A stretch of DNA of 64,000 nt from Siphonodentalium dalli (lineage: Eukaryota > Mollusca > Scaphopoda > Gadilida > Siphonodentaliidae), in the NCBI GenBank assembly GCA_032622095.1, contig CP136063.1, positions 66,229,897 through 66,293,896 on the forward strand, given 5' to 3'. The position numbers and the translations under genes were made by a program. Of the stretch, positions 1-64,000 are shown piece by piece. The notes under the pieces are model-generated. The model made no database searches. It was not told where the DNA came from and saw only the letters and a list, made by a program, of their open reading frames with translations. Within the stretch, counting starts at the first letter, position 1. Each line of letters begins with the position of its first letter.

Positions 1-887
1 ATTAAGTAAATTAATTTTTTTTCTTTAATAATTTTCAAATTAGCCTGAATTAGACATTAAGTATCATTTACATACCAGTATATGCAGGTAATTATGGGAT
101 ATAATAATTACAATGTGAACAAGACTGTAATGTGTCCTGGCCCCTCTTCACATCTATTTAAATAATATTTTTATACTTTTCAGAAGACTATCCAAGGAAG
201 GTTATATTTTTGTTTCTTTCAATAAATGTTATTAAAACTTTATTTCAACGTCTACTTATTTACTTATTGATGGTTGTCAACAACAGTGAAACAAATGCTT
301 TGACAATTCAAATAATTATTTGACAAAAGTATATTTAAAAATCAATGTTAGTATACAAACACTGATACAAATACTTATTTCATACATTACACTCGTGCAT
401 CAACTAACTGTATGAGTAAAGAGACTGTCATGAAGTATAAGAATTATTGTAATATTCTGTCATGAGTTGTTAGCTGATATTGTCAGACTGCATTAAGTTC
501 ACCCTACCCTAGAGCTATCTGAAGTATCTTTTTATTGAACTACACCGTGAACTAGACAATTTTCAATATAAAAACTGCCAAGCAAGCTGAAACAGACACA
601 ATAAAACAAATTTGCGCGCAAAAAAAAAATCAATGAAAATTTTGGGACCCACCCCCAGAATATTCACTATTTTTCCATTTTATATCAACTTATGGGGGTA
701 ATTATAACAATATTGAATGTAATAGTGCTTCTCATATTGCAACAAGCCACAACACATACACAAATATGTTTAAAACAGTTGAAAATATGTCAATGAAACA
801 AAAATGCAAACAAAGTGGTAAAAAATTGTTTCTGGCCTCGGGTATACCCCACGTCTCGCAACCTTTTTTCGGTCCCTCCTGACTCAA
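1..887. other. AT-rich stretch without a recognisable gene
   Basis: I see no conserved domain, RNA gene or clear repeat structure. Short open frames on the minus strand (for example 732-992) have no recognisable composition and are probably chance. Confidence 0.5.
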
Positions 888-947
888 CAATGATTTTTTT
901 AGTATAAAAATGGTTAAACGAATGGGAAGGAAATAAGTAAAAAAAAC

Positions 948-1387
948 TTGCAAAACCAGTGAGAGAAAGATTGTGTTCTGCGTGTAATTCAAAACAAATT
1001 GAGTCAGAATATCATTTCATCTTAGAATGTCGGGCCTATGAAAGTATTCGCGAAGCTTATGTAAAGGACATAATTGCAACGTGCCCTCAATTCTTAGAAA
1101 TGACAAATTATGAGAAGTTCAGATTTATTATGCAGAATGAACAAATTGCAACCGTTAACGTTAAATGCGACATGATCCGGTCTTTCTTCACCATTCGAGA
1201 CAATATACATATGTCTAATAAAAGCAAGTATACCTGAGATTTTATGACAGTAAATCCACGAGCGTATATGCATATCATATGTGATTACTCATGTTAAATT
1301 ATTCCTTATGTTGATATATGTTGTATCTATTATATGTGCAACTGCCCATTGGGTGTATATGGCATTAAAATCTTATCTTATCTTATC
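948..1387 (+). mobile_element. 5'-truncated non-LTR retrotransposon (LINE) 3' end
   Basis: The fragment holds the end of an ORF2-like frame, a short 3' UTR and a pentanucleotide tail (ATCTT repeated, 1368-1387). Its 3' UTR end (aactgccc...gggtgtat...taaaa, then the tail) matches in layout the 3' end of the larger minus-strand LINE near 32388-32440, which has a (TTATG)n tail. It is inserted into a short repeat whose intact copy lies inverted at 3744-3861. The element is dead by 5' truncation. Confidence 0.8.
959..1237 (+). pseudogene. LINE ORF2 C-terminal Cys/His knuckle fragment
   Basis: This open frame encodes the extreme C-terminus of a LINE ORF2 polyprotein. The recognisable part is the knuckle C-x2-C-x10-H-x4-C (LCSACNSKQIES...YHFILEC), followed by the usual arginine-rich helix and a short tail. 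The same module, in the form KKCEANEIETEEHFIMRC, ends the larger LINE at 32529-32947 (minus). The coding frame continues upstream of the first ATG to the truncation point near 948, so the nominal start is not a real start. Endonuclease and reverse transcriptase domains are absent. It is a dead fragment, not a cellular gene. Confidence 0.8.
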
Positions 1388-1610
1388 GCAATGAATATAC
1401 GTCATTATTAATGTACACTAGGGCCCTACGAATATTTAGTTCCCGTTGGAATGGGATATCGAACCCAACGATAGGACAAGGCATGAAAGTCGATAACTAT
1501 AAAATAATTTCGTTTTTATCATTCTTTCCCGACTGAATAAATTATACGCAATTCCAGTTCACCTCACGTCATAATACTGTTGGGATATTCGAGCTTTTTC
1601 GAATCACAAT

Positions 1611-2973
1611 TTGAGCAGTGAATGCGTATTTAATCTTACCTGAGCAGTGAATGCGTATTTAATCTTACCTGAGCAGTGAATGCGTACTTAATCTTACCTG
1701 AGCAGTTAATGCGTACTTAATCTTACCTGAGCAGTGAATGCGCACTTAATCTTACCTGAGCAGTGAATGCGTACTTAATCTTACCTGAGCAGTGAATGCA
1801 TATTTAATCTTACCTGAGCAGTGAATGCGTACTTAATCTTACCTGACCAGTGAATGCGTACTTAATCTTACCTGAGCAGTGAATGCGTACTTAATCTTAC
1901 CTGAGCAGTGAATGCGTACTTAATCTTACCTGAGCAGTGAATGCGTACTTAATCGTACCTGAGCAGTGAATGCGTACTTAATCTTACCTGAGCAGTGAAT
2001 GCGCACTTAATCTTACCTGAGCAGTGAATGCGTACTTAATCTTACCTGAGCAGTGAATGCGTACTTAATCTTACCCGAGCAGTGAATGCGTACTTAATCT
2101 TACATGAGCAGTGAATGCGTACTTAATGTTACCTGAGCAGTGAATGCGTACTTAATCTTACCTGAGCAGTGAATGCGTACTTAATCTTACCTGAGCAGTG
2201 AATGCGTACTTAATCTTACCTGAGCAGTTAATGCGTACTTAATCTTACCTGAGCAGTGAATGCGCACTTAATCTTACCTGAGCAGTGAATGCGTACTTAA
2301 TCTTACCTGAGCAGTGAATGCATATTTAATCTTACCTGAGCAGTGAATGCGTACTTAATCTTACCTGACCAGTGAATGCGTACTTAATCTTACCTGAGCA
2401 GTGAATGCGTACTTAATCTTACCTGAGCAGTGAATGCGTACTTAATCTTACCTGAGCAGTGAATGCGTACTTAATCGTACCTGAGCAGTGAATGCGTACT
2501 TAATCTTACCTGAGCAGTGAATGCGCACTTAATCTTACCTGAGCAGTGAATGCGTACTTAATCTTACCTGAGCAGTGAATGCGTACTTAATCTTACCTGA
2601 GCAGTGAATGCGCACTTAATCTTACCTGAGCAGTGAATGCGTACTTAATCTTACCTGAGCAGTGAATGCGTACTTAATCTTACCTGAGCAGTGAATGCGT
2701 ACTTAATCTTACCTGAGCAGTGAATGCGCACTTAATCTTACCTGAGCAGTGAATGCGTACTTAATCTTACCTGAGCAGTGAATGCGTACTTAATCTTACC
2801 TGAGCAGTGAATGCGCACTTAATCTTACCTGAGCAGTGAATGCGTACTTAATCTTACCTGAGCAGTGAATGCGCACTTAATCTTACCTGAGCAGTGAATG
2901 CGTACTTAATCTTACCTGAGCAGTGAATGCGTACTTAATCTTACCTGAGCAGTGAATGCATATTTAATCTTAC
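1611..2973 (-). repeat. 29-bp minisatellite, 47 units, each bounded by splice-like signals
   Basis: Exactly 47 head-to-tail 29-bp units without an indel: the first and last units are offset by 46 x 29 bp. Read on the minus strand, each unit begins GTAAGATTAAGTACGC and ends CACTGCTCAG, so every junction reads CAG|GTAAGA, a consensus 5' splice site. The array begins at the donor of the PAN-domain exon (exon end at 2974, first unit 2945-2973). A few units carry variants (GTACGATT, GTAACATT, a gaccag form, a gcatat form). Several variants recur 522 bp (18 units) apart, showing a higher-order duplication. Confidence 0.95.
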
Positions 2974-2976
2974 CTT
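2968..2976 (-). promoter_or_regulatory. 5' splice site of the PAN-domain exon
   Basis: The minus strand reads AAG|GTAAGA with the exon ending at 2974. The sequence matches the metazoan donor consensus. It is the first of 47 near-identical donor-like sites spaced 29 nt apart. Confidence 0.65.
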
Positions 2977-3244
2977 GGTATACGACTGATCCTGTCTGAC
3001 TCGAATCCAAATTCCCGGTGCTAAGGTAGCAGCTAGATGTCGTCTGGTTAAAGGAGAATCTGATGCATCCATCCTGTCCACACAGATAGCCACAATGTAT
3101 CTCCGAGAACGCCGGCACGATGACGTGGAATATTACGCCTGGCAGACATTGCTTGAGCGACTCTCGATCAGCATTGTAAGAAAACTGCTGCACAGCAGAC
3201 AACACACTGAAGAACCGTGCCCAGAACAGCAACAAGCCACACAT
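2974..3244 (-). CDS. First coding exon of a secreted PAN/apple-like domain protein
   Basis: Read on the minus strand from the ATG at 3244, the exon opens with a hydrophobic signal peptide (MCGLLLFWARFFSVLSA) and continues into a cysteine-rich segment with the spacing of PAN/apple modules (HCGYLCGQDGCIRFSFN, then SSCYLS). Such modules in animals usually mediate protein or carbohydrate contacts of extracellular proteins. The frame ends at TACCAAG|GTAAGATT, a strong donor, so coding should continue in an exon that I do not find in this window. An upstream in-frame ATG at 3274 would add ten residues; I prefer 3244 because it gives a clean signal peptide. A TATAAAGG string at 3487-3494 (minus) could be a TATA box. 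The intron starts directly with the 29-bp minisatellite. Confidence 0.6.
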
Positions 3245-3743
3245 GACCTTATATGGTCTATATGCGATTTGCATCTTGTCGACAGTAATGGCGTGCGTGC
3301 GACGACTATCCTCTACACGGACCACTCTAATGTTGTATTGGGTTGGTGAAGCTATTTTGCTATTGACCAAATGTATCCAGAAAGTCGCGTGGTGAACACA
3401 ATGGTAAGATTAACTTGGATACCAGTCTCCCTCAGTCGGTGAATGATAATGTAGGAATGAAAATTCATCTAATGCGTAAGTGCTTCCTTTATAAAAAATT
3501 AAACACCTCACGGTATGGATGGTCGATGTGAAGCTACTCATATCCAACTTTAAAATTTGTATAGATTTATTGAAGTTTTCTAACCACAATGAAAGCTGTA
3601 GTAGCATAGTGTGTTGCTATCAACACACTATGAATGCAAACGTTCTGGGATAACATCACGCCCACTCTTATACCTACAATGTCAGGTGCTAGTTGCATTT
3701 TCGGCTCGTTCCGACATAGCCGCACGGGCGCCCAATTTGTTTT

Positions 3744-3861
3744 TAATATTCGCAGGGTCCTAGTGTACTTTGATAATGACGTATATTCATTGTGATATGC
3801 ATGTTTTTATTACTGATTTCCTGCCCCTCCGTTTAACCATTTTTATACTAAATAATCATTG
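3744..3861 (-). repeat. Short interspersed repeat, copy B (uninterrupted)
   Basis: An inverted, intact counterpart of 888-946 plus 1388-1437. It lacks the LINE fragment and so gives the pre-insertion sequence. Similarity stops near aatattcg on one side and caatga on the other. Confidence 0.7.
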
Positions 3862-4962
3862 ATGAGTAGTTACCTTAGAACATGTTCAGATAATACGGTC
3901 GTTTGTTTTAAACTTATTATCTCATACACCACATGCGATCAATTATGGACTCATATATCTAGAACATTAAGAGACAACTGCATGCTTTATATATATTTGA
4001 ATTATGTCGATAATCTGGATTTCTACACAAACCATGGCCAATATCAATATTTCGGTCATTGGTACAATTTAAATAAAATAAATCAAGTATATGGAATTTT
4101 TGTGCTCAAACGCTAATTCTGCAATCTTCGAGATTTATGCATCTTTAAAAAACCAAGGGCTGTAGTTGGAAATTCCCGAATAAATGGGGGAAGAGGTGGA
4201 GTAAAAAAAAATTCCTGCATAGTTCGAATTTTATAACATGCTTAAAGTTACTGTTGAATATTGTAGTACACCTCGGGTAGGAATAGGCCTACGTTCGTCA
4301 GGATATAGCTCAACTTGAGCCCGAGATATAATACCGGTACGTGATGATGTGTATATATATGACTGTATAGGTCACCCCCTGTGTGGTAACATATAAGTCG
4401 GGTTCTGTCTCGTCAGAAGGCTAGATGAATTTGTTATTCTGCTGGTCGATCTTCACCATGCAACCTCGATCTGGACCTATATGTACAGGGGAGTTGGACT
4501 GTATCCTATATGTATACAAGTATGCGTGTAGCCGTAGTCTATATGCCTATGAGTGGAAACTTCACCAAAGGCCTCGCTCGATTTTACCGAGTGAGTCCAG
4601 GGGTCGGGTAGACAACTGAGAATTGAGTTCAACTTGATGAAGTTTATTCTTTACAATATGTACATTTGTATCGTTCTTTATATGTGGTGAGTTGATGATA
4701 TCACAGCAGTAATAAATACTATAACTATATAATAATAACACTATTGGCAGTATAGACGTGTTGTTCCCGATAGGCAATGACCTTGATTCACGGGTAATCA
4801 GTACAGTCAATGAAAGAGTCTGATGCGGACTTTACATACTATGACTGTGTATAAAGCTGGAATTTAACAACGAACAATGAAGAGCCATGTGGAATGTATC
4901 TTTATACGTGATGTCAAACCTTGTGGTTGGAATTATGGAAATTTATAGAATTAAGTAGTGCA

Positions 4963-5105
4963 TGGGACGATGCAGAAATTCCCCAAGTGGGAAATGTTGA
5001 TGTGGATTCGGACTTAGAAAATTCCGGATATAAATGCCGTCGTTGGACGATGCATAAATTCCCTAAGTGGAAATCTTGACGTTGACTCGGACTTAAGTTC
5101 TCAGT
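4963..5105. repeat. Imperfect direct repeat, about 75 bp, two copies
   Basis: Two units share 'ggacgatgca.aaattccc.aagtgg.aa' followed by 'tcggactta'. The first is at about 4966-5030 and the second at about 5045-5100. Confidence 0.6.
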
Positions 5106-5209
5106 ACTAACTATATGGAGGCGAGATGCAGTATAAGATTTAAGCGATAAGCGTCAAAGGTTGTATTACGAATGACACTGACGTTAGGAACAACGCGACT
5201 TATATACTG

Positions 5210-5330
5210 AGAGAATTCCTGAGAGCCAATAAATGGACTGACAGAATTCCTGAGGACCAAACGTTAAGGACGTCAGAAATTCCTGAGAGCCAATTAATGG
5301 AACGCCAAAATTCCTGAAAGCCAATGACGT
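5210..5330. repeat. Short tandem repeat with core aattcctgagagccaat
   Basis: Four diverged units of about 30-40 bp, each containing aattcctga.agccaa or a variant, separated by a gac/gtc-containing spacer. Confidence 0.6.
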
Positions 5331-5640
5331 CGCAGAAAGTTAACCAATTCACGAATTTATAGTTTTGGACATTGTTATACGATAAATAGAATATGTAATT
5401 CGTATTTATCTAATAAACATACGATATAATGTCACAAACTGAGAACAGAATAGCGCACGATATCTTCGCTTGCATTTAATTTCTGCTAATTCACCAGGTG
5501 TAATTGGGTTTCCGGTGCAATGAAGTGACGTCACATTAAACTTTTGCTGCCGATGTCATATAGCTATTTAGTGATTTGTGTGCGTTTTGGACATCATAAT
5601 CAATTTATAGGTGTCATATGATAAATAGAATATGTAATTC

Positions 5641-5760
5641 GTGTTTCTCTCATATGATATTTATGAAACTCATCACGAATTTTCAGTTTTCTCTCGCCGG
5701 ATGCTCGAGAAAACTGAAAATTCTTAGACTCGTTTCATAAATATCATATGAGAGAAACAC
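5641..5760. repeat. Long perfect hairpin (foldback) sequence
   Basis: The arms 5641-5669 and 5732-5760 are perfect 29-nt reverse complements (gtttctctcatatgatattt on the left arm). A second nested pair lies at 5677-5693 and 5707-5723 (gaattttcagttttctc). The left outer sequence (gataaatagaatatgtaatt) is also found about 240 bp upstream near 5383. This is probably a small foldback element; no target duplication was identified. Confidence 0.8.
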
Positions 5761-6238
5761 TCAGTTCATATCCTCTATATATGTACTTTTAGTATTATGA
5801 CCAATTTGTGCCAGGGGCCGGTGGTTGTACTATTCATGTGTGTTTCCGAATACGTTGTTCGAATAAATAGGATTATCGTTATTTGTGGCTGAGACATGAG
5901 AAGCTGATTTTATATGTAAGACTGCATGCTGAACATGAAAATTCAAGTTGAGATATTGTCAATTTGCCATAGGTTGGTATCCATCGCCAGTGTTTCCAAA
6001 CATAAGTACGTCCGTCGACAACTTCCTATAGGTTGTAACTTTGGTCGGATCTTTATGAAATTTGCCATGACTGTTGACATTGCATGGTAACATGTAGATT
6101 GGGAACGAGTCATTTTGTGGGCCAGTCGGCAAAAAACATGCATCATATATCACACATTTCAATCTATATAGTATACGGGCTAGATGCCGCCACCGAAAGC
6201 GACAGAATGTGCGATATTAACGCATGTTTCGGCGCGCC

Positions 6239-6311
6239 GAAAGCGACAAAAAGTGCGCCGTAACGACGCACATTTGGTCGCTTTCCGCGCGTTACTAATG
6301 GCGCACTTTTT
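6239..6311. repeat. GC-rich inverted repeat in an AT-rich background
   Basis: caaaaagtgcgcc (6246-6258) pairs with ggcgcactttttg (6299-6311). Several gcgac/gtcgc and cgaaagcg motifs nearby form further short palindromes. No gene is visible. Confidence 0.5.
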
Positions 6312-6684
6312 GCCGAAAGCGCCATTATGAAGTGGCCCTAATAGTATTCCATACAATTGATATTCTAACGCAATAATTAACGCCACCGGTGTAATATGTT
6401 CGCATGCGATATGAATATTTTATATGAAAATAAAATTATGGGGGGAGGGGGGGGGGGCATGTTGATATATTGTGTCTCTATTACCATATATATTTGGTTT
6501 GAGAATAAATATTTGAATTTGAATTTGAATTCTTGGAAATATAATAACACCTGATCCAATGGGGGATTGGATTATGGGTAATTAGATCGCTGAATAAAAT
6601 AGTCCGACACAGATTAGCACATGTGCTGATTTATATTGATACTACCACACCCTTTGGAAAGGATGCGATCGTGTGGTAATAAAA

Positions 6685-7080
6685 GATCGATTTCGACGAA
6701 ATTTGATACTTAGGGGTACTTGTGTCCGGGGAGTGTTTTGGACGGGTCAAATCGTGACCTCGACCTGACATTGACCTTTAAATCAGTCAGTTCAAGGTCA
6801 AATTGGGTAAAACGGACGGATTTCGACGAAATTTGATACCTAGGGTTACTTTTCTCCGGGGAGTGTTTTGAACGGGTCAAATCATGACCCCGACCTGACC
6901 TTGACTTTCAAAATAGTCAATTCAAGGTCAAATCGCGCCTTTCGCCGGAAATCAGATGGGAAACAGCCCGGACGAAGTCGGGCCCACCAGCTAGTGTAAT
7001 AAAAAAGACAGCTTGAAGAATGTAATGTATAACACGAGAAACGGGGAAAACTTGATATATGGAAGTATCCATATGTTATT
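6685..7080 (+). repeat. Helitron-like interspersed repeat, copy 1 (two 130-bp core units)
   Basis: Two units of 130 bp start with tttcgacgaaatttgatac at 6691 and 6821. Each contains clustered TGACC/AGGTCA half-sites (for example gacctgaccttgac, ttcaaggtcaaat). After the array comes cagcccggacgaagtcgggc (hairpin-like) and caccagctagt, the arrangement of a Helitron 3' end. Similarity to the second copy (13231-13875), however, continues about 85 bp past that point, so the true end is uncertain. Confidence 0.55.
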
Positions 7081-7519
7081 TTTCCATGTATAAATTGTAA
7101 ATGTGACGTTCTGTTTTTTCGTTCTAATAAAATATTGTTAACACTCTTAAAAGTTATCTATACCGGTCTGTGTGTATGCATTCGCCCTATAGTATACAGA
7201 GAACATGTGTAGGGTAGACAATAAAGAGCGTTTGTTGAAGCATTTATTGCGAGGGTCTTAATTGCAACTAAGAGTCCTTTAACATCATGTCTCCATAAAA
7301 AAAACTGGTAATTTGTTTACTCAGAAGCCACAACATGCATATTAGCTTTGATAATTCCAATTAACAAAACTATTCCTGTTGTTGAGTCGTTTCCGGCCGA
7401 AGGCCGGGTAGGATGGTCGGAACGCATTGTGCAATTCCCTTCACCCTTAAATATATATATATATATATTCCTGATGCATAATGCCCCATTATCAGTATGT
7501 TTGTACAGTCTGACTGAGG

Positions 7520-8626
7520 CTCTGGCAGGAGAGTGGAGCGAAAAGGTCGTGCTTGCTTCGATCTGATTAGTTCCTCTTTTGTCAGAGCGTTGAGCACGGG
7601 TGAGTCGTGTGGCCGCGCCTCCGGGTGCAGCTGTCCCCGTGCTTAACGCCAGTGAGACGGTTTTGGATTAGGCTTATGGATTTAATCCCAGACGCCGTGT
7701 TGGCCGCAGTGCAAAGGTGTTCGGTAGTGGACATTGCTAACTGGAGTCTCCAGTCTAGCAGGGGCTACCTGACCCTTTGCCTGGAGTTCCGGACTGAAGA
7801 TGCTGGCATCCAGAGATCGCAAGCCCGGGACACCAACTCCAAGACTGCCTCCTGTCATCTGAGTGGGAAGAACAAAGGGCCGCCCAAGAAGAAGACGCCT
7901 GCGAGGAAAATAAGGGACGCCGCCAGACGAGCCAAATGGAAGAAGAGGGGGTGACTGTTGATCTGCCAGTCACCCCTCCCCTTGTGGTTCAGCCGACGTC
8001 CAATGTCACAGCCGGCAGGTCGGAGTTGTCTGAGAGACGCCCAGACTACCCGACCTGCATGGAGACAGGCGACATCGCACCAGCTAGCAGGGACTCCGTC
8101 GATCTTCCGGAGGTCCCTGCTGTCGTCGTCGAGGCAAGCGGAACAAGGGAGCAGGAAACCACCCCTCCTGTTCCTGCCGCCTGCTTCGAGGTGGAACTGG
8201 ACAGCTTGCCACCACGGACACCGGAGTACCAGCACATCCCGGTGTCCCCCAGCTCCACCGCTAGCAACAACAACAGCACAGACACCACTCGGTCTGCTCG
8301 GTCTCATGAAGAAAACATGCGGATTGCAGATAACGCCATCGCTAAATACGAAAGATATAACAAAGAACTAAAAGAAAACCTCCAACGCAACTTACAAGAA
8401 GCGGAAGTACATCGTATCACTCAGCAGAGACCTACATCATCTCCTCAGTCATCAACAGAAAAGCCAAACCCAAAAAAGAAAAGGAAAAGAAAAAATAATC
8501 ACCATCACAAAATGCTTACCCTTTTTTTCCCCTCACCAATAAAGGTAACAACATGAGGGATTAAGGAGGAGGACCATTCGGTCCTTCCGACAATCCCGGG
8601 CTAGCCCCCGAACCACTCATTCTCTC
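7520..8626 (+). mobile_element. ORF1-only retroposon, copy 1
   Basis: The element begins ctctggcagg and ends accactcattctctc. It is flanked by an 11-bp direct repeat, tctgactgagg, at 7509-7519 and 8627-8637, the target-site duplication expected of LINE-driven retrotransposition. Copy 2 (8897-9953) shares the same 5' start, coding region and 3' UTR but has a different target duplication, so the two are independent insertions rather than a tandem gene duplication. There is no reverse transcriptase and no poly(A) tail; the 3' UTR ends in a conserved pyrimidine-rich segment with a small cggt..ccg hairpin. By analogy with half-LINEs it could be mobilised in trans. Confidence 0.75.
7676..8556 (+). 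pseudogene. ORF1-like protein of retroposon copy 1, frameshifted
   Basis: The frame opens at an ATG (7676) with MDLIPDAVLAAVQR and continues through WSLQSSRGYLTLCLEFR and a lysine/arginine-rich stretch (KKKTPARKIRDAARRAKW). At about 7941-7950 four bases are missing relative to copy 2. The first frame then stops at 7954 and homology continues in another frame (7936-8556) with VTVDLPVTPP, SVDLPEVPAVVV, FEVELDSLPPRTPE and a basic C-terminus. I recognise no catalytic domain. The basic 'KxPSRxRRDxRRxxxW'-type segment resembles RNA-binding parts of retroelement ORF1/gag-like proteins, which is inference. Compared with copy 2 it keeps the ATG start but has lost the frame. Confidence 0.6.
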
Positions 8627-8896
8627 TCTGACTGAGGTGTCACTGGCTTTAAAGATTATCCCACACGAAGAGCTGTGTTAATTTTCTATTGTTTATGGTG
8701 TTCATTTGCTTCAGATACTGATGAAATAATGCGGTTAAGCTGATAATCTGAAATTCAGTGATTTCATTGGCCGTATCACAGTGTGATACGAATACATCTC
8801 ATCTTTGGGCGCCAAAAAAAAAAAATAAACAAAACACAAGACAAAGATGGCATGTATGCCAATAAAATGTGTGCGCGCAGTGTTCGTGATATACGA

Positions 8897-9953
8897 TACT
8901 CTGGCAGAGGGTGGAGCGAACATGTCGTGATTGCTTCGACCTTATTAGTTCCTCTTTGTCAGAGCGTTGAGCACGGGTGAGTCGTGTGGCCGCGTCCTCG
9001 GATGTAGCTGCCCTCGTGCTTAACGCCGGTGAGACGGTTTTGGATTTAATCCCAGAAGCCGTGTTGGCCGCAGTGCAAAGGAGTTCGGTAGTGGACATTG
9101 CTAACTGGAGTCTCCAGTCTAGCAGGGGCTACCTGACCCTTTGCCTGGAGTTCCGGACTGACGATGGTGACATCCAGAGATCGCAGGCCCGGGACACCAA
9201 CTCCAAGACCACCTCTCGTAATTTGAAGTCAGAGAAGAAAAAGAAGAAGAAGAAGACACCCTCCAGAAAGAAAAGGGACGCTGGCAGACGGGCGAAGTGG
9301 AATAACAGGATAGGGGTGACCGTTGATCGACCGGTCACCCCTCCCCGTGTGGACCAGCCGTCCAGTGTCGCAGCCGGCAGGCCGGAGTTGTATGAGAGAC
9401 GCACAGACGACCCGTCCTGCATGGAGACCGACATTGTTGCAGTCATCAAGGACTCCGTGGATCTGCCGGAGGTCCCTGCTGTTGTCGTGACTAGCGGAGA
9501 AAGGGAGCAGGACACCACCCCTGCTGTTCCTGCCGCCAGCTTCGAGGTGGAGTTGGACAGCTTTCCACCACGGACACCGGAATTCCATCTCATCCCGGTG
9601 TCCCCCAGCTCCCCCAAAAGCATCTTCGACACCATCCAGGATAGAAGTCAAGAAGACATCGACAGAAGTCAAGAAGCCATCGACAAAGCCGACAAAGTAT
9701 TAAAATCGACACAAGACCTTCTAGCAAGACTCAGTCCACCTCCTTCATCACCATCATCACCCTCTTCAACAGAGAAACAAACCCAAAGAATAAGAGGAAG
9801 AAGAAACGTTAAAATCCAAGAAAACATCTTAAATTGCTTCTTCTTTTTTTTCTGATTCAAATTAAAGGCAAAAACATGAGGGGTTAAGGGGAGTTACCAT
9901 TCGGTGCTTCCGACAATCCCGGGGCTGCCACCCCAAACCACCCACTCTACTAC
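8897..9953 (+). mobile_element. ORF1-only retroposon, copy 2
   Basis: Same family and orientation as 7520-8626, only 260 bp downstream. A 13-bp direct repeat, tcgtgatatacga, flanks it at 8884-8896 and 9954-9966. The 5' end (ctctggcagaggg, 8899) and 3' UTR (catgagggg..taa to accacccactct) align with copy 1. Both copies therefore appear to be full length, which is unusual for 5'-truncating LINE machinery. Confidence 0.75.
8977..9855 (+). CDS. ORF1-like basic, proline-rich retroelement protein (copy 2)
   Basis: An open frame of 292 codons with no frameshift. Residues about 20-60 match copy 1 (DLIPEAVLAAVQR, VVDIANWSLQSSRGYL). Residues about 80-110 are strongly basic (a run of seven lysines, then TPSRKKRDAGRRAKW). 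The middle is acidic/proline-rich, and residues about 220-260 (DTIQDRSQEDIDRSQEA) look coiled-coil prone. There is no ATG before residue about 150: the nominal start is GTG right after a TGA. The initiator ATG seen in copy 1 was removed by a 12-bp deletion between two TGGATT repeats. A GGGTGAGT string at 8975-8982 could alternatively be a splice donor. The function is unknown; a nucleic-acid-binding ORF1 role is inference. Confidence 0.55.
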   Translation: MSRVAASSDVAALVLNAGETVLDLIPEAVLAAVQRSSVVDIANWSLQSSRGYLTLCLEFRTDDGDIQRSQARDTNSKTTSRNLKSEKKKKKKKTPSRKKRDAGRRAKWNNRIGVTVDRPVTPPRVDQPSSVAAGRPELYERRTDDPSCMETDIVAVIKDSVDLPEVPAVVVTSGEREQDTTPAVPAASFEVELDSFPPRTPEFHLIPVSPSSPKSIFDTIQDRSQEDIDRSQEAIDKADKVLKSTQDLLARLSPPPSSPSSPSSTEKQTQRIRGRRNVKIQENILNCFFFFF

Positions 9954-9966
9954 TCGTGATATACGA

Positions 9967-12009
9967 GAGACTACACAATCATGGATTTAATTAAAATTCC
10001 AGTGTTACACGTAAGTGTTTATATAAGTCTATAAACAAAATTTGAATATTTTTTCCAACAGTCTGACCATTGACATATTCATGCGTTCAAACCAGTTAAT
10101 ATATTTTGTAACTTGGCTTTTAGTCGCCGGGCTCCGGCATCTGGGCTTTTAGTCACAACTGAAATAAAAATAAGTGCGAATATCTTGGAGCGAATTTCAG
10201 CAACAATTTCACCGCCCGTTGGACCCATTTGGAAAAAAATACATTCCCTGTGTCTAATCCTACATTTTGATATTACTCCCCATTATATTGAATATACCAG
10301 CTGAAATCGATCCTGTAATTGTAAACATCGAGTCTATTTTTAGCTGTTTTATCGGCGCGTGTTTGCGTGTTCGCCATTACAATATTTGCACCTAAAAAGC
10401 CATATTGTAGCTAAAAATGAATGCACAGTATTCCACTGCGTTATTTGATACCTAAAACTTGTTGTTTGCTAGCGTATTCATCGAGAAATCAAAATTCTAA
10501 ACATTAATGTCGAACGCAGTTTTTCGTGTTTGTGGCATTTTATGTTTGGTCAGTTGCGGGGTTAATATGTGTGGATATGGCGAATGTGGACCTTTCGTTA
10601 GACACCAAAAGGAGCCCTCTACGCGCTGTATTCCTCGAGATATCGACCGTCCCACGCAATTTGAAATTCTGTCCCGCATATTTTCGTTTTGTCCCATATC
10701 CCATCCCATCCCGCAGATTGTCATGTCCCCTGCCATACTGATGGTACTTTGCAGACGATAAATCTATTTTACATATCGTCGCCGAACTGTATTTAGTCAC
10801 CTATTATCTTGTTTTGACCACCACATTTGTTTTAAAGTTTGCAATAATGGTAATTCTATCGGTATTGATAAGAACAATATGAACTGAGCCAGACATAGGC
10901 AATTTTAATCCTAAAACATAAGAATTAAAAACACGTAAGAATTCCTTACCAATTAATGTCATTATGGCAGTGGTATCTCGGCGGAGCGATGAGAGATAAC
11001 TCTGCCTGGAGTTTGAGCCATGCATCGAGATAGCCATAATTATCTACAAAACGACCTAGATAGACATAAAGCTGGCCGTGTTCCCACAATGTTTACTCTA
11101 TAAATTACAATGTGCGGTTGTCAACAGGCCAGGTAAGCATTCCCACATGAATGGGTCTTTGTGTTGACAATAAGCTTATAGCAAACATACACATGGGAGA
11201 GGAGGAACCCATCGGTTGTATTTGAGTAGCAATTAAGGAAGGTATGCGATCGTGTGTGGACCACATTCAGTGGATGTGCATGTATTCATATATGATGTAT
11301 GGTCAGTAAGATTTGTTTGGGTGTTAATTCCTCGGCTTTGAGACCAGCACTTGAACTCAGATCAGACCACCGGCGATTGAGATATTTAGATATTTCTGTT
11401 TCGTTATGGAATATTTCCCTATTAAGGTAGGCATAATTAAAACAGATTTGATCGACCCAAAATGAGCAAAACAAATAACATCATTCGATCACACCGGGCA
11501 TAGTATGGGATGAGATACGACAGCGCCCAATGTTTATGTTTTGAAGTGAGAGATAATTCTAAGATGCCCGTTATTTCGTTAAATATTACTTTTACGAAAT
11601 AACGGACATTTAAAGATTTACACCACAAAGACTCAAAGTTCGCAAAACGTACAAGAAATGATAAACTCAGGGTGGGTGGGCTTGGATCGAGGAGGCGGAT
11701 GGCACTGTACACAATTCAGCCCAACAACACCTGTCGTATTCAATCCCAGATATTGCCTGTGATACATCCACATGATCAACACGCATTGTACCATAATAAT
11801 TCAATGGTTGCGATTGTTACGCCACCGTAGTGTGGTGTTTCTAGCTTTTGGTTTTTTGATATCGCATGGTCGATCGATAATTCACTGGGTGATTGTACAT
11901 TCGGCAAACCTCGTCAGATTCCGTCACCGTTTCATCGTACCGATAATTACGAGAGTACAACTAAGATTGGCACATGTGTTTACGTCACCGGTGTAATTGT
12001 GGGGACATG
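9967..12009. other. Intergenic stretch, no recognisable gene
   Basis: Open frames (10113-10304, the overlapping set at 10497-10800, 10804-11037, 11286-11712) overlap each other on both strands and carry no domain. The only structure noted is a 12-bp perfect inverted repeat, ccgttatttcgt (11568-11579) with acgaaataacgg (11594-11605). Confidence 0.4.
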
Positions 12010-12010
12010 C

Positions 12011-12795
12011 TTCTATTATGAAGGTTTGCTATCCCGAAGGTCCGCTATTCCGAAAGTTCTCTATTCCGAAGGTTTTTGTTATTTTTAGGTTAATTCTATA
12101 TTTTAAAGTATTGAGACTAATTTGAGAGGGTTCATTTTCACAAAGATTCTTTATATGGAGTGTGCGCTCACATCCGAACTGATCATGCGCGCACACCGAT
12201 ACAGATACAGGAGGAAATAACTTAACTTAGAACATTAAATGTGATTTTGTTTTGTTTTCGCTGGTTTTCTTGAGATTTTATGTCATTACGTGGGCCCATA
12301 CCTTTGAATTCTTGGCATATACTATGAATGTTGTGGTATATATGGACCCTCCCGCATTGGGACATGACATAGGTTCAGTTGACTTAAGTGGTGTTCTGTG
12401 TGTGCTCCAATTTGGAGTTCAATATATTAAGGGCCAAGTTTAGAATTTTATGGGTCCATACCTTTGAACTCTGGGCATATAATATGAATATTGGGGGGCA
12501 TGTCTCTATTCCGAATGTTCACTATCCCGAAGGTCCACTATTCCGAAATTTCTCTGAATGTTCGCTATTCCGAAGGTTCACCAATCCGAAGGTTCGTTAT
12601 TCCGAAGGTTCTGTGTTCCAAAGATTTTTTTTATTTTAAGGTTAATTCTATATTCTAAAGTAACGAGAGGGTTCATTATCACGAAGATTCTTTTTATGAA
12701 GGAAATAACGTAAAACATTAAATGTGATTTTGTTTTGTTTTCGAGGGTTTTCTTGAGTTTAATGTCATTACGTATGACCTTATTTCTCATTACAT
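12011..12795. repeat. Duplicated block carrying a ctattccgaaggt tandem repeat
   Basis: Two homologous blocks lie at about 12020-12300 and 12505-12780. Each opens with a degenerate ~16-bp repeat (ctattccgaaggttc and variants) and continues with shared unique sequence: aggttaattctatatt, gagagggttcatt, aacattaaatgtgattttgt, ttcttgag. A second internal pair (cctttgaa.tct.ggcatata at 12301 and 12461) separates them. Confidence 0.75.
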
Positions 12796-13230
12796 ATTCA
12801 CGCCAAGGAGCCCACACAATTGCTATGTTACGATGCGATTTAATGTGATTATGTGTGACCTAATATCTCAATAATCTGAGGCAAGAGTACGCCTGCTAAA
12901 GGCGAATTATAACAGTTGGGGGTATAACGCTCAATAAATACTGGAGGCTATAACAAACTGCGCAGTAGAATATCGCTGAATGGACGAGTATGAGATGAGC
13001 CTAAATGCAATTGTGACTTTGTTTAAAGGCCCACTTAATTTTCGAGTCATTAATTTTTTATAGTATATACGGTTTTAATAACAATTTATGCCATAAAATT
13101 TGAATAAACTACTATAATTCATCACCATTTGAAAGGCAGAATACTTCTATCTCCTAGTTTGAAACACCTTCAAAATACCGCGTCGTATATCTAGCAATAA
13201 GCAACCAACATGTCCTCCTCGGCTTTCCAT

Positions 13231-13875
13231 AGATTTCAACGTAATTTGATACTTATGGGTATTTGTGTCCGGGAAGTGTTTTGAACGGGTCAAATCGTGA
13301 CCCCGACCTGACCTTGACCTTTAAAACTGTCAATGCAAGGTCAATTTGGGTAAAACGGACAAATTTCGGCGAAATTTTATACCTAGGGATACTTTGGTCC
13401 GAGGAGAGTTTTGAACGGGTCAAATCGTGACCTCGGCCTGACCTTGACCTTCAATATGGCCAATCAAAGGTCAACTCGGATAAAACGGATAGATTTCGAC
13501 GAAATTTGATACCTATGGGTACTTTTGTCGGGGGGGGGGGGGGGGTGTTTTGGACGTGTCAAATCATGATTCTGACCTTACCTTGACCTTCAAAATTGTT
13601 AATTAAAGTTCAAGTTGGGTAAAACGGACGGATTTCGACGAAATATGATACCTATGGGTAGTTTTCTACGGGTGGGGGTGTTTTGGACTGGACAAATCAT
13701 GACCCTGACCTGACCTTGACTTTCGAAATAGTCAATTGAAGGTCAAATCGCACCTTTCACCGGAAAGCAGATGGGAAACAGCCCGGGTGAAGTCGGGCCT
13801 ATCAGCTTGTGTAATAAAGAAGACAGTTTGATGAAAGTAATGTATGCCACGAGAAACGGGAAAACTTGAAATATG
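13231..13875 (+). repeat. Helitron-like interspersed repeat, copy 2 (four core units)
   Basis: Four units starting near 13233, 13364, 13494 and 13633 (periods about 130, 130 and 139 bp; the last is stretched by a G-run at 13530-13546). Each contains gacctgaccttgacctt and a tcaaggtcaa half-site pair. It ends with cagcccgggtgaagtcgggc and atcagcttgtg, then about 80 bp also shared with copy 1 (agacag.ttga...acgagaaacggg). Confidence 0.6.
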
Positions 13876-14275
13876 GAAGTACGCAAATTTCCCGCATAAA
13901 ATTTGAAAGCTAGTTTATAGAATAATTGTATTATTATTTATATTTATGGCTAATAATACGATCTTGGTGGCGTTACCATTTCTGACTATGGTTTTCTTGT
14001 ATTTACATGAATTCGTGTATTTGTGTAGACTTGGCGTTTCCTGCCGTGGCTGCCGTACGGAAATCCCCTATAAGAAACCTATAGGAAATTCTAGGCATAT
14101 TCCGATTGAAACGTTTCATATGGCTAGTATGGACAGATGGATCTACGACATAACTAAATCTTTCTTTTCGTGTATTTGTGTAGTAGACTTTTGTTGCATG
14201 TCATGGCTGGTGTGAATGTGCGATATGACCGGATCGACTTGAGATGTGTTTTTCGCACGTGGATCGGCTTAGATC

Positions 14276-15407
14276 CAGAGACGTGGCGACAGGGGGTGTG
14301 GTTGGGGGGGGGGGGTGGTTGTGAGCCACCCCCAACTTTGGTCAAAATTTTCAACAGTTGGAAATTTCATACCTGCCAAAATATTAGTTGGAATTATCAC
14401 ACCAACAATAGGTTGAAAATGTTCTTGTAGTTTGATTTTCAAACAATTTCTTGGTGGGAAATAATTGTTTTTGGACCAATATTTGCATATTTTCCTATTT
14501 TGGGTAAACAATTTGGACTGAAATGGTCATCTGTTGGAAATTTTCCAACCTCAGGGGGGTGACAGGTTGGAAATTTCCAACACTTGGAAAGCTTGTGTCC
14601 TGGTCCCTCCCCCGTGGCCAGTCAAAAACTGCTAGTTAATTTAAGAAAACAATATTGTCATACATTTGGTCAACATTGTCATTGGAATTGTCATCAGTTG
14701 TAAATTTTCCAACCTAAGTGGGATGTCATGTTTGAAATTTCCAACTCTATAAATCCTTTAGGCTAGTCAGATGCTAGGATTTTGCGATTTTCTTGTTCAA
14801 ATTACAAAAAAAATCGCACACCGCGGGCCGAACCATGGTCGGCCCGGTATGTCGTTGCCCCCCCCCCCCCCCGTGGCCAATACAAAAATGTTAATAAGTT
14901 TAACAATATTTTACTACATTTGGTCACACTTGTGGACTGAAATGGTCATTAGTTGAAGAATTTTCCAACCTGAGGGGGAATGAGGTTTGAAATTTCCAAC
15001 ACAGCTTCAGTTGAGGCCAGTCTAGGTGTTACGATTTGCGATTTTCTTGTTTTTTAATTTTCTCACACCGGGCCGAACAAGCATGGTCAGCCCGGTGTTT
15101 CGTGATCTCTTGTCCGTAGCCGTGCGCATTTGTATGGAGTTAAACCACTAGATGTTAGGATTTATGCAGTGTTTCAGGTTAAAAAATATCTGAATGTTCT
15201 CATATCGGGAATAAAGAACCATGGTTCATGAAGATATAGGATATTAGGCCTAAGAGCACTGAGGTGCAGGTGGGGGGGGGGGGGTGCAAATGGAATTATA
15301 CAAAACTAACTTGTGTTCGGTCTGATTATGATTCAAGTGGGGGGAGTGCATTTGGAATTTTCCCAAGGTGGACACCCCCGAACGGAAACCCTCTAGCCAC
15401 GTCCCTG
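14276..15407. mobile_element. hAT-like non-autonomous element with 8-bp target duplication
   Basis: The termini cagagacgtggc (left) and gccacgtccctg (right) are inverted. An 8-bp direct repeat, cttagatc, flanks them at 14268-14275 and 15408-15415, the length expected for hAT elements. The interior is non-coding, with repeated ttggaaatttccaac palindromes and G/C homopolymers. The same family, in the other orientation, lies at 40667-42419. Confidence 0.85.
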
Positions 15408-15822
15408 CTTAGATCATTCCATGAATTTATACTTTGGCTTTCGCCCGCAAAAGTAGAGATTCATGGCATGATCTGTTTGATCTCTGAGCATTGTGAGTCG
15501 CACGCAATCACTGGCAATATATTATACTACATTTATAATGGAAATACAACAATAAAACCCAATATTTACACAATTTTCACATGGCCAAGCCGCCAAGCTG
15601 GGAATACATGTTAATAAGGCAAAATAAATTGAATGTGTGTTTCCGGTAACACGCCCGCCCAATCTAAAACGACGCGTCCAAAATCATTTTATTGATTTTT
15701 ACCTTTTTCTTCGATAAACGAATTTTTTTTAAAGCTTTGTCAATCATTTCCAGATCCTTTTTTTTTTAGTTTACTGCACACAAGTGTCCAATCATTGCTA
15801 CCTATATATATACTGTATTTAA

Positions 15823-16420
15823 AGGGGTACTGTACGCCATTTTCAATAAATTTCCGGTGATAACAACGATCTATTATCGATACTATAAGTAATAAGAAAC
15901 ATAAGTAATTTGAGTCGAAGATGTATTCTGTAAACGCTCAGGTTAATAGGCTATCTTCAAATTTAATAATTTAAAAGTTAATAATTTAATATAAATTGAA
16001 TTTATGACTGGAGCCATACAATGGCGTAAATTAAAATGCGAATTTCCGTGTACAAAACGTAATCAAATTATAATTGAGGGATACTGGATTAGTAAACCCA
16101 TTGCACACACGATCGTTTGAAACATTATGCTTATACGGCGAGAAAACTCAAGCCACTCATTGACTAGTGACGATACAATAACTTAAATGAGTATATGGGA
16201 CTACTATGCATATAATATAATTTTTATTTGATTCATTTGGTTGAAAACTGTACAAAAATTACTCGACAACGACAATTTGTATTTTTGCATTCCGGTAAAT
16301 TTGCCATCCGTAACACTACTTCGTACTCAACAGACTTTCAAAGAATGGAAAAGTTGTTACCTTATTCTCAGACTCGGGTATTATAGACACCAACAACAAC
16401 ATCTTGGGTACAGTACCCCT
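15823..16420. mobile_element. TTAA-flanked TIR element, family 1 copy 1
   Basis: Terminal inverted repeats aggggtactgtac / gtacagtacccct sit between TTAA at 15819-15822 and 16421-16424. The internal sequence matches 53092-53709 in reverse orientation, including aataaatt.ccggt, tttgagt.ga.gatgt and the aatataaat.gaatttatg stretch. TTAA targets are typical of piggyBac and Kolobok groups. No transposase is encoded. Confidence 0.8.
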
Positions 16421-17094
16421 TTAAATAGTTTCTGTCCGTTTAGTTGTCAAGCAGACATTCCTAACTTTTGAGTGTTCAACCCGAATGGTTGGCGATTACC
16501 ACAATGCGATAGGGGAACACCCCGACGTTCGTACTCATGCAGATATCTAATTTTGTGTACCCCATTGCATGGCCAAAGATACAGGGGGGGGGGGGGGGGT
16601 GCTAATTGAAATTATTTGTCATTATTTATATTTATGACCCCATTTCGGATGATTAGTCCTTTTCGTGAAAATAAATTACATATATAGAACGAGTCAGAGA
16701 TGTTATGTTTAAATATCTTACGCATGACATTGGCAATAAGTTTCCCCCAAATACATTATACTTGTGATAGTTACGTACGCACAAGTTGTTCCCTTTCCAT
16801 TTTTATCGATTATAAACAAATTTATGATCGAAATGTTTTTTGCTAACAACGGATTTTAAAAATAAATACACGCACCAAGAAGAGACGATATTAGTTGTAA
16901 CCAATAACATAATTATACTCTCTGCAGTCACAATAAGATTGTCGTAAATTGTAATATCTGAGACCAATTTTCAAAATTCGTGGCAAATAAAAATATTTTT
17001 CGAGAATTCAAACAAATGTCAACCAGTGTTCCAGGTTAGGTAACCAAGGTAACCAATAGTGCATGTACCGATGGCTTTGTGTGACACCCCACAC
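16421..17094. other. Intergenic stretch with a G-homopolymer
   Basis: No gene seen. A run of about 17 G residues lies at 16583-16599. Confidence 0.4.
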
Positions 17095-19290
17095 GATTAT
17101 CGCGACTAAAATCACTTCTAGACACCATTGGGGGCGTCCGGGCTGTTAGCTTCATTCGCGGAAACATATTCGCCGGTGGTGGCATTTTGAGGGTTAATAG
17201 GGACACTTGTGCACATGTGACCGCGACCATCGTGCGTGCGTGGGTGGGTTTCCTGACACCCGCGGACAGATAGTACCACTAAAATCACACCTATACTGCA
17301 CGGGGGTGGTCCAGGTAGTACGGGCTGCATGTTAGCTCGCTATGGACGTAAACATATGGCGACGGCGGTATATTTTGATATTTTGGGAGTTAATATACAG
17401 GTTTTGATGGGCGATTTTTGCCCTTGTTTCTTCGTAAATGTAGTCGACGGTAGTTCCACAACATATATGTAAGGAGTTATTAGCTGTACGAGGGAATTAC
17501 GGGGGTCCGGGGTGCGAGTCTAGTTATTGCGGTCACAATATTGTAATTCTGGCTCGATCTGGCAAGGTTATGGTTTAAGTTATATCGGCACTTCTGTTTG
17601 GCCGTGACCACCATCCACATATATATAGCCTCTAAAATCAAATCTAAACACAACATGGGCGGTCCGGGCTGTTACCTTAGTTAGCCGTAAACATATTCGG
17701 CGACGGCGATATTTTGGGGGTTAATTGCCAGGCTTTGGTGTGTGATTCGCTCTTGTTAGTTTTAACATATTTTATTTTATCGTTTATGTACAAATGGGAT
17801 TGGGGCACAATTTATACAACTTAGATAGCCCCTCTCCCCATACAATTACACACGTTATTATGATAACAAGATGGAACATATATGTTTAAATTGTTCTTTT
17901 TTTGTGTGTTACCAGATCCGGGTTCGATATGTGAGTTCATTTAGTTTGATTACTGGTTATTGACATAGAGAAGGTGTTTTTGTCAGTTTAGTATTAACTT
18001 TTAGCTTTGGGGGTACTAGAAAGATGACGTTCGCGTGTGACGTTGACCCATAGGTGGTGAATGTGTTAATTGGTAAAGCGGTTAGTAGCGACTATATATT
18101 TTTGAACTTCTGCAAATATTAATTTGTTTTTATTATTACTAATGTTTGTTATGGCTTTAAGGAGGTCAGCGATATTGTATACAGTGATACCCTTATAAGC
18201 CTGTTAAAAAGCCGTACGCGTTGTGTCTGGTATAGGGGACATAAGAAAAAGTAATGGTGGGCATCTTCGATTTCGTTTCACCAATCACAGAATAGGCTAA
18301 GGGCTATGTGGTTTTCGACTTAAGTCCCTGCATTTGTTTCTCAATTTGGTATGTATTATATTGTTTTTTCGCTCTTGTTTCTTCGTGAATGTAATCGACG
18401 GTAGTCCCGATACACATTAGTGTGGATTTATTAGTGATATACGATGGCGATGCCAGGGTCCGTGCTGCGAGTCTTGTTATTGGGGCACACATTTATAATT
18501 CTGGGTAAATTATGGGTTAATATCGCCACTTCTGTTCGGCCGCACCACTGTGCGGGCATCGATGTCTTTATATGACACCCCAGCACGGTTATAGCCACTA
18601 AAACCACCCCTATAGACACCACATGGACGGTCTGTGCTGTTATAGCTTCATTCGGGGCGAACATATGTGACCCGCCATATCAAATCCAGTCGGAAGTCGG
18701 GATTGTTTTCACCCTGTGTCAATGCATTCTCTTATATATGCGAGTCGACCATATGTCGCCTCGCATATATAAGAGAATGCATTGGCCTAACAATTTTTTG
18801 CAATTTTAATAATTTGTTCTTGTATTCTTTAACAATTTTATAATTTCACCCATACAGAGCCCCAGACAAACATGAGCAGACGACACTCTTCTATATGCTT
18901 CTATATATGTTTGGGGCTCCCTGCAGGGTAATGGATGTTTTTTATTTTATGTCCTAAAAATTATAAGAAACATTTATTTAAAAAACATGATAAAACATTG
19001 TTAGGCCAATGCATTCTCTTATATATGCGAGGCGACCTATGGTCGACTCGCATATATAAGAGAATGCATTGGCACAGGGTAAACAAATCCCGACTTACGA
19101 CTGGATTTGATATGGCGGTTCACATATTCGCCGATGCCGACATTATGAGGGTTAATAGCGACACTTCTGTGTGACAGCGACCCCTGTCCGTGCGTGAATG
19201 GATTTCCATGACAACCCCGCACAGATATATTGCCTCAAAATCACACATATACTCCGCATGGGCTGTCCGGGCGGTGTTTAATCACATCCG
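17095..19290. repeat. Degenerate tandem repeat region, units of roughly 180-200 bp
   Basis: Recurrent blocks share 'ccactaaaatcacacctata', 'gggcggtccgggctgtta', 'aaacatattcgccgacggc' and 'ttttg.gggttaata'. Recognisable copies start near 17100, 17275, 17630, 18595 and 19210. Some units are separated by a second motif (cttgtttcttcgtgaatgta). A foldback element (18667-19121) splits one unit. No coding potential is evident. Confidence 0.65.
18667..19121. mobile_element. Foldback element whose TIRs each contain a perfect palindrome
   Basis: Inverted arms of about 120 bp (18672-18793 and 18997-19118) start with ccgccatatcaaatccagtc. Within each arm lies a palindrome of about 66 bp (18720-18785 and 19005-19072; ccaatgcattctcttatata at each edge). 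It interrupts a unit of the surrounding tandem repeat. An acatat repeat at 18661-18666 and 19122-19127 is the likely target duplication. The ~200-bp centre is AT-rich, with a smaller gagcccca.acaaacat hairpin. Confidence 0.8.
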
Positions 19291-21340
19291 GTGTAAAGGG
19301 TAAATTGCGGATAACTTTTCTACGGGCTATGACTGCGGCCCGTATATAGCATTCACGGTGGGTTTCCTATACGTGTCAGTAGTGGGCATATATAGATAGA
19401 TGAGACTCTGCAGATTCCAACAATACCAAAATGTAGGGGTACAAGCTGGGGACGGGGACATACATGTACATGTACTTATCGTCGAAACATTAGACATGCA
19501 TATAGTATAGTAGTGGACCAGTCAAAATACGAGAAATATGCCCAACCTAGACAACATATAGTATGTTTTCAAATCGGCATCCGTGTAAATTCAATCTTTG
19601 TTTATTTATTTCATTTCTATAAATATATTTTGTGCTGCATAAGAACCACGAATAGTACTCATGGAAAATTTAAATTTGCTTCCGGGATTATGAGACTGAA
19701 TTTTTTAATAGATACGAGAGATGCGTGTTGTGGCGTGATTGGTTTGGGTGGGTCAGAAACAATTTCGCTTCTAATGATGTACAATGTATATAATCTACTT
19801 ACCGTTGAGTGTGTTTTTGAAGCGCAAGTCGATGTAAACATCGGACTATTTGACCCAGTTTAGCGGACATCTATAACGAGTGAAATGTTACATCCGGGTT
19901 GCGTCAGATCTGTGCTCATAACCGGAGGTTTTCTTAACCAACGTTTACATAGTATGCACCAAATTGAAGAGTAGTAAAATATCTTTCTACAAACATATGA
20001 GGAATGTATGTAACAAAAATAATGTTTGTGCATTTTGAATCTGATTGTGGACTTTGTAAAAATGACAAAAAAATTAGCCCCAGCCAAATTATAACGAACC
20101 AAAGGCGGACCCTTTGGGTCGTATATAGGCTATATCTGATTTTGTGACGTCACCAATTATTAAGAAATACGACGCTGGAATTTTGATTTTTGGGGAGCAC
20201 GAATGTCGCACATAGGATCGGTGGGCCTAAAGCATTATTGTCGTAATCGGCTGTCAAGAGGCCAACACAAATCAGTCGATGTGCAACATTCTCCTATTTA
20301 TATAGACGTCATAAATTAATTTATTTGTTTTTATTTATAAGGGAAAGTAGGTCCATAATGCATTTCTAACGGGTATACTCCGGTACTCTACTCGATCAAA
20401 TCATAAATAAACTAAAATCACCACAACACAACACGATCTACGTGCATCTCAAATATTTATTTTCCAAATGGTGCACAGCAGTGAATCAATACTGCATGGT
20501 TCTGTAGAGACTATATACCGTGCGAAAGGAAATAAGATAATATTTAATGTGGATTTGATTGTTATCATAAGTCTGCATACTTACATGCATCTGATAATCC
20601 ATATATATTATATTTTCTTGAATAGAATGAAAACACATACTTATGAACAAAGCAGAAGACAAATTCAGTTCCACGTGAATTCGGTCAATGGTGAAAGTTA
20701 CACGATGACGTTTGTCGACTATCATTGAAATTGACATGGCGACATGTTATGATTGAAATGAACATCCTCCCCCAGCATGCACGCCAAGTAATATAGGCCT
20801 AATGGTTAGTTTCTCTCGACAACATATATAACTATTTATAATTACCCCACCAAACATAAGTCTTATGCATATGAATATTATTTGGTGGGAATCTATAAAG
20901 TGATTTTGATAAGAAATAGAATTGTTTTAAACGCTACATGCAGAAACCCCCGGCCTATGTGATTGTTTTAGCTTTGGTTCGTTAATTACGCTTGCGTATG
21001 ATCATATTATACCTTTCTATAGGATTAAGTACTATTGGGGTGTGGTAAATTTTTGTTCTGGGGACCTGTGATTCATATAGGGGTAAAATTCTGATATTTT
21101 GTCATTTCTTTCAGATAGTTATGTTGTCCCAAGCGCAATATGAGAACTGGATCCTATGAAAATTACACGCCCTGGGCAAATACTTTTAGGCTGAATATAC
21201 TCCAGATTCAGAGGAATATTATGCCGCCACCCATACGCTACGAGACACACTGAATGTATATGCGACTGTTGAACCTAATGTGGACGCATGGAAGTTAATA
21301 AAACATACATATAAACAGTGCAAATCGACAATTTCTTGAA
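19291..21340. other. Intergenic stretch upstream of the large zinc-finger gene
   Basis: Open frames (19513-19863, 19860-20102, 20468-20737) have no recognisable domain. A tttctttcag|atag string at 21105-21118 could be a splice acceptor for a 5' UTR or 5' exon of the gene that follows, but nothing else supports this. Confidence 0.35.
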
Positions 21341-23737
21341 ATGTGTGATGATGATAATAATGATGGCGACTTCTCGGTCAAAGAGAAACAACTCGACGAC
21401 AGAAATCAGACGACTGATAAATGTGATCAGAATGAGCTTCCTGTGGATGGTGAGAGAAACGGACAACGTCAACAGTGTGATGTGTGCCTCAAGAAAGTCG
21501 TTCACCTGAAGGTACACATGAGAATACATAGGGGAGAAAAACCATACGAGTGTGAGGTGTGTCTTAAGAGATTTACTGAGTCTGGTAGTCTGAAACACCA
21601 CATGATGGTGCACACGGGAGAGATGCCACATCAGTGTGAGGTGTGCCTTAAGAGATTCACCTCGTCTGGTAACTTGAAATCACACATGAGGATCCACACC
21701 AAAGAAAAGCCATACGAGTGTGATGTGTGTCTGAATAAATTCGCTCACTCCTATGGTCTGTCAACACACATGGTGATTCACACAGGAGAGAAACGACATC
21801 AATGCGAGGTATGTCTATACAAATGTACCACGACTGGAAATCTGAAAGCACACATGAGGATGCATACAGGCGAGAAACCATACAAGTGTGACGTGTGTCT
21901 TAAAACATTCACTTCGTCTGGTCATATGAAGACACACATGAGGGGCCACTCAGGTGAGAAACCATATCAATGTGATGTGTGTCTTAAAACATTCACTTCG
22001 TCTGGTCATATGAAAACACACATGCGGAGCCATTCAGGCGAGAAACCATACCAATGTAAGGTGTGTCAACATAAATCTACCACTTCTGGAAATCTGAAAA
22101 AACACATGCAGATACACACAGGAGAAAAACCATATAAGTGTGAAACGTGTCTGAAAACTTTCTCTACTTATGATCATCTGAAAACACACACGATGACCCA
22201 CACGGGGGAGAGGCCATATGAATGTGATGTGTGCCTTAAGAAATTCATAACGTCTGGTACACTGAAAGTTCATAAAAGAATACACACAGGAGAGAGACCG
22301 TACCAGTGTGACATATGTCTCAAGGGATTCACAAATAATGGTGACCTGACAAAGCACACACGGAGAATCCACACGGGAGAAAAGCCACATACGTGCGAAG
22401 TGTGTCTGAAGAAATTCGCTCACCCCTATGGTTTGACATCACACATGTTGGTTCACACAGGAGAGAAACGCTATCAATGTGAGGTGTGTCTAAAGAAATT
22501 CACAGGGCCGTCCAATCTGAAATCACACATGAGTATCCACACAGGAAAGAAGCCACATGCGTGTGACTTCTGCATGAAGAAATTCGCTCAACGAAGTAGT
22601 TTGCGAACGCACATGCTGATGCATACAGGAGAGAAACACTACCAGTGTGATGTGTGTCTAAAGAAATTCACCCAGTATGGTCAGTTGAAGGTACACACGA
22701 AAATTCACACAGGAGAGAAACCACATCAATGCGATGTTTGTCTAACTAAATTCGCCGAGTCTGGTGCTCTGAACACACACATGAGGATACATACGGGCGA
22801 GAAGCCATATGAGTGTGACGTTTGTTTTAAGAGATTCGCTCAATCTAATGATATGAAAACACACAGGAGAAACCACACGGGAGAGAAACCTTATAAATGT
22901 GATGTTTGTCTTAAGGGATACGCTTCGTCTGGTCAGCTGACAAAACACACGCGAACCCACACAGGGGAGACACCTTATTCGTGTAACGTTTGTCTTAAGA
23001 AATTCAGTTTTTCCGCTGGTCTGTTAATGCACATGAGAACCCACACAGGAGAGAAACCTTATGCGTGTAAAGTTTGTCTTAAGAGATTCAGTTCGTCTGG
23101 TAACATGAAAAGCCACATGATAACCCATACAGAAGAAGCACCTCATCCCTGTAACGTTTGTCTCAAGAGATTCAGATCGTCTGGTAGTTTGAAAATACAC
23201 ATGGAAAGAATCCACACAACAGAAAAACCTCACCAGTGTGAAATTTGCCTTAAGTCGTTCACTGTACCCGATTATCTAAAAAATCACATGAAGATACATA
23301 CGACAGATAGAGAGAAGCCCCATCAGTGCGACGTGTGTCTTAAGAGATTCGATCAGTCTAGTCATCTGATGTCACATATGAGGACCCACACAGGAGAGAA
23401 ACCATATCAGTGCAAGCTATGTCCTAAGAAATTTGCTCTGTCTGGTGCCTTGAAGTACCACACGAGAACTCATACAGGAGAGAAGCCATATGAGTGTGAT
23501 GTGTGTCTGGAGAAATTTAGTATGTCTAGTAGTCTGAAATCCCATATGAGGATTCATACAGGAGAGAGACCATATCAATGTGACGTGTGCCTTAAGAGAT
23601 TTAATCGGATCGATCATCTAAAAACACACACGAGAATCCACACAGGAGAGAGACCGTATACGTGTGAAGTGTGTCTTAATACATTCATCACCTCTTCTAG
23701 TTTAAAAACACACATGATGATCCACACAGACGGGTAA
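21341..23737 (+). CDS. C2H2 poly-zinc-finger protein, 798 residues, 27 fingers
   Basis: After an acidic N-terminus of about 45 residues (MCDDDNNDGD...) come 27 tandem C2H2 fingers up to the stop: a degenerate first finger (residues about 46-63, shortened between Cys and His), then 26 standard C-x2-C-x12-H-x3/4-H fingers with TGEKPY-type linkers. The finger signature CDVCLKxF is strongly homogenised, as in recently expanded arrays. Fingers 6 and 7 are nearly identical (TSSGHMKTHMR). There is no KRAB, SCAN, BTB or ZAD domain in this exon, so a partner domain, if any, lies in an upstream exon or is absent. The likely role is sequence-specific DNA binding in the nucleus. The 3' end merges directly into a decayed finger satellite (23738-24510). 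The ATG at 21341 is the first in frame. Confidence 0.9.
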   Translation: MCDDDNNDGDFSVKEKQLDDRNQTTDKCDQNELPVDGERNGQRQQCDVCLKKVVHLKVHMRIHRGEKPYECEVCLKRFTESGSLKHHMMVHTGEMPHQCEVCLKRFTSSGNLKSHMRIHTKEKPYECDVCLNKFAHSYGLSTHMVIHTGEKRHQCEVCLYKCTTTGNLKAHMRMHTGEKPYKCDVCLKTFTSSGHMKTHMRGHSGEKPYQCDVCLKTFTSSGHMKTHMRSHSGEKPYQCKVCQHKSTTSGNLKKHMQIHTGEKPYKCETCLKTFSTYDHLKTHTMTHTGERPYECDVCLKKFITSGTLKVHKRIHTGERPYQCDICLKGFTNNGDLTKHTRRIHTGEKPHTCEVCLKKFAHPYGLTSHMLVHTGEKRYQCEVCLKKFTGPSNLKSHMSIHTGKKPHACDFCMKKFAQRSSLRTHMLMHTGEKHYQCDVCLKKFTQYGQLKVHTKIHTGEKPHQCDVCLTKFAESGALNTHMRIHTGEKPYECDVCFKRFAQSNDMKTHRRNHTGEKPYKCDVCLKGYASSGQLTKHTRTHTGETPYSCNVCLKKFSFSAGLLMHMRTHTGEKPYACKVCLKRFSSSGNMKSHMITHTEEAPHPCNVCLKRFRSSGSLKIHMERIHTTEKPHQCEICLKSFTVPDYLKNHMKIHTTDREKPHQCDVCLKRFDQSSHLMSHMRTHTGEKPYQCKLCPKKFALSGALKYHTRTHTGEKPYECDVCLEKFSMSSSLKSHMRIHTGERPYQCDVCLKRFNRIDHLKTHTRIHTGERPYTCEVCLNTFITSSSLKTHMMIHTDG

Positions 23738-24510
23738 CGCTATTAGGGCGATATGTGTCTTAGTATATTCATCAACTCTTCCAGATTAAAACACATGTGA
23801 GGATCCACACAGACGGGTATCGTTATTAGGGCGATATGTGTCTTAATATATTAATCAACTCTTCTAGATTAACACACGTATGAGGAGCCACACAGACGGG
23901 TATCGTTATTAGGGCGATATGTGTCTTTCTATATTCATCAACTCTTCTAGATTATAAACACACACGATGATCCACACAGACGGGTAACGCTATTAGGGCG
24001 ATATGTGTCTTAGTATATTCATCAACTCTTCCAGATTAAAACACATGTGAGGATCCACACAGACGGGTAACGTTATTAGGGCGATATGTGTCTTAATATA
24101 TTAATCAACTCTTCTAGATTAACACACGTATGAGGAGCCACACAGACGGGTATCGTTATTAGGGCGATATTTGTCTTTCTATATTCATCAAGTCTTCTAG
24201 ATTTAAAACACACACGATGATCCACACAGACGGGTAACGCTATTAGGGCGATATGTGTCTTAATATATTCATAAACTCTTCTAGATTAACACACGTATGA
24301 GGAGCCACACAGACGGGTATCGTTATTAGGGCGATATGTGTCTTACTATATTCATCAACTCTTCTAGATTAAAAACACACACGATGATCCACACAGACGG
24401 GTAACGCTATTAGGGCGATATGTGTCTTAATACATTCATCAACTCTTCTAGATTAAAAAAACCCACATGAGGATCCACACAGACGAATGGCGCTATTAGG
24501 GTGATGTGTG
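23738..24510 (+). pseudogene. Zinc-finger-derived satellite downstream of the 798-aa gene
   Basis: Ten units continue in the finger repeat phase after the stop codon, each recognisable as one finger (cgatatgtgtctta for the CxVCL part, atgaggatccacacagacgg for the HMRIHTDG part). Periods are 83, 83, 84, 83, 83, 84, 83, 84 and 86 bp instead of 84, and units repeat as a 250-bp trimer. Every unit contains stop codons (tattagggcg) and the frame shifts from unit to unit. A last finger-like frame (MCLERFNPVGEPTSHLAMH) sits at 24506-24560. The trimeric homogeneity implies amplification after loss of coding. Confidence 0.85.
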
Positions 24511-24699
24511 TCTTGAGAGATTCAATCCGGTCGGTGAACCGACGAGTCACTTGGCGATGCATGTAGGAGAGACATGTCAGTGTGAACAATTAACATGTGA
24601 ACAGCAAAGTTTAACCGATAAGTGTGACAAACGAAGACCCCGAAACGTTCAGGGGAAGAATATTGTCATATTTATGTATGTGGAACTGTGACTGAGATA

Positions 24700-27478
24700 T
24701 GATTTGTATCGGACGACGGTGCTTTCTTAATATGGCGTAATACATTGTTCCATATATGGAGCGTGTTTATTGTGTAGTAAATTTGTGTCAGAGTCGCCGT
24801 ATTTAGCAGTATTAGAGACTTTTCGCAAAATCACGATTACGATTTCGGATATGGATCTTGCCAGTATACGGCCACAAATCGATCTGTACGCACGGGCCGG
24901 GTTCTTATGTGAGACGAAATATACCACACGCAGTTTAATTATATGCAGATGTGTCAACAATGTGCCACCGGTCCTGTTTGGGGACGCTCTAACATTTTCC
25001 GTGTATAACACACGGCTAAGAACATGGGATAAGAAAGACAAACACATAACTTTTTCCATCAAATATATGTGTAACTGAATAGAGTGGGGTATTTGCCGTT
25101 TGATAAATTAAGCATAGAATGTATAAGTTGTGATGGTGTCCACCTTACTGTAGGACAATATATTCTATCCGCAATCGTAATAGTGATTTTGTGAAAGGTC
25201 TCTAATTATAAAAAAAAAACAACATGATGCGAACGAATAATCAGTACGACAAATGTTATTCTCGGAAAAGACGTGTTTCGGTTCTTAATTATCCCTGAAG
25301 ATACCGTGTATATCAAAGACTGTCTCGAAGAAAATTTGAATCGAATAGAACGCAACAGTGTAATAATTTTGTTGTGAAGACAGGTGCGTATGAATTGTCA
25401 AAATATAAAAGCATATCTGACATTTAATAAATGGACATCATGGAATTGAACTAGAAATAAGGAAAATCACAACTACGTATCTATATAGGTGGCTGACTTT
25501 AGAAAACAATTCAACTCTTGCATGCGTGACAGTCATGGGCTGTGTGTATTATTACCATTATCATCGGGGGGGGGGGGTGACAAAAAAATTCCGGCACGTA
25601 TGCCGGGGTGGGTGGGTGGTCAAAGCCACCAACAAGCAATTTTTTCCGCAATTAAAAAAAAAATTCCTGCTTGTTTTTTAGTGTATTGTCAACGAGTTGG
25701 GCTTCAAAACCACCTTGAATGAGAGAAATAATGTAATTCTAACTGTAAACTGACTGCAGGCAGTTATCGTGTTGTATTTTGTTGCAAATTTTGAAATCCA
25801 AGATGGCCGCTGGCAGCCATGTTTTTTTGGCCGAATGACCTCAAAATGACTCATTCCTATATACATGTCCATGTTAACATCCATGATAAATAGTATGCAC
25901 AGAAATTCATATACAGCTGTTTACAGTGAATTTCCCCCCGCAAATCTCTGTTTTAGTGTTAAAAGGGGGGTGGGTGTCAAAAAATTATTGAACATACTCA
26001 CGTCTGTTACGGGATTGTGTTATATCGTTCGAGACTTCGTGACAGCTCTAGAACCTTCAAAAGAGGGAACAGGATAACAAGAAAATCGCACACCATATCG
26101 CTGTGTAGATCCGGCCTCTTTGGGCGCTACAGTTGTAATGTTTTATCATAACATTTAATGTTCAGGCGTTATGCTGTGGTGATTCTCCATGGCGGCCAGT
26201 GGAGCCCGTGTTCCGAGCGTGTATTATACCATGTGGTAGCTATGCCTGCGATTGAATTGTTGAATGTGAGTCCTCTGCGAGTGGGAGGTGTCAACATTGG
26301 CCACAATCGCCAGTAACTGGTATTGCCCTGAATAGGGCAGGTATGTTACGGTAAGTTGCTGGTAAGTCGAGGGCAATACTATTGGGAAGGGACTGGCATA
26401 TATTCTATTTTGTGTTATACATAATTGCTCATCAATCCCAGCGTGCACCGATGGTTTGCAGTATATCAATAAATTCATTGTCGTAATTTTGTTCTGCATT
26501 TGGTATTTTTTTTTTTTTTTTGGAAAGGGGTTACCACATTGCGAGCAGCGCACGGTCTGGGCGTTTATAACTAACGTAGTTGAAAATGAGGGGAGTAGTA
26601 ATTATGAGCTACATTGTAGATCTAGATATCAATCATGATCGACCAGTGATATCTCAAAATAATTCACCATTGTTTTTATGTTAAGTTATCAGTCCGTGGG
26701 ACACCTCAACCTTCCCTGACTATAGTACACCACTTAGTCTGACCCCAATTGATAGGTGCAACATAGCAATAGTAAATATGTATACCATCATATATTGTCT
26801 TCATGATAGAATATTGATTTCATTTATTGACCATAATAAACAAAACAGATTCAGATAGCAGAATTGTTGATGTGGATGAGAGGCGATAAGGGATCAAGCT
26901 ATACAATATTATACATAACTATTCAAGAACTATAGCGTCTAAGGGGAGGTTGAGGATAAATTTGACTAATTATTATTTAACTACATCAACAACATCGTTC
27001 CATTCATTCTTAATTTTGTTATGCGTTTCATTTTGTATTGCTGTGCCTGACAATTGACAATAGAATAATTAATTGTATTCGTATATTGTGTTGAATAAAT
27101 TTTGAAAGGAGACTGAACCTTTTAGCATCAAGAACATTGAGATTTGAAAGTTTAACTTTCCCTGTATAGCGACATAATGCCACCGAATCCGTTATTTTAT
27201 ATACTCAATCATCAGAGTGTATGTGAACCCAACGGTTTCCACACAACACATTACTGGTTCCCGTGTTTTATAGCTGGCCACGTTTGACGTAGTTATAATA
27301 CTTCGGTTATGTAACATAATTTTAATGATTGAAAATTGTTGTTAATGTCGCCTCCCAGAGACGAATCTAATAAACCAAACATTTTCTGCTGTCCCTAACG
27401 CGTCGGGTCACCTAATTTCGAGGGTACGAATATGCAATTAAAAGTGAGGCCAAAAATAAATATACCAACTATTTTCCG
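24700..27478. other. Intergenic stretch, no supported gene
   Basis: An open frame of 102 codons at 24770-25078 (plus) is overlapped by one on the other strand and shows no domain. A single diverged unit of the CCAAGATGGC repeat (as in 47325-48230) lies at about 25795-25890. A G-run is at 25565-25574 and a T-run at 26504-26521. Confidence 0.4.
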
Positions 27479-27689
27479 TTGGAACTAATACATCACCTAA
27501 TTTCGAGAAACTATATATGTCGTCATGTTACTGGACTGACAAAACGTCTTCAGTCTTGTCTGACTCAATGTAACATCGAACTTCTTCTGACAACGGTCGC
27601 ACTTGTAAGGGCATTCAATAGTGTGGGTTGTCAGGCTGACTGGGAACAATCTTATATACTCGAATGATTGATCACCTATGTGTGTTCAT

Positions 27690-28790
27690 ATGCTTAGGCA
27701 GGGAAACGGACTCACTAAATGCCGTTCGGTACACGTCACACTTATATGGGCGATTGACTCTATAAATTATCTTCTGCTGTTATGACTGAACGCTATTCGA
27801 ACCACGTCACATGCATATGGTCGATTACGGGTGTGGATTCTTTTGTCACGGAATCGGACTCACTAAGTGCCTTTTGGTACACGTCACACGCGTATGGGCG
27901 ATTGACTGTGTGGTTTCTCTTGTGTTGGTATGACTGAATGATATTCGAACCTCGTCACATGCATATGGTCGATTACCGGTGTGGATTCTTTTGTCACGGA
28001 ACCGGACTCACTAAGTGCCTTTTGGTACACGTCATACGCGTATGGACGATTGACTGTGATTTCTCTTGTGTTGGTATGACTGAAGGATATTCGAACCTCG
28101 TCACATGCATATGGTCGATTACCAGTGTGGATACTTTTGCCACGGAACCGGACTCACTAAGTGCCTTTTGGTACACGTCACACGTGTATGGGCGATTGAC
28201 TGTGTGATTTCTCTTGTGTTGGTATGACTGAAGGATATTCGAACCACGTCACATGCATATGGTCGATTACCGGTGTGGATTCTTTTGTCACTGAACCGGA
28301 CTCACTAAGTGCCTTTTGGTACACGTCACACGCGTATGGACGATTGACTGATTTCTCTTGTGTTGGTATAACTGAAGGATATTCGAACCTCGTCACATGC
28401 ATATGGTCGATTACCAGTGTGGATACTTTTGCCACGGAACCGGACTCACTAAGTGCCTTTTGGCACACGTCACACGTGTATGGGCGACTGACTGTGTGAT
28501 TTCTCTTGTGTTGGTATGACTGAAGAATATTCGAACCACGTCACATGCATATGGTCGATTACCGGTGTGGATTCTTTTGTCGCTGAACCGGACTCACTAA
28601 GTGCCTTTTGGTACACGTCACACGCGTATGGGCGATTGACTGTTATTTCTCTTGTTGGTAAGACTGAAAGCTATTCAAACCACGTCACACTCGTATGGTC
28701 GATTAACGGTGTGGATTCTTTTATCACGGAACTGGACTCACTAAATATATTCAGTCAAAAGTCACACTCGTATGGGCGATAGCCACTATG
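27690..28790 (-). repeat. Satellite of about 146-bp units derived from decayed zinc fingers
   Basis: About eight units with periods of 144-148 bp (anchors at 27871, 28019, 28165, 28313, 28457 and 28605). Read on the minus strand each contains 1.75 finger remnants: RPYACDVYQKALSESGSV and a second partial finger (DHMHVT, from a former RPYACDV). The second zinc Cys is Tyr (TAC) and the terminal His pair is lost or frameshifted, so the units cannot fold as zinc fingers. The coding finger gene at 29845-31005 is on the same strand about 1 kb away. Confidence 0.8.
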
Positions 28791-28854
28791 GATTATCGGG
28801 TTGACTTTGTCATGAAAATCGTTCAGCGCCCGTCAAAATGTATTGAGTCAGTTT

Positions 28855-29070
28855 ACTTCAAAAGCTGTAATTTTGTTATTACAAAAGTGGAGACCTAGTT
28901 TTTTTACTACAAAAGCTGGCGTTTTTTACTTCAAAAGCGGAGACCTCACTTTACTACAAAAGCTGGCGATTTTATTACAAAAGTGGTGAGTTACTTCAAA
29001 AGCTGGCGTTTTTTACTTCAAAAGTGGAGACCTACTTCAAAAGTGGTCAGTTACTTCAAAAGCTGGCGTA
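28855..29070. repeat. Short tandem repeat of ttacttcaaaagctggcg and ttacttcaaaagtggagacc
   Basis: Alternating degenerate 18-20 bp modules, about ten in total. 'acttcaaaag' or 'actacaaaag' is the constant core, and the variable 3' part is either ctggcg or tggagacc. Confidence 0.7.
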
Positions 29071-29264
29071 ACAGTCATTGCAATAAAAAGGCCTAATGCT
29101 GCCCTTTTTATTCAATGCGGAGGGGCCTGAGAACCAAAACTGTTTTTGTTTGCCTTATATTCTTTATAAAAGTCTTCATTGTTTTTGAGGAAATAAAGAT
29201 ATAATAACAATAATAACTATAACACAGACCACCGTGTCAACCAAGGGCTATGAATATATATATA

Positions 29265-29350
29265 TATATTTATTTCGAATATTTTCTGGTCTAAAAGGGT
29301 GTGGTTGTTTAGCTAACGAATAATAGTGCTCACTGTTAACAGATTTTTTA
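29265..29350 (-). mobile_element. Fragment of TTAA element family 2
   Basis: Matches the interior of the 61514-63301 elements: ttcgaatattttctggtcta, then gtgtggttgtttagctaacg and cactgttaacag. Both ends are missing. Confidence 0.55.
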
Positions 29351-29733
29351 ATCTGGATTGGCTGCTATGAAAAAAAAGACACATGTGAATGATTGACCCT
29401 AAATTGCACAAAATCTAAAATCTTGCAAATGAAAACTGATATTCACCAATGATCCTGAACGATCTATAAAAATAATTTAATCTGAATGGGAATATCCAGA
29501 TAGTGACAGCTGTGACACAAAGCACCTAAACCTATACAGCCGATTTTTAGCTAAACTTGAAGAACAATTTGAAAAAACTGTTCATTATTTTTCGGACTAA
29601 CAAATTAAGCTGGTCAATAAACTCTAGGATAAACCTAGAACAAATTTTAACTAGAAATAAGAAATAGAATCTATGCGAAGAAGTTTCTGTTGAAATTTAA
29701 TAATAAACTTTCGAGAGAAAATGAGGTCTTATA

Positions 29734-29830
29734 GCAGAATGAAATCCTTAGAGGGTGAATTTAGTGGTGCATGCTAGCCCTCTAACCGGGATAGCGTCAC
29801 TAAATTCACCCTCTGGTGACCTCATTCTGC
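29734..29830. mobile_element. Palindromic foldback element truncating a zinc-finger gene
   Basis: Inverted arms gcagaatga..tcc..agaggg / ccctct..gacctcattctgc, about 42 bp each, surround a short ctagccctctaaccgggata centre. A second copy lies at 63888-63980, and both are preceded on one side by tgtcatttgcagaatgagg. On the minus strand it lies just past the stop of the finger gene and replaces the rest of the last finger. Confidence 0.8.
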
Positions 29831-29844
29831 AAATGACAGGCACA

Positions 29845-31005
29845 CTAAACTCTTGCTTCCTCACAATGATACGGTTTGACAACACTATGTGTTCTCATGT
29901 GTGTAGTCATGCCATTCTGATGAGCGAATCTTTTCTCGCAGATATCGCACGCGTACGGCTTCTCTCCTGTGTGAATCCTCTCATGTACACTTAAGTTACT
30001 GGAGTTAATGAATGTCTTGCCGCACTGCTCACACTGATACGGTTTTACACCGCTGTGTTTCCTCGTGTGTGTAGTCATGCCAGCGTGGTGGGCGAATCCC
30101 TTGCCGCATATGCCACACGTATAGGGTAGATCTCCCGTGTGGATTCTCATGTGTATCTTCAAGTTGACGGAAGACTTGAATGCCTTGTTGCACATATCAC
30201 ACGGATAAGGTTTGACCCCTGTATGGCTCCTCTCATGCATAGTCAATGCATTCTTTTGAAAGAAACTCTTGTCACAAATACCACATTTATAAGGCATATC
30301 CCCCGTATGGATCCTCTTGTGTACAGTAAGATTACTCCGATAAGTGAATTTCTTCTGACAAATGTCACACTGATATGGTGTAACACCCGTATGGCTCCTC
30401 AAGTGTGCAGTTAGAGTACCCTTCCTAGTGAATGTCTTCTGACACACATCACACTCGAATGGTTTATCGCCAGTGTGGACCATCATGTGATCTGTTAGAG
30501 TAGTTTTATGATTGAAAAGCTTCTGACAAATATCACACTGATGTATTGTATTGACGGTTTGGATCTTCTTGTTCTGAGTCAGACTATTAGTTTGGGTGAA
30601 TCTCTTCTGACAGATATCATGCTTATATGGTGTCTCACATGTATGGATACTCGGGTTTTGCACCAGTTGATCATCAGCATCGAATCCCGCATCACAAACA
30701 TTGCGTTTAAACGAAGGGTCGCCTGTGCTGTTCCTCTTGTTTTTAGTCATTCCATCCGACTGATTTAAGGACGTATCGTATTCCTGACACATCTTTACAG
30801 GTTCAGTCACGCTATAATTTATTCCGATATTAGACCAATGCGTGAACGATTTTCCGCACTCTGTGCCCCCCGGTTGTCTCTTGTTGACATAAACTGTCCT
30901 ATGCGTTTCTATGGTGCTACATTCATTGTACGTCTCATCACACTGGCGTGCCTCTGCGTGTGTGATGTCGGTCATGGTCTGAATCCGCTTCGGTTCTCCG
31001 TGCAT
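29845..31005 (-). CDS. C2H2 zinc-finger protein, 386 residues, 3'-truncated array
   Basis: The minus-strand frame starts with an ATG at 31005. Residues 1-150 contain degenerate fingers (ECGKSFTHWSNIGIN, VCDAGFDADDQL, HDICQKRFTQTN) that lack one or more zinc ligands. Residues about 155-378 hold eight canonical C2H2 fingers (QCDICQKLF to YACDICEKRF) with TGD/TGV/TGE-type linkers. A ninth finger breaks off after YHCEE, before its second Cys, where sequence leading into the palindromic element (29734-29830) begins; the protein ends EEARV. Predicted nuclear DNA binder. Finger identity differs from the CxVCLKxF type at 21.3 kb, so it is a different subfamily. It may still be functional with eight fingers, or may be a decaying copy. 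Confidence 0.8.
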   Translation of the reverse strand: MHGEPKRIQTMTDITHAEARQCDETYNECSTIETHRTVYVNKRQPGGTECGKSFTHWSNIGINYSVTEPVKMCQEYDTSLNQSDGMTKNKRNSTGDPSFKRNVCDAGFDADDQLVQNPSIHTCETPYKHDICQKRFTQTNSLTQNKKIQTVNTIHQCDICQKLFNHKTTLTDHMMVHTGDKPFECDVCQKTFTRKGTLTAHLRSHTGVTPYQCDICQKKFTYRSNLTVHKRIHTGDMPYKCGICDKSFFQKNALTMHERSHTGVKPYPCDMCNKAFKSSVNLKIHMRIHTGDLPYTCGICGKGFAHHAGMTTHTRKHSGVKPYQCEQCGKTFINSSNLSVHERIHTGEKPYACDICEKRFAHQNGMTTHMRTHSVVKPYHCEEARV

Positions 31006-31323
31006 GCTGTTTTCTCGACGTATTCCCTGTAAACCACAGAAGACATGTATATGACGTGGATCAGTCCGACATTATCTAACACCGCCGGGTGTTCATCTAT
31101 ATATTTTGTTCAAGAATGTGTTGAGAGATTCATACGTGGGAGCGTCATCGTTGATCACATTGAAAACCGCAGGACACATGCGCACGTATATATACCTGGA
31201 ACAAATAATATTCTGAATGTTACATTTTAGCTGAAACGGGATGTCCGTTTACAGGTGGACCATCTCTTTGTAAACATGTGTTATATAGTTAGTGGAAATC
31301 AAAATCTTCCTTAATATGCTTAA

Positions 31324-31669
31324 AGATGGATTATCTCTTTAAATAACACATTTTAAATAGCTGCATGCATGGGTATACAATAATCAATATGAACTGAAGA
31401 CCCCTGTCCGGAAAGGCTTCTATCAATTAATATTGATTTTATTTCGAATATTTTATTGGGACCGTTTATTTGTCTATTTTTAGAACAGACCATTCGGGTG
31501 ATACCATATAGCGATAGAGAGCTATAATCTACGTACCGAACCAGAAAATATTCGAAATAAAATGAATATCAATCGATAGAAGCATTTCCAGACAGGAGTC
31601 GTCGACTCGGATCTAATGTTTTATACCCCGGTGACTAGAATATACATGTTTACAAAGAGATATTCCATC
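31324..31669. mobile_element. TTAA-flanked TIR element, family 2, copy a
   Basis: Begins agatggattatctcttta after TTAA (31320-31323) and ends at ccatc before TTAA (31670-31673). Subterminal markers of the family are present on both arms: ctgtccggaaaggcttctat and atcgatagaagcatttcc. A partial copy of the opposite terminus (gtttacaggtggaccatctc) lies just upstream at 31241-31300. Confidence 0.75.
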
Positions 31670-31673
31670 TTAA

Positions 31674-32019
31674 AGCACAATTAGCTTCATTACATAAACA
31701 CTAATTCAAATGGTGTAGTCCATAGAGCAATGGGTGGAGTTTATTTGTGACGTGGTGACTGTCCATGCGTAGGCCTATTCAGACTCTACTATTTGCACAG
31801 AGGGGTGATCTCATGATGAAGATATTAATTGCGCTTAAGCGCAATATGGGCAATTCTAATTAAGCTTCACTAGTAAGCACATAAGATCAATAAGGAATCT
31901 CTCATTTCGTTTAAGCACAATAAAGAATATTCCTATTGCACTTATGAGCAATTCGGTCTACAGTTAATTCGGCAAAACAATCGTCTGACAGCAATAATTA
32001 TAAATTGAAATCCCTAAAC
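31674..32019. other. Short intergenic stretch
   Basis: Nothing recognisable apart from short gcgcttaagcgcaat palindromic strings near 31830. Confidence 0.4.
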
Positions 32020-32528
32020 TATGGGGCGCCGTTCTTCTATTTATTACCTATTTAGTTTTATCACTAATTAATTTTATGATATCACTAATTCGATTATGTG
32101 ATATCACTAATTATTACCACTTTATAGGGCGTTCTCTAGGCCATTGATAATGTTTTTCGGGGCGTTCCAAATAGCGTATTGTTACCAAAACAGCGGGCCG
32201 CGGGCCGATAATGAGAAGCCTAGTTCAATATCGGCCCGCCGCCCGGAAACTATAGATCTCGTTTATTATCGCGAGAGTTACGTCCCTTCAACTTCCGATA
32301 TGGCGTGTTTATTTAAAGAAAATAATGGGAAGATGTATCCGATTTCCTCGACATTGTAGTGGTTTTATGATTGGAATTTACGCTATAACATAACATAACA
32401 TAACATTTTTATTGACATAATACACCCACGCGGGGCAGTTGTCATAATACAGATAATTTAAACACAAGTCAAGACAATTTCATATAAAATATATATATAA
32501 CATGTATTTGTAACTCAACACTATATTC

Positions 32529-32947
32529 TCATTTATTTGCGGAAAACTGCCGAACCATGTTACAGATCAGATTGCATATACTCGGGTGTTCAGCCTTCAT
32601 GAGGAATATGAACTTTTCTATTTCATCAAAGTTTACGAAAATTGGTTGGTGAACTCCTATTTCAGTGAAAAATCTCTTCCGCAAATGGTTATGTTTTTCA
32701 CATCTCATTATAAAGTGTTCTTCCGTTTCAATTTCATTTGCTTCACATTTTTTACATATGCGTTTCTCGTAAGGTATTTTTGGCTGAGCGTGTCGCCCAA
32801 CCTCTACCTGCAACTTATGATTGCTTACTCTAAGCTTACTGAAACACGATCTCGTATAAAAATTAGTAATTTGGAGTAAGTATGGTTCAATTTCATATTG
32901 TTCTTTGAAACAACGATACGTTCTTAATTTATTCATACCATTTTTAT
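32529..32947 (-). pseudogene. LINE ORF2, C-terminal part
   Basis: The continuation of the reverse transcriptase ORF beyond the 1.9-kb insertion. LINE-like sequence resumes at NGMNKLRTYRCF and includes the Cys/His knuckle ICKKCEANEIETEEHFIMRC (C-x2-C-x10-H-x4-C), ending FSANK. The open frame extends upstream into the inserted element (to 33065), but those residues (DRRTDRRTND) are repeat-derived and not part of the LINE. The same module is found in the fragment at 959-1237. Confidence 0.8.
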
Positions 32948-34855
32948 GTTTACCCATACCATAGTATGGTAAACATAGTGTCGTTGCCCGGATTGACCAC
33001 TCGTCGTTTGTCCGTCTGTCTGTCCGTCTGTCCGTAGACACTTTACGAGTAATGCGATAACTCAAACATTTTCTATCCGATCGAAACCAAAATTTGTATA
33101 TGGGTTTCTCAGCCCAAAATACAGATCGAGTTCGAATTTGATCCGAGATTTTGTTACAGAGTTATGGCCCTTTTTCAACTTAGAATTCACACATTCTGCC
33201 ATAACTCAAACATTTGTTTCACAGCCGAAAATACAGATCGAGTTCGAATATGGGTTTGATCCGATTAATTTTAAAGGAGTTATGACCCTTTTTCGAAAAT
33301 AAAATTAAAAAAACAAAAATCCGATGCTATAACCAAAGTATATTTTGTCCGATTGTGTTCATATTTTATATGTAGGTTTATGATGACATGCCCCTCATCT
33401 GTATAGTTTTTGGTATTGATTGGTTGATCGGTTTAGAAAATAATTAACCCTTTACACACATGCTATCCAATGCAATAAGTTGAACATATTTCTTCTGATC
33501 TGCCTCATATTTCTTACCTAGGTTTTTCTTAGCACGTTCTTAGTCTGTATGGTTTTTGGTATTGTTTAATTAACCCTTTTCACTCTTATGTTTACTTAGA
33601 ATTCACCCAAGCTGCTATGACTCAAAACATTTTTCATCTGATCAGCACCAAATTTGGTATATGAATTTATCACCCATAAACACAGATCGAGTTCGAATAT
33701 GGGTTTGATCCGATATATTTTAACAGAGTTATGACCCTTTATAATTCAAATAATTACTGCTGGGAATTTTAAGAGAACATATCTGGCAGACCATGTGTTA
33801 TTGAAATGAGTTAATTATCACTATGTCTATGGACATGCTATAAAGCCTGATAGTGGTACTCCTGGCTGGCAGGATTTGTTATCATATTAATGTCAAATTG
33901 ATTGATGGCTATCTGGTGGAGTGCTGTTTTCTGTGCAATATTAAGTTAACCCCTTTGCTGAAACAGGTTCATTACTAAAGTTTATGTAAACACTATAGGA
34001 CACCTATTCTAAAATATTAAATTGGAATAGTCCATTGTTACTTAATTTGTAGGGATGTTTTACAGACATTGTTGTCTACATACACTGTTGTCTTATCTTA
34101 GACAAAAATTAATCCACACATTCCTCAGTTCCATGATGTGATGTCATTGCAAATGATTAACCCTCTCCACACATCATATGGTTTTGAAGCTTTTCGTTTG
34201 ATCATTCTCCCATATTATGTCCAGGTTGATGGTGATCCACTTTTGATTTGCATGGATTTGGGATTAAAATTAAACCATTCCATAGACACATATTATGCGA
34301 TTGACAGATATAATATTATCCCTTTCACTTTGATCCAGGTTCAGTAAGGGTTTCAATAAATCACCAATTATATATTCATCATTAGAGGAAATGTCTTATT
34401 TTGAAATTCCCTCAATTGCATTTGGGCTCCAGGGTAATATTAATGGTGCTGGTATTCTTGAGACTGACTTATTGTATGGGTTTCTAAATCCAATGACATG
34501 CTTTGTATAGACTATTTTGTGTTTATCAGTTCATTAGTTTGGGTAAGATTAACCCTATTCTATCCAATTTGATAACTCAAATTTTCCATTGACTATGTTT
34601 ATACATGTAGTTCTTGGCATAGTTGACAAGAACACACCCCAAACCTGCATAGTGAGGGTCATTTGTTTTTTTTGCTTAAAAATATTAACATCCTCCGCCA
34701 ATCCTGTTGACACAATGTGATAACTAAATATTTTTCACATGATCACTATATTAAGTGTGAATTGTTGAAACTTTAGCACTCATGAAAAGGTTGATGTAAG
34801 GATTTATAAAATTTATAAAAATAGCTAATTGCTATCGCCAAGGTATGGGTTAAAC
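32948..34855. mobile_element. Inverted-repeat element of the gtccgtctgtc type inserted in the LINE
   Basis: The ends are inverted: atgtttacccatacc (32946-32960) and ggtatgggttaaacat (34842-34857). The interior is non-coding and degenerate-tandem: ccgtctgtctgtccgtctgt at 33012, and repeated 'cataactcaaacattt', 'cagatcgagttcgaat', 'gggtttgatccgat' and 'agttatgaccctttt' modules. LINE coding sequence lies on both sides, proving insertion. No transposase is present. Similar 'accaaatttggtatatgg' repeats are, from memory, common in several marine invertebrate genomes. Confidence 0.65.
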
Positions 34856-37378
34856 ATCTGCCGATCGTGATCGGCCTCTCGTTCTTGTTGTCATCGAATA
34901 TTTCGTTTTTGAACGTTAGAATATGAACGCATTTTAATTCTTCCCGGACTTTATTGAGATATTCCAGCGATAGGTTATTCTCTAAATCGCTTATTTTTGG
35001 CATGTGAAGTACTTCTGCCAAAAACGGTGGAATTATATATTCCTCGCATATTTGGGCAGAATTCTGAAGTAACATATTCGGTTTTCTTTCAGACAGTTTA
35101 AGCATATATCTTACAGCATTCATTATCGCATCATGTGCTATCGGAAATCTGCCCAATTCTGCTCTTGTCGCGTGATTAGACGCCATTCTATTTAAACCCA
35201 ACACTGATTTACAAAATTTAACATGTGTAATTTCACATGGAATAGATTCGAGCTTGTTAATATTAATATGCGATGCCCATATTTCGCAACCATATAAAAC
35301 GATAGGTTTTATCAGCTTGTCAAATAGTTTACACCAAATGCTTACTGAGAAAATTTCATGTTTGCGCAAGGATGACATTAAACTATACATTGCTTTTAAC
35401 CCTTTGTTGTTAACATCTATCTGGGCTTTGCAAAATTTTCCATTCGCACAAAATTTAATACCAAGATAGGTATATTCCTTAACTGTTTCCAACGGAGTGT
35501 TGCTTAATTTAAAGGCAGTTAGTTTTTTTGTTGCTCGTTTCCTGAATATCAGGCATTTAGTTTTCTGAAGATTCACTTCTACTTTGTTCCTTATGCTGTA
35601 ATTCTCCAATTTATTCAAACATCTTTGCATACCTTCAGCAGTTTCAGATAGCATAACCAGATCATCTGCAAATAGCATATGACTTAGAGATTTTTCGCCA
35701 ACTTTAACCGGTTTGCACGAATCATCAAATTCGGCGCTAATGTCATCAATACATATTTTGAAAATTGTGGGAGAAATAATACATCCTTGTCTAACGCCAA
35801 TATTTGAAATCATATGAGGCCCATAACCTTGGCTAGTTCGTACCGAATAAGCACTTGACGCATACATAGATTCAATAGTTTTCATAATATTGCCATTGAT
35901 ACCAACATGTTTCAATTTAGTAAACATTGTCTCTCGGTGGACAGTATCAAATGCCTTACGGAAGTCTACAAATACTGCATATAGAGGTTTTGCCTCTTTC
36001 AGGTACTTAGTAGTTAGCGATTTTAAAATGAACGCACTATCAATCGTGCTTCTATTTTTTCTAAATCCATATTGATTATCACTTATAATATCATTATCAT
36101 CCAAAAATTTGGAAATTCGTGTATTGATTATTTTGTTAAATATTTTACTTATAGAACTGCTCAAAGCTATAGCTCTATAATTGTTTGGATCGTGACGATC
36201 ACCTTTTTTATAGATAGGTGTCAGTGTGGACTCGCTCCAACATGTAGGATAATATGAAGAGTTCAGAACCAAATTAAACAACTTTGTTAAATCTTGTGCC
36301 ATAATCGGTCCGACGGCTTTCAATAGTTCATTCCGCAGCCCGTCACTGCCTGGAGATTTATTATTTTTCAAACTGTTCAGAACGCCTATTACTTCCAGGG
36401 TCGAAATTTCATCATTATTGAGATCGCAAATGATCTTAGGTTTGTCTGTTTTACATATAAAAGTATCTTTATCCCGATTAGCGCTATTGCAATATAAATC
36501 ATTAAAGAATTTAACACTAATGTCTGGATCAAGATCGTCGTTATCTTTCCTACTATCATCTCTCATTTTTTTAATAAACTTCCAGTATTCACTCGGATCT
36601 GACGTTTCCATGTTTTCAAGTTCTATTGCAAATTTGTGTCGGAATAATTTAGCTCTATATTTAGTTTCCCTTTTATATGCTTTTTTGGCTGCGCAAATTT
36701 TTTCAATTAAACTTTTGTTCAGCGGCTGCTCTCTCATTTCGCGCACAGCTTTTTGCATTATGCATTTTAGTGTTTTACACTTATCATTAAACCACCTACG
36801 TTTTTTATATTGCTTAATTTTACCATTCTTTACAGTTTTGGATGCCGACTTATTCAATCTTTTAAGAAGTTCCGTAAAGTCAGTTACAGCTTTTTCTGTG
36901 TCATTTGCGGTTTCTTCATAACGCGATACTCTTAACCTCGATAATTCGTCTTGGAAACATTTGCTGTTAACAGTCATTATTGCCTTGTTTGCACTATCTT
37001 TAGTCCATTTCAATGAATATTTCGGTACAGTATATTCATATATAAACATGTTATCACAATTACTACTCTCTTGAAAATATTCTAAGTGAACAGCAAGTTG
37101 GCTGTGATCTGAAAATTCATTTGGATTTTTGACACAGAAATAGGACACGTCCGATAGATATTTCTCTGACACTATAATATAATCGACTACACTGCACCCA
37201 TTATATTGACAACTCGTAAATTTCCCAAAAGAATCGCCGGGTGTTCTTCCATTGAGTATACGCAGTGACGCAGCTTTACATAATGAGAGGAGTTGTCGCC
37301 CAAAATGGTTTACTTTATCATCTAAACTTTCTCGTGCAGCGATTTCATCAACTTTATACGTATTGGGAAGGGGGCCAA
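34773..37378 (-). pseudogene. LINE ORF2: endonuclease C-terminus and reverse transcriptase
   Basis: Upstream of the first in-frame GTG (37172) the frame is open to the truncation point and reads as endonuclease C-terminus (ILNGRTPGDSFGKF, SVVDYIIVSEKY). From 37172 the order is: SDHSQL (the APE-type endonuclease SDH motif, residues about 21-26); a linker; SPGSDGLRNELLK (about 273); YKKGDRHDPNNYRAIALSS (about 321); NQYGFRKNRSTIDSA; VFVDFRKAFDTVHRE (about 400); GVRQGCIISP (about 459); and the catalytic FADD at 501-504. LINE coding ends near 34856, where the inverted-repeat element begins; the last ~27 codons are element-derived. This is an autonomous-type LINE of the Jockey/CR1-like broad group, inactive through 5' truncation and insertion, with the RT frame itself undamaged. 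Confidence 0.9.
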
Positions 37379-37654
37379 TATATGATTGAATTATTGTATC
37401 AAGCGTAAGTATGCATTGATAATTTTAGCTGTCAATCTCTCATTGGTTGTTACTCGTCTACAATGCTGGGTTTTCCCCTGTCCTATTTTCGAGACTCCGT
37501 CAGTCCGTGTCAGCTGACAAGTCAAATGGTATCAAATTTAAATGTTCTTGAAAATATTTCTCTCTTAATCTACTTCATTGTTCCACTAAATCCTCAAATG
37601 GGTCAAATGTCCAAAACTGTGGTAATAATAGTAATAACATGATTTCATCGGACA

Positions 37655-37786
37655 TTATGGTTTATTAACGGCCCTCTGGAATGATTAACAGCCCTCGGGC
37701 CTATTAGCGTCCCTCGACTTCGTCTCGGGCCGCTAATAGGCCCTTGGGCTGTTAATCATTCCAGCCGGGCCGTTAATAAACCATAA
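37655..37786. repeat. 132-bp imperfect hairpin (copy 1)
   Basis: ttatggtttattaacggcc opens it and ggccgttaataaaccataa closes it. The inner arms gattaacagccctcgggcct and gggctgttaatc also pair. A near-identical copy lies at 38709-38840. Confidence 0.85.
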
Positions 37787-37804
37787 CGCCCTCAAAAATC
37801 ATGT

Positions 37805-38055
37805 TATTGTTATATTAATTTTGTGATATCACAAATTATTTTGTGATATCACTAAATATTTTAAGATATCACAAATTCGAATTCTTGATATCACAAATTG
37901 ATTTTATTATATCATAAAATCGAATATGTCATATCACAAAATAGTAGCATTTAGTGATATCACGAATTCTATTTTGTGATATCACAAAGTCATTTTGTGA
38001 TATCATAAAATTGAATATGTGATATCACTACTTCATTTTGTGATATCGATAAATA
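37805..38055. repeat. Array of tttgtgatatcacaaa palindromes (copy 1)
   Basis: About ten degenerate copies of the 16-bp palindrome TTTGTGATATCACAAA, spaced roughly 20-30 bp. Spacers are of the aatcgaat type. Confidence 0.8.
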
Positions 38056-38708
38056 GGAAATGGCATAGCTTGCCGCGCCATTCTACTATTTATGTAACAT
38101 CATAAAATCGAATTATTGATATCACTAAATGCTTACTATTTTGTGATATAACATATTCGAATTTGTGATATCACATATTATTACCACTTTATAGGGCCTT
38201 CTCTAGGCCATTGATAATGTTTTTCGGGGCGTTCCAAATAGCGTATTGTCACCAAAACAGCGGGCCGCGGGCCGATAATGAGAAGCCTCGTTCATTATCG
38301 GCCCGCCGCCCGGAAACTAGATCTCGTTTATTATCGCGCGAGTTACGTCCCTTCAACTTCCGATCTGGCGTGTCTATTTCAAGAAAATAATGGGAAGATG
38401 TATCCGATTTTCCCCGACACTACAGTGGTTTTATTATTGGAATTCACGCTATATGATTGAATTATTGTATCAAGTGTATAAGTATGCATTAATAATTTTA
38501 GCTGTCAACCTCTCATTGTTTGTTATTGGTCTTCAATGCTGGTTTTTTCCCTGTCCTATTTTTGAGATTCAAATTTTGAGACAAGTCAAATTTAAATGTT
38601 CTTGAAAATATTTCTCTCTTAATCTACTTCATTATTCCACTGAATCCTCAAATGGGTCAAATGTCCAAAACTGTGGTAATAATAGTAATAACATGATTTC
38701 ATCGGGAA

Positions 38709-38840
38709 TTATGGTTTATTAACGGCCCTCTGGAATGATTAACAGCCCTCGGGCCTATTAGCGTCCCTCGACTTCTTTTCGGGCCGCTAATAGGCCCTTG
38801 GGCTGTTAATCATTCCAGCCGGGCCGTTAATAAACCATAA
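38709..38840. repeat. 132-bp imperfect hairpin (copy 2)
   Basis: A near-identical partner of 37655-37786, differing at only a few positions (for example gacttcttttcggg for gacttcgtctcggg in the loop). Confidence 0.85.
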
Positions 38841-38869
38841 CGCCCTCAAAAATCATATTATTGTTATAT

Positions 38870-39360
38870 TCATTTTGCGATATTACAAATTACCAACATT
38901 TTGTGATATCAATAAATCGTATTTTCAGAAAGCCGTGGAATTTGTGATATCATAAAATTTAATATGTGATATCATAAAATGGTTACTATTTTGTGATATC
39001 ATAAAATCAATTTGTGATATCACTAAATGATTTTATGATATCACAAAATCGAATATGTGATATCACAAAATAGTAGCATTTAGTGATATCACAAAATTAA
39101 ATTTGTGATATCATAAATTTATTTACACGATTTAGTGACATCACAAAATATTTCATGATATCACAAAATAATATTAGTGATGTAACTAAATAGTCATGTT
39201 GTCAGAATTAGTGATATCACAAAATGAATATGTGATATCACAAAATCGAATTTGTGATATCACTATTTCATTTTATGATATCACAAAATCGATTTTGTGA
39301 TATCACAAAATAATAAGCATTTAGTGATAATCGATAAAATGAATTAGTGATATCACTAAA
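38870..39360. repeat. Array of tttgtgatatcacaaa palindromes (copy 2)
   Basis: About eighteen degenerate copies of the same 16-bp GATATC-centred palindrome as in 37805-38055, separated by short aatcgaat- or attagc-type spacers. Confidence 0.8.
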
Positions 39361-40666
39361 TAGGTAATAAATAGAAGAACGGCGCCCCATACGAACCAGC
39401 ATATAATAAAAAGGAAATATACGGCTTTTGACTGGAGATAGTATATCATTCGTGGGTAGGTTTACACGCAAATATCAATTTTCCAATCAGCATTTGCTTG
39501 TACCCGTTCTTGATCATTCTCGTTTTCAGTAAAAAAAAAAAAACATAGTTTATATCCTCTAGTATCATCATTGATTATTTGCAATATATTGATCGCTCAG
39601 CACAATTCCAATTACAGTAAAATGTGCAACTTCCGTTGCGAAACTGACACGGGGTAGAAACTGCTCCGCGAGACAGACACGACTTCTGATCTTGTGTCCA
39701 GTTCACTTCCGATGCACTCCAGTTCACTCGTGATCTGTTTAAGTTGGCTGGCGCTCGATTCTGTAGATGGAATCACCAAGGAAAGATAATATACCGTTTT
39801 TTTGTTAAATATGACTGCCGCACATCTGTTCATGAGATTTGCTATTTCCAATATACAGTGCGCCAATTTGCCAAATTAAGCGTATACTTTTGAGTGTTAA
39901 ATTGCCATTGCCCCAATGGTAAATTTCAACATAAATTTACGTGAGAAAAACGAATCATTCGATACTGACACGATAATGCAAGGTTTTATTAGTCAAAAGT
40001 GTGTTGTCTCCCCGCGGACAGTAGATATATGACCTTGGAATCATAAGATATTTAGGTTTGAAATTATGACGAAAAAGCTCCAGTTCACCGAAGATAAGAT
40101 CGGTTCACTTCCCGAACATAAGACCCAGTTCTTTGCCGATCAACAATGTTCTGTAGATTCATATTTACATTTCGAGCAGATTCAGATGAGAGATTCTCAA
40201 TTTTTGACCACCCCTATAAGGCTATATAGTCGAAAGAGCTTATATTGGTCTCAATTTGAAAGAAATATATATGGGTTATATGCAACATGTATGTTTAAAA
40301 CCAGTGCACGTATATCTGTACCTAGGGGTGCTATAGGAGATAATGAGATACACGTATTGGAGAAATAATGTCGCAGCCATGGACGAGAAAATGGGAAGTG
40401 GGATAGCGAGTCGTGTGCCCACCCAATACAGATCAAACCGCCGTTAAACCTATAATGTGTTGGTGCTATGATATTCTTTTTCTCCTTACTATATATGATG
40501 CAACTTCCTATTGTTTTCAGTTATACGAAGGACAGGAAAGGTCAATGCTTTCACTGGAAGACTCCAGGCTGTTGAGGGATATTTCATTTGACTCGATATT
40601 CGAGCCACAACTTGACTCGATATCCGAGCCACAACTAACATTGAAGCCGGGGCCACATGTCGAGAG

Positions 40667-42419
40667 CAGGGACGTGGCTATAGAGGGTCTCCGTTGGGGT
40701 ATCCACCTTGATAATTCCAACTTCACCCCCCCCCCTGAATAAGACCAGAGACAATGTTTTGAATACCTTACTCGTATTTAAATTCGCGCAGTACTATTTT
40801 TTCGCTCAGTTCTGAATTCGAGCACTTTAAATTCGCGCAGCTAGCTGCGTGAATTCATAACTAACAAAAATATTTTCGTAATATTTCCGTGATATTTTCG
40901 TATATCTTGAAGCTGACGAAAGTTTCGGTTGTTAGTCATTGCTGTAGACAATATATATGTACATACGTGCGGCGGATTTACATTTTGTAGACAATAAACT
41001 AGTAACTATATGCATCATTATTTTGTGGCGACCTGGAATATTAGTATTTCTTATACAAGCATTTCAACAATGTCTATGCTACCATGATTTGCCGCTTGGT
41101 ATATTGTGAGCAATGGTCTTGATAGCGGTTTGTCGAATGTAAATTATACACATACATGTATAGGCGTAATTATCTATTCAACCGTTCATAATATATGTAA
41201 ATTCAGCAAAAAGGCCCTCTTGTATTTCCTATATATGGACCTATTAGATTTGGGAGTCGTACTATTTTTCGCTCAGTTTTAAATTCGCGCACCAATGGGT
41301 GCGCGAAAAATAGTACTGCGCGAATTTAAATACGAGTAAGGTAATTACATTCGCACCCCCCCCCCCCCGAATCAAACCAAGACACATATTGAACCTTGAA
41401 TCAAACCAAATCTCCCCTTGAATCAGACCAAAGGTTTTGTATAATTTCATTCCATCCTTGCAGCTAAGTGTTCACAGGCCTAAAAGCCAAGTTATAAACC
41501 ATGGTTCTATCTATCCGGTATGATAATATTCATATATTTTGAACCTGAAAATTGCACAAATCCTAATATCGAGTGGTCTAACTCCAGACAAATGCACACA
41601 ACTACGGAGCAATAGATCAGGACCATGTTGTTCGGACCGGTGTGAGAAATTTTTGAAAACTAAACAAGAAAATGGCAAAATCCTAGCATCTAGACTGACC
41701 CCAAGCTTTCCTAGTGTTGGAAATTTCAAACCTGATACTCTCCCTTAGTTTGGAAATTTTCCAACTGATGACCATTTCAGTAACAATTTTAACCAGATGT
41801 AGTAAAATAATGTATTCTTAAACTCATTAGCAGTTTAATGTTGGCCATGCATGGGGAGGGACCAGGACACATCGGGCAGAACACGCCTCGTTGTTCGAAA
41901 ATTTTGAAATCTGAAAAAGAAAATCGCAAATTCTAGTCTTTAGACTAGCCTCAAGTATTCATCCCCCGACTTAGAGCCTAGTTAGAGGTTGGAAAATTTC
42001 CAACATATGACAATTCTAGTGACAATTTTGACGAAATGAAGGACAATATTGTTTTCTTAAATTAACTAGAAGTTTTTGACTGGCCATGGGGAGTGACTAG
42101 GACACAAGCTTTCCAAATGTTGGAAATTTCCAACCTGACACCCCCAAAGGTTGGAAATTTTCTAACTGATTACCATTTCAGTCCAATTTTTTTTTACCAA
42201 AAGAAGGAAAATATGCAAATATTGGTCCAAAAACAATAAATGCCCCCCCCCCCCCAATTAATTGTTTGAAAATCAAACTACAAGAACATTTTCAACCTAT
42301 TGTTGGTGTGAAATTTCCAACTAATGTTGTGCCAGGTATGAAATTTTGCAACTGTTGAAAATTTTTGACCAAAGTTGGGGGGGGTGAGACACCCACCCCC
42401 CCCTGTCGCCACGTCTCTG
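40667..42419. mobile_element. hAT-like non-autonomous element, copy 2, itself interrupted
   Basis: Begins cagggacgtggctatagagg and ends gccacgtctctg, the same termini as 14276-15407 but in opposite orientation. The body shares ttggaaatttccaac palindromes and the ttcaacctattgttggtgtg block. The flanking eight bases do not match (gtcgagag versus catggtcg), so the target duplication has been lost or an end rearranged. It contains a TA-flanked MITE at 40766-41341. Confidence 0.75.
40766..41341. mobile_element. TA-flanked MITE nested in the hAT-like element
   Basis: Terminal inverted repeats of about 40 bp (ccttactcgtatttaaattc...cagtactattttttcgc) with TA at 40764-40765 and 41342-41343, as for Tc1/mariner targets. 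Further tttaaattcgcgca copies lie inside both ends. Non-coding. Confidence 0.85.
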
Positions 42420-43167
42420 CATGGTCGGGTGCTTATGTAGATTACACCCTTGGTCGTGTCCTGCTTCTCTTTGCAATAATAACATCTATACTCAGCCTGG
42501 AAGAACAATTGTTTAATGGCGCATACATACAAGTTCGGGTATTTTTTTATATATATAATTGCCTCACGAAATCAGCGCGTTTGTCGAGTAAAAGTGTTTA
42601 GATCTTTGTTGAGAAGCAATAAGTTTCGATTGAATTACCATTTCCAAAATTGACAGCCATCTTCACACATATAGACTGTTTTTTGAGAATGCGATTTCGA
42701 TGTAGTAAACTGGAGCGTATCATGTTTAGCTTGTAGTGAACTGGAGCTTCTGTTTTAGTGAACTGGAGCGTACACCGTGTCATCGTGAATCGATCGATGT
42801 CAACATTGGGCAAGGTTTTGTATAAAACCATATATATACATGAGATAATGGTGGTTCCATGCGTGTATGCAACGCATTTATAATCTGCAGCTAAACAGAA
42901 CATTGTTCAAAAACCGATGTTATCTGTCGCGATGTGAATTTTTTTCACAAAAAATCGAACGTGTGGTGTTTATTGTATGTTTTCCCATGCAAATAGTTTG
43001 AAAACTATGTATTTTTATGTAGATTTTGCGGAATACTCACCGGTATTGTCGTCCTATAGTCGCCATTTTATCTACAAAAATCACGAGTGAACTGGACACG
43101 GATAGTTAGTGAAATGGGCCGAAAATCGGAAGTGGTGTCGGTCTCGCGGAGCAGTTCCTACCCCGTG

Positions 43168-43481
43168 ACTGACGTAGGAAAGTTTTCAACTATGAATACT
43201 CTTTATATCAGGAAAATGAAGAAATTGATAACATTTTATAACATTATCCGAAAACGTACTGCATAAAGAGTCTGAATGCACGCCTCTTTAATACTTTCGT
43301 CATCAGTTTGAAGACAAAAGCTACTAGTAAGGGCAATGGAGACGTTTATTGCTAGAAAACTAGACATTTCTAGTCAAAATCTAAAGAACATTACTCGGGC
43401 GACAACGGAACATACAGGGTGGGAATCGGAGCGAAAACATAATCGCAGCTAGAGGTAAACATTAATATGCTATGTTATTAA
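43168..43481. other. Short intergenic stretch
   Basis: No gene or repeat recognised. Confidence 0.4.
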
Positions 43482-43921
43482 AGGCGGATTATCTATTTGT
43501 AAACATTTATTATATAGTTACCGGGGTATAAAATATTAGATTTGAATCGACGACCCCTGTCCGGAAATGCTTCTATCGATTAATATTACTATTAACAGAG
43601 ACCAGAAATTTTATTGTACAATAAACATTAACTAGACTCATTATATGTCATTATCGCTTATATCTGTGGAACAAAAGAATACAAACAATCAATCTGGGAC
43701 AGTTGACTTTCGGTGCATAGCCCAGTGCTCTATATTGCAATATGGTATCATCCGAATGGTCTGTTCTAAAAAAAGTAACATAAACGGTCCCGATTTAATA
43801 TTCGAAATAAAATCAATATTAATTGACAGAAGCTTTTCTGGACAGGGGTCTTCAGTTCATATCTATTATTTTATACCCACGCAACTGTTTAAAATTTGTT
43901 ATTTAAAGAGATAATCCATCT
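43482..43921. mobile_element. TTAA-flanked TIR element, family 2, copy b
   Basis: aggcggattatct after TTAA (43478-43481) and agataatccatct before TTAA (43922-43925). The gacccctgtccggaaatgct and ggacaggggtcttcagttc subterminal blocks identify the family. An open frame at 43645-43914 is shared with the copy at 61514 but lies within the inverted repeat and is not considered coding. Confidence 0.8.
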
Positions 43922-43925
43922 TTAA

Positions 43926-45039
43926 ACATTGGCTGTGTGGATGCTAGCATGCATGGGTTAGCAGCTGGCCATTGTAAAGCAGTGGACTCTGTTTAGAATA
44001 AAATGCTAATCCCCAATCAAACCAACCAGACCATGCCATACTAGTTCTAGTATGTAGGTCAGCACTCACTTATAGGATAATCACCGATGTGGAGTTGACA
44101 GTGGTAAAAGCCATTCACACTGGATCAATGGGCATGGTTTCTATGATTACCAATATATATGAACAGAATTCTTTATTTGGACTCTATTTTTTTGTGTGGA
44201 AAATTGGGTCCACAAAGCCCTTAACATAAGTTCAGATTATGATATATTTCAGAACTATGTCCATCAATTTTGATATTTAGATTACTTTAGGCACGTTTTT
44301 TAGCAAAGATAATAGCCAGTATATCACACATTCCTATTCTATCAAAACAATAGAAGCAGGTTGTTTACACAGTAACCAGTCGACTAATCACGCCTCACAC
44401 TTCAGAGGATGAGATGACTTCAGAACGTATGATAGATAATCACTTTCATATGCCGACCACATACAGTATATAAGCAGTGCAATTATTATCTGACATCATA
44501 ACCATATGTGTAAAAGCAGTTTTGACCTGCCAGACCGAAACTTCATCATCAACCGTCATATTCGTTCGTCAAATTTAGTCCTCATAATTTTTCATATTCA
44601 TTTAAGTTCATGTTATATATATATATAAATGTTCTTATGTTTTTATTCTTGCATGTTATCAGCGAAATAAATAATTATTACTACTAGTACTACCAAACTA
44701 TCCAATCTATCTCCCAACAACCATTTGAGAGAGGGGGAAAGAGGGAGAGAGGAAGCAAGCAAAACGACACCAAAGAAAACCACTTAAATAAGACATTATC
44801 CATTGGACCGAGTTGGCACGGGCGAGTTGGCAAGGGGCGAGTTGGCTCGGGGCGAGCTGGCACATGTTGACTGGGGCGAGTGGGCCCTGGGGCGAACTGG
44901 CCCGTTTCCAGGGACATTACCTCGCTCGAGATGTCGCTGTAAGGCTGACTTCCGGTATTCTAAATGAAAGTGTCAATGACACTGTAGCTCAACTTAGGTA
45001 GGGGAATAATTTAATGGTTGACAGTAAATGGAGGAATAG
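43926..45039. other. Intergenic stretch with a short GC-rich tandem repeat
   Basis: No gene. At 44813-44915 a degenerate ~14-bp repeat with core gggcgagttggc is present, in about seven units. Confidence 0.5.
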
Positions 45040-47285
45040 AAGAGGTGCTACATGTAATTGAAATGTCTAACCTGTGCCATAGATGAAGGAAGGATAGATA
45101 CGTCACTCAATTTCAAAGTCATTTGATCGGCCAATCGGTAACGCGCTCAGATTCTGTCCGCCATTGCTAAAGGTAGTTCAACTCCGATTCTTCTAATCAA
45201 AACAGTGCTTTCTCATCGCAATAAAAAGAGGTAAATCTGGCGTCTATTGCAGCTGAATTAATTGTACACCAACTGTCATGAATTATCAGAATCTCACGTT
45301 TCAAAGGGTTTCCGTTGTGGAGTAAGAAAGGTGAGTTTTTATGCCGTTTGAGACCATTTTTGTAGTAAAACAACACGAAATTATGTATTCTATTTTTGTC
45401 CTTTTCACCTGGATTAAGTTATGTGATATACGACTTTCAAAATGAAATTAATTTAATACATCTCACCTGGTTGCATTTGGTAATTTGAATAGTATGTATG
45501 TATGGGGTACCGATCCAAACTTGTTTTATAGAAGAAATGTTTCAATGACAGCTGTCAGATGTCAAGAATTTCCATGCCACTACCAGGTGTGATCAGGTGT
45601 ACTACAGTAACAATTTAGAAATGAATAGACAAATCAATTCACCAATTGGGCAGTTTACATGTCCTACTCCTAGATTATATTGTAGTTATTATACTATTCA
45701 TAGTTTGAATTGTTTCATGTCCCCTTTATGTAATATATATCATTTGTTCATAACATATTTTTCATATAGTCTTTTGATCATTAGATAATATAATCACATT
45801 CATAATGCGACTGAGTGGGCATTAATTATAATTTATACACATACTGGTCAGCTGTGTTGAAATATAATATCATTAGCTTTATTTATTAATATATTATAGC
45901 AATAGCATTATTGTTGTATGATAATTTATTACTGCTATCATAAAGAGGTGTTAACAACTGAATATGTAAACATGGTTTGCCAATGTAGGTACTGGTGAGT
46001 GGTGTAGTACTGCACATGGGAAATATCCCAATATAAGATATTTCATACCAGTATGCCTAACCTGTAAATTATTTATAAATTAAAATTATATGCTTCAAAT
46101 TCTGTATCATTTCAGGAAGTGGACAGATATGTCAATGGCAACACCTTCAAAAACATTGGTGGGTCAGAAAGTTATGTGTGCAACATGCGTGAGGCGACAA
46201 AAAAACCAGAGAGACAGAATGAGATGCAGAATGCAATGATGTGTTCAAGATAAAGAAGGAATTTAACTATACTTGTGCGAAAATCCTGGATAAAAATCTA
46301 GCTGATGTTTCATTGACTGTCAAGGAAAGAGCCACAAATGATTATAATATTTATAAGTTCATCATTAAATTAATAATAAATTACAAACATTGTTCATCTC
46401 TCTATCACATGCCACATGGTACTTATCCACACTAAGGCAACACCCATGTCCATATGAACATTATGAGTCCCGGACTGTCCCCTCCAGTCTGAAAATAAGT
46501 ATCCTCTAGCTCCCAATAGCATTTAAAGATCCTATTCAGCTTCAGTAACTGTAATTCTCTAATGGACTATAAGTATGTTATCATACTAGTATATACAAAA
46601 ATTACAAATTGTACGATAATCATTAACTATTTTATTACTGTATGGATTATATTGCACAGTTTCAAAATAGCCTATACAATTAACTATTCTTCGTTGATAT
46701 GTATTTTAATATCATTGTGGACAGAGATACCCTTTACATTCATGTTTAGGTTAATTCATATAATAAGACCACACACACGCCTGTTTGTTGAACTTATTAG
46801 ATGAAACCCCCTACTGTGACCCCCTACATGGAATCTCAAGCTGGGACCACCCCATAATGTGAAGTAGACTATTGCGGGACATGTATCAACAAAGAAATAT
46901 ATTCCCTGCCTTGTGTGTTCAATGTTATAAAGCCCCCTGTCGTAATGGTCAGAACATCTAAAAGTTTCCAGGTTTTATACTGGTAGAATATGATCTCTGT
47001 ACAGCCGTTAGCCAACTACAGATCAAATACACGTATGTATCCGTGGAATGATAATCATAATGAGTGATAATTAGTAGGTGGACATATATTATGTATGCAT
47101 ATACACGGAGTAGTGAACCCCTTATAGTGTCCGTTAAGCCTACGCGAACTCGATGTAAATATAACGTAAAATTATCTCCCCCTAGTTTTCTGAAACTACA
47201 TTAACGCTTGAGGGCCAAAGCAATGGCGACGTCCTGTAGTGTTACAGATTGATAACCATGAGTGCGACGTCTATCCTATTTTTAG
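45040..47285. repeat. Segmental duplication, copy 1 (about 2.2 kb)
   Basis: Homologous to 48960-51170. The matching parts are 45040-46540 (aggtgctacatgtaattgaa through ctccagtctgaaa) and 47140-47285 (cctacgcgaactcgatgtaa through ctatttttagtctatg); the section between them differs. Conserved splice-like signals suggest a two-exon unit: donor aaag|gtgag at 45331 and acceptor atttcag|gaag ending at 46115, enclosing a ~785-nt intron. The frames around the junction are not open on the 5' side (the ATG at about 45279 runs to taa before the donor), so a non-coding RNA or gene relic is more likely than a protein gene. Confidence 0.7.
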
Positions 47286-47324
47286 TCTATGCCTGTGTCA
47301 AAGGATTTAGTCATGCAAAGAGTA

Positions 47325-48230
47325 AAATCCAAGATGGCTGCTGGCAGCCATGTTTTTTGGCCAATTGACCCCAAAAGGACTCGTTCCCATCTACGTGACA
47401 AATTTCATGAAGATCTGACCAAAGCTACGACCTACAAATTTCATGATGATCAGACGAACAGTACGACCTGTAGCCCGCGCCAATGGATTGAATTTTGAAA
47501 TCCAAGATGGCTGCCAGCAGCCATGTTTTTTTGCCGAATGACCCCAAAATGACTCGTTCCCATCTACATGTCATTGTTAAAATCCATGACAAATTTCATG
47601 AAGTTCCAACCAAAGCTACGACCTGTAGCCCGCGCGAAAGGATTTAGTCATGCAAAGAGTAAAATCCAAGATGGCTGCTGGCAGCCATGTTTTTTTTACC
47701 AAATGACCCCAAAACCACTCGTTCCCATCTACATGCCATTGTTAACATCCATGACAAATTTCATGACGATCTCACCAAAAATTCGACCTGTAGCCCGCGC
47801 CAAAGGATTTAGTCATGCAAAGAGTAAAATCCAAGATGGCTGCTGGCAGTTTTTTGGACAAATGACCCCAAAATGACTCGTTCCCATCTACATGTCAATA
47901 TTAACATCCATGACAAATTTCATGATGATCAGACAAGCAGTACGACCTGAGGTCCGCGCCAATGTATTGAATTTTGAAATCCAAGATGGCCGCTGGCGGC
48001 CATGTTTTTTCGCCGAATGACCCCAAAATGACTCGTTCCCATCTACATGTCATTGTCAACATTCACGACAAATATCATAATGATGAGACCAAAGGTACGA
48101 CCTGTAGCACGCGCGAAAGGATTTAGTCATGCAAAGAGTAAAATCCAAGATGGCTGCTGGCAGCCATGTTTTTTGGCCAAATGACCCCAAAATGACTCGT
48201 TGCCATCTACATGTCAATATTAACATCTTA
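47325..48230. repeat. Tandem array of about 165-bp units with CCAAGATGGC(T/C)GC
   Basis: Six units anchored at 47326, 47499, 47663, 47828, 47978 and 48142. Each has aatccaagatggc, the palindrome atggctgctggcagccat in most units, then 'gaccccaaaatgactcgttc', 'catctacatgtca', 'atgacaaatttcatga' and 'acgacctgtagcccgcgc'. A lone unit lies at 25795-25890. The AAGATGGCNGC core resembles the YY1/Pho recognition sequence. Confidence 0.85.
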
Positions 48231-48542
48231 CAAAGTAAGTTGAGCTAAAAAGGCAAACCGACCATGGATTGGAAAGGTGTGTTGCCGTCTATGAAATCGT
48301 GTGACAATCGATCGTTCGAAATCTTCTTGGATTTCGCGCTAAAACGAAAAAATGGCTATATAAACCTTTACTAGGCTTTAGTGCTCCAATAAACCATTGG
48401 GATCAATTATAACCTGACTAACGAATTTTAAGAAAATTAGTGGGACACAATAAACTCAATCAAATGGTTATGCTTATGTTCTAAATTACTACTATACCCA
48501 AAATATTTCAACGAAATCTCAAATACAAAAAAGGGTTTGTTA

Positions 48543-48608
48543 TGTCACAGGCTTTGGTAGTTTTATATATCTTTTTCATGAAAATTTTATCCTATTTTAC
48601 TTATAAAG
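48543..48608 (-). repeat. Inverted repeat partner of 51590-51650
   Basis: cacaggctttggtagtttta to ataaaattttcat-type sequence pairs, about 60 bp with few mismatches, with aaaactaccaaagcctgtgg at 51630. The pair lies on either side of duplication copy 2. Confidence 0.7.
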
Positions 48609-48959
48609 AGTACAGGTATATAAGTAATTCTGTAGCAGAAATCACCAAATTTTAAAACATTGTTTTAACCACTCACACATGTATGTTGTCTATATGAATA
48701 TATGCTAATATATACTTCAATACACCAATATATATATATTACCTAATTCACCATACACACATTGTTCCTAAAAAACAATATTTGGAAGAAATAAAATTGT
48801 TGAAAATGTACGTTTGTCACGGCAATTGCTGCTGTAGGGGTGGGTCTACTCGGTTGACTATCTGATTGATCCAGGTCTGTTCGATTATCGACCTGCTGTT
48901 CCAGTCTTGGACAGAGTTTTGGATTTTGTACGCAAAACCATAGATGAAGGAAGGATAGA

Positions 48960-51170
48960 TAGAGGTGCTACATGTAATTGAAATGTCTAACCTGTGCCAT
49001 AGATGAAGGAAGGATAGATACGTCACTCAAAGTCATTTGATCGGCCAATCGGTAACGCACTCAGATTCTGTCCGCCATTGCTAAAGGTAGTTCAACTCTG
49101 ATTCTTCTAATCAAAATAGTGCTTTCTCATCGCAATAAAAAGAGGAAAATCTGGCGTCTATTGCAGCTGAATTAATTATGCACCAACTGTCATGAATTAT
49201 CAGAATCTCACGTTTCAAAGGGTGTCCGTTGGGGAGTAAGAAAGGTGAGTTTTTATGCCGTTTGATGCAATTTTTGTAGTAAACAACACGACATTTAGTT
49301 GGTGGACCCAACTATTCAAACAGAGCTAGACGCTATGCTATGCTAATAAAAGTCAGGTTTACGGACTAGGTTGCATTGGTTATTTGAATATCATGTATAT
49401 GGGGTACCGATCCAAACTTGTTTTATGGAAGAAATATTTCAATGACAGCTGTCAGATGTCAAGAATTTCCATGCCACTGCCAGGTGTGATCAGGTGTACT
49501 ACAGTAATAAATAAATAATTTAGAAATGAATAGTCAAAACAATTCACAAATTGGGCAGTTTAGATGTCCTACTCCTAGATTCTAATTGTAGTGATCATAC
49601 TATTCATAGTTTGAATTGTTTCATGCCCCCTTTATGTAATAGATAACATTTGTTGATAGCATATTTTTCATGTAGTATTTTGATCATTAATAGATGATAT
49701 AATCACATTCATAATGCATAATGTTAATAAATGACATTGAGACTTGAGTGGGCATTAATTATAATTTATACACACACTGGTCAGCTATGTTGAAATATAA
49801 TATCATTAGCCTTATTTATTATTATATTATAGCACTAGTATTATTTTTGTAAGATAATTTATTACTGCTATCACAAAGAGGTGTGAACAATTGAATATTA
49901 CATGGGTTGCCAATGTAGGCACTGGTGAGTGGTGTGGTACTGTACTGCATGGGAAATATCCCAATATAAATTATTTTATACCAGTAACCTGTAAATTATT
50001 TATAAATTAAAATTAAATGCTTCAAATTCTATATCATTTCAGGAAGTGGGCAGATAATGGCAACGCCTTCATAACATTGGTGGGTCAGAAAGTTACGTGT
50101 GCAACATGCGTAAGCCGAAAATAATCCAGAGAGACAGAATGAGATGCACAATGCAATGATGTGTTCAAGATAAAATAGGAATTGAACTATACTTGTGCGA
50201 AAATCCTGGATAAAAAACTAGCTGATGTCTCATTGACTATCAAGGAAAGAGCCACAAATGATTAATATTTATAAGTTCATCATTAAATTAATTAAATTAC
50301 AAACATTGTCTCTCTATCACATTGTAATTATCCACACTAAGGCAACCCCCATGTTCATATGCACATTGTGTGTCCCCGGGACTGTCCCCTCCAGTCTGAA
50401 AAAGTATCCTCTAGCTCAAATAACTACTAAATGATTATTAGTTTATATAAATAGACATGATATGTCTGTTTCCAGGATGAAATTGTAATATATAATATAT
50501 ATAAAAGTTAAAAAGTTCCCGTATCCCGGTTGAATCGGGATAGTGATTCAAATGGGGAGGACCTGACATATATATATCTATTGATTAGCAGCAACGTATA
50601 TGTGTACGTTTATAAGAAAAATCACTCGGCATTCTGTGAAGCAATATCCCTCCAATATTTGCACCAGCTGATCGAGGAAAATTACAAAACTAAATCCCCA
50701 CTACACGTAAGAAATCAGATCCCTCCAATACTTGCACTAGCTCATCGAGAAAATTACAGAACGAAATCCACACTACACGTAAGAAATCGGAGTAAATAAA
50801 CATCAACGCAAAATTCACAAGATATCACAAGACAGTTTGTTAGTTTTTCAATATGCCGGCGTAAACAACATCGAATTGCGGGCACTTTCTATTTCAGGAA
50901 AACCTATCTTGAACAAAATCGCATTCTTAGGCATTCGGTTAATGTCACCTAAAATGCATAATGTTACAAAGTTAGTATAAAGTACATTTATTACGGATAT
51001 CTCTCGACAACCTACGCGAACTCGATGTAAATATAACGAAAAATTATCTCCCCCTAGTTTTCTGAACTACCTTAACGCTTGAGGGCCAACCCAATGGCGA
51101 CGTCCAATAGCGTTACAGTTTGATATAAACCATGAGTGCGACGTCTATCCTATTTTTAGTCTATGGCAAA
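48960..51170. repeat. Segmental duplication, copy 2
   Basis: The diverged partner of 45040-47285 with small indels. The donor aaag|gtgag (49245) and acceptor atttcag|gaag (ending 50042) are both retained. Its second 'exon' has a stop five codons in (gaagtgggcagataa), unlike copy 1. The motif ccatagatgaaggaaggata appears twice at its start (48941 and 48999). A two-unit ~70-bp direct repeat (50648-50718 and 50720-50790) lies in its non-homologous middle. Confidence 0.7.
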
Positions 51171-51982
51171 ACAACCCCAGCGGCCCTATTATTGCTAAAG
51201 CCTTTAGTAAAGGGCGTTTGGTATGGCGCAAGGAGACATTTCGCGTCCAGGATTTGGTTACATTAGACATGATTACATTCAACATTTCAGTTAGTCAACT
51301 GGCGTTTATTTTGTTTCATTTTGATAAATAAATAAAATATTAGAAACCCTATTATTGAGTTCTGCTTAAATGTGTGACTAAGCCAATTGTTTTATTGGGG
51401 AGATATCTGGAACAATCCAATTTGAACACACTTTTATTTTCGTACCCGAGTACATTATGCTCTAGATGTTGTTATGATAATCCGCCTTTATCAAACCGGA
51501 ACTTGCGCAGAATATGGCATTTTAGGTATACAGTAACAGTGGGCACATCGCTACTTTCGTGGTTTAGTTATTTACCTGTACTCATTATAAGTAAAATAGG
51601 ATAAAATTTTCATGAAAAGGGTATATAAAACTACCAAAGCCTGTGGTTATGTTGCTAGTCTAGTGCAGACTGTGGAGTGTGGTACCGGTACTGGTAGTGG
51701 TAGTGTACATGTAATGTATTCGTTTCGAAAACGACTGAACAATATGTATTGGAAATCTGAAACGAAAACATTACTTAGTAACTTACTGGTTCTAACGATT
51801 TATCTTCAGTAGTTAACAAGGTGATACGCCAGTTATGCTCAATGTAAACACCGACGATTATCAATCTTTATTTGACGAGAGAACACAACATGACCTTCGG
51901 AAACCAACCAAACAAAATAAAATCTGGTCGTGAATAACCGGTACACCAACAAAGCGTTCTTATACAACTCAACATACATTAA
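51171..51982. other. Intergenic stretch
   Basis: No supported gene. It contains the inverted-repeat partner at 51590-51650. Confidence 0.4.
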
Positions 51983-52502
51983 AGATGGAGTATCTCTTTA
52001 AATAACAAATTTTAAATAGTTGCGTGGGTATAAAATAATAGATATGAACTGAAGACCCCTGTCCGGAAAAGCTTCTATCAATTAATATTGATTTTTTTTC
52101 GAATATTAAATCGGGACCGTTTATGTTACTATTTTTAGAACAGACCATTCGGATGATACCATATCACGATATAGAGCACTGGGCAGTTCCTATGGCTACG
52201 CACCGAAAGTCAAATGTCCCAGATTGATCGTGTGTGTTGTTTTGTTCCACAGATATAAGCGATAATGAGTATAATTAACGTTTATTTGTGACAAAATTGT
52301 ACAATATAATTTCTGGTCTCTGTTAACAGTAACCACTATTGTTCGTTAGCTGAACAAACACACCTTTTTAGACCAGAAAATATTCTAAATAAAATTAATA
52401 TTAATCGATAGAAGCATTTCTGGACAGGAGTCTTCGATTCAAATCTAATATTTTATACACCGGTAACTATATAATACATGTTTACAAAGAGATAATCCAC
52501 CT
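51983..52502. mobile_element. TTAA-flanked TIR element, family 2, copy c
   Basis: TTAA at 51979-51982 and 52503-52506. It starts agatggagtatctcttta and ends agagataatccacct. Both arms carry the tccggaaaagcttctatcaa / atcgatagaagcatttct pair. Confidence 0.85.
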
Positions 52503-52506
52503 TTAA

Positions 52507-53087
52507 CTTCACAAAACTACCATGGTGTGACCACATTCATTTTTCTCTATTTGTTTGAAAAGAAAAGTGAAAATAAAAGTGAATTATCATCAGTTGTGTG
52601 TATAACTGTACTATGTATGAGCTGAATGGAACCAAGCTTGAAATGGGTCTGTGAAGATTCGGGTGGTTGTAGGCCTATTGGCCGAATCTACCTGGGTTTA
52701 AACCTATTTTGGGAAGGAAGGTTTTGTGTTTTGTGTCTTTTTGACATATTTTATGAAATTATTTTTTGTTTATAATAAAGAAAGTTTAATTTGATCTATT
52801 ATGAAGTATGTGGACATATATTTTGAATAGTTTTACATGGATAAATCGTTATCACGAATTATCAATAAGAAACAATGTACTGTATAAAGGCAGTTTTTGT
52901 GTTAAAATTACATTGTCTCTAAGATACAAGGCCAAAAATAGTTGAAACACGGGTATGAAACTGCGTAAAAACTGGTTTTAGTTTAAATATGTTTTATTTA
53001 ACCAAAGTATTGTACAAAAACTCACGGTACAGGTCTTAATATGATGGAATGTAACGATTGTCATATATATTACTTTTTATTTTGGAG
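52507..53087. other. Intergenic stretch
   Basis: AT-rich with no recognisable gene or repeat. Confidence 0.4.
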
Positions 53088-53091
53088 TTAA

Positions 53092-53709
53092 AGGGGTACT
53101 GTACACAGAGATAGGCAATTTTTTATTTACTCCCATTGACATAACTTTCAAGTTAGATTGTGTTCGTGTTTATATGAGTTTCGTATAAACCTAATTTAGC
53201 GACGAAAATATTGATCTTGGAAATAAAAATATTACGATTTCAAACTACGCGCCATGTTTTTGACCTTCACTGGAGAAGACGCAGGTTGCAGGATGAACCG
53301 GAAGTTCAATTGATGCCTGCAATCTCTTCCATCGAACAATCTCACCCCCTATAAAAATACTTGACGCTTTATGAATCTTGTTTCTTCTCTTTTTCCAAAT
53401 TGGTTATAGCGGGACTTCCCTTTGCATGTAACATGTTTTGTTCGCAACTCAATAATGTTCGTCGTAAACGGCCGTCGATAAAAGACACCCAACATGTGAG
53501 ATTTCAAGAACGGTAACTCGTAATGGCATAATGACTCCAGCCATAAATTCATTTATATTAAATAATTCAATTTGACTTTTATGATAGCCTGTTAACCGGA
53601 ACGTTTTCAGTAGACATCGTCAACTCAAATACGTTATTTTAAAATATAATATTTATATTAGATCGCAATTGTTACCGGGAATTTATTGAAATTGGCGTAC
53701 AGTACCCCT
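53092..53709. mobile_element. TTAA-flanked TIR element, family 1 copy 2
   Basis: aggggtactgtac / gtacagtacccct termini between TTAA at 53088-53091 and 53710-53713. It is homologous, in reverse orientation, to 15823-16420. Confidence 0.85.
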
Positions 53710-53838
53710 TTAATGCTTAAGCTTATTTTAAAGGTACTCAATTACTATTTCTTTAGCTTCGGGGAGGGGGGGGGGGGTGTAAAAATATTTGATCGAGTCG
53801 AGGAACCTACCCATCAACTCTCTGAGTGATCAGATATT

Positions 53839-53870
53839 ATTATTATTATTATTATTATTATAGATACATT
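53839..53870 (+). repeat. (ATT)n microsatellite
   Basis: About nine ATT repeats at the start of a short AT-rich stretch. A G-run at 53767-53777 lies just upstream. Confidence 0.85.
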
Positions 53871-53874
53871 TAGA

Positions 53875-55478
53875 GCGCATTATACAATAAATTAGTTTCA
53901 ATGCGCTTACAATACAGACATGGCACACATCCTAAAATAATAGTAAATAGCGATTGTATAAAGTTATATACAAAGTACCTAACTACAAAATACGCAAACT
54001 TAACCTAACTCTCAACCGCAGTAAAGGCAATATAAATAAATAAATAAATAACAGTTTGTATAGCGTAAAATCCACCAAAATGCTCTAAAACTCTTGACAT
54101 GTTAAACATAAAATACAATTGCAAATATAAGACATAATTTTGGACATCAACAAAAAACGTTAAACTATAAGTGAGACGTTACTAAGAAATACAAAAGCGC
54201 ATAATATTACAAATCGAAAAAAAAATATTAAAAAAGTTACTGGTAAATTGGGGTGGTAACATGCTAAAAAATGCTAACATCGAAAAAAGGGTGTAAAATG
54301 GCCATGAAATACCATGAAAATGGGAAAGATCGGGAAAGATATGGAAATAATCTGGCATTCTGCGAAAGCATTCAATTTCAATGTGTATTTTAATTGTTGA
54401 ACTAATTCTTCAGCTGCTTTCAACAAGTGAACAATTTGTCGATAACCTTTATTCTACATGTGAAAGAACGGCGTCTGAAATATCTGCTGCCAAAACTATA
54501 TTTGTGCCTGATGACTCCAGCAAGGCTACATGTTCATACTGTGTGGTGAACGTTTTGCGCAGTGGCATTGTGCGCGAGTACCCCAAGTCCATTCCGGGCT
54601 TGGTTTGGTGATCGAGACTGTTACCTGTTCGATTGTGGACAGTTGTTAAGACGGTCTTATTTCGGTTCCGTTGATAACCGGACACGTTTCAATTCTGCGA
54701 ACACCGGCTTAATCATTGACAATTTCCACTAAATTTGACTTAGAGAGCAGAGATTCATGGCACGTTCCAGGGTCTTGATTTCATTCGACGCAGTGCTGAT
54801 GTTGGACAATGCAGTATTGCGACTTAGTATCAAAACACATCTGGCACATTTACTGAAACTGAGGATACAGGTACAATTAACACGAGCTTCGATGTCAACC
54901 AATAGTGACAATAATAACAACAACTCAACGAGTTTTAGAATGTTGAAAATGCAGTTGACACTGAGTGACTGACAGTGTTCAGAATCTGATTGTTTCAAAG
55001 CACATGCATGTACATTTACGAGAGAATATACATTTACATGTACTGTGTGCACCAGTGTAATTCACAAGAGCTTCATGTCAACAACACCGTAAACAATGAA
55101 CTTACGCCTCGCAGTGACGGATCAGATCACATACCTACAATTCCAACTTTACAATTACACGGACAAATTCATCCAGTGTTCATCAATTTTCATTGAAACG
55201 TGTGGATATGAGACATTGTCATCATTCGCCATGTTATCGTCAAGTTACCGGGAGTACAGTGATGTTCTTATCAAACTACATGGCGACTCACTGATATCGA
55301 TACCAAGTCTGTGTCGTGATACCAGGATACAGTTTGATGCATCAAGCAGCATCATGCTTTATAATTTCATGGAAAATGTGCGACTACAGTAGAACGTTGT
55401 CACCAAGTCATCGCGCACAGTTATTATGGGATCTGCTGTTGTCTTGGAGGTTCCAATCCCAACTAGCTGTTATTGATA
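53875..55478. other. Intergenic stretch with several short open frames
   Basis: Frames at 54381-54611, 54757-54972, 54990-55196 and 55096-55392 (plus) have fairly protein-like composition, but I recognise no domain and no consistent splice pattern. The 55096 frame (FIQCSSIFIETCGYETLSS) could be an exon; there is not enough evidence to call a gene. Confidence 0.3.
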
Positions 55479-55480
55479 TA

Positions 55481-55971
55481 CAGTACCAGTCAAAAGAAGT
55501 GGTATATTACTAGTAAGCGCACTTTTTTTTCGCGCCCAATATTGCTATAATATTGCAAGTGGAAACGCTTATAAGAATGTCGCTTGTGACATTATTGCAA
55601 TATTTTGCGTTTAATATCTCAATAAATATTGCGCTCAAAATTGTGGCATTTAATCAAATTATTGCTTCTTCTATATTGTTTATTGTATAAATAGAGACAA
55701 TATTTTAGATATGTATATAATTATAGTTGTAAATGCCATATGTACACTATATGAACACTATATGCACAGCATTTATCTAATATAAATATAACACTATCGG
55801 GTCTGTATGAAATTTAGCGCTTAGTATCGCAACATTTTGCGTTCAATATTGCAATAATAAACGCGACAGATTTTTGGTAGTGTGCTATAATCACGCCTTT
55901 TTCTAAATTGAGCAAGCTCAATATTGCAATAAAGGTGCGCCTAAAAATACCACTTCCTCTAACTGGTACTG
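55481..55971. mobile_element. TA-flanked MITE (Tc1/mariner-like)
   Basis: Terminal repeats cagtaccagt.a.a.gaagtgg and ccacttc.t.t.actggtactg between TA at 55479-55480 and 55972-55973. The interior has aatattgcaata palindromes and gcgc-containing subterminal blocks (agcgcac, gtgcgcc). Non-coding. Confidence 0.85.
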
Positions 55972-55973
55972 TA

Positions 55974-57800
55974 TTGTCACGATGTACGGATTCACCTGTT
56001 GAAACAAAAACTGTGTTTACAAGTGACTAGACAATTTCACGCCTTATATGTTTAAATACCAAAAAGAATGGCATTAAGATAATTTACTTTTACATGTACA
56101 TAAATTTGAGTTTTAACATGTAGCATTGTACTTTTTTATGGCTTCAAAGGGCATGCCGATTCATGTTTCAGAATGGTCGAAATTAGTATTACTCATAAAT
56201 GTATAGTGATGGGGTTGGCTTATCAGCTATTACTGGTATCGTTTTTTATTCACAGCCATATTTATACAGTAGTTAGTGAAAGGCGACACATTACATTTTT
56301 CCGGCTTAAATTATAGAGGCAGATTATAGGCTTGATCCTCTTCAAACTGCAAATTTTCATAAGTATTGTCTATCACTTAAATTCACTTTATGCATTGAGG
56401 ATTTACATTTCATCAAAACTATAATCGTAACATAAGAACAAAGATATATTGTTCAATTCCGAATAATACTAGTTTCGACCATTCAAAAACATATGAATCG
56501 TAATGCCTACCGGGAATCATATTGTCACCACGGGAACCTGGCTAATTATATGGTACATTAGCAAATACAGAGCAAAACATTGGTGTTGACCCATGAAAAA
56601 TACCATTGGTCTGACCTTTATTAGTTACCGTTTTGATATTAATTAAAGGGTGCTGAACCGTAAAAAATACAACAGTCTGACAGTTACTGGTTTCAGTCTG
56701 CCAGTTACTTTAACGGTTTTATACCGAACAACATGCTACGGCCTGACCGTATGTTCAACGGTCAAATGTTTGCAGCGATGTTGCGCGGTCTCAGACCGTT
56801 AAAGCGACGGTATTATACCGTCGAGCATTCTACGGTCTGACCGTATGTTTAACGGTCAAAAGTTGGCAGCGATGCTGCGCGGTCTCAGACCGTTGAAACG
56901 ACATTTTTTTAAACAGGGTATGTTTTAAAAAGTGGGATTGTCAGGCAGCCTATACACCACAGGCCTATCATCCTTTACTCAGATCAACAATATATGGCAA
57001 AACTATTTCTGAATTTGGGGCATATATATTGACATTGGAGCATTTAAGACAGACTTGTTTCCATTTTGGAAAAAGCCACCCATCGATGTTATAATTGTCT
57101 ACCTTGTACTCTTATTTCGTAATGTATGCTTATTTTACCCCCGAGAGTACCTCCAAATTATGCACAGCATTGGCAGCTCAGGTTTCAATATGTTGGGGAT
57201 AAATTGATATTCCAACAATTGCGCCCATAATCGTGCGGCATATGCTGCATACACGGCGTTATCCCACCAAGCAACGTATTATATGTTTCGAAGGCTATGG
57301 CTCAGTTTATAAACATATTATGGACCGTACATCATGCGCGCTTTATAATCACCTCAATGTGATTATCCGTGCATGTGTCACATCCCGTTCTCGTTAGTTA
57401 CATACGTTCCGTCCTCGGTGTGCATGTGTTCTCTGTTGTCGAATTTAAAACACAAAATGGATTAATGAGGCGTATTGCACAGTTATTAAATTATTTTTCC
57501 ACGTGATGAAGTAGGTCATATATTCAGTGTTATAAATATAAAATGTAGATACCATGCTGTTATGATCAAAGTGTCGCAAACATACACCTTTGCGAAATTT
57601 ATATTCGAACACCGGAATAAATGTCATTATTTTTTTTCTTTATGGTAATTTCATTGACCTATTTCGATACCGGTCAAATAAAATAAATAATTATTAATCA
57701 ATTTTTTTCATTAGAAAACATAGAGCCTCTTAATAACCTAATTGCGCTTCTGTGTTAAATTTAGCCATCATGATGGAAATGCTATTTGTTATAGCATTAG
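55974..57800. other. Intergenic stretch with a palindrome-rich tandem repeat
   Basis: No gene. At about 56705-56910 two ~100-bp units share 'tacggtctgaccgtatgttt', 'aacggtcaaa', 'gcagcgatg.tgcgcggtct' and 'cagaccgtt'. The cggtctgaccg core is palindromic. Confidence 0.55.
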
Positions 57801-57829
57801 TTCAAAGTTTACCCAAATTTTGGACTCAA

Positions 57830-58165
57830 TAACAAAGGCCATCTGGGTTATTTGGTTAGACTTTAAAATTAACTAAAATTCTTTTGTTTATAATAACTAA
57901 TATTTAGGTTAAATTTAACCCAAATTTTAGTTATAACTAAACTCCACTTAGTTGACAATTTCATCAAAGATTTAACTAAACATTGGACGAATGATCAAAA
58001 AAATTTGCTGGAAATCAACTAAATATTTCGCTATTGGCTACTACATATTTCTAACCCAAAGATTTAGTTAGATTTAACTAACACATAGTCGGTATTTAGT
58101 TATGGACTTAGTTAATTTCTCAATCCAACTGAATTAGATAAGATATCAAACCAACGTTTAGTTTG
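57830..58165. repeat. AT-rich region dense in tttagtta / taactaaa motifs
   Basis: The heptamer-to-octamer tttagtta and its reverse complement recur more than ten times, forming many short palindromes such as tttagttagatttaactaa. No coding potential. Confidence 0.5.
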
Positions 58166-58229
58166 TGGACTTCAACAAAAGTATTCTGTTGAATATACAA
58201 CTCAAGTTCGTTACTTCTGACTAAATCTT

Positions 58230-58483
58230 GATTCATACGTGATTCCCCACATATACCACACGCATCATCTTCAATGTGACTCATCTTATGCAGCTTCCGG
58301 TTAATGAATGTGTTTAATCACATTCATATGTTTTACCCTTGTCGATTAACGTATGCCTTGTTAAAGCACCCGATGTAGTAAATTGTTCTCCGCATATACC
58401 GCGGGCATTCGGATGTTCACCATATGGATTATTTTATACACTGCTAAACGTTGCTTAACTTAGTATATTATTTTCCACACACA
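58230..58483 (-). pseudogene. Decayed zinc fingers downstream of the third C2H2 array
   Basis: Minus-strand remnants continue the finger array past its stop: ECDVCGK then stops, a frame-shifted ACGICGES-type box near 58245, and NRKLHKMSHIE. Finger-like spacing is visible but the frames are broken. Confidence 0.65.
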
Positions 58484-59479
58484 TCACATTCTATTATGGA
58501 TTAGCTTATGTATAGTAACATGACTCGAACTATTGAATGTTTTCCCGCATATATCGCACGAATACGGCCTTTCTCCGGTGTGTATTCTCCGATGCCGTGT
58601 TAAAACATGCGACGTTGTGAATGTTTTCTCACACATATCGCACACATACGGCCGCTCCCCATTGTGGATTCTCTTATGCCTTGTTAAGTCTCCCGACTTA
58701 GTGAATGTTTGCTTACAGATGTCACACGGATACGGCCTTTCCCCGGTGTGAGTTCTTTTATGTATGGTTACATCGTTTAACTGAGTGAATGATTTACCAC
58801 ACACGTCACACAAATACGGCCGCTCCCCGGAATGGGTTCTTGTATGTACTGTCAAACTGGTCATCCAAGTAAATGATTTCCCACATACATCGCATTGATA
58901 TGTATTGTCCCTGTTGTGGATTCTCATATGCCTTGTCAAGTCACCCGACTGAACGAACGTTTTCCCACAAACGTCACATGCATACGGTCGCTCCACAGCG
59001 TGTATTCTTATATGCCAGCCCACGTGACTCTTCAGATGACCCGGTTGAGTAAATGATTTCCCGCACATATCACATTGATATGGAGTCTCTCCTGTGTGTA
59101 TTCTCTTATGCCTTGTCAAATCATGCGACTTCATGAAAGATTTACCACACACGTCACACCCATATGGCCGCTCCCCGGTGTGGATTCTATTATGCACTGT
59201 TAGGTGGTTTAAACAATTAAATGATTTCTCACATATATCACATTGATATGGATTGTCCCCGTTGTGAATTCTCTTATGCCGCCCCATGTGACTCTTCAGA
59301 TTACCCGATCGGTTAAATGATTTCTCACATATATCACATTGATATGGATTGTCCCCGTTGTGAATTCTCTTATGCCGCCCCATGTGACTCTTCAGATTAC
59401 CCGATCGGTTAAATGATTTCCCACATATATCACATTGATATGGATTGTCTCCGCTGTGGATTCTCTTATACCGCGTCAA
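58484..59479 (-). CDS. C2H2 zinc-finger array, 11 fingers, probable gene relic or internal exon
   Basis: The minus-strand open frame has 331 codons. Eleven fingers with CDICGKSF-type signatures run from residue about 14 to the end (HNRM). Fingers 1, 2 and 5 have four extra residues after the normal His pair (HMGRHKRIH, HVGWHIRIH), giving a tandem H-x3-H-x3-H and a longer linker. Fingers 1 and 2 are almost identical. The frame has no ATG at its 5' end (first codon TTG); the first Met is inside finger 1. Immediately upstream another finger (59480-59560) has TGA in place of its second zinc Cys codon. Decayed fingers follow the stop. It may be a pseudogene with an intact core, or an exon spliced to an unseen start. 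The role, if any, is DNA binding. Confidence 0.7.
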   Translation of the reverse strand: MTRYKRIHSGDNPYQCDICGKSFNRSGNLKSHMGRHKRIHNGDNPYQCDICEKSFNRSGNLKSHMGRHKRIHNGDNPYQCDICEKSFNCLNHLTVHNRIHTGERPYGCDVCGKSFMKSHDLTRHKRIHTGETPYQCDMCGKSFTQPGHLKSHVGWHIRIHAVERPYACDVCGKTFVQSGDLTRHMRIHNRDNTYQCDVCGKSFTWMTSLTVHTRTHSGERPYLCDVCGKSFTQLNDVTIHKRTHTGERPYPCDICKQTFTKSGDLTRHKRIHNGERPYVCDMCEKTFTTSHVLTRHRRIHTGERPYSCDICGKTFNSSSHVTIHKLIHNRM

Positions 59480-59565
59480 ATGACACGATTTAGTGAATGT
59501 GTCTGTTCATATATCACACTGAAAAGGTCCGAGCCCGGTGTGACTTCTCACATTTAGCCATGTAA
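59480..59565 (-). pseudogene. Upstream finger broken by a stop at a zinc-ligand codon
   Basis: The minus strand reads RSHTGLGPFQCDI, then TGA, then TDTFTKSCHLTRYKRIH. The TGA occupies the second-cysteine position of an otherwise regular finger, so a single TGT/TGC to TGA change ended the longer frame. Confidence 0.75.
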
Positions 59566-61509
59566 GAACATCGTTTGATAAGAGACAAACTTGATCTCTT
59601 TTTTGCGATATCTAACACACACAGGAACAATGTCAATGCACAATTATTATATAATAGCTAAATGTCCAATGAAGTAAATGTCAATGAAGTTTACGGAGCA
59701 TGAACACGCACGTTGATCTACATTCAACACCAAACCGGAAGTTAAATATATTCTCGTCACAATGAATAGGGTCTATAAAAGGACGATCAATTCCTATTTA
59801 AGACATAGTAACGGTATGGCGGGGAGTACATTTATATTACAAATTACCAGTTCATTTATTGCGATAGTGCACATAGTATGGTCGTCGGAGGTTTACACCC
59901 AGAAGAAATTGGTCAAGATTCAAGAAGCGGTTTTGGTGTCATTCGACGAGGGAGAATCTCGTGTATAACATATCCAAAATCCGCTTTGAGGAAAATTCAG
60001 GATCCAAGATGGCGTCCAACATGGCCACCGTTAGTCAGAAGAGACTCTGAGATTAATTCGATTATAGTGAGAACAAATGTTGCCATATGTATACAAATGA
60101 TTACATTTTTGCGAAGGTGAAATATTATGCCACCTGTTTAAGGCAAACAATGGAACCCCTCGTCCCAGATGGCCGCCACAAAAGCGGCCTAAAACTCGAA
60201 AATATGAAGTTTTTACCTAATACCTTAAATATCAGTTCCTGTTGTTTGATAATGGTTGAGCATGCCGACTTTGATTAGTCTTATTCATGTTAATTCAGCA
60301 TTGGAGCAATGAAAGATACCATAAATGGGGTCCCAGGCTCATACACACCCTCAAAAATTCGATTTTACTGAATGCGGTATACAATTTCACAAAAATCGCC
60401 ATTGGGATTCCAGTCATATATCAACAAGAAATGGACAGAACTGCACAATGTAAGTTGGGCATACCTTTATCTATGAATACTCCAATTCAATGAAACCTAA
60501 ATTGGCTTTTGTCTCAAAATGACTGCCAAAATGGCGGATATTGCTCGCAGTGCCATTCAATCGATTATAAGTAGTGTTTGGTGAATAAAATTGACTAAAT
60601 AAATACGAATGTATACCTCTTTATGATGCCATTATGCTAGCTCTATGGAAAAACTTAAAAATCAGTACCCAAAATGGATGCCAAAATGGCCACCCGATGT
60701 GAAAAGTACTATTTTCTATCACTTCATTTTGTCACTTATTGCTCTCTGAACAGGGAAACAATGGGTATACTCTTTCAATGGTCGTGTCAACTGATCATTC
60801 CAGCAATGACATGTGTAATCGTTTAGGTTATATTTACTCCGATCCTTCACTAATAAGTTCTAACGAATGCGGTATGAAATTTAACCAATCGACTTTGGGG
60901 CTCTGGTCACATTGGATATTTAGGGATGAGCAGATCTTGTCTAAAAATAATTGAGCGTTTCTTTTATTTGTGAACATTCCATCTCAAATGGACCAAAAGA
61001 AACAATAAATTTTATCTAATATGGCTTCCAAAACGAAAATGGTAGAATGTGTCCAGCTTGTCATATCATGGAAGTTGTGAGTGGTGGATGCAATTGATCG
61101 TTGGCTAATCTCTATGGCTTATATACATCAAAACTATTTATTTTCAATATTTTGGTGGCTTCCCGCGTGTTGGCAAATATAACTATTCGGGCTCGGCCAT
61201 CATTTCGTTTCACTTACGTTACACGGTCTCGATATTTGCAAAAGAGGTTGATCCATAACAAGTAAGCAGAGAGCGATTTTTACTTCAGAATACCCTATCG
61301 GATATCTGATAAAATGAGCTTTGGGAAAACTTTAAGATCCGAGATGCCATCCAATATGCCCCCCCCCCTACAACAATAGAAGTCATAAATAGGATATTTG
61401 CACTTTGATCCCTTTACGAAATCTTTTTTACGTGCATATATGTCTCTTATTGAATATACAGTATTGTTTTAATCTGGAATATGTATGAAGAATCATATTT
61501 TCCAACCTC
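59566..61509. other. Intergenic stretch with scattered CCAAAATGGC motifs
   Basis: Loose repeats of 'gatccaagatggcgtcc', 'ccagatggccgcc', 'tgccaaaatggcggat' and 'gccaaaatggccacc' occur about every 150-200 bp between 60000 and 60700. They are similar in flavour to the array at 47325-48230 but otherwise not alignable by eye. The open frames here (59762-60493, 60739-60954) show no domain. Confidence 0.4.
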
Positions 61510-61513
61510 TTAA

Positions 61514-62033
61514 AGATGGATTATCTCTTAAAATAACAAATTTTAAATAGTTGCGTGGGTATAAAATAATAGATATGAACTGAAGACCTATGTCCGGAAA
61601 AGCTTCTATCAATTAATATTGATTTTATTTCGAATATTAAATCGGGCCCGTTTATGTTACTATTTTTAGAACCGACCATTCGGATGATACCGTATTGCGA
61701 TATAGAGCACTGGGCTGTTCCTACGGCTACGCAACGAATGTCAAATGTCACAGATTGGTTGTTTGTATTGTTTTGTTCCACAGATATAAGCGATAATGAG
61801 TATAATTAACGTTTATTTGTGACAAAATTTCACAATATAATTTCTGGTCTCTGTTAACAGTAACCAATATTGTTCGTTAGCTGAACAAACACACCTTTTT
61901 AGACCAGAAAATATTCGAAATAAAATTAATATTAATCGATAGAAGCATTTCCGGACATGAGTCTTCGATTCAAATCTAATATTTTATACCCCGGTAACTA
62001 TATAATACATGTTTACAAAGAGATAATCCACCT
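61514..62033. mobile_element. TTAA-flanked TIR element, family 2, copy d
   Basis: TTAA at 61510-61513 and 62034-62037. Imperfect terminal inverted repeats of roughly 125 bp run from agatggattatctct to ttatttcgaatatt and its reverse partner. The second TTAA is also the first TTAA of copy e. Confidence 0.85.
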
Positions 62034-62037
62034 TTAA

Positions 62038-62567
62038 AGATGGATTATCTCTTTAAATAACAAATTTGAAATAGTTGCGTGAGTATAAAATAATAGATTT
62101 GAACTGAAGAACCCTGTCCGGAAAGGCTTCTATCAATTTATATTGATTTTATTTCGAATATATTATTGGGCCCGTTTATTTGGCTATTTTTCGAACAGGC
62201 CATTTGGGTGGTACCATATAACGATATAGAGCATTAGGCCATTCATATGGCTACATACCGAACGTCAAATGTCCCAGATTGACTGGTTGTATTGTTTTGT
62301 TCCGTAGTTTTAAGCGACAATGTGTATAATTAACGTTTATTTGTGACAAAATATGACAAAATTACACAATAAAATTTCTGGTCTCTGTAAACAGTAACCA
62401 CTATTGTTCGTTAGCTAAACAACCATACGTTTTTAGAACAGAAAGTATTCGAAATAGAATTAATATTAATCGATAGAAGCATTTCCGCACAGTAGTATTC
62501 GATTCATATCTATTATTTTATACCCTGGTAACTATATAATACATGTTTGCAAAGAGATAATCCACCT
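62038..62567. mobile_element. TTAA-flanked TIR element, family 2, copy e
   Basis: Abuts copy d across one TTAA and ends before TTAA at 62568-62571. Same orientation and layout as copy d but visibly diverged (for example tattgggcccgtttatttgg). Confidence 0.85.
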
Positions 62568-62571
62568 TTAA

Positions 62572-62760
62572 TGGAAAATACGTGGCGTTTAAATTAAATT
62601 AAATTTAAGCGCCATTTATATCAGAAATAACGCTTTTATGGATCCATTAAATTTCAAACAAACGTGACATTTACGCCTAATTTTTATTCGAAATAAAACT
62701 TTAGCGGATACATTAATATCCATTTAAGAGAAACCTAAAATATTCCAATGTTATGCATCT
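62572..62760. repeat. Spacer with a short hairpin
   Basis: atggcgctt-type arms: gtggcgtttaaatt pairs with aatttaagcgccat at about 62592-62620. Nothing else is seen. Confidence 0.45.
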
Positions 62761-62764
62761 TTAA

Positions 62765-63301
62765 AGATGGTATATCTCTTTGTAAACATGTGTTATATAG
62801 TTACGGGGTATAAACTATTAGATGTGAATCGAAGATCCCCACTCCGGAAATGCTTCGATCGATTAATAATCATTATATTTCGAATATTTTATGGTCTAAA
62901 ACGTGTGGTGGTTTAGCTAACGAACAATAGTGGTTACTGTTAAGAGATAACATAAATTTTATTGTGTAATTGTGTTACATAAAACGTAAATTAGACTTAT
63001 GGTCGCTTATAACTATGGAATAAAACAATACAAACAATCAATATTGGACATTTGACGTTCGGAGCGTATCTACGGAATCACCCTAATGATCTCTACCGGT
63101 ATATGGTATCACCTTAATGGTTTGTTCTAAAATAGAACAATAAAGTGTCCCATTTAATCATCTCAATTTATAATAAAATATTCGAAATGAAATCAATATT
63201 AATCGATAGAAGCGTTTCCGGACAGGGGACTTCAATTCATATCTATTATTTAATACCCACAAAACTATTTAAAAATTGTTATATGAAGAGATAATCCATA
63301 T
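62765..63301. mobile_element. TTAA-flanked TIR element, family 2, copy f
   Basis: TTAA at 62761-62764 and 63302-63305. It is in opposite orientation to d and e, starting agatggtatatctctttgt and carrying the cggggtataaactattagat arm first. Confidence 0.8.
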
Positions 63302-63305
63302 TTAA

Positions 63306-63887
63306 AGGGCGAGCCATAAACTCATTTCCATTATAATTACCATGTTATTTGCATTGTTCATAGATCAAAATAGTGTATTTTTCACTCATCCCTGGCTCAA
63401 AGTAATTCATTTATTGCATATGTATACAACCCCCTTTAAACAATACAGATATTAACGATGAGCTATATATTTTGGACTGCAAGGAATATAATAATATAGA
63501 AAATAGTATACAGTTAATAAAAATGATGCGCGTTCTGTTCAGTCAGTTTGTTAATTAAAAACTGTTAATATAAATAACTAATGTCAACTATATTGTAACA
63601 CGCAAGTGGTCTATGCATATATATGCATGTCTGTATAATCTGAGTCTCCAAGAAGCCAGTGAAGTAGCGTTAATCAAGAATAATGGTAATATTTAACCAA
63701 GTCAACAGGCACGCATGCCTCTTCATGCCATGGGATATTATTAGGCTAAGTCGGTTCCGGCTGACATACTCGAGCTACTTCTAGCATGTGTCCAGTTTGA
63801 CTCTTCAGATTTTGTCTCAGCCACAGAAACATCAGACTCAGACATACCAGCCCAGGTTCAAGCCTTGAAATGGGGTGTCTGTCATTT
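63306..63887. other. Intergenic stretch
   Basis: No gene or repeat recognised; the open frame at 63746-63934 (minus) ends inside the palindromic element. Confidence 0.4.
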
Positions 63888-63980
63888 GCAGAATGAGGTC
63901 CCCAGAGGGTGAATTTAGTGATGCTATCCCGCATAGCGGGCTAGCATCACCAAATTCACCCTCTGTGGACCTCATTCTGC
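63888..63980. mobile_element. Palindromic foldback element, second copy
   Basis: gcagaatgaggtcc..agaggg...ccctct..ggacctcattctgc with a tatcccgcatagcgggctag centre. It matches 29734-29830, including the outside tgtcatttgcagaatgagg on one side. Confidence 0.8.
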
Positions 63981-64000
63981 TTACACCTCAGCCCGCTATG

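Follow-up and report, generated by a model that had tools for sequence, protein, structure and literature searches.

The closest described counterparts of the array reported here are the mirages of amphioxus, which are on record for Adh3, globin, and troponin C, with similar repeats in PGBD5 (PMC3087553, PMC3902484). In the account given of the Adh3 mirage, the units are 10 to 72 bp long, AG/GT is present in many, though not all, of the repeats, and the length of the cluster varies (PMC3087553, PMC3902484). The mirage of BflGb6 is described as comprising 6 or 3 units of 150 to 160 bp that include parts of the exon (PMC3087553), and regular splicing is reported to be undisturbed at the amphioxus mirages (PMC3087553, PMC3902484). 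Another precedent is the human IFI6/6-16 (G1P3) minisatellite, which is described as having multiple splice donor sites (Turri et al. 1995, as cited in PMC2572611, PMC3618361, PMC2915984, and PMC4526556); two of its downstream repeat units are reported to be used as donors, giving rise to three mRNAs (PMC4526556). Furthermore, tandem AGGT sites in UBC are stated to act as both donor and acceptor. The UBC units are given as 228-nt coding monomers that keep the frame, and introns spliced at dual-specific sites (DSS) are reported to be enriched in genes with tandem repeats (PMC10809524).

Our analysis covers one stretch of DNA of 64,000 bases (37.9% GC), here called the window. To judge from an exon like that of a spliced gene and from tandem regions resembling zinc fingers, the DNA has an animal-like character. 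The TRF list for the window has 45 rows, and among them is one 29-bp array (1612-2975; 47.0 copies, 96% matches, 0% indels). Splitting the minus strand into units from 2973 to 1611 likewise gives 47 units, 26 of which are identical to the consensus (Table 1). A degenerate pattern of the unit, with up to three mismatches allowed, has 47 matches in the window, all inside the array, whereas the expected number is 0.00. The array is confirmed as real, and the 47-copy minus-strand minisatellite with donors that had been predicted was recovered both by TRF and by the unit split, with an unbroken GT in 47/47 units. Each unit had also been said to end in CAG. The terminal AG is present in 44 of the 47 units, but it is missing from units 30, 31, and 47. 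An Rfam scan of the window at gathering thresholds returned 0 matches, and the exact 29-bp unit had 0 matches among the IMG/VR viral contigs, where a eukaryotic sequence is not expected. A stable RNA structure was rejected: all 200 shuffles of a 133-nt piece consisting of the first four units and 17 exonic bases fold at least as well as the piece itself.

Table 1. Coordinates of the features of the array and the adjoining likely exon
Feature	Position in window	Strand	Basis
Minisatellite, 47 x 29 bp, consensus GTAAGATTAAGTACGCATTCACTGCTCAG	1611-2973	minus	TRF and unit split
14-unit run (units 32-45) that repeats units 14-27 (2191-2596) at an offset of 18 units (522 bp)	1669-2074	minus	Unit self-comparison
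First in-frame stop when the exon reads on into the array	2912-2914	minus	Computed
First donor, AAG|GTAAGA; exon end at 2974, GT at 2973-2972	2968-2976	minus	Sequence
Likely first coding exon, 90 codons plus one base, start MCGLLLFWARFFSVLSAV, weak PAN_1 match	2974-3244	minus	Translation, Pfam

The sequence next to the array is likely to be a genuine coding exon. It is part of a minus-strand open reading frame (ORF) (3409-2912) in which the start at 3244 is followed by a hydrophobic stretch, signal-peptide-like by eye, and then by a cysteine-containing region. The original prediction of a PAN-domain exon stands insofar as Pfam PAN_1 matches this region (residues 48 to 81), but with 16.9 bits (E = 0.0056) the match falls below the curated cut-off of 21.4 bits; with the whole ORF as query, E is 0.0073. 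The best match of the exon among PDB sequences, an insignificant one, is chain A of 4a5v, micronemal protein 4 (E = 0.22), an apple/PAN protein of Toxoplasma. PAN_1 and micronemal protein 4, the best of the weak protein matches, fall on the same stretch of the exon; further weak matches are to a zinc finger in Pfam (E = 0.12) and to a viral IL-6 chain in PDB (E = 0.65). The AlphaFold model of the exon alone, made from a single sequence, is poor (mean pLDDT of 50.2), and a tblastn search of the window for paralogues found the exon itself only. Because the PAN_1 match is below threshold and the model is poor, we regard the exon as likely rather than proven. As the distance from 3244 to 2974 is 271 nt, the intron that follows would be in phase 1. 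No downstream exon was recognized in 1-1611 in a thin search, which comprised the ORF lists and a Pfam scan of one minus-strand ORF within that region (no match).

The likely exon and the array sit between inverted copies of a sequence of about 124 bp (882-952 plus 1384-1436, and 3745-3867), which are 87% and 91% identical in two pieces. A 431-bp segment (953-1383) interrupts the left copy; it has an ATCTT-type tail at its end and overlaps with an ORF (941-1237, plus strand) that by eye is retroelement-tail-like. The inverted pair could be the terminal inverted repeats of an element, or else two dispersed copies; blastn (E of 1e-3) found no other copies of the sequence in the window. When 860-960, 953-1384, 1370-1620, 2974-3420, 3420-3700, and 3650-3900 were compared with the window by blastn, the matches were confined to the inverted pair and a palindrome. 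The latter is near-perfect, measures 28 nt, and lies upstream of the likely exon (3605-3632; self-match of 93%).

The array abuts the likely exon and has its last two nucleotides in common. The exon's final AG continues the repeat, and no other exonic letters do so: of the 29 nt that precede the array, 10 match the unit, and of the 29 nt that follow it, 8 do, while random sequence agrees at a mean of 7.6 positions (95th percentile, 11). The predicted start of the array exactly at the end of the exon is therefore right within a 2-nt ambiguity, and the exon side is indeed not repeated beyond these two bases. The amplified segment had been taken to be the first 29 nt of the intron. Since the AG at the exon end continues the repeat, the best-fitting unit is instead AG together with the 27 bases that open the intron, and the most economical reading is that a segment AGGTAAG...GCTC, with the last two exonic and the first 27 intronic bases, would have been amplified.

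A 29-mer with a strong donor is rare in the rest of the window. Among 60,671 overlapping 29-mers from position 3301 on, read as circles and on both strands, CAGGTAAG occurs in 23, of which 22 overlap one another at one site and one is a circle closure, and [AC]AGGT[AG]AG occurs in 154. Outside the array, the window has the latter word six times and CAGGTAAGA not at all. The word [AC]AGGT[AG]AG was also looked for in 18 other tandem regions; it is absent from 16 and occurs once in each of the remaining two. Eight short regions (near 9643, 15960, 34061, 40588, 40869, 44809, 53835, and 59659) were left out of this check. Bare AGGT is frequent in some other arrays, with up to 14 on one strand of 13233-13750.

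These counts bear on the possibility of coincidence, that is, of an ordinary minisatellite with a donor-like word that happens to lie beside an ORF that is no exon or ends elsewhere. Such a reading draws on the sub-threshold PAN match, on the downstream exon not found in the window, and on the post hoc choice of the locus among many arrays. However, it would have to accommodate the scarcity of strong donors among the other 29-mers and the position of the donor, which lies on the same strand right after the PAN-like stretch of an ORF that stops 62 nt into the array. The two weak protein matches that cover the same stretch also argue against it. We consider coincidence improbable: a strong same-strand donor in the unit beside a PAN-like ORF is probably no accident, although the locus was chosen post hoc. 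In line with the original prediction, the array, being in register with the donor at the end of what is likely a coding exon, is best read as derived from a segment carrying a splice signal.

Other tandem regions of the window are of different kinds. Six of them (21514-23729, 23670-24514, 27702-28780, 30343-30542, 58534-58750, and 59217-59474) read as C2H2 zinc fingers by eye, and four of the six have a period of 83 to 84 bp in TRF; the one at 23670-24514 resembles a decayed and re-amplified zinc-finger array. TRF also lists arrays that are rich in AT and based on palindromes such as TTTGTGATATCACAAA (32051-32113, 37814-38053, and 38939-39363). In addition, two neighboring ORF regions (7604-8556 and 8971-9855) have closely similar protein sequences by eye and are perhaps a local duplication of a gene or an element.

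Unit 47 ends in AA (CTCAA) and not in AG; hence, the array has 46 internal junctions, of which 44 are AG|GT. Junctions of this kind are what a ladder of dual-specific, ratchet-like sites would be made of, with each CTCAG|GTAAGA serving as acceptor and donor and the intron removed stepwise or self-spliced in multiples of 29 nt. Metazoan introns are usually longer than 29 nt; the unit is below the usual size, so that only two or more units could be an intron. Moreover, the acceptor part has by eye only a short pyrimidine stretch, and no donor-specific constraint was seen, in a test that is weak (see below). Although two-way AGGT sites have been reported, and those of UBC likewise form a tandem array (PMC10809524), we find it highly improbable that the junctions work as such a ladder.

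The donor 9-mers (n = 47) were scored with the generally known donor consensus and U1 end. Forty-one of them are CAGGTAAGA (CAG|GTAAGA), which has 8/9 letters of the consensus and a computed pairing energy with U1 of -11.0 kcal/mol. One is the exon-edge donor AAGGTAAGA, with 7/9 letters and -9.5 kcal/mol, and the remaining five are variants with computed values of -4.4 to -10.3 kcal/mol. Thus, the consensus donor claimed for every junction is present at 41 of 47 sites, but five sites vary and the one at the exon edge differs. The same 41 internal donors are predicted to pair with U1 better than the exon-edge donor does.

Internal donors, if used, would change the message. Donor 2 would lengthen the exon by 29 nt and donor 3 by 58 nt, and both would shift the frame, as had been predicted of internal donors (donors 1, 2, and 3 are in phases 1, 0, and 2, respectively). 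The reading frame of the exon meets a stop 62 nt into the array (Table 1), and exons ending at donors 4 to 7 are computed to include it; exons ending at donors after the seventh must include it too, provided that nothing inside is spliced out.

Both the pairing energies and the frame are compatible with a functional donor decoy or rheostat, in which the stronger internal donors would recruit U1 in competition with the exon-edge donor, a tunable share of the transcripts would acquire a stop and be destroyed, and the length of the array would set the output. The fold of the four-unit RNA described above is less stable than those of its shuffles (z = 2.61), so that the donors may be accessible, and in human IFI6 two downstream repeat units are reported to be alternative donors (PMC4526556). 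Against this, the amphioxus mirages are reported without disturbed regular splicing (PMC3087553, PMC3902484), and donor-specific conservation among the units is lacking, by the weak test given below. A decoy or rheostat is thus unlikely in our view. It is very unlikely that the 41 better-pairing donors, each bringing a frame shift or a stop, act as a length-tunable brake that ties the productive splicing of a secreted PAN-like protein to copy number; if they did, variation in minisatellite length would be a dial on the output of the gene.

The array itself retains traces of its growth. A run of 14 units recurs at an offset of 18 units (Table 1) and is the trace of a block duplication of 18 units. 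At unit position 11, A is found only in the edge units 1, 46, and 47 and in the inner units 23 and 41 (5/47). Together, the block duplication and the edge variants, which are seen here in one allele, fit unequal exchange with poorly homogenized edges. After block-duplicated copies were merged, seven independent changes were inferred, at unit positions 4, 5, 13, 20, 25, 28, and 29; the count was made by hand and excludes the variants linked to the edges (positions 11 and 14) as well as the AA at the end of unit 47. Four of the seven lie inside the 9-nt donor, against an expectation of 2.2 (P for four or more, 0.14). This test for depletion is weak, since even zero of seven changes in the donor would give a P of 0.07. 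Since these inferred changes fall in the donor 9-mer no less often than elsewhere in the unit, homogenization suffices to explain the sameness of the units. Selection maintaining the donors is not supported by this weak test, and the suggestion that donors had been preserved for a purpose is not borne out by it.

We favor, as the probable explanation, a minisatellite of the mirage type, in which a duplicated exon/intron boundary would have grown to 47 copies with effects that are likely passive. A short segment across a genuine exon/intron boundary (AG|GTAAGATTAAATAYGCATTCACTGCTC) would have been tandemly duplicated, and the duplicated segment would then have expanded to its present copy number via slippage and unequal exchange. 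Amplification of a boundary segment would account for nearly every junction being CAG|GTAAGA, at once acceptor-like and donor-like. The exon-adjacent donor would serve the productive mRNA, and internal donors would be used at most occasionally, yielding a +29n series of transcripts with a shifted frame or a stop. A passive outcome is not assured, because the 41 perfect internal donors out-pair the exon-edge donor with U1 by computation. The sequence shows the array, its register with the ORF end, the phase, and that internal donors 2 to 7 would be unproductive; we infer the order of these events, the reality of the exon, and the donor in use.

A real exon would make the locus a clean natural experiment on how a donor is chosen, with 47 near-identical donors of which the first is slightly weaker than most. 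It would be a further example of the kind to which mirages and IFI6 belong, and it suggests that arrays of this sort can form even when the unit includes hardly any exonic sequence. It is also a warning that "conserved" splice motifs in arrays may stem from homogenization.

By analogy, the locus fits an already-known kind, together with the mirages, IFI6, and the tandem AGGT sites. Like the amphioxus mirages as described, it is a tandem repeat at a putative exon/intron boundary in which AG/GT is repeated, and the 29-bp unit lies within the 10 to 72 bp given for Adh3; the AG/GT signals that mark mirage units are present here at nearly all internal junctions. A homogenized interior from which the cluster boundaries are exempt may be a further likeness (PMC3087553, PMC3902484). 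Unlike BflGb6, for which 6 or 3 units with exon parts are reported, the present array has 47 copies and apparently only two exonic bases in the unit. The likeness to IFI6 is that the units of a minisatellite carry donors, which here are putative. The repeat units of IFI6 are 12 bp long and keep the frame; in contrast, a 29-bp unit is not a multiple of 3, and donors 2 to 7 would lead to a frame shift or a stop. As at the dual-specific sites of UBC and the ratchet points of recursive splicing, acceptor and donor motifs abut at the junctions, whereas the UBC units are described as 228-nt coding monomers with the frame kept and those of the present array are 29 nt long and probably intronic. What sets this locus apart from these systems is its copy number, the better pairing of its internal donors with U1 relative to the first donor, and the frame shift or stop that internal donors would bring.
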